DNA of 64,000 nucleotides from Spirochaetales bacterium. GTDB lineage: Bacteria; Spirochaetota; Spirochaetia; Treponematales; UBA12059. Under the pieces are notes generated by a model. The model saw nothing but the letters and a program-made list of their open reading frames with translations, was not told where the DNA came from and did not search any database. The position numbers and the translations under genes were made by a program. Below are positions 1-64,000 of the stretch, piece after piece (the first letter of the stretch is position 1; every line of letters begins with the position of its first letter). Where the stretch lies: assembly GCA_016926955.1 (NCBI GenBank), contig JAFGNN010000059.1, positions 62,001-126,000 of the forward strand, in the 5' to 3' direction.

Positions 1-541
1 CGTAGTAGACGGCCTTGCCGCGCGGCGAATTCGGCATGCCCGTGGCCGCCAGGGGCGCCGCGTAGAGGCCATTTTCCCGCTTCCAGGTCCGCTCAACCCA
101 TTGATGGTACTTGTGGAGGGCAGGCATGACCTCCTTCACGCGCTTCTTGTTGGCCGACTTGTGGTAAAGGTTGTACTCGGCCCATGCGAACAGGGGCGGG
201 GCCAGTCCTTCGGGATTGTCCTTGTCGACCACGGGCTCGCCGGTTTCGAGGTCGTATGAGCCCCGGATGGCACCGGATTCCTCCTGCTTGCCGTACAGGG
301 CGTCGAGCCCGTTCGAGGCCGCGTAGAGCCGGTTCGAGTACACGAGAAAGAACGAGGCGAAAACCTGGTCGATCTGGTCGAGCGTGCGCGAGGGCGGGTA
401 ATGGAAGAACTTGTCTTTGGGGAATCCCTTCCGGGCGTCGCCGACAGTCCAAAAGTCGGCTATCCACGCCCACGACTTGTCGTAGATGTCCACGAAGTCC
501 TGGTCGTAGAAATGCACCCGCGGGAAATCGCGTTTGTTCAC
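1..541 (-). CDS. GH63/trehalase-like glycoside hydrolase, 5' part
   Basis: This is the N-terminal 180 codons of a gene that runs off the left edge. The reading frame is open from a GTG at 541, which has a GAGGAG ribosome site 8 nt upstream. The protein begins V-N-K-R-D-F-P-R and is rich in aromatic residues. It contains YDKSWAWIADFW near residue 20 and ATGMPNSPRG near residue 170. A G-M-x-N-S-P-R motif before the active-site region is typical of (alpha/alpha)6-barrel enzymes of family GH63 (mannosylglycerate hydrolase and alpha-glucosidase types). I infer hydrolysis of a glucoside or glucosylglycerate-like substrate. There is no signal peptide, so it is probably cytoplasmic. An in-frame GTG at 574 is an alternative start. 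The catalytic half lies outside the window, so substrate cannot be judged. Confidence 0.65.
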   Translation of the reverse strand, partial: MNKRDFPRVHFYDQDFVDIYDKSWAWIADFWTVGDARKGFPKDKFFHYPPSRTLDQIDQVFASFFLVYSNRLYAASNGLDALYGKQEESGAIRGSYDLETGEPVVDKDNPEGLAPPLFAWAEYNLYHKSANKKRVKEVMPALHKYHQWVERTWKRENGLYAAPLAATGMPNSPRGKAVYY

Positions 542-649
542 GTGATGGGCTCCTCGCTCGTATACGAACCGCACGACCGTCAAGCCGCCGCGGAATCCTG
601 CACGAAATGACAGATTACTACAGAGAATGGCAATATTGGACAGTTTCAG

Positions 650-679
650 AATATAGTACAGGCTCCGTTCAGTTGTCAA
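650..679 (-). promoter_or_regulatory. sigma-70 type promoter for the GH63-like gene
   Basis: Minus strand: TTGACA (674-679), 18-nt spacer, TATATT (650-655). It lies in an unusually AT-rich patch and would give a leader of about 100 nt before the GTG at 541, leaving room for regulation. Confidence 0.55.
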
Positions 680-750
680 ATCGATGCCGCAAATGCGCGC
701 GCCCAGGCGTTTCCGCTTGCTTTTTCCCCCGGATGGACTACCTTTAAATC

Positions 751-1018
751 AGGCGACGGATCAGTCCGTACCGATCGGCAACCCATCCGTGGGTCCGGCG
801 GCCAGCGTCATACGACAAAGGAGGCCATTCTGGTGGATGCTCCCCCGGTCGACGACGCGCCGGCGCTTGCCTCCTGAAGGCCGCCGGCAACGCGCGTTCA
901 ACAGTTCCTCGCGGAACGTGACGGACGCCTTGCCCGTAGAGCGCTTTTCTTAAAGCGCCATCCCGCAACACAGACGCGGGACCTTATGGAGCCGACCATC
1001 GCGTCGGCTCCTCGTTTT
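751..1018 (+). ncRNA. Candidate structured non-coding RNA
   Basis: A possible promoter (TTGCTT at 717-722, 16-nt spacer, TACCTT at 739-744) is followed by about 270 nt without a credible ORF. That stretch contains an outer helix GGAGGC/GCCTCC (820-825 with 869-874) and hairpins at 904-917, 941-958 and 961-981. A rho-independent terminator follows at 988-1018. No plus-strand gene precedes the terminator, so something untranslated is probably transcribed. I looked for tmRNA, RNase P, SRP and common riboswitch motifs and did not find them. 6S RNA or a new sRNA remain possible. Confidence 0.35.
988..1018 (+). terminator. Rho-independent terminator
   Basis: Stem GGAGCCGAC/GTCGGCTCC with a 6-nt loop, then TCGTTTTT on the plus strand. 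On the minus strand the stem is not followed by a T-run, so it does not fit as the terminator of the chemoreceptor gene. Confidence 0.7.
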
Positions 1019-1088
1019 TCTGGACTCCCTATCGGGAGAACCGCTTTCCGCACCACCGGTACTCACGCCCTCAACGCTTCAGGCCCGT

Positions 1089-2963
1089 TCACGCGCCGAT
1101 GCGGAAGGCGGCTACCAACGCCGCGGTGCGTTCGTTCAGGGTGGCCGCGCGCGTGGCGAGCTCTCCCAGACCGCCGACGCGCCGCAAGATGGCCGAGTTC
1201 GCTTCCTTCATTCCGATCGAATCCGCCTCCGTCTTGCGGGCATCCTCGTCGAGCGCCGCGAGAATCGCGCTCAGTTCGGTGCCGAGCGCCTCGAGCTCGT
1301 CCGCCCCGCGCGCGTTTTCCGCCGCCAGGGCCTGCGATTCGCGGAGGGCCTCAAGTATGGAGGTATTGGCCGCGTCCTGGCTGGCCATGCTCGTGGCGAT
1401 GGCCGCGGTTTCCTCGTCCACTGAACCGAGCACCTTGCCCATCCTCTCGAAAGCCTCGGCGTTCGCCTCAGCCACCGAGAGCGCCTTCCGGATGTCCTGG
1501 ACGATCGCCGCGAGGCTTTCCCTCGAGTCCTTGGTGTGGCGCGCGGTTGTCTCGGCCAGGCTGCGGATCTCGTCCGCGACCACCGAGAAGCCGGCCCCGG
1601 CGGTGCCCGCATGCGCGGCCTCGATGGCCGCGTTCATGGCCAACAGGTTGGTCTGGCTGGCGATCTTCGCTATGACCGAGTTGATCTCCGACAGCCTGGT
1701 GGAACGTTCGGCGACGGTCCTGACCACGTCGAGGCTCTCCCGCACCGCGCGACCGCTTTCGCCGAAGACGGTCGCGAGCTCATCCACTTCCACCTTCACC
1801 TTCGCGGCGCGTTCCGAGGCGTTCGAAACCGCCTCGAGCGCGAGCTCGGCGCTGTTGGTGGAGTTCTTTACGCTGTATTCCTGGGTCCGGGCGCGCTCCG
1901 CAACGGCCCTGGCGCCGCTCGCGAGGGCCGCCCCCGAACGGAGCGCCTTGGCGACGCTCGCGTCCTCGTGGCTGATCAAGGCCTGCACGGTCTCGATGCG
2001 GGCCGCCACCTCATTGGCGCCCTTCGTCGCCTCCTCCACGCCTTCATAGAGCTGGACCTCGATGGCATGCAGCTGGCCGAAGGCTTCCTTCAGCTCCGCG
2101 ACGGAGCGCGCGAGGGAATCGCAGAAGGAGTTGATGTGGCCCTGGATGCTGGAAATCTCGTCGACGCCCGCGATGGGGATGCGTCCGGTCAGGTCTTTGT
2201 CGGCGGAGGCCATGCGCTCGACACGCTCGAGGACCACGGAATACGCCCGCGTCGTATTGCCCGACCAGATCAGCACCAGTATGGCGACAAGCACGTGGTA
2301 GACCGCCAGCGCGAAGAGCACGGGGAGGGCTATCCTGGAAAGCAAATCGCCCTCGCCCGAGCCGGATCCGGCGAACAGCACGGCGAACGCCACACCGGTC
2401 GTGGCGGCTTGCAACGACATGAAAAGCGGAATGATCACCAGCTTCCGCCCCTGACGGGCCTCGTAGAGATCCGGCGGGAACCAGGTCAGGCGCTCCGACA
2501 GGAGCTTCTCGAGCAGGATGCGGTCCTGGAACACGTAGAGCATGGCGCCGAGGTAGAAGTACGCGGTGGTTCCCACCATGACCGGGAGCCAGGCCCCCGA
2601 TCCGGAGACGGCGCCCGTCAGGTTCTGCCAAACCGCGTTCGCCGCGAAATACGCGATCGAAACCAGCAGGAAAAGCACGAAGTTCTTGAGCGGAACCGCG
2701 CCAGCGGCCTCGATCGCCTCTCGGTAGACTGCCGGCTCCCGCTCGATGGGCGCGAGGCGACGGCAGAACTTCCTTCCTCGCCCCGCGGCCACGCCGACGA
2801 AGGCGGCATAGAACGCGAAGCCGGAGACGGCCCTCGCGGCGAGGATGAGGGACGAGCCCCCGGAAGCGGAGCCGATGAGAAGATCGACGGCGAGGCCGGA
2901 CACGATGGCAAGGACGGGGGCCGAGATGATGACCGTCATGTACAGCCGCGCGTACTTCTTCAT
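1089..2963 (-). CDS. Methyl-accepting chemotaxis protein
   Basis: A 624-aa chemoreceptor. About six hydrophobic segments fill residues 5-250, in pairs separated by short loops, with no large periplasmic sensor domain. It may therefore sense a membrane or cytoplasmic cue rather than a periplasmic ligand. A HAMP-like stretch follows the last segment. A long coiled-coil signalling domain has the conserved hairpin tip ([19 protein letters not shown], about residue 435-455) that binds CheA and CheW. Start ATG at 2963 is chosen for the AGGAG site 10 nt upstream. A longer frame upstream lacks a ribosome site. It is transcribed divergently from the small gene at 3092, probably from a shared palindromic -10. 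Ligand unknown. Confidence 0.93.
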
Positions 2964-3010
2964 GGGCGTCGGGCTCCTGTTTTTTTCTCTCCGCTCCCCC
3001 CCGTACGGGG

Positions 3011-3059
3011 ATGACGGGCCGTCGGGGTTCAAGTATACTGGCCCTCCGCCGGATCGCAA
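3011..3059. promoter_or_regulatory. Overlapping divergent promoters with a palindromic -10
   Basis: The octamer AGTATACT (3032-3039) reads as TATACT on both strands. Plus: ATGACG (3011-3016), 17-nt spacer, TATACT (3034-3039), towards the gene at 3092. Minus: TTGCGA (rc of 3054-3059), 16-nt spacer, TATACT (rc of 3032-3037), towards the chemoreceptor. RNA polymerase could occupy only one orientation at a time. Confidence 0.55.
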
Positions 3060-3091
3060 GGCGGACTCAGTCGAGGGGCACGGGGGATTCG

Positions 3092-3394
3092 ATGATCATC
3101 ACCATGTACAGGACGGGCGAGGACGGGCGCCTGCGGTACTACACGCTCCACGACCGGCAACCGGTCATGGGGCACCCCTACGCCCTGACCGTGGCATGGC
3201 GGACCGGGAACGGCGCCGAACGCGAGAAGCTGTACGTGTTCGATTCGCTGGCCGACATGGACCGCAAGATCCGCCAGGTGTTCGGCCGACGCATACGGGA
3301 CGGTTACCGCCTGCTCTACAGCTTCAGCCGCGAGCGCCCGGCTCGACGCAATGCCCGCGGAACCGTCGCGCCCGCCATGGCGCTCGCCACCTGA
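3092..3394 (+). CDS. Small WGR-like domain protein
   Basis: A 100-aa basic protein. ATG at 3092 is preferred over an upstream in-frame ATG because purine-rich GAGGGGCACGGGGG lies just before it and the promoter -10 is at 3034. The pattern YYTLHD, then [10 protein letters not shown], a charged turn, [12 protein letters not shown] and finally [10 protein letters not shown] resembles a WGR module, which binds nucleic-acid ends in PARP-like and other proteins. The W-G-R tripeptide itself reads W-R-T here, so the assignment is tentative. There is no catalytic domain. It converges on the DRTGG gene with a 3-nt gap. Confidence 0.5.
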
Positions 3395-3397
3395 CCA

Positions 3398-3757
3398 TCA
3401 CCCGATCTCGCGCGTGCCGCCGAGCCTGAGGCCAGCCTCGTAGAGCCGGCCGCACGAGAGGAAGAGCGACAGGCGGGTCGACAGCAGTACGATGCCCGCC
3501 TCTTCCGCCTGCCGTACCAGATCCTCGGGCGGCAATTTCCCCCGCACGAACACCACCACCTTGATGTCCAGCAGATCGGCCGTCCGGAGCGCCTGGGCGT
3601 TGACGAGGCCGGTCAGCAGGACCACGCGATCCTTGACGAAGGCCATGACGTCGCTCATCAGGTCGGCGCCGCAGGCGGCCTCCACCTCGATGTCCACCAT
3701 GTCAGCGCCCGTGTGGATGCGGGCTTCGAGTACCTCGACGATGCGTCCTACGGTCAT
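3398..3757 (-). CDS. DRTGG-domain protein
   Basis: A 119-aa stand-alone DRTGG-type domain: a TVGRIVEVLEARI start, a central alternating beta/alpha section (DRVVLLTGLVNAQAL, IKVVVFVRGKLPPEDLV) and a C-terminal LLSTRLSLFLSCGRLYEAGL. Such domains occur alone in anaerobes near electron-transfer and hydrogenase genes, and fused to phosphotransacetylases or kinases, where they are thought to sense ligands. ATG at 3757 follows GGGAG by 5 nt. A TTG at 3775 is the alternative. No hydrogenase or HPr kinase gene lies nearby, so the partner is unknown. Cytoplasmic. Confidence 0.7.
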   Translation of the reverse strand: MTVGRIVEVLEARIHTGADMVDIEVEAACGADLMSDVMAFVKDRVVLLTGLVNAQALRTADLLDIKVVVFVRGKLPPEDLVRQAEEAGIVLLSTRLSLFLSCGRLYEAGLRLGGTREIG

Positions 3758-3856
3758 GTCCGCTCCCGAAGCCAAGATACCATCGTCCGAGCGCCTTGTT
3801 CCAGTCGCGCAAGGCGTCGCCCGCGCCGTGTTTCTTTTCCGCGCTCCGGAAATTCG

Positions 3857-3883
3857 TCAAGTCGCGCCGCGGGCCGCCGAAAG
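3857..3883 (+). promoter_or_regulatory. Sigma-28 (FliA) type promoter for flagellin
   Basis: TCAAGTCG (3857-3864), 11-nt spacer, GCCGAAAG (3876-3883), compared with the sigma-28 consensus TAAAGTTT-N11-GCCGATAA. This gives a leader of about 155 nt before the flagellin ATG. Confidence 0.65.
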
Positions 3884-4046
3884 TATGAAGGAGCGGGACT
3901 GCGCGAGCGGTCCCGTTCGCGGCGCCGCTTCCGGCGGGGCGGGAACCCCCCGGAGGAGCGACGACGGACTTCGTCACGCTTGACCGGCAAGGATGCCGGG
4001 ACCGGCCGATCGGCCGGACATACGACTAAGGAAAGGAGTAAGGGTT

Positions 4047-4907
4047 ATGATCATCAATCACAACCTCAGCGCGATGTTCGCCGACCGCTCTCTCAGGGTC
4101 ACGAACGGAAGTGTCGACAAGAACATGGAAAAGCTCGCCTCCGGCCTGCGGATCAACCGCGCCGGCGACGACGCGTCGGGTCTCGCGGTCTCCGAGAAGA
4201 TGCGCTCCCAGATCCGCGGCCTGCAGCGGGCCTCCAAGAACGCCCTGGACGGCATTTCGTTCATCCAGACGGCGGAAGGCTTCCTCCAGGAAAGCCAGGA
4301 CATCATCCAGCGCATTCGTGAGCTGGCCGTCCAGGCTTCCAACGGCATTTACACCGCCGAGGACCGCATGCAGATCCAGGTCGAGGTCAGCCAGCTGATC
4401 GACGAGGTGGACCGGATCGCGAGCCACGCGCAATTCAACGGTCTCAACCTCCTGACCGGGCGTTTCGCCCGTGAAGAGGGCGAGAACATCGTCACGGCTT
4501 CGATGTGGTTCCACATCGGCGCCAACATGGACCAGCGCGAGCGGGTCTACATAGGCACGATGACGGCCAAGGGCCTCGGCGTGCGCAACATCGGGGACAA
4601 CTCGATCCTCTCGATCGAAAGCCCCGACGAATCGAACCGCGCCATCGGCGTCCTGGACTCCGCGCTCAAAATCGTCAACAAGCAGCGCGCCGACCTCGGC
4701 GCCTACCAGAACCGCCTCGAGCACGCGATCCGCGGCATCGACATCGGCGCCGAGAACCTCCAGGCCGCCGAGAGCCGTATCCGCGACGCCGACATGGCCA
4801 GCGAGATGGTCGAGTTCACCAAGAACAGCATCCTCGCCCAGGCCGGCAACGCGATGCTCGCGCAGGCAAACCAGAAAACGCAGCAGGTGCTGCAGCTCCT
4901 CCAGTAG
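4047..4907 (+). CDS. flaB: Periplasmic flagellar filament core protein (FlaB flagellin)
   Basis: A 286-aa flagellin, the short size usual for spirochaete FlaB proteins, which lack the variable D2/D3 domains. The N terminus [16 protein letters not shown] and the polymerisation segment [19 protein letters not shown] are classic. The C-terminal D0 helix ends [19 protein letters not shown]. It has no signal peptide, as expected for export by the flagellar type III system, and forms the core of filaments in the periplasm. ATG at 4047 follows AAAGGAG, downstream of a sigma-28-like promoter, and a strong terminator follows. It is monocistronic, away from the rod genes at 35323-37550. Confidence 0.96.
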
Positions 4908-4930
4908 GGTCACCCGCCCCGAAGCCGCGC

Positions 4931-4962
4931 GCCGCCTCCCTATGGGAGGCGGCCTTTTTTTT
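4931..4962 (+). terminator. Rho-independent terminator of flaB
   Basis: Perfect stem GCCGCCTCCC/GGGAGGCGGC with loop TAT, then CC and eight T residues. Confidence 0.95.
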
Positions 4963-4998
4963 CCCCGGACGCCGGTGATGCCGCTTCAACGTGCCCGA

Positions 4999-5028
4999 TT
5001 GCCGTCGATGCGCGTCGCCGTATATACT
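4999..5028 (+). promoter_or_regulatory. Promoter of the 514-aa protein gene (near-leaderless)
   Basis: TTGCCG (4999-5004), 18-nt spacer, TATACT (5023-5028). The -10 ends 9 nt before the ATG at 5038 and no Shine-Dalgarno sequence is present. Confidence 0.55.
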
Positions 5029-5037
5029 CCGCCGGCC

Positions 5038-6582
<1,545 letters not shown>

Positions 6583-6625
6583 GCGCCCCCGTCAGGAACG
6601 CGAGCCCACTGCGCCACGGAAACGG

Positions 6626-7213
6626 CTAGAGGGTCGTCCGATGGCGGAAGCTGCGCGCGATGGTCAGGCGATCGGCGTATTCGAGGTCGCCGCCGACGGG
6701 GATGCCCGTGGCCAGTCGGCTGACGTTAGCGCCGCTGCCCTCGAGGGCCTTCTTCACGTAGAGCGCCGTGGTGTCGCCTTCTACCGTGGGATTCGTGGCC
6801 AGCACGACCTCGGCGATGCCCTCGTCGCGCACGCGCGCCACAAGGGCACCGATGCGGAGTCGCTCGGGGCCGACCCCGTCGAGCGGCGAAATGAGGCCGC
6901 CGAGCACATGGTAGAGTCCGCGCCATTCGCGGCTGGCCTCGAGGGTCAGCACATCCTGGGGCTGTTCCACGACGCATACCATGGAACGGTCCCGGCGCGG
7001 ATCAGCGCAAGCCTCGCAGGTTTCGTCCTCGGCGTAGGCCCCGCAGGTCGGACAAAGTCTGACACGCTCCTGGATGCCGGCGATGCGTTCGGCGAGCGCG
7101 GCCGCGTACGAACCGTCGACGCGGAGCAGGTGGAAGGCGATCCGGGCAGCGCTCTTCTTTCCTATGCCCGGAAGCCGCGAGAGGAGCCCGGTAAGCTCCT
7201 CGATGGCCCTCAC
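6626..7213 (-). CDS. recR: Recombination mediator RecR
   Basis: A 195-aa RecR, which works with RecO and RecF to load RecA at gapped DNA. It shows a helix-hairpin-helix LSRLPGIGKKSAARIAF (11-27), a four-cysteine zinc finger CPTCG...CEAC (54-69) and a Toprim domain starting VCVVEQPQDVLTLE (about 79) through ATNPTVEGDTTALY. The GTG start at 7213 overlaps the ybaB stop in GTGA, so translation is probably coupled. A much longer open frame upstream runs through ybaB and is not used. It is the last gene of the dnaX-ybaB-recR operon, a conserved arrangement. Confidence 0.96.
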   Translation of the reverse strand: MRAIEELTGLLSRLPGIGKKSAARIAFHLLRVDGSYAAALAERIAGIQERVRLCPTCGAYAEDETCEACADPRRDRSMVCVVEQPQDVLTLEASREWRGLYHVLGGLISPLDGVGPERLRIGALVARVRDEGIAEVVLATNPTVEGDTTALYVKKALEGSGANVSRLATGIPVGGDLEYADRLTIARSFRHRTTL

Positions 7214-7551
7214 CGGCCGCCTCCGCCGAACAGGCCGCCGAGGCCCGGGATTCCCGCGCCTTGGGCGCCCGCGCCGAATTCCGACTGCATGCGCTCGCGG
7301 AGGCGTCCGACGGCGTCGTTGTACGCGGCGCGAACGAGGTCGTTCAGCATGGGCACGTCGGATGGATCGACGACCTCGGGGGAAATCGCGACGGACTTCA
7401 TTCCGAAGTCGCCGTCGAGAACGACCTTTACCATGCCGCCGCCCGCCGAGCCCTCGACCTCCAGGGCGAGCATTTTCGCCCGCATCTGGCGCGCCATTTC
7501 CTCCATCTGCCTCGGGTCGCCGAACATCTTCATGACGTCGTTCAGGTTCAT
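7210..7551 (-). CDS. ybaB: YbaB/EbfC family nucleoid-associated protein
   Basis: A 113-aa small DNA-binding dimer. The N terminus MNLNDVMKMFGDPRQMEEMA and the central beta-hairpin with GMVKVVLDGDFGMKSVAISPE are family hallmarks. The C-terminal tail is Gly-rich. ATG at 7551 has GGAGG 6 nt upstream, placed inside the end of dnaX, and overlaps the dnaX stop as ATGA. The downstream recR start overlaps its own stop. The tight dnaX-ybaB-recR order is widespread in bacteria. In Borrelia the homologue EbfC is a global regulator. Confidence 0.95.
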   Translation of the reverse strand: MNLNDVMKMFGDPRQMEEMARQMRAKMLALEVEGSAGGGMVKVVLDGDFGMKSVAISPEVVDPSDVPMLNDLVRAAYNDAVGRLRERMQSEFGAGAQGAGIPGLGGLFGGGGR

Positions 7552-9632
7552 CGCGATCCTCCATCCTGGTTATCGTCGCCCGCGGAACGCTCGCCCCTAG
7601 TCTGCGGAACACGGCGGCCGCGGAACACACGCTCTACGAGTTCCACCGGGTCGGGCGCGCCTTCCGGCCGCGACGCGGCGCGCGGCGCCTCGCCCGCCGG
7701 GGAAGGGGCCGCGCGCTGCTCGGCCGACTCGCCCTGCCTTTTCAAAGGCCTGATATCCACCGAAAGCCCGGAACCGCCTGAGTCCGCGACGCGCCTGGAG
7801 ACGAGGGCCAATTCGGCGCGAGCCATGTTCTCCTCATAGGGACGCTCGAACTCGATCACGAGCTTCGCGCCTTCGACGCGCCAAGCCACGGCTTTTTCGA
7901 GGGCGCCGGCCAGCACGAAGTCCGCCTTGCGGAGCAGGGCGAGCGTGGCTTCCCGAATGGCGGCCGCGTCGCGCCCCGCAAGCTCCGGAGCTTCTTTCCG
8001 CGGCGACGCCTCCGGAGCGCCGACGGAGTTCGGGCTCTCCACCCTGCCTTCGGCGATCCTGGACCCTGCCAAGCCCGGGTCCCGGACGGGCTCCCGAGAC
8101 GTGCCGGTTTGCGGCCGGATGGCTTCCCCATCCTCGGACGGGCCGTCATCATCCTCGTCGAAAACCGATGAACCGGTGGGAGGGGGAAGGATGACCGGGC
8201 CGGCAGCCGGCTTCGCTGGGACGGATGTGTCCGCCGCTCCCGCCCGTGGCGTGTCTTCGAGGCGCTCCGCTTCGGGGACTCCCGGAGACCCTCCGGCATC
8301 CCGCCCGACGGCGACCGCCGGCACATCCGGCGCGCGGGAATGCGCGAGCGCGCCGGCATCTCCCGGCGAAACGCCGCTCACGCACCCGAGACGTTCAGGC
8401 TTTTTTTTTTCGCCCCCGTTCAGGTCGGTCGCGGGGCCGAGTGCTTCGGCGAAACCGGGCGCGCCGGAAGGCGCGGAGGCCGCGGCTCCGGACCGAATGT
8501 AGGCACGCAGCTCGCCGACCGCCCGCGCGGCTTCGGCGGCGGTCACCGCGGAAGCCAGTCCCGCAAGGCGCGACACCGCCAGCTCGAGCTCGTATCGGGG
8601 ATCCACAGAGGATCTGAGGTCGCGGTGCAGCTGCAGGAGCCCGGCGAGAGCCCGCTCAATCTTCTCCGGCGCGAGGGCGTCGACGACCGCCCGATCGAAG
8701 GCGGCGGCGGGCGCTCCGAGCACACCCGGCTTCGACACGCCGCTCCGGAGGAAGAGGATCGCGCGCCAGTATTCCACGGCATCCACCACCCACTGCTCCG
8801 GAGAAACCCCGCGGTCAAGGAGCGCGTCCAGCCGCTCGAGCGCGCTCGCCCGATCCCCGCGCGCGCAATCGGCCATCAGTTCGTTCATCCGGTCGAGACC
8901 GACGAGACCCAGCTTGTCCCGGATCTTCAAGGCGGTGATCTTGCCTTCGGAGAACGCGGCAACCTGGTCGAACAGCGTATACGCGTCACGAAGCGAGCCA
9001 GTCGCCTCTTTCGCGATCCACAGCAGGGCGTCCTCGTCAGCCTCCGCCCCGATCTCCGTCGCGGCCTCGCGGAGGAGCCTGGCTATGGTTTCAAGTGGTA
9101 TCAGGCGAAAGCCGAACTGTTGGCAGCGGCTCTTGATGGTCGCCGGAACCTTGTGGAGCTCGGTGGTGGCGAAGACGAATACGACATAGGGAGGCGGTTC
9201 CTCGATAGTCTTGAGCAGCGCGTTGAAGGCGCTGTTCGAGAGCATGTGCACCTCGTCGATGATGTAGATCTTGTAGCGGCTCGAGTTCGGGGGAAAGAGA
9301 ACCTCGTCCTTTATCTGCCGGACGTTCTCGACGCTCGTATTCGAGGCGCCGTCGATCTCGATGACGTCCATGCTGGACCCGGCGCGGATGGCTTTGCAGT
9401 TGTCGCACTCGCCGCACGGATCGGCCGTCGGACCCTTCTCGCAGTTCAGGGAACGCGCCAGGATGCGAGCGGTGCTGGTCTTTCCGCAGCCGCGGGGACC
9501 GGAAAAAAGGTACGCGTGCGCGATGCGCCCCGACTCGATGGTCGAGCGCAGGGTGGATGAGACGAACTCCTGGCCGGCGAGCTCGTCGAAGCTGCGGGGC
9601 CGTTTTCGCGACGCGGTAATCTCGTAGGGCAT
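7548..9632 (-). CDS. dnaX: DNA polymerase III subunits gamma/tau
   Basis: A 694-aa clamp-loader ATPase. Walker A GPRGCGKT is at 45-52. The four-Cys zinc module uses C64, C73, C76 and C79. Walker B with DEVH is at 126-129, and SRC (arginine finger) follows ATIK. Domain III ends near residue 370. A low-complexity linker and a C-terminal tau domain that would contact DnaB and polymerase alpha follow. At codons 408-411 (GAA AAA AAA AAG) the gene has a run of ten A residues. Slippage by one base leads within two codons to TGA, giving a gamma-like 412-aa product. Promoter TTGTCG-N17-TATCCT ends 6 nt before the ATG, so the mRNA is probably leaderless. Confidence 0.97.
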   Translation of the reverse strand: MPYEITASRKRPRSFDELAGQEFVSSTLRSTIESGRIAHAYLFSGPRGCGKTSTARILARSLNCEKGPTADPCGECDNCKAIRAGSSMDVIEIDGASNTSVENVRQIKDEVLFPPNSSRYKIYIIDEVHMLSNSAFNALLKTIEEPPPYVVFVFATTELHKVPATIKSRCQQFGFRLIPLETIARLLREAATEIGAEADEDALLWIAKEATGSLRDAYTLFDQVAAFSEGKITALKIRDKLGLVGLDRMNELMADCARGDRASALERLDALLDRGVSPEQWVVDAVEYWRAILFLRSGVSKPGVLGAPAAAFDRAVVDALAPEKIERALAGLLQLHRDLRSSVDPRYELELAVSRLAGLASAVTAAEAARAVGELRAYIRSGAAASAPSGAPGFAEALGPATDLNGGEKKKPERLGCVSGVSPGDAGALAHSRAPDVPAVAVGRDAGGSPGVPEAERLEDTPRAGAADTSVPAKPAAGPVILPPPTGSSVFDEDDDGPSEDGEAIRPQTGTSREPVRDPGLAGSRIAEGRVESPNSVGAPEASPRKEAPELAGRDAAAIREATLALLRKADFVLAGALEKAVAWRVEGAKLVIEFERPYEENMARAELALVSRRVADSGGSGLSVDIRPLKRQGESAEQRAAPSPAGEAPRAASRPEGAPDPVELVERVFRGRRVPQTRGERSAGDDNQDGGSR
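8401..8410 (-). promoter_or_regulatory. dnaX A10 slippery site
   Basis: Ten consecutive A residues on the coding strand. One extra A reads E-K-K-K-A-stop. One fewer reads ten further codons and then TGA. Both alternative frames therefore close at once, as in known gamma/tau frameshift or transcript-slippage systems. Domain III is complete upstream. Confidence 0.7.
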
Positions 9633-9638
9633 GGGCGG

Positions 9639-9667
9639 AGGATAGCACGGCGCCGGTTACGCGACAA
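9639..9667 (-). promoter_or_regulatory. Promoter of dnaX (leaderless)
   Basis: TTGTCG (rc of 9662-9667), exactly 17 nt, TATCCT (rc of 9639-9644), then only 6 nt to the dnaX ATG. Confidence 0.7.
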
Positions 9668-9773
9668 GGACGAGGCCGCGTCGGTCCGGGAACATGTCGC
9701 GGGCATCGGGGGCGCAGGTGCCAACGTGCCGCGGTCCGGCGTCGAAGGGGAATAGAATGTGGTGGGAAAAAGC

Positions 9774-9894
9774 CTCGAGCGCTCGAAGCCAGGCTTGCCG
9801 CGACTCAGCGCCTACCGCGTACCGTTGCTCCCTTCCGGGCCTGGCGGGGTTTCGCGGCGGCCACTAGCGCGGGGCCTGGCTTCAAGCGCTCGAG
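9774..9894 (-). ncRNA. ffs: Signal recognition particle RNA (small bacterial type)
   Basis: The minus strand contains the diagnostic apical domain GCCAGGCCCGGAAGGGAGCA followed by ACGG: the GGAA tetraloop and the asymmetric internal loop that bind Ffh. A long terminal helix pairs 9774-9794 with 9874-9894 almost perfectly (one G-U). A T-run (GCTTTTTCCC, about 9765-9772) follows as terminator. It lies 10 nt after tRNA-Ser(GGA) and just before dnaX, a placement seen in many bacteria. Probably the last product of the tRNA transcript. Confidence 0.95.
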
Positions 9895-9904
9895 TCGGCC
9901 GGTA

Positions 9905-9989
9905 CGGAGAGAGAGGGATTCGAACCCTCGGTGCCTTTCGACACACACGCCTTCCAAGCGTGCACCATCGACCACTCGGACATCTCTCC
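9905..9989 (-). tRNA. tRNA-Ser (GGA)
   Basis: Complete cloverleaf with a long class II variable arm (GTGTGTCGAAAGGCACC region). Anticodon GGA reads UCC and UCU. Acceptor GGAGAGA pairs with TCTCTCC and the discriminator is G. CCA is not encoded. Confidence 0.95.
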
Positions 9990-10031
9990 GGATAAGGGGA
10001 ACGTCGTCTTTTTTTACATCCGGTGAATCAT

Positions 10032-10118
10032 CGGAGAGAGAGGGATTCGAACCCTCGGAACCCTTACGGGTTCAACGGTTTTCGAGACCGCCCGATTCAA
10101 CCGCTCTCGCATCTCTCC
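10032..10118 (-). tRNA. tRNA-Ser (CGA)
   Basis: Class II tRNA with acceptor GGAGAGA/TCTCTCC, discriminator G and anticodon loop TCTCGAA giving CGA, which reads UCG. Its acceptor and T-arm closely match the neighbouring GGA tRNA. No encoded CCA. Confidence 0.95.
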
Positions 10119-10125
10119 AGGACGA

Positions 10126-10199
10126 TGAGGCTAAGAGGATTCGAACCTCCGACCTTCAGATCCGCAATCTGGCGCTCTATCCAGCTGAGCTATAGCCTC
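10126..10199 (-). tRNA. tRNA-Arg (GCG)
   Basis: A 74-nt class I cloverleaf. Acceptor GAGGCTA/TAGCCTC is perfect. D-arm is GCTC-AGCTGGATA-GAGC and T-arm is GGAGG-TTCGAAT-CCTCT. The anticodon loop reads TTGCGGA, so the anticodon is GCG (CGC/CGU), not the inosine-modified ACG that most bacteria use. One C-A mismatch tops the anticodon stem. Confidence 0.88.
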
Positions 10200-10230
10200 G
10201 TCTATGTAAACCCCCGAAGGGGACGTGAAC

Positions 10231-10269
10231 CGGAGAGGGGGGGGATTCGGTTCGAATCCCCCATCTTCC
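10231..10269. other. tRNA T-arm-like hairpin, probable tRNA relic
   Basis: Inverted repeat GGGGGATTCG/CGAATCCCCC around GTT, preceded by CGGAGAGGGG, as at the 3' end of the adjacent tRNA-Ser(GCT). It looks like a folded-back duplicate of a serine-tRNA T-arm and acceptor lying between two intact tRNAs. It could act as a processing signal, but the sequence alone does not show this. Confidence 0.5.
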
Positions 10270-10285
10270 GACAGCGTAAATCAAC

Positions 10286-10373
<88 letters not shown>

Positions 10374-10391
10374 AAACCGGTCTTACGGATC

Positions 10392-10476
10392 CGGAGCAGG
10401 TGGGATTCGAACCCACGGAGCCTTTCGGCTCGGCGGTTTTCAAGACCGCTTCCTTCGACCGCTCGGACACCGCTCC
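10392..10476 (-). tRNA. tRNA-Ser (TGA)
   Basis: An 85-nt class II tRNA. Acceptor GGAGCGG/CTGCTCC (with one non-canonical pair), discriminator G, and anticodon loop CTTGAAA giving TGA (reads UCA and, by wobble, UCG). It is first in the transcribed order, 15 nt after a strong -10. Confidence 0.94.
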
Positions 10477-10491
10477 AACACGCGGAGCCAC

Positions 10492-10521
10492 AACATAGCG
10501 GGCGCGCTTGGCCTTTGTCAA
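10492..10521 (-). promoter_or_regulatory. Promoter of the tRNA-SRP RNA operon
   Basis: Consensus TTGACA (rc of 10516-10521), 18-nt spacer, TATGTT (rc of 10492-10497), then 15 nt to the first tRNA. It probably drives all five tRNAs and the SRP RNA. Confidence 0.7.
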
Positions 10522-10549
10522 GCGGGTGGGGCAGCGGGAAAAACGCGCC

Positions 10550-11038
10550 TCAGTCGACCAGGTAGCGGCCGATCTCCTTGAGCTCGGGAATCCTCGAAAG
10601 CACTGTCGGCTTGGTGCCGGCGTCCTCGCGATCGAGAGCGGCGACCTTGGTGTACAGGTCGTTGATCATGTCGGAGAGGAGCTTGAGGTTGGAGTCGAAG
10701 TTGTTGATGGCCATGTCGCGGAAAACCCGGTCGGCTTCGGTGACCCGCTGGCCATGACCGGCCCCCGCGAGCATGCGCAGGTTGGGAGCCAGCTGCCGGC
10801 GCGATTGGTAGACGAATCGGGCCATGGCGAGTATCTGGAGGTAGAGCTCGTCGATGTGGTAACCCTGATATCGGTAATTGGCCACCTTCTCCGTCATCTC
10901 CTCGATCAGGGCCCAACCGTTCCCCTCGAAGGACATGGTCGAGAGCGCGTGCCGCGTGAAGCGGTTCGCGATGTTCGTGCGGTAATGGTGGCCGATCTTC
11001 TCGAGCAACGAGAAGATCTCGGGATCCTTCACTTGCAT
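10550..11038 (-). CDS. Conserved helical protein of unknown function
   Basis: A 162-aa all-helical soluble protein starting MQVKDPEIFSLLEKIGHHYR. Features include a YRYQGYHIDELYLQILAMARFVY helix and a C-terminal INNFDSNLKLLSDMINDLY segment. No enzyme motif is recognised. The first ATG with protein-like composition downstream of a -10-like TATACT is at 11038, and the hexamer ends 8 nt before it, again without a ribosome site. An open frame continues upstream but has no motif or start context. It is immediately followed by the tRNA operon promoter. Function not inferable. Confidence 0.75.
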   Translation of the reverse strand: MQVKDPEIFSLLEKIGHHYRTNIANRFTRHALSTMSFEGNGWALIEEMTEKVANYRYQGYHIDELYLQILAMARFVYQSRRQLAPNLRMLAGAGHGQRVTEADRVFRDMAINNFDSNLKLLSDMINDLYTKVAALDREDAGTKPTVLSRIPELKEIGRYLVD

Positions 11039-11138
11039 GGCGTCGAAGTATAGCCTCAAGTCCGCGCCAGAAGCTACCCGTGAAAGCCTCAAAGACGGGA
11101 ATTCGGGATAGCCGGGGCGGCTCCCCCCGGAAGGCGGC

Positions 11139-11168
11139 TTGATCGCTCGCCCCGGCGCGCGGTACCGT
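11139..11168 (+). promoter_or_regulatory. Promoter of the solute-binding lipoprotein gene (leaderless)
   Basis: TTGATC (11139-11144), 18-nt spacer, TACCGT (11163-11168), then 6 nt to ATG 11175. No Shine-Dalgarno sequence. Confidence 0.5.
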
Positions 11169-11174
11169 GAGCGC

Positions 11175-12434
11175 ATGCGACAACCACGGAAGAGCTCCCG
11201 ATCGCCGGTCGCCACGCTCGTCGCGACCGTCCTAGCCCTCGCTTCGACCGCCTGCTCCGCGAAGCCGACGGAGATATGGACGGACCGCCCCGAGCTCGCC
11301 GTGTACGCATCCGTCTTCAACGCAGCCCAATCGCGCTACCGTGTCGTGGTCCGCCATCACGAGAGCCTCGCGGAAGCCGCGGCCGCCGCCCGCCGCAAGC
11401 CCGCCCTCGTCATCGGCAGCTACCTCCGCGCCGAATCGTTCAGGAAACAGCTCGTCTCGCTCGACTACCTTTTCGGCGAGCTGGCCATCAACCAATCGCT
11501 CTTCTATCCCGAACTGCTCGCCAAGGGAAACGTCGACGGACGCCAGCTCCTGCTTCCGCTCTCCTTCAACCTTCCCCTCGCTGCCTTCCGCGACGTCGAC
11601 CCTCCGCCCCTGTCGGTCGGCGCCGTCGCGTCGCTCGCGGACCTCGAACCGGCCGCACTGGCCTTCAACCGCAAGTCGGGACGCGACTTCACCGCGATGG
11701 GATTCTCTCCGCGCTGGAGCGGCGAGGCGATGATGCTGACGGCATGGGCTTCCGGCGTCGCGTTCCGCGAAGGCTCCCCGCTCGCCTGGAGCGACGAGGG
11801 GCTCGACAAGGCGATCGCCTCCCTGCGGGACTGGGCGGTCCGCGTGAACGGCTCCATCGAGGCGGAGGACGATTTCCAGTTCAAGTACCTGTACCTGCCG
11901 GACTACGCCTCCGTGCTCGAAGGGCGCACGCTGTTCGCGGTACTGCGTTCGGACCGCTTCTTCCTGGTTCCGGAAGCGCCGCGCGGCCTGCTGGATTTCC
12001 GTTGGCTCGGCGAGGGCGGCAAGACGCCCGTGCTCGAGGACGCGGTCTGGGCGGGGATACTCAGGGGCGGCTCGGGCAAGCAGGGAGCCGAAGCCTTTCT
12101 CGGCTGGCTATTCAGCGAGCCGACCCAGGCGGAACTGCTGCAGGCGTCAAAGCGGCTGAGGCTTTCCGAGAGCGTGTTCGGCATCGCCGGCGGATTCTCG
12201 TCGCTTTCCACGGTAAACGACCGCTGGTTCCCGCTTGTGTATCCCGCGATGGAGGGGAGGACGGTCGCCGGCCCGAACCTGGTCGCTCCCGAAATCCTGC
12301 CCTCCGGCTGGCTGTCGATCGAGACGGAGGTGGTAATTCCCTTCCTCGAAACGGCCTCGGGTCAAAACCCTCCCGACGACGCCCGCTCGGATATCAGGAC
12401 GAGGCTCGCGGAGTGGGTTGCCGGATCCAAGTGA
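11175..12434 (+). CDS. Extracellular solute-binding lipoprotein
   Basis: A 419-aa lipoprotein. Signal peptide MRQPRKSSRSPVATLVATVL ends in the lipobox ALASTAC, lipid-modified at Cys-27. The body resembles family 1 ABC solute-binding proteins: a Rossmann-like first lobe (WTDRPELAVYASVFN), a hinge region, FLGWLFSEPTQAELLQASKRL near residue 315 and a C-terminal helix. It would capture a sugar or similar solute in the periplasm. No permease or ATPase genes adjoin, so it is an orphan receptor. The start follows a -10 box by 6 nt and has no ribosome site. It converges with dusB. Confidence 0.75.
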   Translation: MRQPRKSSRSPVATLVATVLALASTACSAKPTEIWTDRPELAVYASVFNAAQSRYRVVVRHHESLAEAAAAARRKPALVIGSYLRAESFRKQLVSLDYLFGELAINQSLFYPELLAKGNVDGRQLLLPLSFNLPLAAFRDVDPPPLSVGAVASLADLEPAALAFNRKSGRDFTAMGFSPRWSGEAMMLTAWASGVAFREGSPLAWSDEGLDKAIASLRDWAVRVNGSIEAEDDFQFKYLYLPDYASVLEGRTLFAVLRSDRFFLVPEAPRGLLDFRWLGEGGKTPVLEDAVWAGILRGGSGKQGAEAFLGWLFSEPTQAELLQASKRLRLSESVFGIAGGFSSLSTVNDRWFPLVYPAMEGRTVAGPNLVAPEILPSGWLSIETEVVIPFLETASGQNPPDDARSDIRTRLAEWVAGSK

Positions 12435-12500
12435 GCGGGACGCGGGGCGCGAAGGGCGCCGAACGCGGCAGCCGGCGGCCCCCGATGTCGCGGCGCATGC

Positions 12501-13481
12501 TCAGAGAGCACGCGCTTCCCAAGCCCCGAAGACCGCCGCCCACTCGGAGCGGGTCAGCGCCTTGACCGCTTCGGCGCGCAGCGCGGCGCCCCAGACGGCG
12601 CCCTTCGTATAGGCGCAGAACGCCTTCCGGAATTCCGCGCCCGCTATCCTTTCGCCGAGGAAGCGCACCGAAAGCTCGTAGTGCCGACGGGCGGCCGCGA
12701 TGCGCTCGGCCCAGCCCACTTCGAGGCTCCTGCCCGCGCGGAGCAGGGATTTGGCCTCCGCGAATATGAAAGGATTTCCGATGGCGCCGCGCGCCACCAT
12801 GACGCCCGCCACCCCGGTCTCGGCGAACATGCGCGCGGCGTCTCCGGCGCTGAAGACGTCACCCGAACCGAACACCGGCACGGGCAAGGCCTCGACCAGC
12901 GCCTTGAGGGCCGTCCAATCGGCCTTGCCTGAGTAACCCTGCTCCCGCGTGCGGGCGTGCAGCGTGACGGCGGCCGCCCCGGCGCCGACGGCGGCTTCCG
13001 CGGCCTCCAGGTAGTTGATCGACGAGGCGTCCCAGCCAAGCCTGATCTTTACGGTGACAGGGGCGGCCTGGGCCTCGCGCACGGCGCGCACGATGGCCGC
13101 GATGCGCGCCGGATCCTTCATCAGAGCCGAGCCCGAGCCTGTCTTGACGATCTTGGGCACGGGGCACCCGCAGTTGATGTCCACGAGGAGCGGCGCGTAG
13201 CCTTCGAGCATGGACGCGGCGCGGGCCATGACGGCAGGAGATGATCCGAAGATCTGGATGGCGTAGGCCTTCTCGTTCTCCGCGCGCGCGAGCAGGGGTC
13301 TCGTTTTCTCCGAGCCGCGCGTCAGCGCCTCGGAACTGACCATTTCGGTGAAGGCCAGGTCGCAGCCGTGGTCGGCGCAAACCGATCTGTAGGCGGCGTC
13401 GGAATAGCCTGCCACGGGGGCGAGGAAAAGCCGCCCCGGAAGCGTGGCGCCTGCGAGTTCGAGGGGTGCGTCGTGGTCCAT
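12501..13481 (-). CDS. dusB: tRNA-dihydrouridine synthase
   Basis: A 326-aa FMN-dependent Dus enzyme that reduces uridine in the tRNA D-loop. The N-terminal TIM barrel starts LAPVAGYSDAAYRSVC. The catalytic cysteine lies in NCGCPVPKIVKTGSGSALMK, FMN-binding VTVKIRLGW and LHARTREQGYSG follow, and ARGAIGNPFIF closes the barrel. A helical C-terminal domain binds tRNA. The exact site specificity (U16, U17 or U20) cannot be set, so the symbol follows the DusB-like motif set. A stem-loop lies upstream, between it and tatD, and no clear ribosome site precedes the ATG. Confidence 0.9.
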   Translation of the reverse strand: MDHDAPLELAGATLPGRLFLAPVAGYSDAAYRSVCADHGCDLAFTEMVSSEALTRGSEKTRPLLARAENEKAYAIQIFGSSPAVMARAASMLEGYAPLLVDINCGCPVPKIVKTGSGSALMKDPARIAAIVRAVREAQAAPVTVKIRLGWDASSINYLEAAEAAVGAGAAAVTLHARTREQGYSGKADWTALKALVEALPVPVFGSGDVFSAGDAARMFAETGVAGVMVARGAIGNPFIFAEAKSLLRAGRSLEVGWAERIAAARRHYELSVRFLGERIAGAEFRKAFCAYTKGAVWGAALRAEAVKALTRSEWAAVFGAWEARAL

Positions 13482-13525
13482 GCGGGTTCCGTGCCGGATA
13501 AGCCCCGGCGTCGAAGTGGATCCGC

Positions 13526-13565
13526 TTCCGTCGGCACGGAAACCGTTTTCCCCGCCGACGGAAGA
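13526..13565. other. Inverted repeat between tatD and dusB
   Basis: An 11-bp perfect stem CTTCCGTCGGC/GCCGACGGAAG with an 18-nt loop. It has no T-run on either strand, so it may be a processing or attenuating structure rather than an intrinsic terminator. Confidence 0.5.
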
Positions 13566-13569
13566 GGCG

Positions 13570-14340
13570 TCAGGCGAGGCGCAGGAAGCGGCGGGCGTTG
13601 TCGGTGGTGGCGGCCGCGACTTCCTCGATCGGCAGGTCGAGCACCTGCGCCAGGAAGTCGACCGTGGACGGCAGGTACTCGGGCTTGTTCCGCTTGCCGC
13701 GATACTCCGCGGGCACCATGAAGGGCGCCTCGGACTCGACCAGGATGCGGTCGAGCGGGACGGCCTGCGCGGTCTCGTGGAGGTTGCGCGCGTTGCGGTA
13801 GGTCAGGTTGCCGGCGAACGAGAAATACAGGTTGAGGTCGAGGGCGCGCCGCGCGTACTCGGCATCCTCGGAATAGCAGTGCAGGACGGCTCCAGCCGGC
13901 GGCATGCGGTCCTTGAGGATGTCGAACACGTCCTTGCCGGCCTCTCGGTTGTGGACGATGACCGGCTTGTCGAAGCGCGCGGCCATCTCGAGCTGGTCGA
14001 TGAAAAGCTCGATCTGGCTCTTCCGGTCGCCGAAGCGGTGGAAGTAGTCCAGGCCGATCTCGCCGATCGCGACCACGCGGGGAAGCTTGAGGCTCTCCTC
14101 GATGCGCCGCTGCCAATCCTTTCCGGGATTCTGGACTTCCGACGGCGAGACGCCGACGGCGTGGTATACGTGCTCCGCGGTCTTGAGATTCTCGTAGACC
14201 TGCGAGAAGTCGATGAGGCTGTTGCAGATGCTCACGATGCCGACGACGCCGGCCTGCTTCGCCTGCTGGCAGACGAGCAGCTGCTCGATGGGATCGTCGA
14301 AGATGAGCCCGATGTGGGCATGCGTGTCGAAGTACTGCAT
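13570..14340 (-). CDS. tatD: TatD-family metal-dependent deoxyribonuclease
   Basis: A 256-aa TIM-barrel hydrolase with the metal-binding motifs of the TatD family: FDTHAHIG (residues 4-11), AIGEIGLDYF, PVIVHNREA and AVLHCYSED. The usual C-terminal E-T-D-x-P motif reads ESEAPFMVP here, placing Glu where the family has the metal-binding Asp. This is conservative but notable. Activity on DNA ends or in apoptosis-like DNA turnover is known for homologues. ATG at 14340 follows GGAACTCAC. A good promoter lies about 55-85 nt upstream. It precedes dusB with an 88-nt gap. Confidence 0.9.
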   Translation of the reverse strand: MQYFDTHAHIGLIFDDPIEQLLVCQQAKQAGVVGIVSICNSLIDFSQVYENLKTAEHVYHAVGVSPSEVQNPGKDWQRRIEESLKLPRVVAIGEIGLDYFHRFGDRKSQIELFIDQLEMAARFDKPVIVHNREAGKDVFDILKDRMPPAGAVLHCYSEDAEYARRALDLNLYFSFAGNLTYRNARNLHETAQAVPLDRILVESEAPFMVPAEYRGKRNKPEYLPSTVDFLAQVLDLPIEEVAAATTDNARRFLRLA

Positions 14341-14395
14341 GTGAGTTCCAGTGGATTGCCGATGATGGGGAGACCCGAACACGGGTTACGGGGCA

Positions 14396-14424
14396 AATGT
14401 AGCACAGCCCGCCTCCCCAGTCAA
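14396..14424 (-). promoter_or_regulatory. Promoter of tatD
   Basis: TTGACT (rc of 14419-14424), 17-nt spacer, TACATT (rc of 14396-14401), giving a leader of about 50 nt. Confidence 0.6.
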
Positions 14425-14500
14425 GCTCGCCTCGGCAAATGCTTGATCCGGAAGGAAATACGCGAGTAGCTCCGCTGAAGACGCCTCGCGGCGTCCGGGT

Positions 14501-15385
14501 TCACATTGAGAAGCCTTCCCCCAAATATACTTTTCTGGCCATTTCGCTGGCCAGGATGTCCTCCCGGGTCCCCGAGACGAGTATGGTTCCGCGGGAAATG
14601 ACGTAAGCCCGGTGGGTCACGTCGAGAGTGTCGCGCACGTTGTGGTCGGTCAGGAGCACGCCGATCCCCTTCGCCGAGAGCCTGCGGACGATGCGTTTGA
14701 TCTCCTGGACCGCGATCGGATCGATGCCCGCGAACGGTTCGTCAAGCAGGAGGAATTTGGGACGGATAGCCAAGGCCCGCGCTATCTCGGTGCGTCGGCG
14801 CTCGCCGCCGGAAAGCGTCCAACCGGCTTGCTTCCGCAGCTCCGCCACGCCGAACTCCTCCAACAGCTCCTCCAGCGCCCGCTTCCGGCCAGCCGCGTCC
14901 AGGTCCGTCCGGGTTTCGAGCACGGCCGCGACGTTGTCCTCGACGCTCATCTTGCGGAAAATCGATGGATCCTGGGGAAGGTAGGCCAGCCCCATGCGCG
15001 CGCGGCGATGCATCTGCAAACCGTCGACCGGCCCGTGATCGAGCAGAACCCCGCCCGCGTCGGGCTTGAGGAAACCGACGATCATGTAGAAGACCGTAGT
15101 CTTGCCGGCGCCGTTCGGTCCGAGCAACCCGACCACCTCGCCGTTTCGCATCGAGAACGAGACATCGGCCACCGCAACCTTCTTCCCGAAGGTCTTGCGA
15201 AGGCCCCGCGCCTCGAGGACATGGCTGACACCGTCCCGCGGGCCCGCGATATCCTCGAGCCGCTCGTCCTCCCGCTCGTCCATGGGTTCGTCGGATACGG
15301 GGAGCGCCTCGTCCGCGAGCACCTCCGGCGCGGGCGGAGATCCAGCCGGGACTTCTTCGTCGAACCGGTCCTCAGTTTCGCTCAT
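14501..15385 (-). CDS. lptB: Lipopolysaccharide export ABC ATPase LptB
   Basis: A 294-aa ABC ATPase. Walker A GPNGAGKTT is at 89-97, the Q-loop lies in YLPQDPSIF, the signature LSGGE is at 191-195, Walker B LLLDEP is at 212-217 and the switch is LLTDHNVRDTL. The sequence from HRRARMGLAYLPQ onward is LptB-specific. It has an extra acidic N-terminal tail of about 50 residues not present in E. coli LptB (241 aa). It powers extraction of lipopolysaccharide by the LptFG complex, whose genes are not in this window. The ATG overlaps the lptA stop as ATGA, so translation is coupled. Confidence 0.93.
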   Translation of the reverse strand: MSETEDRFDEEVPAGSPPAPEVLADEALPVSDEPMDEREDERLEDIAGPRDGVSHVLEARGLRKTFGKKVAVADVSFSMRNGEVVGLLGPNGAGKTTVFYMIVGFLKPDAGGVLLDHGPVDGLQMHRRARMGLAYLPQDPSIFRKMSVEDNVAAVLETRTDLDAAGRKRALEELLEEFGVAELRKQAGWTLSGGERRRTEIARALAIRPKFLLLDEPFAGIDPIAVQEIKRIVRRLSAKGIGVLLTDHNVRDTLDVTHRAYVISRGTILVSGTREDILASEMARKVYLGEGFSM

Positions 15386-16089
15386 TCGTCCCCCGCGGCC
15401 GGATCCGGATCCGGATCGTCACCCTCGCCCGCATCCTTTTCGCCGGTTCCGGCCCGGGCGCTCACGACTCCGCTCACCGAGCCCTCGAGCCAGATTTCCT
15501 CCGTATCGACATCGACGACGATACGTGCCGCGCGGTATTCGTCGCCGTCCTTGACCACCACCGGGGAACCCGAAAGCTCGAGCAGGCCGGACCCGCGGTC
15601 GTAGCGTGCGAATTCGGAGCGGCAGGCCAGGTCCTCGCGGAGGATGCGGGCGCCGATGCGCACCTTGGCGATTTCGGTCGCGTCGTCGTTCTCGATCCAG
15701 GAGCCTTTCACCACCAGCCGGTTCCTTCGGTCTTCCAGGGTCGAGGGGCCTTCCATACGGCTGATCCTGGCGACTCGGTCGTGGAAGAAGGTCTCGGTGA
15801 TGAAGCGGATGCCCTTCTCCTTGTCCTCCGCGACCACCGCGCCGTAACAGCGTACGTAGCGCCAGTCCTTACCCGAGATCTCTATCCGGTCGGCCCGGAT
15901 TTCGAGCCCTCCGGACACCACGAGGGCGTTGCCCGTCAGGACCGCGTTCTCCTTGCCGGGCGAGAAGCTCCCGGACATGCCGTCCGCCGAAAAGCTGAAG
16001 GTTTCCGCAGCGGCTGCCGAGGCGAGCGCGAAAGTCAGCGCGACGGCAGCAAGCGCGCGAACCCCTGCCCTTCGGAAGGGCCGCCTCAA
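15382..16089 (-). CDS. lptA: Periplasmic LPS bridge protein LptA (OstA domain)
   Basis: A 235-aa exported protein with OstA/LptA-type beta-jellyroll repeats: GNALVVSGGLEIRADRIEIS, GAVVAEDKEKGIRF, STLEDRRNRLVVKGSWIEN and GSPVVVKDGDEYRAARIVVD. Periplasmic repeats of this kind carry LPS to the outer membrane. A signal peptide with an Arg-rich start precedes ALAAVALTFALASAAAA. The start is a TTG at 16089 that overlaps the lptC stop (TTGA). No ATG or GTG lies upstream of the signal peptide in this frame, and a longer frame through lptC is spurious. The C-terminal tail is Asp/Pro-rich. It sits between lptC and lptB. Confidence 0.88.
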   Translation of the reverse strand: MRRPFRRAGVRALAAVALTFALASAAAAETFSFSADGMSGSFSPGKENAVLTGNALVVSGGLEIRADRIEISGKDWRYVRCYGAVVAEDKEKGIRFITETFFHDRVARISRMEGPSTLEDRRNRLVVKGSWIENDDATEIAKVRIGARILREDLACRSEFARYDRGSGLLELSGSPVVVKDGDEYRAARIVVDVDTEEIWLEGSVSGVVSARAGTGEKDAGEGDDPDPDPAAGDE

Positions 16090-16679
16090 GGCTCGCCCTC
16101 CGGCTCGGGAGGCGTGAAGGAGCCGACGACGTCTTCGCCGAACAGGAAGGTCCCGCGCGCGGCGTCCGCCTCGAAGCCGGCGCCCCGCAGTTCCGTACCA
16201 TCCTCCGTGCGAACCGTGACGAGCGCGTCGTCGCCGCCGGAGAGCTTGCGTTCCGCCGCGTTCCAGGCGAGCCTGGCGGTCGCGAACGACGCTTTCTCCC
16301 GCGCGCTGGTGAAGACCACGTTGCCTTCGATCTCGGCGTCTTCGGTGGCGGTGTCGATGCGGATGCGGTCGGCGCGTCCCTCGGTCGCGACCGAGCCGTC
16401 CTCCGCGTATTCGACGAAGCGGGCGTCGAAAAGCACGGTATAGCCTCTCGACTCGTGGATCTCCGCCCGTTCGGCTTCGACTCGGAAGACCACCATGCCG
16501 TCCGAGATCGATCGGTGGCGGACCCCGGACAGAAGGAGTTCCGGGGTTCCCGGACCAAGCTCGTCGGGTGCCTCCGCGCCGTAGTCGAGCGAGCATGCGG
16601 CGCTCGCCAGGATCAGGCCGAGGCCGGCGATCCGCGGCAGGATGCCGCGGCGGACGGCGGAACGCAGGGGAAGCGGCAT
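16086..16679 (-). CDS. lptC: LptC-like LPS export lipoprotein
   Basis: A 197-aa protein with an LptC-type jellyroll: LLLSGVRHRSISDGMVVFRV, then VLFDARFVEYAEDGSV and GNVVFTSAREKASFATARL. The N terminus is a signal peptide ending LGLILASAAC, a relaxed spirochaete-style lipobox, so it is probably a lipoprotein. Classical LptC keeps an uncleaved N-terminal membrane helix. ATG at 16679 lies 8 nt after the pyrG stop with a GAGGAAAGGG ribosome site inside pyrG. The downstream lptA begins at the overlapping TTG. Annotation rests on fold pattern plus the lptA-lptB context. Confidence 0.82.
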   Translation of the reverse strand: MPLPLRSAVRRGILPRIAGLGLILASAACSLDYGAEAPDELGPGTPELLLSGVRHRSISDGMVVFRVEAERAEIHESRGYTVLFDARFVEYAEDGSVATEGRADRIRIDTATEDAEIEGNVVFTSAREKASFATARLAWNAAERKLSGGDDALVTVRTEDGTELRGAGFEADAARGTFLFGEDVVGSFTPPEPEGEP

Positions 16680-16686
16680 GCGTCGA

Positions 16687-18294
<1,608 letters not shown>

Positions 18295-18302
18295 GGAAGG
18301 CC

Positions 18303-18331
18303 AGTATCCCCGCGCCGGGGTCGCGGGTCAA
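18303..18331 (-). promoter_or_regulatory. Promoter of pyrG-lptCAB
   Basis: TTGACC (rc of 18326-18331), 17 nt, GATACT (rc of 18303-18308), 8 nt, ATG. Probably a leaderless transcript. Confidence 0.65.
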
Positions 18332-18446
18332 GCGGGCCTCGGTCGGGGCGGTCGGAGCGGCGGTCCGCGCCGTTTCGGGGCCGGACCGTTCCGCCACGAC
18401 CGGCGCACCCGAACAATCCGCCGCCCGGCTCGGGCTCACGCGGCGC

Positions 18447-18476
18447 TTCACGGAACCGGGCCCCGCAGGATATCCT
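18447..18476 (+). promoter_or_regulatory. Promoter of the AMMECR1 lipoprotein gene (leaderless)
   Basis: TTCACG (18447-18452), 18 nt, TATCCT (18471-18476), 7 nt, ATG 18484. No ribosome site. Confidence 0.5.
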
Positions 18477-18483
18477 CGCGGCC

Positions 18484-19152
18484 ATGCCGTCGCGCGCCCA
18501 CGACGTCGCTCCGCAGCGGCGTCCGTTCGCCATCTTCCAGCTCTGTCCCTTCCTGGCTTCCGTGTGTCTTTTAGCCGCGTGCGCGGAACCCGCCGACCTC
18601 AGCGCGCTCCGGCAGGAGTTTCCCGAGGCCAGGCTCGCATCGCTCGCGAGCGCGGCGCGGGACGCGGCCGCGGCCCTTTCTGGCGACGCGCTTCCACCGC
18701 TCCTGGGCATGGAGCCCGGCGCGTCGCACGGCATCGGCATACGCTTCAGCGGCGCGGACGGCGACCGCGGTTGCGTCTCGTTCTGGAAGGACGTCAAAGC
18801 GCCGGAGCTCGCCGTCGCGGCCACGGCCGCCCTCGCCGCGCGCGATCCGCGCTACGGGGACATAGCCCGGGGGGAGATGGCGGCCCTGCGGGTCGAGGTG
18901 AACGTCTACGGGGAGTTCCGCCGCATCGGGTCGTGGCGCGAAGCGCGTCCCGGAATCGACACGCTCATGGTCGTGAACGCGGACGATCCGACGCTCATCC
19001 AGGCCGGCGTCGCCCTCGACGAGGGGTGGACCGCGAGCGAGTACGCGGAAGCTGTCCTCCGCAAGGCCGGGCTCGACCCGACCCGCCTCGACGACGACGC
19101 TAAGCTCGGCTGGCGCGCGGCCCCGACGCTCCGCTTCGTGCTCCGTCCCTAA
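18484..19152 (+). CDS. Exported AMMECR1-domain lipoprotein
   Basis: A 222-aa protein. The signal peptide (FAIFQLCPFLASVCLLAAC) ends in a lipobox with Cys near residue 35. Residues 80-222 match AMMECR1: DRGCVSFWK (family R-G-C-[IV]-G/S), AARDPRYGDIARGEMAALRV (D-P-R-F/Y...E), VEVNVYGEF, then DEGWTASEYAEAVLRKAGLD (family W...E-F/Y...KAGL) and LDDDAKLGW. AMMECR1 proteins are normally cytoplasmic and are partners of MEMO and a radical SAM enzyme in the AmmeMemoRadiSam set, whose reaction is not settled. Here the domain is predicted on the periplasmic or outer side. It converges on a MEMO-like lipoprotein gene. No radical SAM gene is visible. Confidence 0.82.
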   Translation: MPSRAHDVAPQRRPFAIFQLCPFLASVCLLAACAEPADLSALRQEFPEARLASLASAARDAAAALSGDALPPLLGMEPGASHGIGIRFSGADGDRGCVSFWKDVKAPELAVAATAALAARDPRYGDIARGEMAALRVEVNVYGEFRRIGSWREARPGIDTLMVVNADDPTLIQAGVALDEGWTASEYAEAVLRKAGLDPTRLDDDAKLGWRAAPTLRFVLRP

Positions 19153-19162
19153 GGCGCCCAGC

Positions 19163-19211
19163 TTCGAGCTCTGTCCCCGACTCGGCCCTCGGTTTCGAGC
19201 TCTGTCCCCGA
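19163..19211 (+). repeat. Two copies of a short TTCGAGCTCTGTCCCCGA repeat
   Basis: Copies at 19163-19180 and 19194-19211, both plus-oriented, in the convergent gap between the AMMECR1 and MEMO genes. Related CGAGCTCTGTCCC copies lie at 19939-19951, 38484-38496 and 38511-38523, and AGCTCTGTCCC at 18539-18549. Confidence 0.75.
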
Positions 19212-19219
19212 CCGGGCGC

Positions 19220-20236
19220 TCAGGGCTCGGCGAGCGCGGCGAACGAGAAGAAGTAGCTCGTCACGTCGCGGGGGTCCACGTGCTCCGGCGCGATGTCGAG
19301 CGCGGTGGTCCGCCACAGCACGCGGCCCACGGCGCCGAGCCCGTCGGCGAGGGCGCCGAGGGCGTACATGCCCGGCCGGTTGTCGCAGCCCGCGAAGAAC
19401 CAGGTGTCGGCGGACGGCCGCTCCACGAAGCGGCGCGAGATGGCGTCGCGACGGTCCGCCTCGGCCTTGGTGTCATGGTGGCTGAAATCGCTCGACACGA
19501 GCAGGAAGGCGCGCCGCTCCGCGCCGTCCCGGAATTCAGGCAGCAGGGCCCCCGCGAGCGCGCGGGCGCCGGCGAGGTCCACCGGAGCTTCGCCGTCGAC
19601 GGCGAGCGGCACGACCCTGGCGTCCGGAAAATGCCGCGCGATGAAGGGCATGAAAGTCGAAACCCCGTGCTCGTAGGTGAAGGACGCGTCGTCAAAGGAC
19701 GTTCCGAGCCGCTCCGCCACCCGGCGCGCCGTCGGAGCGTCGACTTCCACGAGGCCGTCCGAAACGGCGAAAGGCCGGAGGGACATCGAGGCGACGCCGC
19801 CCGACTGCCCGAAGTGCCGCGGCGAGACTATGAAGAAGGTTTCCACCGTCCGCGCCCGCGCGAGCTCGGCGAACCAGGCTTCGATCCAGGCGTGGGCGAG
19901 CAGGTGGTGGCTCGCGATGCCGCCCACCGGGAATCCGCCGAGCTCTGTCCCTCCGGAGGATAGCGCCGGCGCCGTCCAAATCGCCTCGGGCGCGCCGGGG
20001 ACGGAGCCCCGGACGGGGCGCTCGCCGAGGCTCTGCCAAGTGGAGTACGGCCGCGCCTCCCGTGTCGCGGCGGCGCCGCCCGGGAACGGTTCGGCGGCGG
20101 CCGCCGTCGGGCGCGGCCCCGCTCCGCACGCGCTTAAGGCGGCGCAGGCCGGGATCAGGAAAAGCGAAGCGAGCGCGCGGGTGAATTTTGGGCGGGCGGC
20201 CGCGACGACGTGGCCGCGGCCGAGTTGCCTTTTCAA
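19220..20236 (-). CDS. Exported MEMO-domain lipoprotein
   Basis: A 338-aa protein. Signal peptide KFTRALASLFLIPACAALSAC ends in a lipobox. The mature part is MEMO-like (related to LigB-type dioxygenases). GGIASHHLLAH and IVSPRHFG supply the first two His, TYEHGVSTFMPFI the E-H motif, LVSSDFSHHD the third metal His and FAGCDNRPGMYAL the conserved Cys. All metal-site residues seem kept, unlike a decayed copy. The start is TTG at 20236, overlapping the DUF3160 stop (TTGA). A far longer frame upstream is not coding. It is translationally coupled to DUF3160 and convergent with the AMMECR1 lipoprotein. Function is unknown; a shared periplasmic metal-dependent reaction is an inference. Confidence 0.82.
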   Translation of the reverse strand: MKRQLGRGHVVAAARPKFTRALASLFLIPACAALSACGAGPRPTAAAAEPFPGGAAATREARPYSTWQSLGERPVRGSVPGAPEAIWTAPALSSGGTELGGFPVGGIASHHLLAHAWIEAWFAELARARTVETFFIVSPRHFGQSGGVASMSLRPFAVSDGLVEVDAPTARRVAERLGTSFDDASFTYEHGVSTFMPFIARHFPDARVVPLAVDGEAPVDLAGARALAGALLPEFRDGAERRAFLLVSSDFSHHDTKAEADRRDAISRRFVERPSADTWFFAGCDNRPGMYALGALADGLGAVGRVLWRTTALDIAPEHVDPRDVTSYFFSFAALAEP

Positions 20237-23031
20237 TCGAAAATGTCTTCGGACCAGAAGGGCCGGTACTTGGACAGGTCGGCGCCGCGCTTGTACGCGA
20301 TCTCCTTCCATTGCTCGTCGGTCAGCCGGTCGTCCATGGGGTGCCGGAACTCGTAGTAGCTGAAGACGTAGCCCGCGGCCACGCGCTTGCCCCCCTGTCC
20401 GTCGTTGAGCAGGACATCGATCCGGTACGGCGCCGCGATGCCGATCTCGAGCACCTGCTTCGGGTCCACCGCGGTGTAGACGTCGGCGATGATGCCAATG
20501 CGCTCGTCCTGGGGCTCGCCGCCGGAGTAGAGTTCCTCGCTCCAGGGATTCTCGGGGTTCGCGGCGGGCACGAGGCGGCGCGGCATGCGGCGGATGGCCT
20601 CGTTCTGCGCCTCGGAGATCGGCTTGTCCTCCGCCTCGAGCCTGACTATGGCCACCGCCTCGGCGAGAACCGACTCGAGCGTCTCGAAGGCGTTGGCGTA
20701 GCTTTCCGGCAGGAGACCCATGCGCGCCGCATTGGTAGCCAGGTCGCGGACCAGGATGCGCGCCCCGGTCCAGAAGGGGAGGTTCGGCTCGATGTAATGG
20801 ATCGGCTCGGGAAGCGGCTCGACGCGCCAGGTGGGCTCCCAGTCGCCGCCGCCGGACATCTCCGCGCCGTACACCTGCTTGACGTAGAGGATGGTGTCGT
20901 GCCGGAGCTCGGCCCAGGTGCCGTGGGCCGAGAGCAGGGACTTGGCCGCCCAGCGCGGGGTCTCGGTGAAGTAGAAGCCCGAGCCGGGCTCGAACTGCGC
21001 CTGCGCCTTGATGAGGAAAAGGGTGCGGTTGTAGTAGGTCTCGCCCCAGAAGTCCTCGTCGCGGCCGGAGAACCCGGACTCGAACCCGTCCAGGACGCCT
21101 TCGAGCTCGGGGAAGGTTGTGTAGCCGTTCTCCCAGCGGGCGAGCAGGGCGTCGGCGGTCTTCGAGCCGAAGGCCTTCATGACGTCGAGGCCCGAGACCC
21201 AGTAGCGCGGGATCATTTCGTCGTTCGGCGGGAGGCGGGGGAAGCTGGTCTGCATGTGGACCGCGGAGTCCCAGGTGAAGCGCTGGCCGAAGAGACGCCA
21301 GCCCAGGGGCGGGGTATCGCCTTCGCCGGAGGGAACGTAGACGACGGAATTGCCCGCGATGCGGGGCGGGCGGAGCTCGCCTGCCGCCTTGCGGACGAAA
21401 TCCTTGACCGCGTCCTCGTCGGCGGTCCAGGCGGGGAAATCCGCGACGGGATTCTTCCGGACGAAGGGCATGACGTCGTCGAGCGAGAGGTCGTCGGAGA
21501 TTCCGATCAGGTAGGTGATCGGGTCGAAGAGCTCGCGCCAGGCGTCGACGAGCGAGGGATACTCGAGGGCCATGCGGTTGAGGAGGACGGCCATGGGCGT
21601 CAGCCGGAGACTCAGGCCGGTGGCGGTCTTCGGGGCGGTCGGATCTTCGTTCGCCCAGACGTAGGTCTGTCCCCCGCGCAGGGCCATGTAGGCGTGGATG
21701 CGGCCGAACCACATCATGGCCTTGAAGTACTGGCCCAGGGCCGCGTTGCGCGTGTAATGGCCGCGCGGCTTGTACTGCGAGAAGTCCTCGTCGTAGAGGA
21801 TGAGCGGATCCTTGTCCCAGCCCTCGTGGGCCTCGATCAGGGCGAGGGTCTTCCGCACGGCCTCGGGGTAGGTTCCGTACACGGCCTCGAGGTCGGGCTC
21901 GGCGTACTCGCGGCGGCCCCGATCGTCCTCCGTCCAGGAGGGCGTCGCCTCGAGGAGGGCGCGGGGCACCAGGAAGTACTGCCGCGCTATGGCCAGGGTG
22001 CGCGAATACGCTTCCACGTCGCCCGGGTCGGCGGCTTCGAGGGCGTCGATCTTTTCCAGGAAGGCGTCGATCAGGGCGGCGAGGCGCGGGGCGAAGTAGT
22101 CCTCCTCCACGCGCTGGAGGTACTTGTCGAAGGCCAGGTGGATGACGTGGGCGGCAAGGTCCGTGGTGACGAAAATCGGGCGCTGCACGTCCTTGGCCTC
22201 GGCCTGGTAGAGGCCCAGCAGCTCGTCCGCGCGGTTCTCGCCCCAGTCGACCGGGGAAAAGGCCACGCGATCGCGCTCGAGGCGGGCGGCGGTGACGGAG
22301 GGAAGCGGATCGAGGCCGCGCAAGGGGTGGAAGTCCTCGTAGCGGCCTTCGGTCCGGTAGCGCCAGGCCGCGACCGCGAGCCGGTCGCCCTTCGGATCGG
22401 AGCCGCGGAGTCCCACCAGGTCGGCGCCGAAGACGACGCCGGTACGGCCGTCGAACGAGGTAGGGTAGAACCAGTTCCACGAGCCCCCGTGCTTGTAGAG
22501 GCCGTCATAGGCGCGGTCCGGGCACACGATGCGCTCGCCGATGGACAGCACCGTGCCGATGGGGATGGGCGTACCTCCCTCGACCGACTCGACGTCGGCC
22601 ACGTCGCCGGCTATCGAGGCCGGCCAAAGCATGGCCACGCGACTGCCGACGACGACGGCCGTGCCGGAAGCCGGCAGCGCGACGGGCACAGGCTTCATGG
22701 TAGACGGATCGTCAAGATAGGAGGCGTGGGCCGCGTAGCGTATCGAGCCAGGCATGACGAGCGCGTCGGGGCTGCCGAAGCCTTCGTATCCGACGGTGGG
22801 GAACGAGGAGAAGTCGATCGCCGAGAGGCGGACGCCGTCTCCTTCGCCCGCGGCCGGCGGCGCGGCCCCGTCCGATCCGACATCCGCGACCGGGCCGGCC
22901 GGCAACGCGGACTCGAGGGCCTCACCAACCCCGCCTCCCCCGCAGGAGGCGAGGAACCCAAGGGCGAACAGGACCGCGAACGGCACGAAGGCGATCTTCG
23001 CCGGAACGGAAACCACGCGCGACGATTTCAT
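20233..23031 (-). CDS. DUF3160 family lipoprotein
   Basis: A 932-aa lipoprotein with signal peptide MKSSRVVSVPAKIAFVPFAV and lipobox LASCG. The first 240 residues are a beta-rich region ending in an SH3-like segment (YKHGGSWNWFYPTSFDGRTG). The remainder is the helical DUF3160 domain with IFVTTDLAAHVIHLAFDKYL, HYTRNAALGQYFKAMMWFGR and PAYWVSGLDVMKAF-like blocks, ending in a PFWSEDIFD tail. DUF3160 proteins are large exported proteins of unknown role in several anaerobes. ATG at 23031 has GGAGG 8 nt upstream. The MEMO-lipoprotein gene follows with a 4-nt overlap, so the two products are made together. Confidence 0.87.
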   Translation of the reverse strand: MKSSRVVSVPAKIAFVPFAVLFALGFLASCGGGGVGEALESALPAGPVADVGSDGAAPPAAGEGDGVRLSAIDFSSFPTVGYEGFGSPDALVMPGSIRYAAHASYLDDPSTMKPVPVALPASGTAVVVGSRVAMLWPASIAGDVADVESVEGGTPIPIGTVLSIGERIVCPDRAYDGLYKHGGSWNWFYPTSFDGRTGVVFGADLVGLRGSDPKGDRLAVAAWRYRTEGRYEDFHPLRGLDPLPSVTAARLERDRVAFSPVDWGENRADELLGLYQAEAKDVQRPIFVTTDLAAHVIHLAFDKYLQRVEEDYFAPRLAALIDAFLEKIDALEAADPGDVEAYSRTLAIARQYFLVPRALLEATPSWTEDDRGRREYAEPDLEAVYGTYPEAVRKTLALIEAHEGWDKDPLILYDEDFSQYKPRGHYTRNAALGQYFKAMMWFGRIHAYMALRGGQTYVWANEDPTAPKTATGLSLRLTPMAVLLNRMALEYPSLVDAWRELFDPITYLIGISDDLSLDDVMPFVRKNPVADFPAWTADEDAVKDFVRKAAGELRPPRIAGNSVVYVPSGEGDTPPLGWRLFGQRFTWDSAVHMQTSFPRLPPNDEMIPRYWVSGLDVMKAFGSKTADALLARWENGYTTFPELEGVLDGFESGFSGRDEDFWGETYYNRTLFLIKAQAQFEPGSGFYFTETPRWAAKSLLSAHGTWAELRHDTILYVKQVYGAEMSGGGDWEPTWRVEPLPEPIHYIEPNLPFWTGARILVRDLATNAARMGLLPESYANAFETLESVLAEAVAIVRLEAEDKPISEAQNEAIRRMPRRLVPAANPENPWSEELYSGGEPQDERIGIIADVYTAVDPKQVLEIGIAAPYRIDVLLNDGQGGKRVAAGYVFSYYEFRHPMDDRLTDEQWKEIAYKRGADLSKYRPFWSEDIFD

Positions 23032-23208
23032 GAATGCTTCCTCCAGGGACAGGATGATCGGATGGGATCCTCCGGGAAAAGCCGGAGCGCTCCGGCCCGA
23101 CTCCCTCCTTCCTTGTCCGCCATTATCCCGGAAACGCCGGAAGGGCACAAGGAAAGCGGCCGAGCGCTTCGTGACCCCGCATGGGTTTTTTCCGCCGCGA
23201 TTGCGCGC

Positions 23209-23214
23209 TATAAT
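23209..23214 (+). promoter_or_regulatory. -10 element of the SH3b lipoprotein gene
   Basis: Consensus TATAAT. The -35 region 17 nt upstream is only T-rich. The leader is about 55 nt and includes AAAGGAG before the ATG. Confidence 0.55.
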
Positions 23215-23273
23215 GCGCCCGGTCGGGACCCGTTCCCACCGGAAGCCCGAATATCCCGAAAGGAGCGTTTATA

Positions 23274-24266
23274 ATGAAACGAACCTGGATCATCCTTCCC
23301 CTGCTCGTTCTTACCCTGCTCGCCGTGGCGTGCGGCGGGTCCGGGCAGGAAACCCCTTCAAGCACCGCGCAGGGCTCGGCCGTCGGCGCGCCGTCAGCCG
23401 GCGGTTCGACGGCCGCGAAGCCCGCGTCCTCGATGGCCGACCGAAACGGTTTCGTGCTCTACCAGGGCCTCGGCTTCTGGGCCGAGCAGGACGGCAAGCC
23501 CGTCTACATCAAGAGCCTCGACCTGACCGACCGCCTGACCATCCATGGCAAGACCGCCGACCTCACCGGCTCGAGCGGCAAGGCGCTCGAATACACCGCC
23601 GCCACCGACGGCAAGGGCGACGAGGGCTGGATCCGCCTGCCCTACGTCGGCGTCGGCGACCGGCTCGGCGTCATCGTCGCGGCCGAGACCTTCATCTACA
23701 CCGAACCGAAAAAAACCAAGATCGGCAAGCAGCTGCTCAAGGCCGGCGCTCTCGTCGTCATCGACGACTCAGGAAGCGCCGACGGCTTCCTAAAGATCGA
23801 CGCGATGCTCCTGCCGGAGGAGATCCCCCTCGACGACGTCTATGTCCCTTCCGACACGGTCAGCCTCGACTCGGGCGACATCGCGGCCATCCAGCTCCTC
23901 ACCCTCGCCAAAGCCCGCCGGGCCTCCGGCAAGGAGATCGACATCAAGGCGGCCGACGCCTTCCTCTCCGACGCCGCGATGGAAGCCTCGAATCCCGCAA
24001 TTTCCGCCATCGTCGACGAGGTCCGTGGCATCGTGAACGTCCCCACCTCGGGCGCCTCGGGCACCATGGTCTCGAACGCGGACAAGGTGAACGTCCGCCG
24101 CACCCCGGTTATCGGGGCCGAAGTGGTCGGCCAGCTTTCCGCGGCGCAGGAAGTCACGCTCGCAGAGCGCACGCTGGAAGAGACCGAGATCGACGGTGTC
24201 TCGGCGCCCTGGTACCGCATCACCGCGCCCTTCGACGGCTGGGTCTTCGGCGCCTTCCTCGAATAG
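23274..24266 (+). CDS. SH3b-domain lipoprotein
   Basis: A 330-aa lipoprotein: signal peptide MKRTWIILPLLVLTLLAVAC with Cys at 20, then a Ser/Ala/Gly-rich spacer. The two modules are an N-terminal SH3-like region (ETFIYTEPKKTKIGKQLLKAG) and a C-terminal SH3b (DKVNVRRTPVIGAEVVGQL ending APFDGWVFGAFLE). Bacterial SH3b domains bind cell-wall peptides or other surface ligands. AAAGGAG precedes the ATG and a bidirectional terminator follows. Probably anchored to a membrane facing the periplasm or surface. Ligand unknown. Confidence 0.85.
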   Translation: MKRTWIILPLLVLTLLAVACGGSGQETPSSTAQGSAVGAPSAGGSTAAKPASSMADRNGFVLYQGLGFWAEQDGKPVYIKSLDLTDRLTIHGKTADLTGSSGKALEYTAATDGKGDEGWIRLPYVGVGDRLGVIVAAETFIYTEPKKTKIGKQLLKAGALVVIDDSGSADGFLKIDAMLLPEEIPLDDVYVPSDTVSLDSGDIAAIQLLTLAKARRASGKEIDIKAADAFLSDAAMEASNPAISAIVDEVRGIVNVPTSGASGTMVSNADKVNVRRTPVIGAEVVGQLSAAQEVTLAERTLEETEIDGVSAPWYRITAPFDGWVFGAFLE

Positions 24267-24302
24267 TCCGTACCGCTCCGCGCGCGCGGAGCCGTTAAAG
24301 AG

Positions 24303-24332
24303 AAAGCCTCCCCGCCGGGGAGGCTTTCCTTT
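24303..24332. terminator. Bidirectional rho-independent terminator
   Basis: Stem AAAGCCTCCCC/GGGGAGGCTTT followed by CCTTTTCTT on plus and CTCTTT on minus. It can end both the SH3b lipoprotein transcript and the convergent V-ATPase/EIIA transcript. Confidence 0.85.
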
Positions 24333-24385
24333 TCTTCGCCTCGACAAGAATGCGCAGGACGCGGGGCGAAGTCCTCTCTCACAAT

Positions 24386-24430
24386 CGACGAAGCCCAGGC
24401 TTCGTCGCCGACCGGTGCGCGAAGCGCACC
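24386..24430 (-). other. Two stem-loops downstream of the EIIA gene
   Basis: Stem CGACGAAGCC/GGCTTCGTCG (24386-24407) and stem GGTGCGC/GCGCACC (24414-24430). No T-run follows either one. They may protect the 3' end of the long ATPase transcript. Confidence 0.5.
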
Positions 24431-24435
24431 TGGCG

Positions 24436-24885
24436 CTAGTCCCCCCGCAAGAGCTCCACCACCTCGCGGGCGTCGCCCGCGCCGACCAGAGCGCGGCAGA
24501 AAGCCTTCGAGCGGGCCATGCGCGCGATCTCCGCGAGCGCCTCGATGTGCGGCCCGGCTTTGTCGGGCGGCGCCATGATCAGGAAGAAGAGTCTGGAAGG
24601 CAGGCCGTCCATCGCGCCGAAGTCCACGCCCTCGCGGGACACGCCGATGGCCACGGCCAGGTCCTTGACCGCGGGCGTCTTCCCGTGCGGGACCGCTATG
24701 CCCTCGGCCAGCCCCGTGCTGCCTTTCGCCTCGCGCTCCATCACGGCCGCGCGCGCCGCTTCTCGGTCGGTGATCAGTCCCGCCGCGGCGAGGACTCCGA
24801 CCAGCTCGTCGATGACGCCGTCGCGGGTCGCGGATTCGAGCGGTACCTTGACGATGCGTTCCTCGATTCGCTCAACCAGTGCCAT
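24436..24885 (-). CDS. PTS EIIA domain protein, fructose/nitrogen (PtsN) type
   Basis: A 149-aa single EIIA domain. The phosphorylatable His is in GIAVPHGKTP (about residue 68), preceded by the family segment REAKGSTGLAEG, and the protein ends AREVVELLRGD. It would accept phosphate from HPr or NPr. No membrane EIIBC component is adjacent, so a regulatory role like EIIA-Ntr is more likely than sugar uptake. It is the last gene of the V-ATPase-Usp transcript, 12 nt after the Usp gene. EIIA-Ntr proteins regulate K+ transport and kinases elsewhere. A link to ion pumping here is inference. Confidence 0.88.
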   Translation of the reverse strand: MALVERIEERIVKVPLESATRDGVIDELVGVLAAAGLITDREAARAAVMEREAKGSTGLAEGIAVPHGKTPAVKDLAVAIGVSREGVDFGAMDGLPSRLFFLIMAPPDKAGPHIEALAEIARMARSKAFCRALVGAGDAREVVELLRGD

Positions 24886-24897
24886 GGTACGCCTCCG

Positions 24898-25386
24898 TCA
24901 ATCCAGATGATCGTAGATTTCCTCGATCCTGTCGCCGTTCTTGGCGACGAAAACCGAGCAGGGCACCGTGCGCATGGCACGGTCCACCTCGTCGTAGAGT
25001 TCGTCGCGCCGGCTGCGGACCTGCGCCATTTCACCCACCACGAGCAGGTCAATGCCGCACTCCAGCACGCAGGCCTTGATTTCGGCCGACACCGAACCCT
25101 GGGCCCGCTTGACCTCGACCTCGAGGCCCTTGCGGCGGCCTATATCCTGGGCGCGGCGCAGATAGCGCCCGACGTCTCCCTCGAGGTCGCGCCGGTACTC
25201 CTCCCGCTCGGCCTCCAGGAAGATCCGCGCCTGCACGAGTTCCCCGAGCGCCCGCGTGTCCACGACCGCGATCGCGCGGAGGGACGCGCCGAAGGTCCTG
25301 GCGAGCACCACCGCAAGCCTGACGGCGTCGAAGGAGCCCTCGCTGCCATCCACGTACACGAGCAGTTTCCGGAGCGGTCCGTCCAT
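24898..25386 (-). CDS. UspA-family universal stress protein
   Basis: A 162-aa Usp domain: KLLVYVDGSEGSFDAVRLAV at the N terminus and IDLLVVGEMAQVRSRRDEL followed by RTVPCSVFVAKNGD at the C terminus. The usual ATP-binding G-x2-G-x9-G-S/T motif is poorly kept (VGEMAQVRSR...), so nucleotide binding is doubtful. A long helical insert (residues 50-85) is rich in Glu/Arg. It sits between the V-ATPase D subunit (66-nt gap) and the EIIA gene, so it may modulate the pump or transport. Cytoplasmic. Confidence 0.85.
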   Translation of the reverse strand: MDGPLRKLLVYVDGSEGSFDAVRLAVVLARTFGASLRAIAVVDTRALGELVQARIFLEAEREEYRRDLEGDVGRYLRRAQDIGRRKGLEVEVKRAQGSVSAEIKACVLECGIDLLVVGEMAQVRSRRDELYDEVDRAMRTVPCSVFVAKNGDRIEEIYDHLD

Positions 25387-25452
25387 GTCCTCACGCCTCC
25401 CTGGGACTTGTCGGCATATCCGTCACCTTACAGCATTCCGCCGGGCGGGTCA

Positions 25453-26079
25453 TCAAAAAACGGGAGCGTTCCCGAGCCTCGCCTTGACTGTCTTCATGAG
25501 CGCGAGCGAGTCGCGCTCGTTCTCCTCGAGACGGTCGGCGATGCGGCGGACCGCATCCTCCATTTCCGGGACGGCGATCTTCTCGAGCGCGTTGGCCTTC
25601 CGCGCGGTGCGCCGCACCTCGGCTGCCAGGCGCAGGATGGATACGCGCAGCTCAGCCAGCCGTCCCATCATCGACAGGACTTCGCGGAAGGCCGCGGCTG
25701 CGGCGTCCACGCGGTACGAGGCGTCGAGCGGGCTGTAGTAGGGTCCGCGTTCCACGAACTCGGTCCGCACGACGGGCAAGGGCACGCCCATGACGGATCT
25801 CCGGCCGAGCTCGATGCCCGCCTCCGCGTTAACCGCGCCGGCCAGGATGGAAACCTCGAGCACGCCGTCGGACAGGGCCGCGTCCTCGAGCAGTCGCCAG
25901 GCCTTCGCGAGCGCCTCGTCCGCCTTTCGCTCCAGCTCCGCGCCCTGGTCCACCAGGGCCAGGAGCTCGTTGGCCAGGATCTTGCGCTTCTGGTCCAGGA
26001 GCTCGCGGCCGAGCCGCGCGAGCGACAGCTCCTCGCGCAAGGCGAGCAGGTTGGTCCTGGTCGGGGCGTCGTTCCTCAC
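25453..26079 (-). CDS. atpD: V/A-type ATPase subunit D
   Basis: A 208-aa central-stalk subunit, a long antiparallel coiled coil that turns inside the A3B3 head. Family landmarks are [27 protein letters not shown] near the start and [20 protein letters not shown] toward the end. The start is a GTG at 26079 overlapping the subunit B stop (GTGA). The frame reads upstream without a better start. It is the last ATPase gene of the operon. Confidence 0.95.
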
Positions 26080-27512
26080 GCGCCCTCCTCCGCCTCGCGC
26101 TCCACCCAATGCGCCGCTATGTCGTCCTCGGTGACCCGCCTCAGCTCGTCGGCGGGGAGGAGGCCGAGCGCCTCCCAACCCAGTTCGAGGGTCCGCTCTA
26201 TGTCGCGGTCCTCGTCGCGCGCCTGCGTGACGAAGCGCTTCTCGAAGAACTCGCCGAACTCGAGGTACCTGCGGTCGAGCGGCGCGAGCTCGTCCTCGCC
26301 GATGACCGCGGCGAGGTCGCGCACGTCCTTCACCTTGCTGTACGAGGCGAAGAGCTGTGCCGCGAGCCGCGGGTGATCCTCGCGCGTCATGCCCTCGCCG
26401 ATGCCGTCCTTCATGAGCCGCGAGAGCGAAGGCAGGCCGGCCACCGGCGGATAGACGCCGCGGCCGTACATGGAACGGTCGAGGACGATCTGCCCCTCGG
26501 TGATGTAGCCGGTCAGGTCGGGAATCGGGTGCGAAATGTCGTCGTTCGGCATGGTCAGGATGGGCAGCTGGGTGATGGAGCCCGGCCGGCCCCGTATCAT
26601 GCCGGAGCGCTCGTAGAGCTCCGCGAGGTCGGAGTAGAGGTAGCCGGGGAAGCCCTTCCGCGAGGGGATCTCGCCGCGGGCCGTGGAGATCTCGCGGAGC
26701 GCCTCGCAGTAGTTCGCCATGTCGGTCATGACCACGAGGACGTGCATGCCGAGGTCGAAGGCCAGGTGCTCCGCCACGGTCAGGGCGACGCGCGGCGTGA
26801 CGATGCGCTCGATCGAGGGATCGTCCGCGAGCGAGAGGAAGAGCGCCACCTTGTCGAGCACGCCGCTCTCCTCGAAGGAGCGCTCGAAGAAGCGGGCCAC
26901 GTCGTGCTTGACGCCCATGGCGGCGAATACCACCGCGAATTCGGAGCCTCCGTCGCGGAGCCGCGCCTGCCTGGCTATCTGCGCCGCGAGCTCGTTGTGC
27001 GGCAGGCCGTTGCCCGAGAAGATGGGCAGCTTCTGGCCGCGGATCAGCGTGTTCATGCCGTCGATGGCGGAGATGCCGGTCTGGATGAAGTCGCGCGGGT
27101 ACTCGCGGGCGACCGGATTGACCGGGCGGCCGTTCACGTCGCTCCTCGAGTCCGCGAGCGGCGCCGGTCCCCCGTCGCGGGGGCGGCCGAGCCCGTCGAA
27201 GGTCCGGCCGAGCATGCGCCGCGTCGCTCCGACCGTAAGCGGCTCTCCGCGAAAGCGCGCCTTCGAGCCGGGCAGGGTCAGGGCCTGCGTTCCCTCGAAC
27301 ACCTGGGCCACCACCATGTCCTCGGAAGTGTCGAGGACCATGCCGAGACGGCCGCGCCCCTCCGCGTCCACGATCTCGACAAGCTCGCGGTAGCCGACAG
27401 GATGCGTACGCTTGATGAACACGAGAGGTCCGTCGATCCGTTCGAGGCCGAGGTACTCGCGCCCCGCGGCGAGTTCCCTCCGCAAGGCTTCCGCGCGCGC
27501 GTCAGCGGCCAT
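26076..27512 (-). CDS. atpB: V/A-type ATPase subunit B
   Basis: The 478-aa non-catalytic nucleotide-binding subunit of the head. It shows the degenerate P-loop region [71 protein letters not shown] and [16 protein letters not shown] canonical Walker A is absent, as expected for B subunits. ATG at 27512 overlaps the end of subunit A by 11 nt. Confidence 0.97.
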
Positions 27513-29277
27513 AATCGCCCTCCAGGTCGTCGATGGCTCGCTCGAGACGCGCCGCCACGCGGTCGAAAGCCTTGGAGTCTCCTTCCGCGATCGCGTAGCG
27601 GGCGGAGACTATGTCGCGCACGGCCTTGAGGCGCCGGAGCTCGACGAAGGTGGCGCCCTTCTTGATCGCGAGAGAGCCGCGACGCCAGTAGAGCAGGACC
27701 AGCGCGAGCATGCGCGCCTGCTTCTCCGGGCTCGTGTAGCGGTCCACCTCGTCGAAGGCGTCCTGCCTGAGGAAGGCGTCCTTGAAGAGCGAGCAGACTT
27801 CGATGACGAAGCGCTGGCTGTCCGGCAGCGCGTCGGAACCTACCAGCTTGGCCACCTGGAGGAGGCGCACCTCCTTGCGCAGCAATCCGACCATCTCGGC
27901 TCGGTCCGCCGTCCACTCCGGGCCGACGCGCTCCTCCCACCAGGGGCGGACCTCGTCGGCGTATTCGCTGTAGCTGTCGAGCCAGGAGATGGACGGGTAG
28001 TGCCGCGCGTTGGCGAGCTGGCGGTCGAGGGCCCAGAAGGCGCGCACGAAGCGGCGCGTGTGCTGGGTGACCGGCTCGGAGAAGTCGCCGCCCGGCGGGC
28101 TCACCGCCCCGATGATGGACACCGAGCCCTCGCCGCCGCCCAGCGTTTCCATCGAGCCGGCGCGCTCGTAGAACGAAGCGATGCGCGTGGCCAGGTAGGC
28201 CGGGAAGCCTTGCTCCGCGGGCATCTCCTCCATTCGGCCCGAAAGCTCGCGGAGCGCTTCCGCCCAGCGCGAGGTGGAGTCCGCCATCACCGCCACGTGG
28301 TAGCCCATGTCGCGGTAGTATTCCGCGAGCGCGGCGCCGGTGTAGACCGAGGCCTCGCGGGCGGACACCGGCATGTTCGAGGTGTTGGCGATCAGGATGG
28401 TCCGTTCCATCAGGCTGCGTCCCGTGCGGGGATCGACCAGCTTGGGAAACTCGGTCAGCACGTCGGTCATCTCGTTGCCGCGCTCGCCGCAGCCGACGTA
28501 GACGATCAGGTCCGCGTCGCACCACTTGGCCACCGCGTGCTGGGTCATGGTCTTGCCGGTGCCGAAGCCGCCGGGTATGGCTACCGTGCCGCCGCGGGCC
28601 AGGGGAAAGAGCGTGTCCACGACCCGCTGTCCCGTCACGAGCGGAACGGTCGCCGGCAGGCGCCGGCCCGCCGGCCGCGGCGTGCGGATGGGCCAGCGCT
28701 GCATCATCGCCACGCGTCGTTCTCCGGATGCCGTCTCGACGACGGCGACAGCGTCCTCGACGCCGTACTCGCCTTCCGCCGCCATCCATGAGAGCCTTCC
28801 CGAAACGTCGGGCGGCGCGAGCACCCGGTGCTCGACGCGGGCAGTCTCGGGGACCGTCCCCAGGATGTCGCCGGGCGCCACGTCCGCCCCGACGGCGAGC
28901 GAGGGCGTAAAATGCCAGCGCTTGCCGCGATCGAGGGCCGGGGCGCTCATGCCGCGGCCGATGAAGTCGCCGCCCGTCGCGCGAAGGGCCTCCAGCGGGC
29001 GCTGGATGCCGTCGTAGATGGTGCCGACCAGGCCCGGTCCCAGCTCGACCGAGAGCGGCATGCCGGTGCCGACGACCGGCTCCCCCGGGCGCACGCCGGT
29101 AGTATCCTCATATACCTGGATGATCGCGCGGTCGCCCGAGAGCTTTATGACCTCGCCGACCAAGGCGGCCTCGCCGACCCGCACCAGCTCGAGCATGCGC
29201 GCGTCGTCGACGCCGGCAGCCTCGACTACGGGTCCATTGACCCTGCGCACGCGACCGATCGCCCGCGCTCCCCTCAC
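27502..29277 (-). CDS. atpA: V/A-type ATPase catalytic subunit A
   Basis: The 591-aa catalytic subunit. Walker A GGFGTGKT is at 236-243, with [14 protein letters not shown], the non-homologous insert typical of A subunits between residues about 110-200, [19 protein letters not shown] and [11 protein letters not shown]. The start is GTG at 29277, overlapping the subunit E stop as GTGA. The product therefore begins [16 protein letters not shown], which fits the family start. The enzyme either makes ATP from an ion gradient or pumps H+ or Na+. The ion cannot be fixed from A alone. Confidence 0.97.
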
Positions 29278-30002
29278 TTCCACGATACGCCCCGCCCGTT
29301 CCCGGCTTCGCCGGATTCGTCGTCGCCGAAAAGCCCGCGCAGGGCCCGCGCCCTCAGCTCGCCCTCGAGACGCGCGAAACGCGCTTCGAGGCGGTTGTCG
29401 TAGGACAGGCGACCGTCGATGGATTCGATGACGACGCCGGGATTCCCGTCGTCGCAAGGTTCGCCAGCCACGAGCCCCGTATCGAGCCCGCACGCCACTT
29501 TCACGAGCCGTTCCGTCTCACGAAGGAAGCCGTCATCGAGCGTCGCCCCGAGAGGGCCGGCGAAACGCGCGCGCGCCTCGCCGCCGCCGAGCCCGACGGC
29601 CGCCTCGGCGGCCAGCCGGACCAGGACCTTCCGGAAATCCGGCTTCCTCGCTTCCTCGCGGCAAAGCCCCAGCGCCCTCGCGACGAGCTCCCTCCAGGCG
29701 GACTCCCGCGCCGCGAGCTCGGCCCGCGCGAGCTCGGCCGCAAGCTTCGATTCCGCCTCGCGGGCGATGGACGCCACCTGCCTCTCGGCTGCGGCTTCGG
29801 TTTCCTCCGCGATGCGCGCGGCCTGGACTCCGGCGGCCTCGACGCGCCCTTCCGCTCGTTTCCGCGCCTCTTCGACACCGCGACGGGCTTCGTCGCGCGC
29901 CTCGCGCAGGATGCCCTCGACGAGCGCCTCGACGTCGCCGGTTCGCTCGGCCTCCCGGCCCATGGCGCCTTTCCTCATCTTCGCATCCGCACCCTGGCTC
30001 AC
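29274..30002 (-). CDS. atpE: V/A-type ATPase subunit E
   Basis: A 242-aa peripheral-stalk subunit. A long Ala/Glu/Arg coiled coil (residues 20-120) is followed by a globular C-terminal domain (VACGLDTGLVAGEPCDDGNPG, with VVIESIDGRLSYDNRLEARF). GTG at 30002 overlaps the subunit F stop (GTGA). An internal ATG at 29978 is the alternative start. It pairs with the G/H-type subunit encoded first in the operon. Confidence 0.88.
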   Translation of the reverse strand: MSQGADAKMRKGAMGREAERTGDVEALVEGILREARDEARRGVEEARKRAEGRVEAAGVQAARIAEETEAAAERQVASIAREAESKLAAELARAELAARESAWRELVARALGLCREEARKPDFRKVLVRLAAEAAVGLGGGEARARFAGPLGATLDDGFLRETERLVKVACGLDTGLVAGEPCDDGNPGVVIESIDGRLSYDNRLEARFARLEGELRARALRGLFGDDESGEAGNGRGVSWK

Positions 30003-30304
30003 GCTCCGACCCCCAGGGCCGACGACGCCAGCTCCCTCAGGCCCGGCCTTCCCGGCAGGCGGCCGCCGCGATCCGGCACCTCGACAACGAGGGGAAAGGA
30101 CTCCGACGCCAGCCACGAGTCGACCTGCGGGCGGATCAAATCCGCGGCGCGCTCCGTTATCAGCACGACCCCTACCTTCCGGTCCGCGACGGCTTCGCGG
30201 AAGGCGCCCAGGGCCTCGTCGGCGTTTTTCGCGGCGCGGCCGCGGACTCCGGCGAGGCCGAATCCGAGCACGGCATCCTCGTCGCCGATGGCGAAGTAGT
30301 TCAC
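29999..30304 (-). CDS. atpF: V/A-type ATPase subunit F
   Basis: A 101-aa Rossmann-like rotor subunit that binds subunit D. Landmarks are YFAIGDEDAVLGFGLAGVRG and VGVVLITERAADLIRPQVD, then the FPLVVEVPDRGG motif. It starts 5 nt after the subunit K stop. Confidence 0.93.
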   Translation of the reverse strand: MNYFAIGDEDAVLGFGLAGVRGRAAKNADEALGAFREAVADRKVGVVLITERAADLIRPQVDSWLASESFPLVVEVPDRGGRLPGRPGLRELASSALGVGA

Positions 30305-30309
30305 GGGTC

Positions 30310-30678
30310 CTAGACCTTCCCGAGGATCATCAGCGCGGTGATGAACCCGAACACGACGAGGCCCTCGGCGAGCGCGATGAAGATCAGCGCCTGCCCGGCG
30401 ATCTCCGGCTTCTCGCCGATGGCGCCCATGGCCGCCGCGCCGACATGGGCGATGGCGAAACCGGCGCCGATCGCCCCGAAACCGAAGGCCAGCGCCGCCG
30501 CGATGAAGGCGAAGGTGGCCGCGTTCGAACCCGCGGGCGCGACGACGGCCTCGCCCCCCTCCCGCGCCTGAGCGCCGACGCCCTGGATCGATACGAGCGC
30601 GACGATGGCCATGATGGCCAGAAGGCCGAAGGTCCCGACGCGGACCCGACCGGCGAACGACTTGCGTGCAGTTTCCAT
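30310..30678 (-). CDS. atpK: V/A-type ATPase membrane ring subunit K
   Basis: A 122-aa proteolipid with an N-terminal hydrophobic segment (GLLAIMAIVALVSI), a short polar linker and then a c-type hairpin. Helix 1 is FAFIAAALAFGFGAIGAGFA with GAIGEKPE in the loop. Helix 2 is LIFIALAEGLVVFGFITALM with the ion-binding Glu. Only one ion-binding hairpin is present, so the ring is built of single-hairpin subunits plus an extra first helix. ATG at 30678 follows GGAGGG by 6 nt. Confidence 0.93.
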   Translation of the reverse strand: METARKSFAGRVRVGTFGLLAIMAIVALVSIQGVGAQAREGGEAVVAPAGSNAATFAFIAAALAFGFGAIGAGFAIAHVGAAAMGAIGEKPEIAGQALIFIALAEGLVVFGFITALMILGKV

Positions 30679-30698
30679 GATGTTCCCTCCGCTCATGT

Positions 30699-32702
30699 TC
30701 ACGACCCTCCGAGCGAGATCGGCCGATAGGCGCGTCCCGTCCCGTTGAAGTACTTGGAGAAGAATTCGTAGTAGTTGAGGCGAAGCGCCTGGATGCCCGC
30801 GGAAAGTCCCTCGAGCACGATGACCAGGGCGTTGCCCAGCAGGAGTATCGCGATGCCCGCTAACGAAAGCCGCCCGCCGACCATGTCCGCTATCGAGAAG
30901 AAGGCGCCCATCAAGGTCGCGTGGGCGATGCCGAGTCCCGCCACCCGCATGAACGAAAGGGTGTTGGCCAGATAGCCGGAAAAGGCCTCGAGCAGCTCTA
31001 CCGCCCATTCGAGGAGGAAGATGCCGACGGGAAAGCCCTTCGCCTCTCCCTTCCGGCGCTTCTCGAGATGCTCGAGCGGCGGGGCGAGGCCGAGCAGCAG
31101 GACGGGCGGACCGAGCAACAGGGCAATCACGGGCCCCGAAGGCAGGGTCCGGTAGCCGCTGGCGACGAAACCGAAGGCGATCCAGGCACCTGCCATGTAG
31201 ATCCAGCCGCCGGCGAGCCCGTGCTTCCCTACAAGCAGGGCGCGCCAGCGTCGCGATCGCGCCAGGTTGTACCAATTGAGGAGTATCCCGAGCACCAGCA
31301 CGATCATGCCGAATTTGATCGAGATGCCGAGTATGCCGTAGACGTCCCGCACCGGGCCGCCCGAGGCGTGCGCGCCGGTCGCGACGCCATGGAAGTCGAA
31401 CCAGAGCGCCGGGGTCAGCGGCAGGCCGAACCACGAGCCGAAGAGGACACCCGCGACCATTGCCGAGAGTCCGCACCACGCGAAGAGCTCGAAGAGCGCG
31501 GTTTTCTTTCCCCGCGCGCGCGCGCGCAGGAGGCCCAGGACACCGGCCAGGGCGACGACGAGACCATGACCCGCGTCGCCGAACATGAGTCCGAACATGG
31601 CCAGGTAGGAAACCGCGACGAAAGGCGTCGGATCGATCGAGCCGTATTCGGGCGTGCCGTAGTTGGTGACGAGGCCCTGGAACGCGCCAAGAAGGCGCGG
31701 GTTCCGGAGCTGCACGGGGACTGAAAGCTTCCGGGCTTCCCCGCTCGCCGGCTCGTGCCACTCGATGACGCAGGCGCCGCCGGAAGCCCGCTCAAGCGCT
31801 TCCTCGGTGGCGGCTCGGAGCCTCGCGGGTATCCACCCAGAAAACAGCACGGCGCGCTCGGTCGAAGAAAATCCCGCGCGGATCGAGGCGGAAAGCTCGT
31901 CGACGCGGAGCCGGGTCCACAGCTCGGACAGCTCCGCCGAACGTTCCCCGATGACCGTCTCGACGCCTTCGGCCGCCGTCCGCTGCGCGGTCCGCAGGAC
32001 CGCGGCCTTGGCCTCGATGCCCTTGAGCGCCTCGTCCCGGTCAGCCGGCGAACCGGACGGAAGCTCGCCCTGTACCCACTCCGCGCGGGCCAATATCGGC
32101 TCGAGCGTCCGCTCGTCGCGCTTTAAGGACATGACGATCGCGTCCGCGCGCTCTCCCTGTTCGGGCGGGCGCGCGATCAGGGCGACAGGCAGCGAGGCCA
32201 GATCGTCCTCGAGGCGCCGTAGGGCTTTCCGTGCGACAGTGCCGGAGCGCACGGAGAGGAAACCCGACGCGCCCCTGCCGAGCTCGCCCGCCGCGGATCC
32301 GAAACGCGCGGCGACCTGCTTGCGGACCTCGTCGAGCCTGAGCAGCTCGTCCTGGAGCGCCTTCTGCCGTTCACGGGAAGCCGCGATGCCCTCGGAGACC
32401 TCCTCGACGACGCGGGAAGCCGCGGCAAGGTCGACCGGCGAGCCGGTCGCGGCGGGCTTCCGGATTTCCGGCGCGCGGCCCACGAGCTGGAAGAAGCCCT
32501 CGACGCGCTTCCGGAGCTCGCCCGCCCCCGAGTCCGCCGCGTCCGTCCGATCGGGTCGCAGCTTGTCCTTCCAGGTCGCCTCGAGCTCCCGGACCGCTAC
32601 GGCGTCGAGCGCGCCGAGCGCGAGCAGCTCGCGCGAAATGGCGTCGGAAGCCGTGGCCGGCGCCGCCGCCACCAGCAAGCGCATCGATGCGGTACCGCTC
32701 AT
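30699..32702 (-). CDS. atpI: V/A-type ATPase subunit I (a-subunit homologue)
   Basis: A 667-aa ion-channel and stator subunit. The cytoplasmic N-terminal half (1-340) forms coiled-coil lever arms. The C-terminal half has about 7-8 membrane helices beginning PFVAVSYLAMFGLMFGDAGH, with LEWAVELLEAFSGYLANTLS and FMRVAGLGIAHA carrying the conserved channel Arg, and GLSAGIQALRLNYYEFFSKY at the end. ATG at 32702 overlaps the subunit C stop (ATGA) and has GGAGG upstream. Confidence 0.96.
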   Translation of the reverse strand: MSGTASMRLLVAAAPATASDAISRELLALGALDAVAVRELEATWKDKLRPDRTDAADSGAGELRKRVEGFFQLVGRAPEIRKPAATGSPVDLAAASRVVEEVSEGIAASRERQKALQDELLRLDEVRKQVAARFGSAAGELGRGASGFLSVRSGTVARKALRRLEDDLASLPVALIARPPEQGERADAIVMSLKRDERTLEPILARAEWVQGELPSGSPADRDEALKGIEAKAAVLRTAQRTAAEGVETVIGERSAELSELWTRLRVDELSASIRAGFSSTERAVLFSGWIPARLRAATEEALERASGGACVIEWHEPASGEARKLSVPVQLRNPRLLGAFQGLVTNYGTPEYGSIDPTPFVAVSYLAMFGLMFGDAGHGLVVALAGVLGLLRARARGKKTALFELFAWCGLSAMVAGVLFGSWFGLPLTPALWFDFHGVATGAHASGGPVRDVYGILGISIKFGMIVLVLGILLNWYNLARSRRWRALLVGKHGLAGGWIYMAGAWIAFGFVASGYRTLPSGPVIALLLGPPVLLLGLAPPLEHLEKRRKGEAKGFPVGIFLLEWAVELLEAFSGYLANTLSFMRVAGLGIAHATLMGAFFSIADMVGGRLSLAGIAILLLGNALVIVLEGLSAGIQALRLNYYEFFSKYFNGTGRAYRPISLGGS

Positions 32703-33757
32703 GATGCCTCCCTCGCGCGCGCCGCGCCCGTGCCGTAGCGCGCGGCGCCGAGTCCGGCGCGCACGCGGGCCATCTCGTCGCGCTCGAGGCGCAGATAGGC
32801 CAGTACCACCCCGATCGTGAAGGGATCGCCGGACAGCAGCTTCCGCGCCTCGAGAAGCCCGAGTTCGCGCAAGGCACGCTCTATCAGCGCGAGGCGCGAA
32901 AGCTCGTTGCCCGCGCTTCCCGCCAGGACCTCGAGTCCGCGCGCGCCCAGCATGCCGCCGACCGCCTCGGACAGGTTTCCCGTTTCCCATGCCTCGCTTA
33001 CGGTCCGGGCGTCCACCGGCGCTCCCCAGGGAATCAACCTGGACAAGGCGCCGGCAGCGTCCATGCCGCCGTAGGCGCGGAAACGGACCAGCCAGGCCAG
33101 GTTCGTCAAGTCCACCTCGAAGCCCACCTGTCGCTCGGCCACCTTGCGGTCGACGGGACCGAGTCCTTTCACAGCGTCGAAAAGCAGGCGGAAGTGCAGG
33201 CGGTCCAGCGCAAGTTCGAGCTCGAAAAGGCTTCCCGCCGCCATGGCCTTCCCCGCCTCTGCCGCGACCGCGGCCGCGTAGGGAGTACCGGCGAGCGCGG
33301 CGGCCAGTCCCTCGGCGTCCTCCGCCGCCAGCACCGCGTCCAGGTCCAGCGGATGGACGATCGCGTCGCGGTGCAGGTAACCGGAGCGGACGCTCACGTC
33401 TCCGCCGCGGACGCGCGCGTCGAACCACAGCCGGAGGGCGTCCTTGAGGTTCGCGGCCTCGAGCCGCTGGGCGAGCGCGTCGATGAAGGACCTGATCGGC
33501 TCCTCGCGGTCGCGGCGGAGCTCGGCGTGCATGTCGATTTCCATGGAACGGAGGGCGGCCTCGACCGCGCGAAGGTCGCCCGTGGCGTTCCAGGGCTCGG
33601 CAAGGCGTTCGTAGCGCGTCCCCCGGAGCGCCAGGAGTGCTTCGTCGACCGTGGCGGCCTTCGCGACTTCCTCGAGGCGTTCGTCCGGCAAGAGCTTGCC
33701 GATCCTCGTCCTGAGCCGGGCGGCCAGGAATGCGTAGGTGCCGATCCTCGAGGGCAT
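32699..33757 (-). CDS. atpC: V/A-type ATPase subunit C
   Basis: A 352-aa funnel-shaped subunit linking the central stalk to the ring (d-type). The pattern YAFLAARLRTRIGKLLPDER at the start, the repeated helical segments YERLAEPW and NLKDALRLWFDARV, and the C-terminal YLRLERDEMARVR are typical. ATG at 33757 starts 4 nt after the first operon gene. The region upstream in the same frame encodes nothing recognisable. Confidence 0.92.
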   Translation of the reverse strand: MPSRIGTYAFLAARLRTRIGKLLPDERLEEVAKAATVDEALLALRGTRYERLAEPWNATGDLRAVEAALRSMEIDMHAELRRDREEPIRSFIDALAQRLEAANLKDALRLWFDARVRGGDVSVRSGYLHRDAIVHPLDLDAVLAAEDAEGLAAALAGTPYAAAVAAEAGKAMAAGSLFELELALDRLHFRLLFDAVKGLGPVDRKVAERQVGFEVDLTNLAWLVRFRAYGGMDAAGALSRLIPWGAPVDARTVSEAWETGNLSEAVGGMLGARGLEVLAGSAGNELSRLALIERALRELGLLEARKLLSGDPFTIGVVLAYLRLERDEMARVRAGLGAARYGTGAARAREAS

Positions 33758-33761
33758 GCCG

Positions 33762-34088
33762 CTAGTCCGCTTCCAGCCTGGTGGTGAAGAGAAAGTCGGC
33801 GGCTTCCCGGGCGAGGGCTTCCACGCGCGGAGCCAAGGCCGTCCGCATTGCCTCCGCGGCGGCAGCCCGTTCCGCCCTCGCGGATGCGGCCTTGTCGGCA
33901 GCCTCGGCGCGAGCCGCCGCGAGCCGTTCCCGAAGCGTGGAGCCGGCGCGTTCGCGGGCCGCGACGACGATGGCTTCGGACCTTCCAGCGGCTTCCCGCG
34001 TGATGTCTTCGGCCTCGCGCCGGCCTTCCTCGACGATGCGACGGGCTTCCGCCTCGGCGGCGAGTATCTTTTCGAGCGTTTCCTGCAT
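33762..34088 (-). CDS. V/A-type ATPase stalk subunit G/H
   Basis: A 108-aa, almost fully helical, Ala/Glu/Arg-rich coiled-coil protein starting MQETLEKILAAEAEARRIVE with right-handed coiled-coil spacing. Such proteins (AhaH/NtpF/subunit G) pair with subunit E to form the peripheral stalk. It is the first gene of the operon. ATG at 34088 follows AAGGGATCCGATCCC. Confidence 0.88.
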   Translation of the reverse strand: MQETLEKILAAEAEARRIVEEGRREAEDITREAAGRSEAIVVAARERAGSTLRERLAAARAEAADKAASARAERAAAAEAMRTALAPRVEALAREAADFLFTTRLEAD

Positions 34089-34196
34089 GGGATCGGATCC
34101 CTTCGCGCGGACGTTCCGGCGGGCGCGTCGTGAACGCGCCCGGGAGGGAGACGCCCGGCGGCTCGCGGCGGAGCCGGGCGCCTGGCGTCGGCGATC

Positions 34197-34225
34197 AGTC
34201 TATCCCGCAAGCCGGAACGTGTACA
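34197..34225 (-). promoter_or_regulatory. Probable promoter of the V-ATPase operon
   Basis: TGTACA (34220-34225), 17 nt, TAGACT (rc of 34197-34202). It gives a GC-rich leader of about 100 nt with several possible stem-loops. Confidence 0.45.
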
Positions 34226-34260
34226 GGGCGCGCGGACGCATTTCCCGCGCCCGCGCGCGC

Positions 34261-34290
34261 TTGCGGCGGCCGGTCGGCCGGGAGTACCTT
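34261..34290 (+). promoter_or_regulatory. Promoter of the 148-aa protein gene (leaderless)
   Basis: TTGCGG (34261-34266), 18 nt, TACCTT (34285-34290), 6 nt, ATG 34297. Confidence 0.5.
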
Positions 34291-34296
34291 GGACGC

Positions 34297-34743
34297 ATGC
34301 AATGGAACGTCAGCAAGAAAGAGCATGAGGGCGACGCATACTTCACGGTACGCTGGTCCCCGTTCGCCAAGGCCGACAAGTACTCCATCCATACCGGCGT
34401 TCCCGCGATGGCCGGCATCGCCGAGCTCTACTGGATGGACTCCTCGAAGAAGCTCAACCTCTTCTGCGTCGCCCGCTCCTGGTACGGCGGGCTACGTTCG
34501 GTGGTACGGGCCCGGATCGACCCCGAGCTCGAGCGCGACGACTATCGCCGTTCAGTCCTGCTCGAACACCCGAAGGATCTCTGGTACCGCTACACCTGCA
34601 CCGACAGCCACGGCGACATGAGCGACCTCATGTTCTTCTTCATGGAAACCTACGCGCCCGGCGCGGGCCTCGTGGAGAGCTCCGGCCGCTACGGCCGCAT
34701 CTTCGTCGACGAGGTCGACGCGGGCAAGCTCGTCACGATCTAG
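34297..34743 (+). CDS. Conserved hypothetical protein, possible spirochaete family
   Basis: A 148-aa soluble protein rich in aromatic residues, beginning MQWNVSKKEHEGDAYFTVRW. It has an alternating beta pattern: YFTVRWSPFAKADKYSIHTG, LFCVARSWYGGLRSVVRARI, LWYRYTCTDSHGDMSDLMFF, then a C-terminal GRIFVDEVDAGKLV. This suggests a compact beta-sandwich of the fibronectin-III or CBM type, but no family is recognised. No signal peptide. The ATG sits 6 nt after a -10 box without a ribosome site. It is divergent from the V-ATPase operon. Function unknown. Confidence 0.7.
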   Translation: MQWNVSKKEHEGDAYFTVRWSPFAKADKYSIHTGVPAMAGIAELYWMDSSKKLNLFCVARSWYGGLRSVVRARIDPELERDDYRRSVLLEHPKDLWYRYTCTDSHGDMSDLMFFFMETYAPGAGLVESSGRYGRIFVDEVDAGKLVTI

Positions 34744-34794
34744 GGGAACGCAAGCGCCGCCGCGTGACGCGGGCGATTCCGGTCGTGGCGCGGC

Positions 34795-34823
34795 TTGACC
34801 GCGGCCGGAGGAATCCCTATGTT
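34795..34823 (+). promoter_or_regulatory. Promoter of the HicBA-like module (leaderless)
   Basis: TTGACC (34795-34800), 17 nt, TATGTT (34818-34823), 7 nt, ATG 34831. The -10 overlaps the upstream in-frame ATG at 34819, which argues for the downstream start. Confidence 0.6.
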
Positions 34824-34830
34824 CTTTCTC

Positions 34831-35049
34831 ATGGAGCTCTCCATCGAGGTCACCTACGACGAGGATGCGCGCGTCTGGGTAGCCCGTAACGACGAAATCG
34901 GCCTCGCGACCGAGGCGGACACCATGGAAGTCCTGACCTACAAGCTCAAGGAAATGATCCCCGAGCTTGTCGAACTCAACCACATCGATCTACCCCGCCC
35001 CGTCCCCTTCACCATCGTCTCCCGCCGCCCCACCGTCGCCTTCGCCTGA
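34831..35049 (+). CDS. HicB-like (DUF1902) antitoxin
   Basis: A 72-aa protein with MELSIEVTYDEDARVWVARN, the start typical of DUF1902 in the HicB-like partial RNase H fold, followed by MEVLTYKLKEMIPELVELNH. No separate DNA-binding domain is present, so autorepression would need another factor. ATG at 34831 is chosen over ATG 34819, although GGAGG lies upstream of the latter, because the promoter -10 covers 34819. Its stop overlaps the toxin ATG (TGATG). Antitoxin before toxin reverses the usual hicA-hicB order. Confidence 0.75.
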   Translation: MELSIEVTYDEDARVWVARNDEIGLATEADTMEVLTYKLKEMIPELVELNHIDLPRPVPFTIVSRRPTVAFA

Positions 35050-35246
35050 TGGGCGACAACCTCTCCCCCCTCCTCAAGCGCCTCCTGATCGACGCGGGAT
35101 GCCGGTTTGTCCGTCGCGGCAAGGGTGACCACGACATCTGGGCATCTCCGCTCAGCGGAAAGCACTTTCCGGTCGACGCTTTCATCAAGTCGCGACACAC
35201 CGCGAACGCCGTTCTCCGCCAGGCGGGTCTGCCGAAAGCTTTCTGA
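35049..35246 (+). CDS. HicA-like (YcfA) mRNA interferase toxin
   Basis: A 65-aa dsRNA-binding-fold toxin. The motif FVRRGKGDHDIWASP carries the HicA catalytic His in a G-D-H rather than G-S-H context, and the C terminus RHTANAVLRQAGLPKAF matches family helix alpha2. It would cleave mRNA when free from the antitoxin. It overlaps the antitoxin stop by one base, so translation is coupled. The flagellar rod operon starts 77 nt downstream. Confidence 0.8.
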   Translation: MGDNLSPLLKRLLIDAGCRFVRRGKGDHDIWASPLSGKHFPVDAFIKSRHTANAVLRQAGLPKAF

Positions 35247-35270
35247 GAGCAGGTCCTTCCCCTTTCCCCG

Positions 35271-35298
35271 TAATCCCCGCGGACCCTCCCGCCGATGA
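35271..35298 (+). promoter_or_regulatory. Possible sigma-28-like promoter of flgF
   Basis: TAATCCCC (35271-35278), 12 nt, GCCGATGA (35291-35298). The -10 half is close to GCCGATAA. Spacing is one base longer than ideal. Confidence 0.35.
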
Positions 35299-35322
35299 TT
35301 TGAAGGCAGGAGGAACCGGAAC

Positions 35323-36171
35323 GTGATCCGCGGCTGGTATACGGGCGCGAGCGGCATGCAGGCACAGCAGGTCCGGCTCGACGCCATCTCGAACAACCTC
35401 GCCAACGTCGACACCGACGGCTACAAGCGCGACACCGCCGTCCACAAGGCCTTCGCCCAGCTCCTCCTCCGGCGCACGGGCGACGACGGCGTGTACCTGC
35501 ACCCCCTCGGCTCGGGCGACATGGCCCCGATCATCGGCAAGCTCGGCACCGGCGTCGAGACCAACGAGCTCTTCACCGAGTTCGAGCAGGGGCCCCTCAA
35601 GCAGACCGAGAGCGACTTCGACCTGGCGCTGGACGGAAAGGGCTTCATGGCCGTCTCGACCCCCTCGGGCGAGCGCTACACCCGGAACGGCTCCTTCGTG
35701 CTCGGAAAGGAAGGCTACCTCGAGACCAAGGAAGGCTTCCCGGTCATGGGCGAGAACGGGCCCATCCGCGTCAAGGCCAACAACTTCACCGTCGACGCCG
35801 AGGGCCGCGTCTGGGTCAACGCCGAGTTCCTTTCGCCCGAGGAACGCCTCGTCGCGCGCGAGGAGAACCAGTGGGACGACACGGTCCTCCTCGACACCAT
35901 CAAGCTGGTGGACTTCGAGACCTCGCGCTACCTGGCCAAGCAGGGCTCGAGCCTCTGGCGGACCACCGAGGAATCGGGCGAAGCCCGCCTCATGGACCGC
36001 GGCGATCGCCCCAAGGTCATCCAGGGCTTCACGGAAGCGTCCAACGTCAATCCCGTGCTCGAGATGGTGCGCATGATCGAGGTCAACCGCGCCTACGAGG
36101 CGAACCAGAAGACCATCCAGTCCGAGGACTCCATGCTCGGCAAGCTCATCAACGAAGTGGTCCGCGTCTAG
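35323..36171 (+). CDS. flgF: Flagellar basal-body rod protein FlgF
   Basis: A 282-aa rod protein. The N-terminal motif GMQAQQVRLDAISNNLANVD and the C-terminal SNVNPVLEMVRMIEVNRAYE, followed by the KTIQ tail helix, are shared by all rod/hook proteins. The middle domain (DFDLALDGKGFMAVSTPSGERY) fits FlgF, the proximal rod. GTG at 35323 has GGAGG 9 nt upstream. It has no signal peptide and is exported by the flagellar type III system. First of flgF-flgG-flgJ, an order also known in treponemes. Confidence 0.92.
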   Translation: MIRGWYTGASGMQAQQVRLDAISNNLANVDTDGYKRDTAVHKAFAQLLLRRTGDDGVYLHPLGSGDMAPIIGKLGTGVETNELFTEFEQGPLKQTESDFDLALDGKGFMAVSTPSGERYTRNGSFVLGKEGYLETKEGFPVMGENGPIRVKANNFTVDAEGRVWVNAEFLSPEERLVAREENQWDDTVLLDTIKLVDFETSRYLAKQGSSLWRTTEESGEARLMDRGDRPKVIQGFTEASNVNPVLEMVRMIEVNRAYEANQKTIQSEDSMLGKLINEVVRV

Positions 36172-36204
36172 CGGCGCGATAGATAGGGAAAAAGGAAGGC
36201 AGCG

Positions 36205-36999
36205 ATGGTACGGAGCCTTTGGACCGCGGCGAGCGGCATGATCGGCCAGCAGGCCAACATCGACACGATCTCCAACAACCTGGCCAACGTGAACACCTCG
36301 GGCTTCAAGCGCATGCGCGCCGACTTCGAGGACCTGATTTACCAGACCGTCCGCTACGCCGGCACACCCGCCACCGAGGACACCGTCGTCCCCGTGCCCA
36401 TCCAGATGGGCCACGGCTCCAAGCTATCGGCCACCCAGCGCCAGTTCACGCAGGGCGCGCTCCAGAACACCGAGAACGTAACCGACATGGCCATCCAGGG
36501 CGACGGCTTCTTCCGCATCCTCATGTACGACGGAAGCTACTCGTACACCCGAGACGGCGCGTTCAAGATCGACTCCAACGGCCAGTTCGTCACCTCGAAC
36601 GGCTACCGCCTGCTGCCGGAAATCACCATGCCGGAGAACTTCATCCCGGAGACCGTCGCCGTCAGCCAGGACGGCCGCGTCACGGTCAAGGTGCCGGGGC
36701 AGGACGATCCGATCCTGGTCGGCCAGCTCGAGCTCTACCGCTTCCCGAACCCCGTCGGCCTGACCGCCATCGGCGAGAACCTCTTCAAGATCTCGAACGC
36801 CTCCGGCGACGCCATCGCGGGCCGCCCCGGCTTCGACGGCATGGGCAAGACCATCCACCGCTTCCTCGAGATGTCCAACGTGTCCGTCGTGCGCGAGATG
36901 GTAAACATGATCGTGGCCCAGCGCGCTTACGAGTTCAACTCGAAGGCCATCCAGACCACGGACAACATGCTCGGCACCGCCACGAGCCTGAAGAGGTAA
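36205..36999 (+). CDS. flgG: Flagellar distal rod protein FlgG
   Basis: A 264-aa distal rod protein. MVRSLWTAASGMIGQQANID and TISNNLANVNTSGFKRMRAD mark the N terminus, DMAIQGDGFFRILMYDGSY the D1 domain, and MSNVSVVREMVNMIVAQRAY plus SKAIQTTDNMLGTA the C-terminal helix. The length of about 264 aa and the FEDLIYQTVR segment after the N-terminal helix are typical of FlgG. ATG 36205 has AAGGAAGG upstream, 34 nt after flgF. Confidence 0.95.
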   Translation: MVRSLWTAASGMIGQQANIDTISNNLANVNTSGFKRMRADFEDLIYQTVRYAGTPATEDTVVPVPIQMGHGSKLSATQRQFTQGALQNTENVTDMAIQGDGFFRILMYDGSYSYTRDGAFKIDSNGQFVTSNGYRLLPEITMPENFIPETVAVSQDGRVTVKVPGQDDPILVGQLELYRFPNPVGLTAIGENLFKISNASGDAIAGRPGFDGMGKTIHRFLEMSNVSVVREMVNMIVAQRAYEFNSKAIQTTDNMLGTATSLKR

Positions 37000-37066
37000 G
37001 CCGAAGTGAATTCGACGCCGAGGCGCCGAGGCGCCGAGCACGAGGAAACGGACAAGGGATTCTGGC

Positions 37067-37084
37067 GGGGGGAAGTATCCCCCC
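37067..37084. other. GGGGGG/CCCCCC hairpin in the flgG-flgJ gap
   Basis: The 212-nt gap between flgG and flgJ has no ORF with a convincing start. It holds a G6-AAGTAT-C6 hairpin and a GAGGCGCC direct repeat near 37018-37037. The hairpin lacks a T-run and may tune the amount of flgJ mRNA. Confidence 0.4.
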
Positions 37085-37211
37085 TCGCTCCGGCCGCGCT
37101 TCGCGCGTCCTCCGCTACCCCCCTCAGCGGGAGCGCGGGCCGGCTTCCCGGAATTCGCGCCGCGCGCCGCGCGCGCCCCCGCAACGCCCCGGCTTCATGG
37201 AGGGTTTCGGC

Positions 37212-37550
37212 ATGACCGGACTCGACCTCGCGACGATCGAACACCGCTACAGGACGCCGGCGCTGCCCGCGGGCGCGGCCAATACGGGGGCTCGCGTCCT
37301 TCCGAACGCCAAGGACATCGACCGCTCGAGCAAGCTCTACGAGCAGTGCCTCGAGTTCGAGGGCATCTTCGTCAAGATGATGCTCACCGAGATGCGCAAG
37401 AGCGTCGACAAGGCCGGCCTCGTGGACGGAGGCTACGCCGAGGAGCTCTTCGAGGACATGCTCTACGACGAGTACGCCAAGGACATGACCAAGAACGCCC
37501 GCTTCGGGCTCTCCGACCAGATCTACCTGCAGCTCTCCGGCAAGCGCTAG
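37212..37550 (+). CDS. flgJ: FlgJ-like rod-assembly protein, N-terminal domain only
   Basis: A 112-aa protein containing just the rod-binding domain: LYEQCLEFEGIFVKMMLTEM, RKSVDKAG, then YAEELFEDMLYDEYAKDMTK and GLSDQIYLQL. The C-terminal muramidase domain of enteric FlgJ is absent, as in other spirochaetes, so a separate enzyme must open peptidoglycan. ATG at 37212 follows GGAGGG by 7 nt. Its TAG stop shares CTAG with the stop of the convergent HepT gene. Confidence 0.9.
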   Translation: MTGLDLATIEHRYRTPALPAGAANTGARVLPNAKDIDRSSKLYEQCLEFEGIFVKMMLTEMRKSVDKAGLVDGGYAEELFEDMLYDEYAKDMTKNARFGLSDQIYLQLSGKR

Positions 37551-37993
37551 ACCCGGTCCGTCCCGGAGCCGGTCTCCGGTTCGATCCGGTATCCGAGCGC
37601 GGTAAGGAAATCCGCCAGGGAACGCCACCTTCCGTCGACGATGGCGCGCAGGACCGAAAGGTCGAGAGCTTGGTACTCGTGCACCGCGATGTTCCGGAAG
37701 CCGGTCATCGCCACCATCCCCTTCGTCACCGACGCATCGATGTACCCGGCGCGCGCCATCAGCGAAAAAGCGTCGGCGCTCGTCTGCGGCATGCCGAGCC
37801 GGTCCTTGGCGACCACATGGAACGCGAGGTCGATGACCGCCTGGCACGCGCGTTCGATATTGAGCGTGAGCGCGTCGATGTGCGTCCAGTCAGCGAGCGA
37901 TGGATCGGAGCGGTATTCCTCGAACGCGCGCCTCAGCGACCGTTCGACGATGGCCGCCTTGTTGTAGCCGACATCGTCAGGCGGTGAAGGCAT
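37547..37993 (-). CDS. HepT-like toxin (RNase, DUF86 family)
   Basis: A 148-aa HEPN-fold protein with the active-site R-x4-H-x-Y motif as RNIAVHEY near residue 108. Surrounding helices (LTLNIERACQAVIDLAFHVV, SFLMARAGYID-like) fit the family. HepT toxins cleave RNA (tRNA 3' ends in the characterised system) and are silenced when MntA adds AMP to the Tyr of this motif. ATG at 37993 lies inside the MntA gene (17-nt overlap), so antitoxin and toxin are co-translated. Confidence 0.87.
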   Translation of the reverse strand: MPSPPDDVGYNKAAIVERSLRRAFEEYRSDPSLADWTHIDALTLNIERACQAVIDLAFHVVAKDRLGMPQTSADAFSLMARAGYIDASVTKGMVAMTGFRNIAVHEYQALDLSVLRAIVDGRWRSLADFLTALGYRIEPETGSGTDRV

Positions 37994-38381
37994 CGAGCAC
38001 CTCCCGCCGTTCGGCCTGAAAGCGGTCGTATAGGCCGAGCAGCGTGGCGGCCGACAGATCGGCCCGGAAATCGTCGCGCGAGAAGATCCGTACTCCCGCA
38101 AGCAGGGCCTCGCGCGCGTACACCAGGTTGCTCGACGACAGCACGCCAGGATCGACGTCACGCCCGAGCTCGAGTGTCGCCTCGGCCGCCAGCTCGAGCA
38201 TCCGCGAGGCGTCGAAGGAATGCCCGGGTTCCGGCATGACGGCCAGGTCCACGTCGCTGTCGGTCCGAAGGCGACCTGAAACGGCGCTTCCGAGCAGATA
38301 CACCGCGAGCACGCCGGGATCCGCAGCGAAAACCCTCGTCACAGAATCGAGATCGAGCGCTCCGCCCTTGTCGCTGCCCAT
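37977..38381 (-). CDS. MntA-like nucleotidyltransferase antitoxin
   Basis: A 134-aa minimal nucleotidyltransferase with GSAVSGRLRTDSDVDLAVMP, the G-S-x...D-x-D catalytic signature, and a third Asp expected in DVDPGVLS. Family members polyadenylylate the Tyr of HepT and so neutralise it. TTGACC-N17-TATGGT ends 6 nt before ATG 38381 and there is no Shine-Dalgarno sequence, so the mRNA is probably leaderless. It precedes hepT. Confidence 0.87.
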   Translation of the reverse strand: MGSDKGGALDLDSVTRVFAADPGVLAVYLLGSAVSGRLRTDSDVDLAVMPEPGHSFDASRMLELAAEATLELGRDVDPGVLSSSNLVYAREALLAGVRIFSRDDFRADLSAATLLGLYDRFQAERREVLDAFTA

Positions 38382-38387
38382 TCCACC

Positions 38388-38416
38388 ACCATAGCCGTCC
38401 GTCCCGGCGCGGTCAA
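38388..38416 (-). promoter_or_regulatory. Promoter of mntA-hepT (leaderless)
   Basis: TTGACC (rc of 38411-38416), 17 nt, TATGGT (rc of 38388-38393), 6 nt, ATG 38381. Confidence 0.6.
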
Positions 38417-38483
38417 TCGCACATGCCCCCGGGGGCGTCCTGTCGACCGGGCCGATCCGCGCCGGCATACGCAGCAAGATCCG

Positions 38484-38523
38484 CGAGCTCTGTCCCTGCG
38501 CCAGCGTCAGCGAGCTCTGTCCC
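38484..38523 (+). repeat. Two copies of the CGAGCTCTGTCCC repeat
   Basis: Direct copies at 38484-38496 and 38511-38523, centre to centre 27 nt, immediately upstream of the rsmG promoter. They match the copies near 19163-19211. Confidence 0.75.
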
Positions 38524-38540
38524 TCCGTGGCCGCATCCGC

Positions 38541-38546
38541 TATGCT
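38541..38546 (+). promoter_or_regulatory. -10 box of rsmG
   Basis: TATGCT, 7 nt before ATG 38554. No Shine-Dalgarno sequence. A -35 like CTGTCC 18 nt upstream falls inside the second repeat copy. Confidence 0.45.
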
Positions 38547-38553
38547 CGCTTCC

Positions 38554-39249
38554 ATGGCCATCGACCGCGAACTGCTTGAACAAGGAATCGCCGCGCTTGG
38601 CATCGAAGTCCCTGGCGGAGCCCTGGATCGCCTCGCGCGCTACGGGGACGAGATCGAGCTCTGGAACCCCACGTACGGACTCGTCTCTGCGGAGGGGCGC
38701 GAACTCGTCGTGAAGCACCTGCTCGACAGCCTGGCGCCCTTGCCCGCCCTCAAGGCACTCGGGGAGGCCATCGCGGCGGCTCGCGGCCCCGGGGACAGCC
38801 CGGTGCGGCTGGCGGACGTCGGAACCGGAGCCGGCTTGCCGGGCATCCCGCTCTCGCTCTTCCTGCCGGATTGGCGCTTCAGCCTGGTCGACCGCATGGG
38901 CAAGCGGCTCCGCTTCCTCGAAAACGAACAGGCCCTGCTGGGCCTGCGCAATGTCGAGCTCGTGGAGTCTGAGGCCGAACGCGCGAAAGGCCCCTTCGAC
39001 CTCGTAAGCTTCCGGGCGTTCCGCCCCTTCTCCGAGACGAAGCTCTTCCGCGCGCTCTCGAAAACCCTGGTCCCGGGCGGCGCCTTCGCAGCGTGGAAGG
39101 GCCGCCTCGATTCGACCCGGGACGAGCTCGCCGCGCTCTCGACCGACCTTTTCCTCGGCGCGGCCGCGGCGGCGGCGGAGATCGTGCCGGTCAAGGTGCC
39201 TTTCCTCGACGACGAACGCTGCCTCGCCGTCCTCCGCTTTCCCGCCTGA
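38554..39249 (+). CDS. rsmG: 16S rRNA (guanine-N7) methyltransferase RsmG (GidB)
   Basis: A 231-aa SAM methyltransferase acting on G527 of 16S rRNA. The family signature VKHLLDSLAPLP, SAM-binding motif I LADVGTGAGLPGIPLSLF, motif RLRFLENEQALLGLRNVELV and SFRAFRPFSETKLFR are all present. ATG at 38554 follows a -10 box by 7 nt. It converges on the membrane methyltransferase gene with a 9-nt gap. No mnmG, its common partner, is adjacent. Confidence 0.94.
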   Translation: MAIDRELLEQGIAALGIEVPGGALDRLARYGDEIELWNPTYGLVSAEGRELVVKHLLDSLAPLPALKALGEAIAAARGPGDSPVRLADVGTGAGLPGIPLSLFLPDWRFSLVDRMGKRLRFLENEQALLGLRNVELVESEAERAKGPFDLVSFRAFRPFSETKLFRALSKTLVPGGAFAAWKGRLDSTRDELAALSTDLFLGAAAAAAEIVPVKVPFLDDERCLAVLRFPA

Positions 39250-39258
39250 GCCCATCAC

Positions 39259-39969
39259 TTACCAGATGCCCGGCACGAGGCGCCAGCGCACCTTCCTCAT
39301 GTAATCCGCGTAGCCCGGCAGCCCCGAGACCAGCGTTCGTTCCTCGGCCGCCGCGCGGAAGCCGAGGATGACCGGCACGCCGAGCGAGAGCAGGACCGCC
39401 CACCAGGAACCGAGCACGAAGGCCGAGGCGATGTAGAGCACAGCGCCGCCTGAGTACATCGGGTGCCGCACGACCGCGTAGGGCCCCGTGTCGATCAGGG
39501 TCTGTCCGGCCATGAGCTTCACCGTCCGGGCCGCCCAGCGGTTGGCCAGCATCACCCACACGAAAAGGCCATACCCCCCCACGACAAACGCATCCGCCGC
39601 GAGCGAGAGCGCGAAGGGCATCCGCGACCATCCGAAGCGCCAATCGAAGCCCGGCAGGGCGAAAAGCCCGAGGAAGTAGGGTATCGAGAGGGTCATGAGG
39701 AGACGCTGGCCGCGCTCGGGTTCCCTGGCCTCGAGACGTCGCATCAACGCCTCCGGATCCTTGACCACGAGGGCCACGAGCGCCGCGAGCATGAGCGCGG
39801 CCATCGTCCCCAGCCAGAGCCAACCGTTGGCCCATTCCATACTGCCTGCGGGAACGAAAAGGATGGCCCCGACAACCAGCATGCCGCCCGCGAACTTCAC
39901 GGACGCGTTCATGGCCGCCGCCTTCCTCGATATCGCCCTTGTCCTCCCCTCCGCCTCTCCGTCCGCCAT
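39259..39969 (-). CDS. Membrane methyltransferase, ICMT/phospholipid-methyltransferase family
   Basis: A 236-aa polytopic protein with about five hydrophobic segments and a C-terminal SAM-binding signature: LMAGQTLIDTGPYAVVRHPM with the R-H-P motif, RAAAEERTLVSGLPGYADYM with the E-E motif, and VRWRLVPGIW. Family members methylate isoprenylcysteine, lipids or small thiols in membranes. The bacterial substrate here is unknown. GGGGAGG 5 nt before ATG 39969 supports the longer start; an internal ATG at residue 20 is possible. Confidence 0.82.
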   Translation of the reverse strand: MADGEAEGRTRAISRKAAAMNASVKFAGGMLVVGAILFVPAGSMEWANGWLWLGTMAALMLAALVALVVKDPEALMRRLEAREPERGQRLLMTLSIPYFLGLFALPGFDWRFGWSRMPFALSLAADAFVVGGYGLFVWVMLANRWAARTVKLMAGQTLIDTGPYAVVRHPMYSGGAVLYIASAFVLGSWWAVLLSLGVPVILGFRAAAEERTLVSGLPGYADYMRKVRWRLVPGIW

Positions 39970-40087
39970 CGCATCCTCCCCGATCCGCGACGCCTTGCTC
40001 GGACCGAATCTGGGACCCGGCTTCCCCGAGCGCTTGCCGCCGTCACCTTCGAGTCTGGATCCGCCGGGGCGCCGCGGGCAAGTGGAA

Positions 40088-40112
40088 TAAAAAAAGCCCG
40101 CCCTCCGGCGGG
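40088..40112 (-). terminator. Rho-independent terminator of the carboxypeptidase-regulatory-like lipoprotein gene
   Basis: On the minus strand, stem CCCGCC/GGCGGG with a 4-nt loop followed by C and seven T residues. Confidence 0.85.
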
Positions 40113-40148
40113 ACCGGATGGCGGGCCATTATCGGATCCGGCGGATCC

Positions 40149-40619
40149 TCAGTCGTCGGCGGAAGCGCCAGGCTCGAGCGGTTCCAGTTTGAACTCGATG
40201 ACCGTTACGGGCGAACGGCCGATGACGTAGGTTTCAAGGGTTCGCGAAGCCGGCCTGTACCCCGGCGCGGAAACGACGATCTCGTGCTCCTCGTACCAGG
40301 TGAAGTAGCCGAAGCTGCCGTCCCCGGAGCTGACCGCGCTTCTCGGGTCCCGCGCGCCCCAGCGGCTGTCCTCCACCACGGCTCCCGGGATCCCCGTTCC
40401 CGTGCGAGCGTCCAGGACCAGGCCGGAAACGTGGAAATCCGGTTCCGCGCTCGGCGAAACGCAGGCGCCGAGCGAAGCGGCGACGAGGGCGAACAAGGCC
40501 GCGAGCACGAGCGAAGGCAACGCCTCGCGAGCGGCGGCCGCGCGCCATCCGCGCCGTTGTCCGCGAGGCACCGGTCGGGAAGCGGGCGCGAAAGCATTTT
40601 CGCCACAAATCTTGTTCAT
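40149..40619 (-). CDS. Lipoprotein with carboxypeptidase-regulatory-like domain
   Basis: A 156-aa lipoprotein. A long signal region, EALPSLVLAALFALVAASLG, ends in the lipobox SLGAC (Cys near 53). A single beta-sandwich follows: VSGLVLDARTGTGIPGAVVE, SSGDGSFGYFTWYEEHEIVV and SAPGYRPASRTLET. Such domains (as in TonB-receptor plugs and carboxypeptidase D) bind peptides or act as spacers. ATG at 40619 sits 7 nt after TATTGT with TTGAAA upstream and no ribosome site. Transcription ends at the terminator 40088-40112. Confidence 0.8.
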   Translation of the reverse strand: MNKICGENAFAPASRPVPRGQRRGWRAAAAREALPSLVLAALFALVAASLGACVSPSAEPDFHVSGLVLDARTGTGIPGAVVEDSRWGARDPRSAVSSGDGSFGYFTWYEEHEIVVSAPGYRPASRTLETYVIGRSPVTVIEFKLEPLEPGASADD

Positions 40620-40626
40620 GGATTGA

Positions 40627-40654
40627 ACAATAGCGCGCCGGGCGCGCGTTTCAA
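40627..40654 (-). promoter_or_regulatory. Promoter of the 156-aa lipoprotein gene (leaderless)
   Basis: TTGAAA (rc of 40649-40654), 16 nt, TATTGT (rc of 40627-40632), 7 nt, ATG 40619. Confidence 0.5.
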
Positions 40655-40718
40655 GGGCGGAATCGCGGCTTTTTCGCGGCAAGGAACTTGTCGGGCAATC
40701 AGGCCCGCACGCCAGCCG

Positions 40719-41297
40719 TCACTCAGGCGTCCACGAAAAGCCGACCAGCACGGCGCTGGCCACCGGCTCCCCGCGCGCGTACTCGACCACGTTCCCGAAC
40801 CGCTCGCCACCCGGGCTCCGGCTCCACGCGAAGACCCGCGCCTCGTCGGGGTCGACGACCCAGTACTCCCCGACCCCGGCTTCCTCGTAGAGGCGCCGCT
40901 TCTCGAGCAAATCCTTCCTCGCGCTGCTCTCCGGCATCACCTCGACCACGAAATCCGGCGCCCCGCGGATACCGTCCTCAGCGAGCTTTTCGGGATCGAG
41001 CACGACAAGCAAGTCGGGCTGGACCACGCGCGTCGCAGCCTCGTCCGTCATCCCCGGCTGGAGGAAGACGTCCATCGGAGCGAGGTAGATCTTTTCCACA
41101 TCCCCGTCCAGGAAGGCCAGGAGAGCGGCGAACAGGCGGTTCAGTACGGTTTGATGACTGCGCTTGGGCGATGGACTCATGACGACCCTCCCGTCGATGA
41201 GTTCCAAACGCGTAAATTCCGGGTGGCGCTTGCAGTCCGCCCATGTGTAGCGCTTCGCGGGATCGAAGGGCGAAGCCCGGGAAGCGTGGTCGGCCAC
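40719..41297 (-). CDS. Uma2-family (DUF820) putative endonuclease
   Basis: A 192-aa PD-(D/E)xK-fold protein: FTRLELIDGRVVMSPSPKRS, VVQPDLLVVLDPEKL, PDFVVEVMPESSARKDLLEK and RLYEEAGVGEYWVVDPDEAR. The E-V...K pair of the nuclease core is kept. Family members are common, often mobile, and of uncertain role. It starts 4 nt after the TPR gene stop, so the two are co-transcribed. Confidence 0.88.
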   Translation of the reverse strand: MADHASRASPFDPAKRYTWADCKRHPEFTRLELIDGRVVMSPSPKRSHQTVLNRLFAALLAFLDGDVEKIYLAPMDVFLQPGMTDEAATRVVQPDLLVVLDPEKLAEDGIRGAPDFVVEVMPESSARKDLLEKRRLYEEAGVGEYWVVDPDEARVFAWSRSPGGERFGNVVEYARGEPVASAVLVGFSWTPE

Positions 41298-41301
41298 GGC
41301 T

Positions 41302-42690
41302 TCAGTCCTCGACCAGGAGGCCCTTTTGCCGCGCGTCGATGGTGTCGAGCAGTGGCATCAGTTTCGGCTTTTCGATCAGGTCGATGAGGCGCGCCTCGAC
41401 GAACTTCTTGGCCTCGTCGGTAAAGCCGCCCGCGGTCAGGCAATAACCCTTGCCCGCCTTGAGATCCTTGATGCGCGCGTGGAAGTCGCGGACCATGAGC
41501 TCGCCCACGGTGCCCGTCGTCCGGAAGAACCGGAACAGGACGATGTCGGACCAGCGCGAAGTCTCAACCTCGGCCAGGATGTCCGCCCAGTCGTTCTTGT
41601 TCACCTGGATGTCCGTGATCTTGATCTTGGCCTTGGGGAAGAAGGCGAGCGTGATCTTCCGGCAGAGCGTGACGAACTCGCTCGTGGCCGCCAGGAGGTA
41701 GGTCTGGAGGTTGCGGTTGGTGTTGAGCTCGCGGTACTTGGAGAGCTGCTGCGCCACGTCCTTGTAGTTCGGGTGGATGGTCTGGACCTCGGTCAGGATG
41801 GCCACGGCCTTGGCGATCTCCTGCTCGCGGAGGTAGGCCGCGGCGAGGCGATACTTGAGCTCGACCAGGGTCTCGATCTTGACGTCGGGATGCTTGAGTC
41901 CGATTTCGAAATCGAGGATCGCCTTCTGGAACTGTTTCTGGTTCAGGTGGATGGACCCGGCGAACAGGCTCGCCGACGGACCGAGAACCGGATCGGCGCG
42001 CAGGTGCTGGAATATCTTGAGCGCCTGCTCGATCTGCTGGAGCTCGAAATAGCATTCCGCGATCGCGTAGAGGGATTCCTTGTCGTCGGGCGAAAGGTCG
42101 ACCGCGCGGCGGAGCACGCCGAGCGACTCGCGGTACTGCTTGTTCTTGAAAAGCGCGTGGCCGAGGTAGCGCAGGGCCGGCGCGTGCTCCGGATTGCGGT
42201 TGAGCGCCTGCTTGAGCGCCACGACGGCCTTGTCGTACTGCCGCTTCTGGAACTCGAGGTAGCCGATGTTGTAGTTGACCTCGAAGTCGTCGGGTTTCAC
42301 GGTCCGCGCGATGACGAACCCCTTGTAGGCGTCCTCCAGGCGATTGAGCCTGAGCGCCGCGAGCCCGTAGCGCTTGTTGGCCTCGAACTCGTCGACCTCG
42401 GGATTGCCGGCGCTCACTTCCACCAGGGTCTCGTAGGTCTTGAACGCTTTTTCCCAGTCGCTTTCGATGAACTGGGACTCGCCGACCACGGAAAGGGCAT
42501 CAGGATCCTTCGGGTTGACCGCGAGCCGGCGATTGGCTTCCTTGAGCGCCTGGTGACGGTCCTTGGCGTGAATGCCCCGCCGCTTCTTGCGCGCCCCGTC
42601 CTTCCCCTTACGCGAGGAAAGGGCTCCGGCGAGGAGCGTGACGAAGCTGAGCAGGACGACGACCGCGAGGATCGGAACGACTATCCCCAT
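41302..42690 (-). CDS. Membrane-anchored TPR protein with degenerate Mrr-like C-terminal domain
   Basis: A 462-aa protein: one N-terminal membrane helix (VVPILAVVVLLSFVTLLAGA), a basic stretch, and then about seven TPR-like repeats (residues 50-300; for example FEVNYNIGYLEFQKRQYDKA and APALRYLGHALFKNKQYRES). The C-terminal 120 residues follow the Mrr/PD-(D/E)xK pattern: DIVLFRFFRTTG in the place of the Q-x-K strand, then GYCLTAGGFTDEAKKFVEAR. The catalytic Lys appears replaced by Arg, so binding without cleavage is likely. A similar architecture exists in treponemes. TTGACA-N17-GATACT ends 6 nt before the ATG. It may act as an envelope scaffold. Confidence 0.82.
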   Translation of the reverse strand: MGIVVPILAVVVLLSFVTLLAGALSSRKGKDGARKKRRGIHAKDRHQALKEANRRLAVNPKDPDALSVVGESQFIESDWEKAFKTYETLVEVSAGNPEVDEFEANKRYGLAALRLNRLEDAYKGFVIARTVKPDDFEVNYNIGYLEFQKRQYDKAVVALKQALNRNPEHAPALRYLGHALFKNKQYRESLGVLRRAVDLSPDDKESLYAIAECYFELQQIEQALKIFQHLRADPVLGPSASLFAGSIHLNQKQFQKAILDFEIGLKHPDVKIETLVELKYRLAAAYLREQEIAKAVAILTEVQTIHPNYKDVAQQLSKYRELNTNRNLQTYLLAATSEFVTLCRKITLAFFPKAKIKITDIQVNKNDWADILAEVETSRWSDIVLFRFFRTTGTVGELMVRDFHARIKDLKAGKGYCLTAGGFTDEAKKFVEARLIDLIEKPKLMPLLDTIDARQKGLLVED

Positions 42691-42696
42691 GCCGCC

Positions 42697-42725
42697 AGTA
42701 TCGAAGCGGCGGCCGAGGGTGTCAA
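42697..42725 (-). promoter_or_regulatory. Promoter of the TPR gene (leaderless)
   Basis: Perfect TTGACA (rc of 42720-42725), 17 nt, GATACT (rc of 42697-42702), 6 nt, ATG 42690. Confidence 0.7.
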
Positions 42726-42747
42726 GTTGGACGCGCTCCGCGCCGTT

Positions 42748-43416
42748 TCACAGCGACCTGGCGACCAGATAGACCTCGCGCGCGAACTCCTCGAGGACGT
42801 CCTCGAGATCGGCCGGGCCGAAGGTCCGCATGATGCCCGCCTGGCCGGGGAACCGGGCTTCGACCTCGGTCCAAACCTCGTAACGGACCAGGGTCCAGGG
42901 GCCCTCCGGCCCGTCGATCGACTCGAACGCGTAGCTTCCGGCGCTCGCGCGGAGCGAGCCGTCCGAGCGAACCAGCGAGAACTCGACCTCGACCCGGCCG
43001 GGCGCCGGGCGAGCGCGGGTATTCCGGAACACGGCGGTGGAGAGGAAGGAAAGGCCCAATACCTTGACGCCGGTCTCCTGCTCCGTGACGATCTCGTCGA
43101 CGGACTTGGACAGCACTCGCGAGCGGTAAACGCGCGAAAACACCTCGTGGGACCGCTCGTACGCCCTCCAGTTGGCCGCAGCCACCGCCTCGAGCGGCGC
43201 GCGCAGCACCACTTCATACGAGGCGACGAGCACTATCCATTTGGCCCCGTCGGCCGTCTTGGAGGTATCCACCGCGAAAGCCAGTTTGCGGGGGCGGTCC
43301 ACGATGGCGCGCCAATCGCGGGGCACCGACGACGTTTGCGCGGAGAGGGCCGACGCAGCGGCGGCCAGCAGCGCCAGGACGAATATTGTCTTTGCGTGTA
43401 CACGTTGCGGACGCAT
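42748..43416 (-). CDS. Exported START/SRPBCC-like protein, copy 1
   Basis: A 222-aa protein with a cleavable signal peptide (TIFVLALLAAAASALSAQ) and one lipid-binding START-like domain: RDWRAIVDRPRKLAFAVD, VLRAPLEAVAAANWRAYERS, TGVKVLGLSFLSTAVFRNTR and RTFGPADLEDVLEEFAREVY. START domains hold a hydrophobic ligand in a deep pocket. A periplasmic lipid-binding role is an inference. AGGGAG precedes ATG 43416. It is a tandem paralogue of the next gene upstream. Confidence 0.75.
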   Translation of the reverse strand: MRPQRVHAKTIFVLALLAAAASALSAQTSSVPRDWRAIVDRPRKLAFAVDTSKTADGAKWIVLVASYEVVLRAPLEAVAAANWRAYERSHEVFSRVYRSRVLSKSVDEIVTEQETGVKVLGLSFLSTAVFRNTRARPAPGRVEVEFSLVRSDGSLRASAGSYAFESIDGPEGPWTLVRYEVWTEVEARFPGQAGIMRTFGPADLEDVLEEFAREVYLVARSL

Positions 43417-43497
43417 GCCGTCTCCCTGTTTCCGACCAGGCCCGGAACGGAACCCTGACCGAGCCCGCTCGAACTTATTCGATCCGGGCCCCGAGCC

Positions 43498-44208
43498 TCA
43501 AGGCCCCGCGGCGCGCCGGTAGGCTTCCTCCGAGAACTCCCCGAGCATCCGCTCGAGGTCCCCCGGACCGAAGGCGCGCATGAGGGCGAGCTGCCCGGGG
43601 AAGAGCCCGAGTATCTCGCCATCGGTGAAATATTCCACGTAGGTGACCGGATCGGGCCCGCTCCGTATCTCCGCGAAGTACCACCAGCCGACGCTGCGGC
43701 GCATCGACCCGTCGGAATCGAGAAGGGACCAGCTCACCCGCGCGACGTTAGGGGCGGGGCGCTCGAGCTCGTTGAGGAAGCTCGCCCTCGACAGGTACTC
43801 GAAACCCATCACGCGGACGCCGGCAACCTGCTCGCCGACGACCTCGTAGTCGCTCCGCCTGAGCACGCGGGACCACTCGACGCGGGAATATATCCGCGCG
43901 GATTCATCCATGCCCAGCCAGCATGCGTCGAGGACGGCGGCTAACGGAGCGTGGAGCGCCACCTCGTAGAAACCGGAAACCCTGATCCAGCGCTCCCCGT
44001 CGAGCAAGCCCAGGGCCTCCGCCTCGAACGAAAGCTTTCTCGGTTCGTCGACGATTTCGCGCCAGTCGGAAGGGATTTCCTGCGCGCCGAGGGCCTGGGG
44101 CGACAGCGGCGCGCTGAGGACGAGCAGGAAGGCGAGGAGTTCGAGCCGGGCCACGCGAGGACGGGCGTGGCGTGAAGGCGCAGCGCGGCGCCGTGGGGCG
44201 GACAGCAT
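43498..44208 (-). CDS. Exported START/SRPBCC-like protein, copy 2
   Basis: A 236-aa paralogue of the downstream gene. Shared blocks are SDWREIVDEPRKLSFEAE, YEVALHAPLAAVLDACW, AGVRVMGFEYLSRASFLNEL and MRAFGPGDLERMLGEFSEEA. Signal peptide LELLAFLLVLSAPLSPQALG. ATG at 44208 follows TAGAAT by 7 nt without a ribosome site. A longer frame upstream extends over the divergent glycosyltransferase promoter and is not coding. Confidence 0.75.
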   Translation of the reverse strand: MLSAPRRRAAPSRHARPRVARLELLAFLLVLSAPLSPQALGAQEIPSDWREIVDEPRKLSFEAEALGLLDGERWIRVSGFYEVALHAPLAAVLDACWLGMDESARIYSRVEWSRVLRRSDYEVVGEQVAGVRVMGFEYLSRASFLNELERPAPNVARVSWSLLDSDGSMRRSVGWWYFAEIRSGPDPVTYVEYFTDGEILGLFPGQLALMRAFGPGDLERMLGEFSEEAYRRAAGP

Positions 44209-44337
44209 GGTGGGGATTCTATCGCGGGCCGCCGGGTCCGGACAGGCCCGATGAAGGTATTCCGGGCGGAACGCCTGGTTCCGCGGCCCGGAGCGCAGGC
44301 CCGGGCCACGCTCTGGCCGCTCGCCAGCCCGGCGCGG

Positions 44338-44343
44338 TATACT
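44338..44343 (+). promoter_or_regulatory. -10 box of the GT4 gene at 44381
   Basis: TATACT with a weak -35. The leader is about 30 nt and contains GGAGG before the GTG. It lies divergent from TAGAAT (44216-44221, minus) of the START-like gene. Confidence 0.45.
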
Positions 44344-44380
44344 CCTGGTTCCGCGGCCCTGCCGCGTGGAGGTGTTTCCC

Positions 44381-45646
44381 GTGCGGATCGCGTTCGTGAC
44401 GGATTGCTTCTGGCCCCGCGTCAACGGCGTCACGGTCTCCGTACAGTCGTTCAAGGATGAACTCGAGCGCCGCGGCCACGAGGTCATCGTCCTCTGTCCC
44501 GAGTACCCGAAGCGCGACAAGTCGGTCCCCGAGCCCGGCGTGCTCCGCTTCGACTCCATGGGCAACAGCTTCAGCGTCGAGGACCGCCTGGTCCACCTGC
44601 ACGCCTTTCCGAGCGTATTCATGGCGCTCGACCGCTTCCGGCCCGACGCCGTGCACATCAACACCGAATTCGCGTTGCAGTTCGCTGCCCGGCTCTGGTG
44701 CAAGGCCCGCGGCTACCCCTTCCTCATCACCGCGCATACCAACTGGGAGCACTACATCGGCAACTACATGCCGCGGCTCCCGAAACCGCCGCTCAAGGTA
44801 ATTTCACGGACATACATGAGGCTCCTGCACGGCACCGCCGACATCCTCATCACGCCGACTTCCGAAATGGCCGCGGTCCTCCGCAGCTACCATATCAGGC
44901 GCAAGATCAGGATCATCCCGAGCGGAATCGATCCAGCCATGTTCGTCGCGGATCCCGCCGAAACCGCCTCCTGGCGCGCGAGGTTCGAGAACGTGCACCC
45001 CGCCCTCGCCGGCAAGCGCTGGCTGCTTTTCGTCGGCCGCGTGGCCGAGGAGAAAAACGTCGCCTTCCTGATTCCTTCCCTCGCTCGCGTCGTTCGCAAA
45101 ATTCCCGACGCGGCCCTCGTGCTGGTCGGCGACGGCCCGGGGCGCGACCACGTGGAGCGCCTGGCCGCGCGGGCCGGGCTCCAGGACCGCGTCGTCGTCA
45201 CCGGCTACCTGCCCCGCGCCGAACTGCGCCACGTCTACGCCAACGCCGAGATCTTCGCCTTCGCCTCGAAAACCGAGACACTCGGCCTCGCGACCATCGA
45301 GGCCATGACGGCGGGCGTCCCGGTCGTGGCGGTCGGCATTATGGGCACGCGCACCGTCATGCGCGGCGACAACGGCGGCTTCATGGTGCGCGAAGACCTG
45401 GACGAATTCTCCGCCGCCTGCGTGCGGCTGCTTTCGGACCCCGCGCTCCGCGCGGCCAAGTCCGCCGAAGCCCGCGAGTGGTCAAAGCAGTTCTCCATAG
45501 CCGCGCAGACCGACCGCATGGAGCGCATCTTCGAATTTGCCGCGAGCGTCCGTCGCTCGGCCATGCCCGTCCGCCGCCGCATCAAGGTAAAGCTGAAATG
45601 GCTCTATCGGGCGATCGAAGGCTATATCCGGCGGCTGGCGGAATGA
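44381..45646 (+). CDS. GT4 glycosyltransferase, diacylglycerol-glucosyltransferase-like
   Basis: A 421-aa GT-B enzyme. The N-terminal domain starts VRIAFVTDCFWPRVNGVTVS, with HTNWEHYIGNYMPRLP before the hinge. The C-terminal donor domain has LFVGRVAEEKNVAFLIPSLA, LVGDGPGRDHVERL, SKTETLGLATIEAMTAGVPV with the E-x7-E motif, and a basic C-terminal tail (RRRIKVKLKWLYRAIEGY) suited to membrane docking. It resembles alpha-glucosyl-diacylglycerol synthases of spirochaetes and mycoplasmas; mannosyltransferase is an alternative. The start is GTG 44381 with GGAGG 8 nt upstream. Confidence 0.87.
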   Translation: MRIAFVTDCFWPRVNGVTVSVQSFKDELERRGHEVIVLCPEYPKRDKSVPEPGVLRFDSMGNSFSVEDRLVHLHAFPSVFMALDRFRPDAVHINTEFALQFAARLWCKARGYPFLITAHTNWEHYIGNYMPRLPKPPLKVISRTYMRLLHGTADILITPTSEMAAVLRSYHIRRKIRIIPSGIDPAMFVADPAETASWRARFENVHPALAGKRWLLFVGRVAEEKNVAFLIPSLARVVRKIPDAALVLVGDGPGRDHVERLAARAGLQDRVVVTGYLPRAELRHVYANAEIFAFASKTETLGLATIEAMTAGVPVVAVGIMGTRTVMRGDNGGFMVREDLDEFSAACVRLLSDPALRAAKSAEAREWSKQFSIAAQTDRMERIFEFAASVRRSAMPVRRRIKVKLKWLYRAIEGYIRRLAE

Positions 45647-45680
45647 TCCGATCCGTCCGCAGGCCTGTCGGCTCCGGGCT

Positions 45681-47432
45681 CTAGAAGACGCGGCGGACCA
45701 CCGACGCGCTCAGCTCCAGCCCCGAGGCGCTTGCGCCGGCGACATGCCCCGAGTTGGCCTCGTGCCGCCAGGCCACGAACGCTTTCAGGTCCCACGGATC
45801 GAAGCGCCAAGCCCCGGACAGCGACAGCGTCGATTCGTAGACGGGTACGCCCGACGGCGTCCGCAACGCGGCGTTCGCCGGCTCGCTTTCCCAATTCTCG
45901 ACCCACCAGTCGCCATCCCAACGGTCGTCAGCGTCGAGCGCGTTCTCGCCGCGCGCCGCCAGGCGGTACTCGAGGCCGAGAGCCCAGGCTCCCGGCGAGG
46001 ACCAGGACGCCTCGAAGCGGCCGACCACGGTGTCGCGGCCGTAGGACGATCCGACCCAGGTGAGGACCTCGTCGTCCCAAGCGTAGCCAACGGGCGCGAC
46101 GAGCTCGTGGCGCATGCCGAGGAAGGACCACTCGCGCCCGTAGAGCGTCGCGAACCAGGGCACCGCGTAATAGCCCTCGAGTTCGAAGCCGAGGAAGCCG
46201 CCGCCCTTCGCCATGGCATACGAGACGCCCCCGAGCAGCGCGTAGGCATCCGGCTGCAGCGAGCCCGCCTCGCTCGGGAAGGGCGTCTTGAACTGGTTGA
46301 GCGCCAGCTGTCCCCAGGCGCGCGCGCCGCGGAACGGCGTCCAGGCGAGGTCGAGGCCCAGCAAGGATCCGACCGAGGAGTCGTGGTCGCCGTAGTATTT
46401 CCAGGCGGCGAGCGCGTGAAAACTCGCGAGAGGGTTCAGGTAACGCAGCTCGAGAGGCTGGGCGACCATGACGCCCTCGGTCATTCCTATCGATACGCCG
46501 GGGATCGGACGCCAGTCGAATCGGTGCAGATAGAGGTGGCGCTGGATTGAAGTCTCGTATTCGGTCGGGGTCCCTTCGTCGACGATGACGGGAATGGATT
46601 CGAGTTGGGCGACGAGCGTCCTCCATCCGATCGAGCTCGAGAACGCCGAAAGCAGAGCGAAGTCCACCCGGTCCAGACCCTTCGAAACCGTAACGGCGCC
46701 GAGCTCTTCGGCGCCGAAATCGAGTCGGTCCCGGGCGAGCGTGAAATTCCAGGACGCTCCGCCCACCGAGACGCCGCCCCGGCGCGGTATGTGGATGTCG
46801 AAATACTCGGCCGCGTCCGGGACGTTGGTCCAGTTCCGGGTTCCGAGCGCCGACGAAGGGAGCGATGAGACCCACCAGCCTTCGCGGAGCTCGATGTCGA
46901 TGAATCCGCGCGCGAGTTCCCCGATTCCGAACTCGACCGGGATGGTCACGAGCGAAGGCCTTTCGGAGGACGGCGCCAGCCAGGGAATGGACTCCTCGCC
47001 TCGGTAGCGCAACTCCAATCCCGCCGAGGCGCCGAGCGACATGGAGAGCCCTTCGTCGGCGACGGATGGCTCGGCGAGGGCCTCGAGCCGGCGGAACGCG
47101 TCGAGTCCGGGTGGCGACAAAGTCGCCGCGTCGATGGCTCGCAGGTACAGCCTGAGCTCGGAGACGGACATGGGTGCGACGACCGGCGGCGGAACGCGGC
47201 CCGCGTCCAGATGGATTGCGCGGAGGGCCTCGAATGCCCACGAGCCGGCCGGAATCGTTTCCCGGCCGCTTTCGGCGAAAAGAGGCGCGGCCAGGAGCGC
47301 GGCGGCCATCAACACGCCGGCGAACCGCGCCGCCCGACCTCGAGGGCCGCGCTGTTCCGGACGCGCGGGGACGGAGCTGGCCGCGGCGGGCCTCATGAGC
47401 CCGCGGGCTCGGGGAGCGGCTGTATTCGTCAT
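45681..47432 (-). CDS. Wzi-like outer-membrane beta-barrel (capsule assembly family)
   Basis: A 583-aa exported protein: signal peptide FAGVLMAAALLAAPLFAESG, an N-terminal helical part with PMSVSELRLYLRAID, then many amphipathic beta strands with aromatic girdles (WRTLVAQLESIPVIV, LELRYLNPLASFHALAAWKY, FLGFELEGYYAVPWFATLYG) and a terminal Phe (SASVVRRVF), the BAM recognition signature. This pattern fits Wzi-family lectin barrels that hold capsule at the surface. ATG at 47432 follows GGAGA by 8 nt. It adjoins the priming transferase and the glycan genes. Confidence 0.82.
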   Translation of the reverse strand: MTNTAAPRARGLMRPAAASSVPARPEQRGPRGRAARFAGVLMAAALLAAPLFAESGRETIPAGSWAFEALRAIHLDAGRVPPPVVAPMSVSELRLYLRAIDAATLSPPGLDAFRRLEALAEPSVADEGLSMSLGASAGLELRYRGEESIPWLAPSSERPSLVTIPVEFGIGELARGFIDIELREGWWVSSLPSSALGTRNWTNVPDAAEYFDIHIPRRGGVSVGGASWNFTLARDRLDFGAEELGAVTVSKGLDRVDFALLSAFSSSIGWRTLVAQLESIPVIVDEGTPTEYETSIQRHLYLHRFDWRPIPGVSIGMTEGVMVAQPLELRYLNPLASFHALAAWKYYGDHDSSVGSLLGLDLAWTPFRGARAWGQLALNQFKTPFPSEAGSLQPDAYALLGGVSYAMAKGGGFLGFELEGYYAVPWFATLYGREWSFLGMRHELVAPVGYAWDDEVLTWVGSSYGRDTVVGRFEASWSSPGAWALGLEYRLAARGENALDADDRWDGDWWVENWESEPANAALRTPSGVPVYESTLSLSGAWRFDPWDLKAFVAWRHEANSGHVAGASASGLELSASVVRRVF

Positions 47433-47497
47433 GGGTGGATTCTCCGTCACCGCCGCCGCTCGGGTCAACCGGCGACGAGAGGATTGTCGAGCGAGGG

Positions 47498-47533
47498 TTT
47501 AAAACGACGCGGGCCCGGCTTGGTGCCGGGCCC
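47498..47533 (-). terminator. Possible terminator of the 472-aa barrel gene
   Basis: On the minus strand, stem CGGGCCCGGC/GCCGGGCCCG with loop ACCAA, then GCGTCGTTTTAA. The short T-run starts 6 nt after the stem, so efficiency is uncertain. Confidence 0.5.
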
Positions 47534-47586
47534 GGATCATGAAGCTCAAGGGACGTCGGATCAGCGACCGCCCCCGCGGACATCGC

Positions 47587-49005
47587 TCAGAAAGCGAGCG
47601 AGTAGCGGACCCTCAAGCCGAATTCGCCGAGCAAGCCGGAATCAGTCGAGGGCTGCCAAAATGGCTCCTGGTTGCCATCCGAGTTCGCGTCGGCGGGCAC
47701 GGTCAACGCGAGGCGATTCGCCACGTATCCGAAGGAGCAGGAGAGCGTGACCAGGAAATCGCCGAAGGCGCGGCTCCCGTCGAGGCTCGCCAGTATCCGC
47801 TTCTCCAGCAGGGCGCTGTCCAGCCACCGCGTGCCCGTCTCGGACCAATCCTCGCCATCGTGCCAGGGATTCGCCGGAGACTTGGCTCCCGACAGGGTGA
47901 ATTCCAAGCCGGTGTCCAGAGCGAAACCGGCGATTTCGGCCGCCCAGGTAGCCATCAAGGCCAGGCTGTTCTCGCCGTGAACGTAGCCGACCATCTGTTC
48001 CTCGAGCGGGATGCCGACGTAGTATCCCCCGGAATAGACCGCCGAGCCCGGGTAATAGGTGTAGGAATAAAACTCGCCGCCGACGGATGAGAAGGTGTAC
48101 TTCGTGGCCGCGGCGGCGTGCAGCCCGAGGAAGCCCCAGGGCGAGTCCCAGGTTCCGCCGAGCGACAAGGCGACCTTGTCGGGATTCTGTACGCCGGAAG
48201 GGTCGAGAAATCGGTTCATGTTGAAATCATCCACCAGGACCTGGCCGTACGCGCTCCATTCGCCGCCATCGTAGTCCGCGAAGAACCCGAGTATGGAATT
48301 CTGGTTTCCGAGCCGCGACCACGGCCGTCCGCTGGCGGTCGATACGTACTGGACGAAGAAGCCCGGCGCGGGATTCATGAAGAACAGCGGATCGAAGTAC
48401 GCGCCGGTGTAGACGCTCACGTCCTCGAACCCCACGCGCAGGCCGCCGAATTTGAGCCCGTAATACTTGAGGACCGCGCCGCGGTCAGAATCCAGGCGCG
48501 CGCCGTCGGTGGTCACCTCGGACTCGTAGATCCCGCCGTCCAGGTTCGCGTTGAGCCCTATCCAGCGATTCATGAAAAAGAAGCGTTCGCCGCTGTACGA
48601 GATTTCCCCGATCAGGGCCCTGCGGTCCGCGCCAGAGGCGAACAGCGAATAGGGCGACTCGATCACGTCCCGGTTCGGCAAGTGGCCGAAGGCGAGGTCG
48701 AGAGGGCCCAACCGGACGCTCATGCCCGCTTCGACGATCTCGGCCGCGGAGCCGCCATAGTAGCCGCCGAGGAACGGCGCGGGATATCGGCCCTCGGTGG
48801 AGACCGCGAGCAGCCAGATCACGGAAAACTCGTCGCTCCTGTGCTCCAGCCCGCCGACGACGTCAAGCCAGAACGGGTTCGCCGGCGGAGTCGCCTTGGA
48901 CGCTTCCGTCGTGAGCATGAGCCCGGATTCGGCGATGAAGTCGATCGCCGGGGAAGGCGCCGCCGCGAGCATCACAATCGAGACCAGGAAGGCCGTTTTG
49001 CGCAT
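47587..49005 (-). CDS. Outer-membrane beta-barrel protein near glycan genes
   Basis: A 472-aa barrel: signal peptide MRKTAFLVSIVMLAAAPSPA, then 14-18 predicted beta strands with Tyr/Trp belts (FSVIWLLAVSTEGRYPAPFL, RFFFMNRWIGLNANLDGGIY, EWSAYGQVLVDDFNMNRFL) and C-terminal Phe (GLRVRYSLAF). No sequence family is certain. Size and neighbours suggest a Wzi-like or porin-like role in surface glycan handling. Two adjacent ATGs occur, and the second (49005) has the better 4-5 nt spacing to AAGGAGGA. It is 26 nt downstream of the priming transferase, so co-transcribed. Confidence 0.78.
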   Translation of the reverse strand: MRKTAFLVSIVMLAAAPSPAIDFIAESGLMLTTEASKATPPANPFWLDVVGGLEHRSDEFSVIWLLAVSTEGRYPAPFLGGYYGGSAAEIVEAGMSVRLGPLDLAFGHLPNRDVIESPYSLFASGADRRALIGEISYSGERFFFMNRWIGLNANLDGGIYESEVTTDGARLDSDRGAVLKYYGLKFGGLRVGFEDVSVYTGAYFDPLFFMNPAPGFFVQYVSTASGRPWSRLGNQNSILGFFADYDGGEWSAYGQVLVDDFNMNRFLDPSGVQNPDKVALSLGGTWDSPWGFLGLHAAAATKYTFSSVGGEFYSYTYYPGSAVYSGGYYVGIPLEEQMVGYVHGENSLALMATWAAEIAGFALDTGLEFTLSGAKSPANPWHDGEDWSETGTRWLDSALLEKRILASLDGSRAFGDFLVTLSCSFGYVANRLALTVPADANSDGNQEPFWQPSTDSGLLGEFGLRVRYSLAF

Positions 49006-49031
49006 CATTCCTCCTTGGGGAACCCGGTTCC

Positions 49032-50396
49032 TCAACGTCCCTCGCGCTGGAGCACCGTCATGACGGTCTTGAACGATATGGAAACGTCGAGGAAAAGCGA
49101 CATGTTCTTCAGGTAGTAAAGGTCGTACTGCAGCTTTTTGTAGGTATCCTCGACCGAAGGGGAATGGTATTCGCCCGAGACCTGGTCCCAACCGGTGATC
49201 CCGGGTTTGACGAGATGCCGCTGGCGATAATAGGGAATGGCTTCCGCGAGCTCCTCCGCGATGTCGGGCCGTTCCGGCCGCGGTCCGACGATGCTCATCT
49301 CTCCTCGAAGGATGTTGACGATCTGGGGCAACTCGTCGATGCGCGTCGCGCGCAGGATCCGCCCGATCGGCGTGATTCGGGCGTCGCGTTCGGTCGTCGG
49401 AGAACTGTCGTTCCGGTCCACGCGCATGGTGCGGAATTTGAAAATCCTGAAGGGAACGCCGAATCGCCCGATGCGGATCTGCGTAAAGAGCACAGGGCCC
49501 GGACTCGTCGCCTTCACGAGGATCGCGACCAATGGCCAGAAGGGCAGGAAAAGGATGGACGCGAGCCCGGCAAAGAGCAAGTCGAGGATCCGTTTGCCCG
49601 TCTCATAGGCGTGCTTCGACTTCAGGTCGATGTTCTCGAGGAACCACGCCTCGTTGATGGCGCCGATGGGCACGCGCCTGAGGATCATCTCGTAGAAGTC
49701 AGGCAGGCGGATGAAGCGGACCTTGAGGTCCAGCAGGTTGAACAGCTCGGCGCGAGCCTTGTCCGATATTCCGGTTTCGTTCGCTATGACGAGGAGGTCG
49801 GAATCGGTCTCGTCGACGATGCGGCGCAGGTCGGACGCGTCGTGGACTACCAGCAGGCCCCCGGCATTCCCGGTCCTTTCCTCCTCGAGAACGAAGCGGG
49901 CATCGTATCCGAGATACGGACGGATCGCGAGCTCCTCGACTATCGTGCCCGCGTCCGAGTTGAAGCCGATGAATCCGACGCCTATCCGCTGCAGGTTGCT
50001 CCGGCGGAAACGGCCGTACGAATATCGCCAGACCCAGAACAGGAACGCATAGATGCCCGTGAATATGACGATGACGGTTTTGGGCTCTATCGGCGCGCTC
50101 GGAATCAGATAGAAGTAGACCGCCGAACCCAGGCCGGCGACAAGCACGCTGACGGCAAGGCGCTGCGCGAACAGGGCGTCGTCGAACGGCCGATCGATCC
50201 GGTACAGCCCGGCCGTATAGAACACGATGATCCAGCCCAGGAAGATCAACGTGAAATGCCGCATGTGGTTGGTCAGTCCGAACACGGTGGGAAGCTCGCC
50301 GTTCCGGACCACGAGAGCCAGGAACAGCGACAGATAGAGCAGAAGGATGTCCGCGAGGAGTATCCGCACCTGCCGTGAATGATGGGTCTTTCTCAT
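49032..50396 (-). CDS. Polyprenyl-phosphate sugar-1-phosphate transferase (WbaP/WcaJ type)
   Basis: A 454-aa initiating enzyme that transfers a sugar-1-phosphate from UDP-sugar to undecaprenyl phosphate. It has four N-terminal membrane helices, a Rossmann-like middle domain (VGFIGFNSDAGTIVEELAIR) and the catalytic C-terminal domain: KRILDLLFAGLASILFLPFW (re-entrant helix with Pro), FRIFKFRTMRVDRNDSSPTT, RATRIDELPQIVNILRGEMS and VGPRPERPDI. All key motifs are present. TTGCCT-N17-TAGAAT ends 12 nt before ATG 50396, inside the end of the GT4 gene, so it has its own promoter. It is the likely priming step of the locus. Confidence 0.95.
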   Translation of the reverse strand: MRKTHHSRQVRILLADILLLYLSLFLALVVRNGELPTVFGLTNHMRHFTLIFLGWIIVFYTAGLYRIDRPFDDALFAQRLAVSVLVAGLGSAVYFYLIPSAPIEPKTVIVIFTGIYAFLFWVWRYSYGRFRRSNLQRIGVGFIGFNSDAGTIVEELAIRPYLGYDARFVLEEERTGNAGGLLVVHDASDLRRIVDETDSDLLVIANETGISDKARAELFNLLDLKVRFIRLPDFYEMILRRVPIGAINEAWFLENIDLKSKHAYETGKRILDLLFAGLASILFLPFWPLVAILVKATSPGPVLFTQIRIGRFGVPFRIFKFRTMRVDRNDSSPTTERDARITPIGRILRATRIDELPQIVNILRGEMSIVGPRPERPDIAEELAEAIPYYRQRHLVKPGITGWDQVSGEYHSPSVEDTYKKLQYDLYYLKNMSLFLDVSISFKTVMTVLQREGR

Positions 50397-50408
50397 GATG
50401 TTACCGCC

Positions 50409-50437
50409 ATTCTACCGAATCAGCGTCCGCGAGGCAA
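50409..50437 (-). promoter_or_regulatory. Internal promoter for the priming transferase
   Basis: TTGCCT (rc of 50432-50437), 17 nt, TAGAAT (rc of 50409-50414), 12 nt, ATG 50396. The -35 lies in the last codons of the upstream GT4 gene. Confidence 0.55.
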
Positions 50438-51514
50438 ATCGCTTTCCACCAGGCTCCCGTAGAGTTCGCGGTACGCGGCCCACATCCGATCCGCGGTGAA
50501 CCCCGATTCGTAGCGTTCCCTCGCGTTCCGCCCGAGCGTCGAAAGGCGGCCCGGGTCCCCGAGCAATCCGCGGAGGGCGGCGATGATTTCCCCGGCCGAG
50601 TTGCCGACCCTGGCGCCCGTCGTCCCGTCCACCAGTTCCCCGATCCCTCCCACGTCAGACGCCAGAACCGGCTTTCCGCAGGAGAAGGCCTCGAGGATGG
50701 ACATGGGCAGACCTTCGTAATCCGAGAGGAGCAGGAAGATGTCGCACAGATTCGCGTAGTCGCCGGCTTCGGGGAGCTCTCCGAGCATTTCCGCGTTCGA
50801 AGGCAGCTCGCCGGCCCTCGCGCCGGGAGGATCGCCTATCCAGAAAAACCTCGGCCCTTCCTTTTCCAAGGCCTTCGCGGCGGCGAGGAACAGGTCGAAG
50901 CGCTTCGGTGGCGCGAGCCGGGCGACGGCCAACACCACCGGCGAGCCTTTGCCCCGCGCCGCCAGCATGCGCTCCGCGGCGGGGCTTTCTGGCGTTCTCC
51001 CCTTCCGGTCCGTGACGCCGTTGTGGATCGCGGCATGCGCTTCCCGTATGCCGGCAAGCCCGAGATTGCGGAAGTCGTACGCCGAGACCGGGACGACGGC
51101 GCCGCAATGCCGCGCCAGAAAGCGCTCAAGCGGCAGGAACGATCGGTGGGATTTCAGGATGGTATCGAAGCCGTGGATGGTGTAGACGACCCGCTTCGCG
51201 CGACGGCCCGCGGCGACGCGTCCGAGGACGCCTGCCTTCGATGAATGGAGGTGGATGAGGTCGGGATTCCAGCTCCGGAACAGCCCCGCCAGTTCGAAGG
51301 CCGCCTTGAGATCGCTCAGAGGCCTGATCTCCCGACGGAGCGAACGGAGGACCTTGCGCTCCACCCGCGGATCAAGGGCGTCCCACATGGGCCCCTCTGG
51401 CACCGACGCCACGGCGCAGGGATGGCCGTCGCGAACGGCCCGGTTCGCGAGCTCGGTCACCACGCGCGGAGCGCCCCCCAAATCGGCGTTGGTGACTACG
51501 TGGAGTATCCTCAC
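50420..51514 (-). CDS. GT4-family glycosyltransferase
   Basis: A 364-aa GT-B enzyme: [20 protein letters not shown] start, LIHLHSSKAGVLGR, VYTIHGFDTILKSHRSFLPL, VVLAVARLAPPKRFDLFLAA (donor-domain start) and DYEGLPMSILEAFSCGKPVL with the E-x7-E-type motif. It would extend the lipid-linked glycan in the cytoplasm. The start is GTG 51514, overlapping the LicD stop as GTGA. Donor and acceptor are unknown. Confidence 0.88.
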   Translation of the reverse strand: MRILHVVTNADLGGAPRVVTELANRAVRDGHPCAVASVPEGPMWDALDPRVERKVLRSLRREIRPLSDLKAAFELAGLFRSWNPDLIHLHSSKAGVLGRVAAGRRAKRVVYTIHGFDTILKSHRSFLPLERFLARHCGAVVPVSAYDFRNLGLAGIREAHAAIHNGVTDRKGRTPESPAAERMLAARGKGSPVVLAVARLAPPKRFDLFLAAAKALEKEGPRFFWIGDPPGARAGELPSNAEMLGELPEAGDYANLCDIFLLLSDYEGLPMSILEAFSCGKPVLASDVGGIGELVDGTTGARVGNSAGEIIAALRGLLGDPGRLSTLGRNARERYESGFTADRMWAAYRELYGSLVESDLPRGR

Positions 51515-52437
51515 GACCCGCCTCCGGCCGCCGCGCGCTTCTTCGCCTCGTAATCTTCCCAGCGCAGGGCGGAAAAATGGGGATTGGGGCCGGTGATCAG
51601 GTAATGGTTTACGGCGTGGTCGACGCGCGCCGACTCGGGCGGCGGCGTCATGTAGTCGGGGCCGTACATCGTCGAAAGGTAACGATCCGGATCGGCCGGG
51701 CAAAGGAACTCCGCGTCCTCGAAACGGACGCGCCCGAGAGGGAAGATCGCCTCCTCGGGCCAGGCCTCGCGCATCCATTCAAGCGGATAATCGTTCGCCC
51801 AGACTGCCTCGCTCCGTTCTCCCCAGCGGAGGAACGCACGCGCGACGGGGCCGAGCCGCAGTACCGGCCGCAAGATCGCCTGCAGGAGCGCCCAAGCGCC
51901 GCTCCAGAGCTTGTGCTTGAGCGACCAGCCTCGCCGCGGCCAGTCGGGTTTGAGATCGTAGGGCGGCAACAGCGCGAACAGCTTGCGGAGCCGGTGCCGC
52001 CGCCTCGTCATCCTCGCCGCCGGGAAGATGTCGATCGGAATGCCTTGCGAATACGCAAAGGGGCCGCCGGGATCGTCCATGAAGCTGAAGCGGTCGCGCA
52101 GCTTGGCCCAGGCCACCGGATGCGCGGGGTCGGTCTCCTCAGTCTGGAGGAAAATGTCGTAGGGCAATGCGGTCGGCGCCAACTCGAGGAAGCGCCGGTA
52201 ATCGTCGAGCGGCATCTTCACGTCGACATCGTCGTCCCAGGGAATGAAGCCGCCGTGCCGCACCGCGCCGAGCAGGGTGCCCGAGTCGAGCCAGTAGCGG
52301 AGTCCCGCGTCGCGGCAGATCCTGTCGAAGACCTTGAGCAGCCTGAGCATGACGAGCTGGCAGCTCCGGAGCCCGGTGTCGCCTTCGGGCCGAAGGTCTG
52401 GAACGAGTTCGTCGAAATCGACCGGCGACTCGCTCAT
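51511..52437 (-). CDS. LicD-family phospho-group transferase, copy 1
   Basis: A 308-aa LicD-type nucleotidyltransferase-fold enzyme: [20 protein letters not shown] followed by [18 protein letters not shown], the G-S/T...D-D-D-x-D signature, then RFSFMDDPG and [14 protein letters not shown]. LicD proteins put phosphocholine or similar groups on surface sugars using CDP-activated donors. ATG at 52437 overlaps the rmlA stop (ATGA). No choline uptake or licC gene is in the window, so the donor is uncertain. A second copy is at 58111. Confidence 0.92.
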
Positions 52438-53303
52438 CCGCGCGCCGCCACGCGGGAGAGGTAGGCGCCGTACGCCGTCTTTTCGTAGCGCTGCGCCTGG
52501 GCCAGAAGTCCCGCCTCGTCCAGCCAGCCCTTGTGGAAGGCGATCTCTTCGAGACACGCGACGTAGAGCCCCTGGCGGTTTTGTATGGTCTCGATGAAGT
52601 TCGCGGCCTCGAGCAGGTCGCGCGGATTCCCCGTATCGAGCCACGCGAAGCCGCGGCCGAGCGTCTCTACCGAGAGTCGCCCCGCCTCGAGGTAGGCGTT
52701 GTTCACGCTCGTTATCTCGATCTCGCCGCGGGCCGACGGCTTCACCCCGGCGGCGACGCGGACCACCTCGTTGTCGTAGAAGTAGAGACCCGGAACCGCG
52801 TAGTTCGATTTCGGGACCGCTGGCTTCTCCTCGATGGAGAGGGCCTTGCCCCCCGGTCCGATCTCCACGACGCCGTAGGCGCGCGGATCGTCCACGTAGT
52901 ACCCGAATATGGTGGCGCCCTCGGTCCGGACCGCGGCGCGCTCCAGCACCGCGCTGAAACCCTGTCCGTAGAAGATGTTGTCGCCGAGCACCAGCGCCAC
53001 GCGGTCCTTCCCGATGAAGTCCCGCCCCACGATGAAGGCGTCCGCGAGTCCCCGCGGACTTTCCTGCACGGCGTACGAAACCTCGAGCCCCATCGCTCGC
53101 CCGTCGCCGAGCAATTCGCGGAAACCCCCGATGTCCCGCGGCGACGAGATGACGAGGATCTCGCGGATGCCCGCCAGCATCAGGGTCGACAGCGGATAGT
53201 AGATCATGGGTTTGTCGTACACCGGCAGCATCTGCTTCGACACCGCCACCGTCGCGGGGAACAACCTCGTCGCCGTTCCGCCGGCGAGAATGATGCCTTT
53301 CAT
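52434..53303 (-). CDS. rmlA: Glucose-1-phosphate thymidylyltransferase
   Basis: A 289-aa enzyme making dTDP-glucose from dTTP and glucose-1-phosphate, the entry to dTDP-rhamnose or related deoxysugars. [20 protein letters not shown] start, [51 protein letters not shown] and [16 protein letters not shown] are canonical. rmlB, rmlC and rmlD are not in the window. ATG 53303 has GGGAG 8 nt upstream. An in-frame ATG at 53321 overlapping the previous stop is the alternative. Confidence 0.96.
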
Positions 53304-53320
53304 GGATTCGGCTCCCTTCA

Positions 53321-54580
53321 TCAGTTTCGCTTGTCCGTCCGCCCGCCGCCGCCCGTCGATCCGGATAACTCCATCAGGAAATCCGCGACGCGCGCGCCCG
53401 CTTCGCCGCGGTGACACCATGCTTCCTCGCGCGCTTCCGCGATTGCCGCCGCCACCATCGGGTCGGACCGGACCGAGGCCACCAGTTCAGCGATACCCGG
53501 GAAGTCGTCGCTGTCGAGCTTGCGCCCGATCCTCTCGACCGTCCGGAATTTCCACGGTCGTTCCCCGACATCGCTCGCGTCGTAAGGGCGCGGGTCGAAA
53601 TCCTGGGCGACGTGGAGGACGGGACGGCCGAACAGGAACGCGTAGTCGAAGATTATTCCCGAGAAATCGGAAATCATGACATCGGCCCTCGAAAGTGAGC
53701 CCAGGTTTTCCCTCCCGAAATCCCATTCCACGTTCGCATACGGCTCAAGCGAAGCCCGAAGTTCGTCGAGCATCGACGTCTCGGACTTCACGGATTGGGG
53801 GTGGGGCCTGACGATCAATTCGAGGCCGCTCCGGGCCAGCGGTTCAAGCAATCTCATTCCATGGCGGGCGAGGATGCCGCTCGGCCCCCACGACGGCGAG
53901 ACGAGGACAGTCGTTCCGTCCCTGGATCCTGCCGCGAGCGTTTTCAATTCCTGCGCGTAGACGTCCAGGTAGGTGGAGCCGACGACGCGCAAGGCCTTCG
54001 CCGGGAGGCCCCGCCTGGCTTCCAGCTCGCGGATGGCCGCGGACTGGTAATCGCCCGAAAGCAAAACGGAATCGAAGTAGTCGAGCCCGAAAAGCCGGTA
54101 TGAAGTAGCGTCGTCCACGGCGTGCAGGATGTGCGCGTAATGTCCGACTCCGCGCGAACGTTTGAACTGGTAGACATCGAGCCCAGGAGTAGTGGTCAGG
54201 CATACGTCGGCCTCGAGCATGCGCATGCGCGCCCACGCGGCGTCGCCGGTTCCGATGTAGGAAGGCTTGAGCCTCGAATGCCCCGAGCTCAGGCCAGGGT
54301 CGGATTCCTCCATCGACAGGTAGCGCGCCTCCACGCCACGCCGCTCGAGCTCCTCCACCACCGGCTTGAAAACGTTCCAGTAGCGAGCGCCCTCCGAATG
54401 CAGCACGATCCGGGCGCGCTCGCCGCCTGAGACCCGGACGGACACGGCGCTCGCGCGCGCGAAGCGGCCTTTCAGCCACACCCAGAAATGCTTGGAGAAG
54501 AAGTAGACGGTCGTGGCCAGGCCCACGGCGATCGAAAACAGGGCGCTGCCCGTGCCCGGGTCGATGTACAGCGGATTCAT
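53321..54580 (-). CDS. CDP-glycerol glycerophosphotransferase-like (TagB/TagF) protein
   Basis: A 419-aa protein: an N-terminal membrane-proximal hydrophobic segment ([20 protein letters not shown]) and a GT-B-like catalytic part with [49 protein letters not shown] and [20 protein letters not shown]. Family enzymes move glycerol- or ribitol-phosphate from CDP-alditol to a lipid-linked acceptor and belong to teichoic-acid synthesis. In a diderm this suggests phospho-decorated surface glycan. The start ATG 54580 overlaps the stop of the YidC-like/sulfatase fusion (ATGA), so they are made together. Confidence 0.88.
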
Positions 54581-57267
54581 CGCGCGTAATCCCAGTTTGT
54601 TTCGGAGAAAAGATCGTCCTTCACCACGATCAGGTCTTCGGGGCCGAAATCGAGAGTATTCCGTTTCTGGTCGGACGGATCATACAGGGGCTTGTCGACG
54701 ATCGTCACGCTTTCGCCCGGCGCGAGCGTCCGGAACGGTTGCCCCGTGAACGGGTTCGCCTCGCGTCCGATAGTAGCCGTCGCCAGTGCCGGCGTATCCG
54801 CGTTGGTCCGGAACGAACGGTCGACGGCGAAATCCGAGTCCGAGCCGAAATCCTTCACCATGAAGAGCGGATTGAAGGCCGGGGCGCGGGTCGGATTCCG
54901 CGGGAAGTCCGCGAACTCCGGCAACGCTAGATCCGCTCCGTGATCGGCAACGATGATTATCCGGGTGTTGTCATAGACGCCTTCGGCCCGAAGCTTGTCG
55001 AGGAAGCGTCCGATCATGCGGAGAGACGCGGCGTTCACCCGATAGGTGCGCTCGGTGAAGTCGTCGGCGAAGCGCGGCGTGTCGGGCCGCCTCGGATTCC
55101 GGGCCGGCACCCAACCATCCGCGTCCAGGATCGCCGAGTCGTGCGCCGTGTCGTTGACCATCAGCGCGAACGAGTCCGCCCCGTCGTCGACGGCTACCAG
55201 CTCCGGCAGGTAATCGAGGGCCGCGTACTTGTCGATGAAGTCGGCGTACTCGTCCGGCACGTAGCGCGAGTCCCACCACTTGCCTTGATCGTATATGCCG
55301 TAACGGAGCGGGGTCGGCGCCAGCTTGAGGAGCGAAAACCGCGTCAGGCAACGGTCTATCCGGGCCGTCGGGTCGATTGCCATGCCGTGCTCCTCGAGCC
55401 AGCGCTGGGTGTAGCGGCCGGTGAGGTTGAAGGCGCGGATTCCAGGATATTTCCGGAATATCGTGTTGTCGGGCACCCAGCTGTAATTGGCCCAGGACGC
55501 GTCGCTGATGGCGCTGCGCCATCCCTCCTCGGCGAAGGCCCGGGGCAGGACCGCGAGCGCCTCGTTGTGCTTCGAAACGAGCGATTCCCCGGATCGGGCG
55601 TTGATGGCTTGCGGCGTGTACTCGTAACCGCCGTATAAGGGCGGAGCTCCGGCGAGCGTATGCGGATTGAACGAAAGCGTGTTCGGATACCAGACGAAAC
55701 CGCGGTATTTTTCCGCGAGACCCGGATCGTCCTCCATCGCGTACCGCACGAAGGCGCTGATGCCGCGATCGAGCATTATGACGAAGACGTTCCGGCCGGT
55801 ATTAGTGAACGTGAACGTCGGTTCGAATTCCCCGTCTTTCGGCACGCCTTCGTCGACCGCCCGGATAACGCGCAATTCCTCGAGTCCCGTCGCTATCGCG
55901 TACGCCTTCACGCCCGAGGTCGTCGCCAATCCGACGAGGCAGATGGCCGCCGCTGCCGACAGGACGCGCGCCTTACGCAGACGGATCAGCACGACCACGC
56001 CGAGCGCGGCCGCGAGCAGCGCCGCGATATTGAGGCCGCTCATGATCGTCGTCTCGCGGAGCACTCCCGCGCTCTGGAACAGCAATTGGGGGGAAATGGC
56101 GCCGTAGCTCCCGCCGAACGCGAACACGTTCACGAGCGCGCCCGCGGCCAAAACCGCGAACGCCGCGGCGAGGCCGGCGCGGGCCTTCCATCCGGCCAGC
56201 GCGTAAAGCAAGGCCGGCCAGAGGAGGAACAAGCCCGCGGATTCGGAGAACGCGCGGCCGATGAAGTCGGCCGGTCCGCGAGAGGCGCCAGCGAAAGCGA
56301 ACTCCTGCGGCGAGCTGCCGATCAGGGCCGAGGGCACCGCGATTCCCGCGAGTACCGTCAGGGCGAGCGCGGACAGGATGAAGACGCCCGCGGTTTCCTT
56401 CGGGTTCTTGAAACCCGGCGCCAGGGTACTGTCGAGCAGGCGGCGGCCGAGCGCGGCCAGCAGCGGCGCCGCAAGCACGAAGCCGGCGAGCGCGACGACG
56501 ACGAGCCGCTTGCGCGCGGTGGTGTCGAGCACGAACAGGGCCGCGCCGGCCGCCCCGACCGAGAGGATTGCCATGATCGCCCAGAACGCGACGAGCGGGC
56601 GCTTGAGCCGGTAGAAGACATTCTTGACGAACGAGAACATGTTGTTCAAGGTCCAGTAGAGCACCAGTCCCGACGGGGAAGCGTAGAGCAGAGCCAGGAA
56701 GATCGCGGCCATGCCGTAGAGCTGGGCTTTCTCGCGGACCGGAAGACCGCGCGCATAGACCGCCGAAGCCGCGACGTTAACCAAGGTCATGATTATCGGC
56801 AGCAGGTTGACGGCGGCTCCGCCGAAGCTCAACAGCCCGTCCGGTTTCGAAAGATCGCGCAGCAACCAAAAGCCGCGGCCGGACAGCTCCGGAAGGGACG
56901 AAAGGAACGAGTACGCCGCGATGAAGAACGGCACCTGCAGGAACAGGCCGAAGCTGCTCCGGAGCGCGTAGATCGGGTGGTAATGGTTTTGCCGATAGTA
57001 GGTCGAGAGGATCATCAGCCGCTCGTCGCCCTTGAACACGGCCTTGATGTCGTCGATCTTCGGCTGCAGGCGCTTCCGCGTTTCGCGCTCCAGAGCCTGG
57101 AGCCGTTCCGCCCGGGCGTAGAGCGGCAAGGTCAGCACGTTCACCGCCAGGCTGACGCCCGCGATGGCCAGGCCGGTGCTGTGCGTCACGCGCGAGAACA
57201 GCAGATAGACCAGCTCGATGATGCCTTCGACAGGAAAGATGACAAGGCTATGGAAAATATCAGCCAC
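54577..57267 (-). CDS. YidC-like/sulfatase-like fusion membrane protein
   Basis: An 896-aa protein. Residues 1-215 clearly follow the YidC/Oxa1 fold: SLAVNVLTLPLYARAERLQ, QPKIDDIKAVFKGDERLMIL, HPIYALRSSFGLFLQVPFFI and LYASPSGLVLYWTLNNMFSF. The groove Arg of true insertases (usually in xxRxLLLPL) is Asn-43. Residues about 220-450 hold several more membrane helices. Residues about 480-896 are an alkaline-phosphatase-superfamily domain: NVFVIMLDRGIS, LAGAPPLYGGYEYTPQA and IIIVADHGAD (metal site). I infer transfer of a phospho- or sulfo-type group to glycan on the periplasmic side. It overlaps the GT31 gene by 8 nt and the CDP-glycerol transferase gene by 4 nt. Confidence 0.87.
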   Translation of the reverse strand: MADIFHSLVIFPVEGIIELVYLLFSRVTHSTGLAIAGVSLAVNVLTLPLYARAERLQALERETRKRLQPKIDDIKAVFKGDERLMILSTYYRQNHYHPIYALRSSFGLFLQVPFFIAAYSFLSSLPELSGRGFWLLRDLSKPDGLLSFGGAAVNLLPIIMTLVNVAASAVYARGLPVREKAQLYGMAAIFLALLYASPSGLVLYWTLNNMFSFVKNVFYRLKRPLVAFWAIMAILSVGAAGAALFVLDTTARKRLVVVALAGFVLAAPLLAALGRRLLDSTLAPGFKNPKETAGVFILSALALTVLAGIAVPSALIGSSPQEFAFAGASRGPADFIGRAFSESAGLFLLWPALLYALAGWKARAGLAAAFAVLAAGALVNVFAFGGSYGAISPQLLFQSAGVLRETTIMSGLNIAALLAAALGVVVLIRLRKARVLSAAAAICLVGLATTSGVKAYAIATGLEELRVIRAVDEGVPKDGEFEPTFTFTNTGRNVFVIMLDRGISAFVRYAMEDDPGLAEKYRGFVWYPNTLSFNPHTLAGAPPLYGGYEYTPQAINARSGESLVSKHNEALAVLPRAFAEEGWRSAISDASWANYSWVPDNTIFRKYPGIRAFNLTGRYTQRWLEEHGMAIDPTARIDRCLTRFSLLKLAPTPLRYGIYDQGKWWDSRYVPDEYADFIDKYAALDYLPELVAVDDGADSFALMVNDTAHDSAILDADGWVPARNPRRPDTPRFADDFTERTYRVNAASLRMIGRFLDKLRAEGVYDNTRIIIVADHGADLALPEFADFPRNPTRAPAFNPLFMVKDFGSDSDFAVDRSFRTNADTPALATATIGREANPFTGQPFRTLAPGESVTIVDKPLYDPSDQKRNTLDFGPEDLIVVKDDLFSETNWDYAR

Positions 57268-58114
57268 GTGTTTTGCTCCGGTTCGCGAGTGCGCTCGAAA
57301 TGCGATTTACCAACGATTTTGTCCTGAACCGCCTGGCCACGAATCGGAAGCCGACATCGTACGCGCGCGCGAGCGGGCCTGGAGCGCGCGGCATACTCCC
57401 ACGGCGGAGCAGGTACATTTCCCTGATGCCGAGCGCGTGGTAGGCTACGGGATGGTCCGCGACGGGACGATCGACGACGATTCCGTTCCCGTCGAGATAG
57501 GGATTCCCGGGATACCGATAAGGAGGGCAGGAGTAGAAGCCATCGGCGAATGTTACCTTGACCGAACGCTCGCGCTTCGCGAGCCAGGCCATCGCCACAT
57601 CGCACGCTCCGGCCAGATCGGGGAACTCGCTCGGCCACGCGTCGATGAAAGCGGGAATCGCGGTAGCGAGCGCTTCGACCAAGGCGCGAGACAGCGCGAA
57701 TCCCGGACCGCCCGCGGGGAAGATCAAGCGTTCGCCGCGGATCTCCGCCTGCCCGCAATGCCCGCCGATCAGGAGCTCCCGTTCCGGATCGAAACCGGCG
57801 AGCAGCGCGCGGAGATTGTCGGCGTACACGTAGGCGTCGCACCCGGTCAGGAAATACCACGAGGCGCCCGGGAAGCGCCTTCGCAATTCCAGGAGACCGA
57901 GGAACTGCTTCTTGTGGGCCGAGGCGTAGTCCTCGCCCACCTCGGGCCCGAGCGATGCCATACGGAGTTCCGGGTCTGACTTCCAGCCGCCGATGAGCAG
58001 GGCGTTCGGGAAATCCCTGAGCCAGGTTTCCTGTACCGACAAGGCGCGCTCGCGCAGGTTCAACGCCGACGTGAAAACGCCGACGGCGACATTCTCGATT
58101 GAAAGTTCCTTCAC
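57260..58114 (-). CDS. Fringe-like (GT31) glycosyltransferase
   Basis: A 284-aa GT-A protein resembling Fringe/beta-1,3-glycosyltransferases: VAVGVFTSALNLRERALSVQ and ETWLRDFP start, WYFLTGCDAYVYADNLRALL (metal motif G-C-D-A-Y where many have D-D-D-T-Y), IFPAGGPGFALSRALVEAL and YHALGIREMY. It would add a sugar, often GlcNAc or Gal. The start ATG 58114 overlaps the LicD stop (ATGA). Confidence 0.8.
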   Translation of the reverse strand: MKELSIENVAVGVFTSALNLRERALSVQETWLRDFPNALLIGGWKSDPELRMASLGPEVGEDYASAHKKQFLGLLELRRRFPGASWYFLTGCDAYVYADNLRALLAGFDPERELLIGGHCGQAEIRGERLIFPAGGPGFALSRALVEALATAIPAFIDAWPSEFPDLAGACDVAMAWLAKRERSVKVTFADGFYSCPPYRYPGNPYLDGNGIVVDRPVADHPVAYHALGIREMYLLRRGSMPRAPGPLARAYDVGFRFVARRFRTKSLVNRISSALANRSKTRG

Positions 58115-59001
58115 TTCGACCCAGCTTTGCCGTTATGGCGCTCGTCCCAAGCCAGGCCGCTCCAATGCGGGTTCGGGCCGGTCGGGTAGATGGCGCCCAC
58201 CGCATGCTCGCTTTTCCGCTGTTCTTCCGGCGGCGGCTTCATGTAGTCGCCGAAGTAATCGGAGAGGTAGCGGTGGGGATCCGCGGGGCCGTGGAACTCG
58301 GCGTCCTCGAAGCGGATATCCTTGAGCGGGAACACCACCTCGTCGGGGAAGCGGTTCCGCCACCGGATCGGCGGCTCGTACGCCCAGGCGCGATCTCCCT
58401 TCTCGAACCAGGCGGCCACGGCCCGGCCGATCGGCTTGATCTTCGTCACGCCGATGAAGGCGTATTGCGCCGCGCCGAACAGCGCCCGCTTGAGGTTGCT
58501 CTTCAGCGGAAGCGAGCGCTCCGGAAGCTCGGGGCGCTTCGAGAGCGGCGGCAGCAGGGAGTAGAAATTCCTGAAGGCGTGCTGGCGTTCCGTCTCCTTC
58601 ACAGCGGGAAAGACGTCGATGAAGATCGCCTGCGAATACGGGTAAGGGCCGGTCTCCTCGACCAGGTGGCTGTAGCGGTCGCGGATCTTGACCCAAGGAC
58701 AGGAAAACCCGGGATCGGTCCGAGGCGTCTGGAAGAACATGTCGAAGGGAAGCTCGGCAGCCGCGATGCCGACGAAGCGATCGTAGTCCTCCTTCGGCAT
58801 GAGGACGTCCACGTCGTCGTCCCAGGGGATGAAGCCCCCGTGGCGCACCGCGCCGAGCAGCGTGCCGGCGTCGAGCCAGTAGCGGAGCCCGTTCCGTTCG
58901 CAGATTCCGTGGAAAGCCTTGAGCAGGCGAAGCATGACGAACTGTGCCTGCCTGAGCGGGGTGTCGCCCTGCAACCGATTGTCGGGAAGTTCTTCAGGCA
59001 T
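58111..59001 (-). CDS. LicD-family phospho-group transferase, copy 2
   Basis: A 296-aa paralogue of the LicD at 51511: [60 protein letters not shown] and IDVFPAVKETERQHAFRNFY. The signature acidic residues are intact. Two LicD copies in one locus suggest two different acceptor sugars or donors. ATG 59001 overlaps the GT2 gene end by 8 nt. Confidence 0.92.
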   Translation of the reverse strand: MPEELPDNRLQGDTPLRQAQFVMLRLLKAFHGICERNGLRYWLDAGTLLGAVRHGGFIPWDDDVDVLMPKEDYDRFVGIAAAELPFDMFFQTPRTDPGFSCPWVKIRDRYSHLVEETGPYPYSQAIFIDVFPAVKETERQHAFRNFYSLLPPLSKRPELPERSLPLKSNLKRALFGAAQYAFIGVTKIKPIGRAVAAWFEKGDRAWAYEPPIRWRNRFPDEVVFPLKDIRFEDAEFHGPADPHRYLSDYFGDYMKPPPEEQRKSEHAVGAIYPTGPNPHWSGLAWDERHNGKAGSK

Positions 59002-59812
59002 CGCGCTTCCCCCCGAAGATGGCCTTGCGGATATTCTTGTAGAGGTGTTTCGGGAAGAGGCCGACCACGATCGGCTTGATCACGTAGAGGAGTCCGACGG
59101 GCATGAGCCCGAGGCGCTTGAATCCGCGCCATCGGACCCTCGCCTCGGTCAAGGCGTAGCGAAATTTCCGCTTCCGGTATGACTCGATTTCCTCGCGGTA
59201 CTCGAGCAGTTTCTCGGGCAAATTGGCGCCGGGCAGGCCGGCGGCGTGCAAGCGCATGAAGAGATCGTAGTCCTCGGAGCGGCCGATGGCCGGGTCGGCG
59301 TCGTATCCTCCGACGGCCGCGAGCGCGGCGGAGCGGAATACGACGGTGGGATGCGCATACGGGCTGCGGAGCAGGAAATCGCGGGCCTCGGGCCGCTCCG
59401 GATAGTCAATGCCGCCCCAGACTCCCGAGCCGTCGAAGAGCGAGATCGAGCAGCCGCAGAACGAAAACTCCGGATGCGCGTCGAGGAACGCGACCTGCTT
59501 TCCAATCCGGTCCGGCCGCGAGACGTCGTCGCCATCCATGCGCGCGAGGTATTCGCCGCGCGCGACGGAAACGCAATGGTTCAGCGTCGCCGACAGCCCC
59601 GAGTTCCGTTCGTTTCGGAGGACGACGACCCGGGAATCCATCCGAGCCAGACGCTCGAGCTCAGCGAACGTTCCGTCCGTCGATCCGTCGTCGCAGACGA
59701 TGAGCTCGAGGTCAGGGAAATCCTGCGCGAGCATCGATTCGACGGCCGCGCCGACGGTGGCTTCGCAGTTGTAGGCGCCCATGATCACCGATACGCGCGG
59801 AGTCGGGTTCAT
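58994..59812 (-). CDS. GT2-family glycosyltransferase
   Basis: A 272-aa GT-A enzyme: VSVIMGAYNCEATVGAAVES, LELIVCDDGSTDGTFAELER, ARMDGDDVSRPDRIGKQVAF (D-x-D), GRSEDYDLFMRLHAAG and a basic hydrophobic C-terminal region (LLYVIKPIVVGLFPKHLY) suited to membrane contact. ATG at 59812 overlaps the GT11 stop (ATGA). Donor unknown. Confidence 0.93.
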   Translation of the reverse strand: MNPTPRVSVIMGAYNCEATVGAAVESMLAQDFPDLELIVCDDGSTDGTFAELERLARMDSRVVVLRNERNSGLSATLNHCVSVARGEYLARMDGDDVSRPDRIGKQVAFLDAHPEFSFCGCSISLFDGSGVWGGIDYPERPEARDFLLRSPYAHPTVVFRSAALAAVGGYDADPAIGRSEDYDLFMRLHAAGLPGANLPEKLLEYREEIESYRKRKFRYALTEARVRWRGFKRLGLMPVGLLYVIKPIVVGLFPKHLYKNIRKAIFGGKRDA

Positions 59813-60690
59813 ATGGGGATCCTTTCCCAAGACTCCGGCACGACGTCGCCGAAGCGGTACGAATAGTAATGGTCGCGATCCTCGATCTCGCGGCGGTTCC
59901 AGACCGTAGGGGCGACAACGCGCTTTTCTGGCGAAGAATCGAGCCAGGCACCCCACCAGCTGAACGAGGAATTAGCCACGACGTGGTGGTCGCATGCCGA
60001 CATCATCGCCATGTCCTGCCAGCTCAGGGCGCCGCGATTCCAGTCCACGAACGTGGCCGGCGTCGGCCCGAGCTCGAGCGCGTTCCTGCAATACTCGAGG
60101 TCGTCGGAGAACACCAGGAACGAAGCCGCGCCGGCGGCGCGCATCGATTCGGCCGCTCGCCGATAATAGTCGGGCGTGCAGATATCGAGGTTCGGGTGCG
60201 CGAGGTAATCGCCGCGTCGGACGTGCACGCTGGCAACCGGGCGGCGGACGGATTCGAGGAGCCTGCGATTACGGTCGGAGAGCGGAGGCTTGAAGGCGAA
60301 CTCCGCCCTCAAGTCGCCGGCGATTCCCTCGAAATACTTCTCGCTCTGCCAGTAGCCTTCGAAATAGCGGTCGCCCGGCATGTCGTAGACCTCGGGTTGC
60401 CACCCGAATTTCCTGTCGATGAAATGCGTGCTTTTGGTGAAGTACTTCCGCCTGAACCGTCCGAGCGCTCCCCGGGGCTTCGTCGAAAGCCTGTCCACGT
60501 CCCGCGCTTCCGCGAGCGGCAGCGCCATAGCGAACAGGACGTCGAGCTCGAAGCCGTTGTGCGCCGGATCGTCGCCGAAGGCCGAAGCATCGATGAAGAT
60601 CTCGTCGCCCGTCGCCTTCCCGAGCGAGCGCGCGAAGGCGTACTGGAACATCTGGTTTCCGAGCCCGCCGTGGACCTTGACGATCTTCAC
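59809..60690 (-). CDS. GT11-family glycosyltransferase (alpha-1,2-fucosyltransferase type), copy 1
   Basis: A 293-aa enzyme with the family start VHGGLGNQMFQYAFARSLGK, donor motif ASVHVRRGDYLAHPN and motif III VVANSSFSWWGAWLDSSPEK. These are typical of alpha-1,2-fucosyltransferases using GDP-fucose. No gmd or fcl genes are in the window. It overlaps its neighbours by 4 nt on both sides. Confidence 0.92.
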   Translation of the reverse strand: MKIVKVHGGLGNQMFQYAFARSLGKATGDEIFIDASAFGDDPAHNGFELDVLFAMALPLAEARDVDRLSTKPRGALGRFRRKYFTKSTHFIDRKFGWQPEVYDMPGDRYFEGYWQSEKYFEGIAGDLRAEFAFKPPLSDRNRRLLESVRRPVASVHVRRGDYLAHPNLDICTPDYYRRAAESMRAAGAASFLVFSDDLEYCRNALELGPTPATFVDWNRGALSWQDMAMMSACDHHVVANSSFSWWGAWLDSSPEKRVVAPTVWNRREIEDRDHYYSYRFGDVVPESWERIPI

Positions 60691-61529
60691 GAAACGCCCT
60701 CTATCGTCGTCTTCCAGTAATCGATGAAAAGCGCTTCGGCCGAGAATCCCGAGCGATGGGCATCGTACCAGTCATCGAGTTTCGATTCGTCGAACGAGGC
60801 AAGCTCGTCCCACGAATCGACCGCAAGCATGGGAATTCCCAGCCGGATGAAATAATCGCTCCATGCTGATTTCTTGACTATCGGCACCGTTCCCAAGTAT
60901 AGGGCTTCCCAGGTGCGATGGCAGTCAAAACCATTGCCTGGAGGCGACAGCGCGAACTTGCAGGACGCCATGAGCGTCTGGAATTCCTCGATGCTTATCC
61001 GATTCTCGTTGCCTGTTCCGAGCGGGTGCCGTCTGGCCGCCGCCAAGGCCGGCTCGCGTTCGCGGCGATTCGTGGCCACATTGAACGAGCAGAAAATGCG
61101 GGTCTGCTTTTCCCCTCCGAGCCGCTTGATCCGCTCGATCCGTTCGACCTTTCCGGAGTTGCCGTAATACCGGTTTTCCAGACCTATCGGCAAAGGCGAC
61201 ACGCGCGGATCCTCGAAGAGGACGTTCTGTCCGAACCAATGACGGAGCGATGAAGGCAACAGCGCACGGAACTCGTCACCGAAGTTGATGTCGCTGTTGC
61301 CCGATACCAGCACGAAGTTCCGTCCACCGGCTTCCGCTTTGGCGCGAAGCAAGCTCTCTACGTGGTCGCCTTCGCAAAAGACTACTTCGGCTTCCGCGTG
61401 GCCCAGATCGGGACGCTTCCCTTCCACGCGGTGACGAATAAAGGCGCGGATGCCGTCGCCGGAAACGTATGGCGCGCTCGAACGCCGGAAGACATAGAAT
61501 TCCCTGCAGAGCCTGGTGTATGCGCTCAT
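60687..61529 (-). CDS. Exostosin/GT47-like glycosyltransferase
   Basis: A 280-aa protein with FALSPPGNGFDCHRTWEALY followed by LGTVPIVKKSAWSD, the donor-binding pattern of exostosin-like transferases. Upstream, FVLVSGNSDINFGDEF and RIFCSFNVATNRREREPALA form the Rossmann-like core. Donor unknown. ATG 61529 overlaps the next gene's stop (ATGA). Confidence 0.75.
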   Translation of the reverse strand: MSAYTRLCREFYVFRRSSAPYVSGDGIRAFIRHRVEGKRPDLGHAEAEVVFCEGDHVESLLRAKAEAGGRNFVLVSGNSDINFGDEFRALLPSSLRHWFGQNVLFEDPRVSPLPIGLENRYYGNSGKVERIERIKRLGGEKQTRIFCSFNVATNRREREPALAAARRHPLGTGNENRISIEEFQTLMASCKFALSPPGNGFDCHRTWEALYLGTVPIVKKSAWSDYFIRLGIPMLAVDSWDELASFDESKLDDWYDAHRSGFSAEALFIDYWKTTIEGVS

Positions 61530-62476
61530 GTTCCTCCGACGCTCCGATCCGATCTGAATGCGTGCAAGGCTTTTGAATGGATGTGCAGATTATGGATCGG
61601 AAAGAACCGGCCGCCATATTCCGCGATCGGAACCAACCTGTTCGCGTCGTCGCGCTCCCAGCGAACGGGCATCTCGGCCGCCGAGTACATGGCAGTCTCG
61701 TTGACGAAGCCCGGGCCGAGCGCCGCGTCATTGCGCGGATCTACCCCGCCCAGGTATTGCCCGAAAGCGGCGGCGTCGAACACGCCGCCGAACGACTCAA
61801 AATCCCGGTCGAGCAGGCCGAGATCCTTCGTGGCCAGTCCTGAACGGGAACGGAGTTCGTCCCGACCTTCCTTGTACCAGGCGGGTACGACGGGCAGGAA
61901 GGAGCAACGGTCTTTCCGATCACGGGCATAGCGGGAAAAAGCGTTCATGTCGTTCATCCTGCGGAGCAGGTAGCGCAGATTGTAGGTTCGGCAGAAGTCG
62001 GCCAAGGCCGCGGCCCCGTCGATGTAAACCACCGACGGGATGCAGCGCACAGTCGAGTCGGCCGGCAGGCTGATGCCCTTCGAAGTGTCTCCCAAAACGG
62101 CTTCCAGCTTCGCGACGTCGAAATATACCATATTGTCGTATTCGAAGTGCAAAACCGGCCCGAGATCCTTCGCGGCCATCAGATCGCCGAGGACGAAGAA
62201 GCGCTCGACGGCGAAACGCCAGAAACCTCCGCGGAACGTCGAGTTCATCAAATTCCAGCGCGAGAAGAACCGGTGGTGCCTCGTAGGCTCAAGCTCGGCG
62301 GCAGACACGCTTCGGCAGTCAGGATGGCGTCGGCACAGTTCATCGAGCTCCGGGAACCGCGCGTCGGTCACGATCCAGAGCCGGTTCCCCTGGTTGAAAA
62401 GATAGAACTGGTCCACAAAATCAGAAATATATGACGGGAATTCCCTGCCGCGGTGGACAATCACCGAATCGATCAT
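61526..62476 (-). CDS. Putative GT-A-type glycosyltransferase of unknown family
   Basis: A 316-aa soluble protein starting MIDSVIVHRGREFPSYISDF. WIVTDARFPELDELCRRHPD, WRFAVERFFVLGDLMAAKDL and GPVLHFEYDNMVYFDVAKLE look like a nucleotide-sugar fold with an acidic metal site (E-Y-D-N). IPIAEYGGRFFPIHNLHIHS, then KALHAF, is a conserved-looking C terminus. ATG 62476 has AAAGGAAA upstream. Setting in a solid row of glycosyltransferases supports the call. The specific family is not recognised. Confidence 0.55.
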   Translation of the reverse strand: MIDSVIVHRGREFPSYISDFVDQFYLFNQGNRLWIVTDARFPELDELCRRHPDCRSVSAAELEPTRHHRFFSRWNLMNSTFRGGFWRFAVERFFVLGDLMAAKDLGPVLHFEYDNMVYFDVAKLEAVLGDTSKGISLPADSTVRCIPSVVYIDGAAALADFCRTYNLRYLLRRMNDMNAFSRYARDRKDRCSFLPVVPAWYKEGRDELRSRSGLATKDLGLLDRDFESFGGVFDAAAFGQYLGGVDPRNDAALGPGFVNETAMYSAAEMPVRWERDDANRLVPIAEYGGRFFPIHNLHIHSKALHAFRSDRSVGGT

Positions 62477-62495
62477 CTGCTTTCCTTTCGGGCCT

Positions 62496-63290
62496 TTATT
62501 GTAGCAATGCCGAAACAGCGCCAGCCGGGGCGCGAATCCAATCATCAGGAACAAGATCGTCGAGGTTAACGGTTCCGTCGTCGGTCCAGCGATCAGGGCA
62601 GACAGTAACGCCGCCGGAAGACGAACCGAGGAACGCTCCCCACCAGGAAAATGTCGAATTGGCGATGATGTGGTGCCGACAGGTCCGCAATATGTGTAGA
62701 TCGAACCCGGGGTCGTCCTCGAATTCTCCGTCATTCACGACTCGGTAATCATGTCCGACGCCTTCCAGCATCCGGGCGGCGTGCTCGGGATCGTCTGTCA
62801 AAACCAGGAATTTCGGATCCGCGATCCGTTCCTCGATCAAGGCGAAGGCGTTCGCATAGTAATCGGGTCCGCAGACTGAACCGTAAACGCCCGCCGCCCC
62901 GTGCGTCAGATAATCTCCACCGCGGACATGCACCGAGACGGAGGAATCTTCCTTGGCCGCGGCGTCCCATCTCGAGCGCGCGTACGCCACACCTCTCCGG
63001 AATTCGAAACGCCCGCTTTCGCGGGCGACTTTGGCGTACTCGCGCCGTTGATGGAAGCCTACGAGATATGCTCCTTCAACGTATCGGGCCCAAGCCTTTA
63101 CGGCCGCGAGGGCGACCGGATTTCGCAATTCGAGAATCGTCGGATCGCCAATCTCGAATACGTCGCGAAGGGAACCGCGCGATCGCGAAAGGACAAACCG
63201 AACCTTCTCGCCACGAGAGCGCAGCCAGAGTCCGTAAGCGTACTGGAACAGCTGGTTGCCGAGACCGGCGAATAGCTTGACGGTAGGCAT
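62496..63290 (-). CDS. GT11-family glycosyltransferase, copy 2
   Basis: A 264-aa enzyme: VKLFAGLGNQLFQYAYGLWL, SVSVHVRGGDYLTHGAAGV and HHIIANSTFSWWGAFLGSSS match GT11 motifs; R-G-G replaces R-R-G in the donor motif. It is shorter than copy 1 and only loosely alike, so it is probably a separate acquisition and not a recent duplicate. ATG 63290 directly abuts the upstream gene's stop. Confidence 0.9.
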   Translation of the reverse strand: MPTVKLFAGLGNQLFQYAYGLWLRSRGEKVRFVLSRSRGSLRDVFEIGDPTILELRNPVALAAVKAWARYVEGAYLVGFHQRREYAKVARESGRFEFRRGVAYARSRWDAAAKEDSSVSVHVRGGDYLTHGAAGVYGSVCGPDYYANAFALIEERIADPKFLVLTDDPEHAARMLEGVGHDYRVVNDGEFEDDPGFDLHILRTCRHHIIANSTFSWWGAFLGSSSGGVTVCPDRWTDDGTVNLDDLVPDDWIRAPAGAVSALLQ

Positions 63291-64000
63291 TCAGTAGACA
63301 TTCCATGAATGGAACGATATCGTGTTGTAAAGCCGCGCGTACCGGCGCCGCAGCGTATCGAGCCGGGGCAGGTGTTTCCGTCCGAAGCTTTTGTTCGCCC
63401 AGTACCGTACGACCATCCGCTGCGGATGCCGCTCGGCCACGTACTGCCCATAATTGTCGTAATCGGAAACCGAGGACATCTCCGTGACGTCCACCGCGCC
63501 CGCGACGGCCTCAAACCACGGCTTTCCATGGCGCTTCCCGAGAACATCCATCAGTTCGCGCATCAGCTCGGTGTCGATCAGGCTGTGGTGACTTGTGAAG
63601 GATATCGTCGCTCGCGGCGTCATGCCGAACAGGTGTTCGAATGCCTTGAAGTACGGCACGTGGAATTCATCGCAAAAGTCAAAGACCATCCGGCCCTCGA
63701 ATTCGAACGCCTGGGGCCGGATGAAGACCGTATCGGAATCGATGACGAGGTAATGCCGGTTCTTGCAGAAGCGGCCGCCGCTCCACTTGAGCAGCTGCTG
63801 GTACACCCAGCCGGCACGGTTCGTGCCTTCATGCACGTAGGCGATATCGCGAGGCGAGATGTCGACGAGTTCCGCTTCATCGATCAGCTCGCATCGTTTC
63901 TCGGCCGCGATAGCCCTGATGGCCGGGCTGTCCTTCGGAGAGACGAGGTAGATGCCGCCGATCGGATGCGCGATGAATTCCCGCGCCGAGTCTATGACCA
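63291..64000 (-). CDS. Putative glycosyltransferase (DUF6492-like), 3' part
   Basis: The reading frame stays open from the right edge, so this is the C-terminal 235 codons or so. Upstream residues include GGIYLVSPKDSPAIRAIAAE. RAGWVYQQLLKWSGGRFC, HYLVIDSDTVFIRPQAFEFE (D-S-D, a GT-A metal motif), FDFCDEFHVPYFKAFEHLFG and FTSHHSLIDTELMRELMDVL follow. The pattern fits DUF6492-type GT-A proteins found in capsule loci. A GTG at 63836 is not needed as a start since the frame extends to the window edge. Confidence 0.72.
   Translation of the reverse strand, partial: VIDSAREFIAHPIGGIYLVSPKDSPAIRAIAAEKRCELIDEAELVDISPRDIAYVHEGTNRAGWVYQQLLKWSGGRFCKNRHYLVIDSDTVFIRPQAFEFEGRMVFDFCDEFHVPYFKAFEHLFGMTPRATISFTSHHSLIDTELMRELMDVLGKRHGKPWFEAVAGAVDVTEMSSVSDYDNYGQYVAERHPQRMVVRYWANKSFGRKHLPRLDTLRRRYARLYNTISFHSWNVY

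Follow-up and report, generated by a model that had tools for sequence, protein, structure and literature searches.

LtaS and EptA carry out their transfers with ordinary phospholipids as donors, and TagF relatives act on cytoplasmic acceptors. Glycan modification of the Gtr type takes three components: a lipid-loading enzyme, a flippase and a periplasmic transferase. We know of no clear physiological role in bacteria for lipid scrambling by insertases. YidC and all the Oxa1-family proteins tested scramble lipids, either in vitro or in simulation (PMC10491306). In T. denticola, PntC makes CMP-aminoethylphosphonate (CMP-AEP), and when this enzyme was found, the route of activated phosphonates such as CMP-AEP onto bacterial surfaces was stated to be unknown (PMC6697681).

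We analyzed a 64,000-nt window from a Spirochaetales bacterium (GCA_016926955.1, contig JAFGNN010000059.1, positions 62,001-126,000), in which a single gene joins a YidC-like core to an alkaline-phosphatase-superfamily domain whose probable activity is to decorate surface sugars with phosphate-linked groups. We found no earlier description of this fusion in the open-licence literature. The original prediction gave no strand for it; the ORF is on the minus strand (57267..54577). Table 1 lists the features by their position in the window.

Table 1. The fusion gene, its domains and key codons, and the neighbouring glycan genes.
Feature	Position	Strand	Basis
YidC-like / alkaline-phosphatase-superfamily fusion gene, 896 aa, GTG start	54577..57267	-	ORF, Pfam/NCBIfam, AlphaFold
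YidC/Oxa1-fold core, residues 1-222, five membrane helices and cytoplasmic hairpin	56602..57267	-	60KD_IMP, Foldseek, profile search
Seven-helix membrane region, residues 223-475	55843..56601	-	AlphaFold model
Alkaline-phosphatase-superfamily phosphotransferase-like domain, residues 476-896, predicted periplasmic	54580..55842	-	Model, Foldseek, profile search
N43 codon, position of groove Arg/Lys; Thr/Asn/Ser in all homologues	57139..57141	-	Alignments
W205 codon, at the place of E. coli Y517 (putative, by motif) / S. mutans W234	56653..56655	-	W in 51/51
T537 codon, putative nucleophile	55657..55659	-	Thr in 118/118
D775-H776 codons, putative metal ligands	54940..54945	-	118/118
TagF-like CDP-alcohol phosphotransferase, 419 aa, N-terminal 'YIDPGTGS' membrane helix	53321..54580	-	Glyphos_transf, Cps3D/TarL profiles, model, co-occurrence
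Fringe-like glycosyltransferase, upstream, overlaps the fusion gene by 8 nt	57260..58114	-	PF02434 1.2e-6
LicD family phosphotransferase	58111..59001	-	PF04991 2.4e-37
LicD family phosphotransferase, second copy	51511..52398	-	PF04991 1e-38
Nucleotidyltransferase (RmlA-type sugar-1-phosphate, by similarity)	52434..53345	-	PF00483 1.3e-69
Bacterial sugar transferase (polyprenyl-phosphate priming enzyme family), same glycan locus	49032..50396	-	PF02397 4e-63

The ORF had been described as a YidC-like N terminus followed by extra helices and an alkaline-phosphatase-superfamily C terminus, overlapping by 4 nt with a CDP-glycerol transferase-like (TagF-like) gene. Pfam, AlphaFold and Foldseek bear out this architecture, and the overlap is confirmed. 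Residues 32-219 match 60KD_IMP with an E-value of 3.3e-22, exceeding the Pfam cut-off, and the Sulfatase and Phosphodiest matches at residues ~750-780 fall under the curated ones. Regarding NCBIfam, the convincing matches were to YidC families alone, every one under its cut-off (78.1 bits for yidC_oxa1_cterm, with a curated cut-off of 84.3). The AlphaFold model, made with 66 homologues, has a pLDDT of 90.3 and a pTM of 0.84; it places the YidC-core helices up to residue 219, seven long helices at residues 224-471 and an alpha/beta domain at 485-896. The core keeps the YidC fold with its cytoplasmic hairpin (model and Foldseek) and aligns with E. coli YidC over 210 columns with an rmsd of 3.7 (Foldseek), and its structure matches were 6al2 by Foldseek and 4utq and 3wo7 by profile search. 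The C-terminal domain has the alkaline-phosphatase-superfamily fold in both the model and Foldseek, with PbgA, LtaS, LtaP, EptA and MCR-1 as Foldseek matches, PMH also among the top fold matches, and 1.9e-4 against the LtaS profile. Because of the helix count in the model and the topology of YidC, this domain, which follows the membrane helices, should lie outside. The last five helices of the seven-helix region would then be arranged as in LtaS/EptA/PbgA-type enzymes (5-TM, C-terminus-out).

Dozens of Spirochaetota genomes, Treponema and Brachyspira-like included, encode collinear full-length homologues of ~870-960 aa, which rules out the sequencing frameshift that the original prediction had kept in view, as well as a chance joining of two genes. 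For the scan of genome contigs we considered the best 80 matches listed, and residues were counted in two overlapping sets of homologues (n = 51 and n = 118). The YidC-like domain is the best-conserved part of the protein, with a mean pairwise identity of 53% versus 24% and 34% for the other parts and a dN/dS of 0.10 versus 0.27 and 0.15, and it is also the best conserved between tandem paralogues within one genome. Its conservation and dN/dS rule out a vestige. The fusion is not the housekeeping YidC either, given that there is another YidC copy in the genome and that a 100/100 branch splits the fusion domains from canonical spirochaete YidC in the tree. Spread by plasmids was also rejected, as the tblastn matches cover only ~22% of the query, lie within the YidC core and are mostly annotated as YidC.

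In the C-terminal domain, D500, T537, H709, D775 and H776 are invariant in the 118 homologues. A Thr nucleophile, Asp/Glu and Asp-His metal ligands and a conserved His are hence all present, and we infer their residue-by-residue match to LtaS without superposition. The Cys/Ser-x-Pro/Ala-x-Arg formylglycine motif is absent and the Pfam Sulfatase match is below cut-off, so a sulfatase is ruled out and that part of the original label has to be dropped. An invariant Thr as nucleophile makes the domain phosphotransferase-like, the other half of the label.

Alignment to B. halodurans YidC2 places N43 at the hallmark groove Arg, as had been predicted, and the loss extends to all homologues: the position is occupied by Thr, Asn and Ser in 19, 18 and 14 of the 51 homologues and by Thr, Ser and Asn in 57, 52 and 9 of the 118, with no positive charge in either set. 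In contrast, Lys or Arg fills this position in 18 out of 18 canonical YidCs from these genomes. The premise that true insertases need this Arg was nevertheless too strong. E. coli YidC R366N is still functional when residue 517 is aromatic or hydrophilic, and the R366N/Y517W variant works, whereas the Arg is essential in S. mutans YidC2, which also has a Trp there (W234) (PMC8920935). The fusion combines N43 with W205. Arg loss by itself is therefore no disproof of insertase activity, and the proposed repurposing of the insertase fold, in line with the absence of Arg from every homologue, is likely yet unproven by that loss.

The adjoining TagF-like protein matches Glyphos_transf with 23.4 bits (cut-off 22.1), as do all 52 homologues at E<=0.01, and gives 4e-8 and 5e-4 against the Cps3D and TarL profiles. 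Its model is a GT-B fold, with 3l7l (TagF) at rank 4 and 8qoy at rank 10, many other GT-B matches being equally good. Linked cytidylyltransferase genes suggest that it may use a CDP- or CMP-activated donor. Among 99 genomes, the TagF-like gene was found in all 38 bearing the fusion versus 1 of the 61 without it (Fisher p~1e-26), with 33 of 44 genes at a distance of at most 500 bp. The pair is mostly unlinked in Brachyspira-like genomes, and there too the TagF-like gene occurs in 14/16 versus 0/13 (p~2e-6). These tests take related genomes as independent, which makes the p values too small. The TagF-like gene is thus a near-obligate, key partner of the fusion. LicD and PEP mutase were rejected as obligate partners, being present in only 15 and 17 of the 38 fusion genomes, respectively. 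Linkage to polysaccharide genes is strong, apart from Brachyspira-like genomes, whose fusions lie outside glycan loci and still co-occur with the TagF-like gene. The original prediction is partly borne out, with none of its three refuting outcomes observed.

CDP/CMP-headgroup supply genes are frequent. Several fusion loci contain the complete set for CMP-2-aminoethylphosphonate in one operon, and in two of them (L158 and L159) the operon combines Ppm-Ppd-PntC/AEPT with the TagF-like gene and two or three fusions. PEP mutase is present in 17/38 fusion genomes versus 2/61 others (p~5e-7, related genomes counted as independent), and no copy was found in the genome that the window comes from.

Taken as a whole, we lean, at slightly below even confidence, towards the fusion being an enzyme that decorates an envelope glycan together with the adjoining TagF-like protein. 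Judging from its family, the TagF-like GT-B enzyme would be anchored to the inner leaflet through its N-terminal helix and would load a membrane lipid with a phospho- or phosphono-group taken from a CDP/CMP-activated precursor; this would be CMP-aminoethylphosphonate in many Treponema and a precursor with a different headgroup in the window's genome. The YidC-like core, with a hydrophilic groove devoid of positive charge, would then carry or scramble the polar headgroup to the periplasmic side in place of protein insertion. Finally, T537 at its metal site would attack the lipid-linked phosphorus and the group would pass to a lipid-linked glycan or polysaccharide. Tandem copies may serve different acceptors with one common donor, and the high conservation of the YidC-like domain, also in tandem paralogues, is what would be expected if it handles that donor. 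The same conservation makes a role in moving a lipid or headgroup a better fit than the earlier suggestion that the domain merely holds the transferase at the membrane. We count in favour of this mechanism the invariant residues, the LtaS/LtaP/EptA/MCR-1/PbgA fold matches, the predicted outside position of the C-terminal domain, the TagF-like co-occurrence, the PEP mutase enrichment, the operons with CMP-AEP supply genes, the lipid scrambling by YidC and Oxa1-family proteins and the uncharged polar groove residue. Against it, canonical YidC scrambles lipids too, so scrambling requires no special domain; we also counted against it the Brachyspira-like fusions away from glycan genes and the lack of PEP mutase in the window's genome. 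More tentative is the full claim that a YidC/Oxa1 fold has been converted to a lipid-linked headgroup transporter joined to its transferase, forming with the TagF-like protein a two-gene glycan-tailoring pathway that supplies the missing CMP-aminoethylphosphonate transfer step in Treponema. The architecture, the conserved active-site residues, the Arg loss, the TagF-like partner and the supply genes are observed; the reaction, the transport role and the lipid donor are what we infer.

One could argue that the C-terminal half alone is an LtaS/EptA-type transferase of phosphoglycerol or phosphoethanolamine from ordinary phospholipids, while CDP-derived units reach the same glycan separately, by way of the TagF-like enzyme acting in the cytoplasm, where its relatives have their acceptors. 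The YidC-like domain would then do no more than position the enzyme or bind the acceptor glycolipid. The TagF-like enzyme might indeed act directly on a cytoplasmic glycan, the fusion then using ordinary phospholipids, and the fold, the residues and the usual 5-TM layout of the last five helices all agree with this. We consider it unlikely, though the strongest competitor, as neither the top conservation of the YidC-like domain nor the near-obligate partnership with the TagF-like gene, unlinked cases included, follows readily from it. Less probable still is that the core has kept an insertase or chaperone function, dedicated to the folding of either the transferase domain attached to it or the TagF-like partner. 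The retained fold and hairpin and the tolerance of E. coli YidC to R366N/Y517W speak for it, but the positive charge is gone in every homologue while canonical YidCs keep it, a canonical YidC is present in the same genome, and S. mutans YidC2 needs its Arg despite the same Trp. Least probable among these, and quite improbable in our view, is that the domain, in the manner of PMH or PbgA/YejM, hydrolyses phosphonate or phosphate esters or acts as a non-catalytic regulator, sensing or trimming envelope lipids: both PMH and PbgA rank at the top of the fold matches, but Thr is invariant, whereas PMHs and sulfatases use formylglycine made from Cys or Ser, and the linked genes are biosynthetic, not catabolic.

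As the fusion almost always comes with its TagF-like partner, a new envelope-decorating pathway is open to test. Both proteins are concrete candidates for the surface-phosphonate steps and occur in culturable Treponema. Besides, an insertase-fold domain joined to a probable lipid-using enzyme makes a physiological role of scrambling directly testable, and the transporter reading, if true, would amount to a two-gene glycan-tailoring pathway with no earlier description in the open-licence literature.

Compared with YidC/Oxa1 insertases (PF02096), the fusion has the five-helix core, the cytoplasmic hairpin and the QxPFF and SPSGLVLYW-type motifs, but it carries Thr/Asn/Ser for the groove Arg/Lys, is joined to an enzyme and is a paralogue of the housekeeping copy. 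With LtaS/LtaP, EptA/MCR-1 and PbgA/YejM it shares a predicted periplasmic domain of the alkaline-phosphatase superfamily after a membrane block, the position of the Thr nucleophile and the DH metal pair, at only ~10-15% identity, and differs in its N-terminal YidC-like core, two linker helices and near-obligate TagF-like partner. That partner resembles the TagF/TarL/Cps3D CDP-polyol phosphotransferases (PF04464) by its Pfam match, its Cps3D/TarL profile matches and its GT-B fold, but it is single-domain, has a conserved N-terminal YIDPGTGS helix and matches only part of the family, weakly. Finally, the proposed division of labour (loading inside, flipping, transfer outside) would be like that of a Gtr-type system, with no sequence relation claimed, except that a single protein would serve as both flippase and transferase, and that a phospho- or phosphono-group would be moved instead of a sugar.

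In the AlphaFold model of the fusion (66 homologues; pLDDT 90.3, pTM 0.84), a YidC-type core made of a long hairpin helix (residues 31-77) and four more core helices is followed by seven long helices (224-471) and an alpha/beta domain (485-896). Pfam placed 60KD_IMP on residues 32-219 (3.3e-22), with Sulfatase and Phosphodiest both below cut-off near residues 750-780, and a sequence profile search also retrieved YidC, with LtaS and sulfatases at a weaker level. Counting helices from the known topology of YidC would place the C-terminal domain in the periplasm. In this domain, D500, T537, H709, D775 and H776 were identical in 118/118 homologues. A Thr nucleophile is of the phosphotransferase type, while sulfatases depend on formylglycine. 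Hence, of the two activities named in the original prediction, the residue set suits a putative Thr-nucleophile phosphotransferase and is ill-matched to a formylglycine sulfatase.

Features of the window and of related loci (L134, Treponema putidum OMZ 758; L154, the window's own contig)
Feature	Position	Strand	Remarks
YidC-like/alkaline-phosphatase-superfamily fusion, 896 aa	57267..54577	-	ORF call
TagF-like gene	54580..53321	-	3' neighbour of the fusion, 4-nt overlap
RXYLT1_C (marginal, 27.4 bits; cut-off 27) and Exostosin protein	60690-61529	-	same locus as two LicD genes
ORF in or near the glycan locus	61529-62449	-	no Pfam match
ORF in or near the glycan locus	47590-49032	-	no Pfam match
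LicC-like cytidylyltransferase fused to class I/II aminotransferase-fold domain	L154:15382-17223	-	G000:C77, outside the window
Two-gene version: YidC-like ORF (367 aa) and adjacent phosphatase-fold ORF	L134:20667-21767 and next ORF		beside a diverged TagF-like gene
Fusion copy, looks split into 221- and 664-aa ORFs	L134:16658-19359

The single ORF proved genuine, with more than 45 collinear full-length homologues in an order-level sample of 99 genomes, mostly 35-86% identical (21-27% for the most diverged). The family was present, in whatever form, in 38 of these genomes. In the phylum sample, 132/393 genomes gave matches at E<=1e-20, Brachyspira-like family included, some of the weakest being probably ordinary YidC. 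A contig scan yielded at least 78 named loci and at least 117 full-length copies, often in tandem with two to four per locus; among the matches listed, nearly all loci were from Treponema or other spirochaetes. A 100/100 branch set the YidC-like domains, split ones too, apart from the canonical YidCs encoded in these genomes. Besides, a contig labelled as an uncultured Clostridia MAG (L145) carried three copies of the fusion, along with a TagF-like gene and, as phosphonate genes, a cytidylyltransferase/PEP mutase fusion, an Fe-alcohol dehydrogenase and a TPP decarboxylase; either the family extends to Firmicutes or this contig is mis-binned.

Among 51 homologues, mean pairwise identity was highest for the YidC-like core (53%), followed by the phosphatase-fold domain (34%) and the helices that come after the core (24%). 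When the window fusion was compared with its nearest relative, dN/dS was 0.10 for the core, 0.15 for the phosphatase-fold domain and 0.27 for the helices, and tandem paralogues inside one genome showed the same pattern. With the highest identity and the lowest dN/dS of all parts, the YidC-like domain is not decoration. As foreseen from N43, the groove Arg is lost across the family: the position was Thr (19), Asn (18) or Ser (14) in the 51 homologues, Thr (57), Ser (52) or Asn (9) in an overlapping set of 118, and Asn in all three Brachyspira-like copies checked, versus Lys (14) or Arg (4) in canonical YidCs from the same genomes. At the place that, by motif, would correspond to E. coli residue 517, Trp is invariant among the fusions. 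The premise that true insertases need the Arg holds for S. mutans YidC2, in which it is essential despite a natural Trp at the 517-equivalent place, but not for E. coli YidC, where R366N is tolerated with an aromatic or hydrophilic residue 517, Trp included (PMC8920935). Arg loss alone, therefore, does not show that insertase function is lost.

The TagF-like protein bears the motif YIDPGTGS in an N-terminal membrane helix, and Glyphos_transf matched 52/52 of its homologues. Its nearest solved relatives by profile were the capsule polymerase Cps3D (4e-8) and TarL (5e-4); its model is of the GT-B type, and TagF ranks among the best structure matches, many GT-B epimerases scoring equally. Leaving out two very weak matches, the gene occurred in 38/38 fusion genomes of the 99-genome sample and in only one other, and the predicted linkage was recovered, 33 of 44 copies lying within 500 bp of a fusion. 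In the Brachyspira-like family, 14/16 fusion-bearing genomes had it (one as a contig-end fragment) and 0/13 fusion-free ones, with the two genes mostly unlinked. That the two genes are inherited together even when unlinked speaks for a common pathway, the genomes counted being related rather than independent samples. The link to polysaccharide genes stood in part: the window fusion lies inside a glycan locus, whereas three Brachyspira-like fusions (L156, L160 and L161) have seemingly unrelated neighbours and lack both a glycan cluster and an adjoining TagF-like gene, the latter being elsewhere in the genome.

PEP mutase (Ppm) was found in 17/38 fusion genomes versus 2/61 others. Two loci (L158 and L159) combine, in a single cluster on one strand, the Ppm, Ppd and TagF-like genes with a PntC/aminotransferase fusion and two or three copies of the YidC-like fusion; T. 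denticola PntC performs CTP-dependent activation of aminoethylphosphonate (PMC6697681). We found no Ppm in the window's own genome; the activated headgroup for this locus may come from the LicC-like/aminotransferase-fold gene, which lies some 22-24 kb upstream of the fusion gene. Together with the two LicD genes, this suggests a headgroup probably different from aminoethylphosphonate. In animals, the ribitol-phosphate portion of the dystroglycan glycan is made by RXYLT1 and relatives of LicD, so the product of the locus, which has a marginal RXYLT1_C match and two LicD genes, may be a polyol-phosphate glycan.

Taken together, the fusion likely works alongside the TagF-like protein in the synthesis of an envelope glycan, as a phospho- or phosphono-transferase on the periplasmic side. 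A cytoplasmic CDP/CMP-using enzyme and a periplasmic transferase would need a link, and the YidC-like core could be the carrier of a lipid-linked headgroup. Given this join, the conservation pattern and the fact that YidC and other Oxa1-family proteins scramble lipids (PMC10491306), headgroup transport by the core is our preferred, if tentative, explanation.

We found no description of such a fusion in the open-licence literature. Each single domain belongs to a known kind; what looks new is the way the domains are combined, the existence of a subfamily without the Arg and its nearly obligate pairing with a TagF-like gene. Compared with E. coli YidC, the N-terminal core matches over 210 columns (rmsd 3.7), but has Thr, Asn or Ser where canonical YidCs have Lys or Arg in the groove. 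Compared with solved structures, the C-terminal half shares its fold with LtaS, LtaP, EptA, MCR-1 and PbgA (YejM), as well as phosphonate monoester hydrolases, the YidC-like core being the addition in the fusion.
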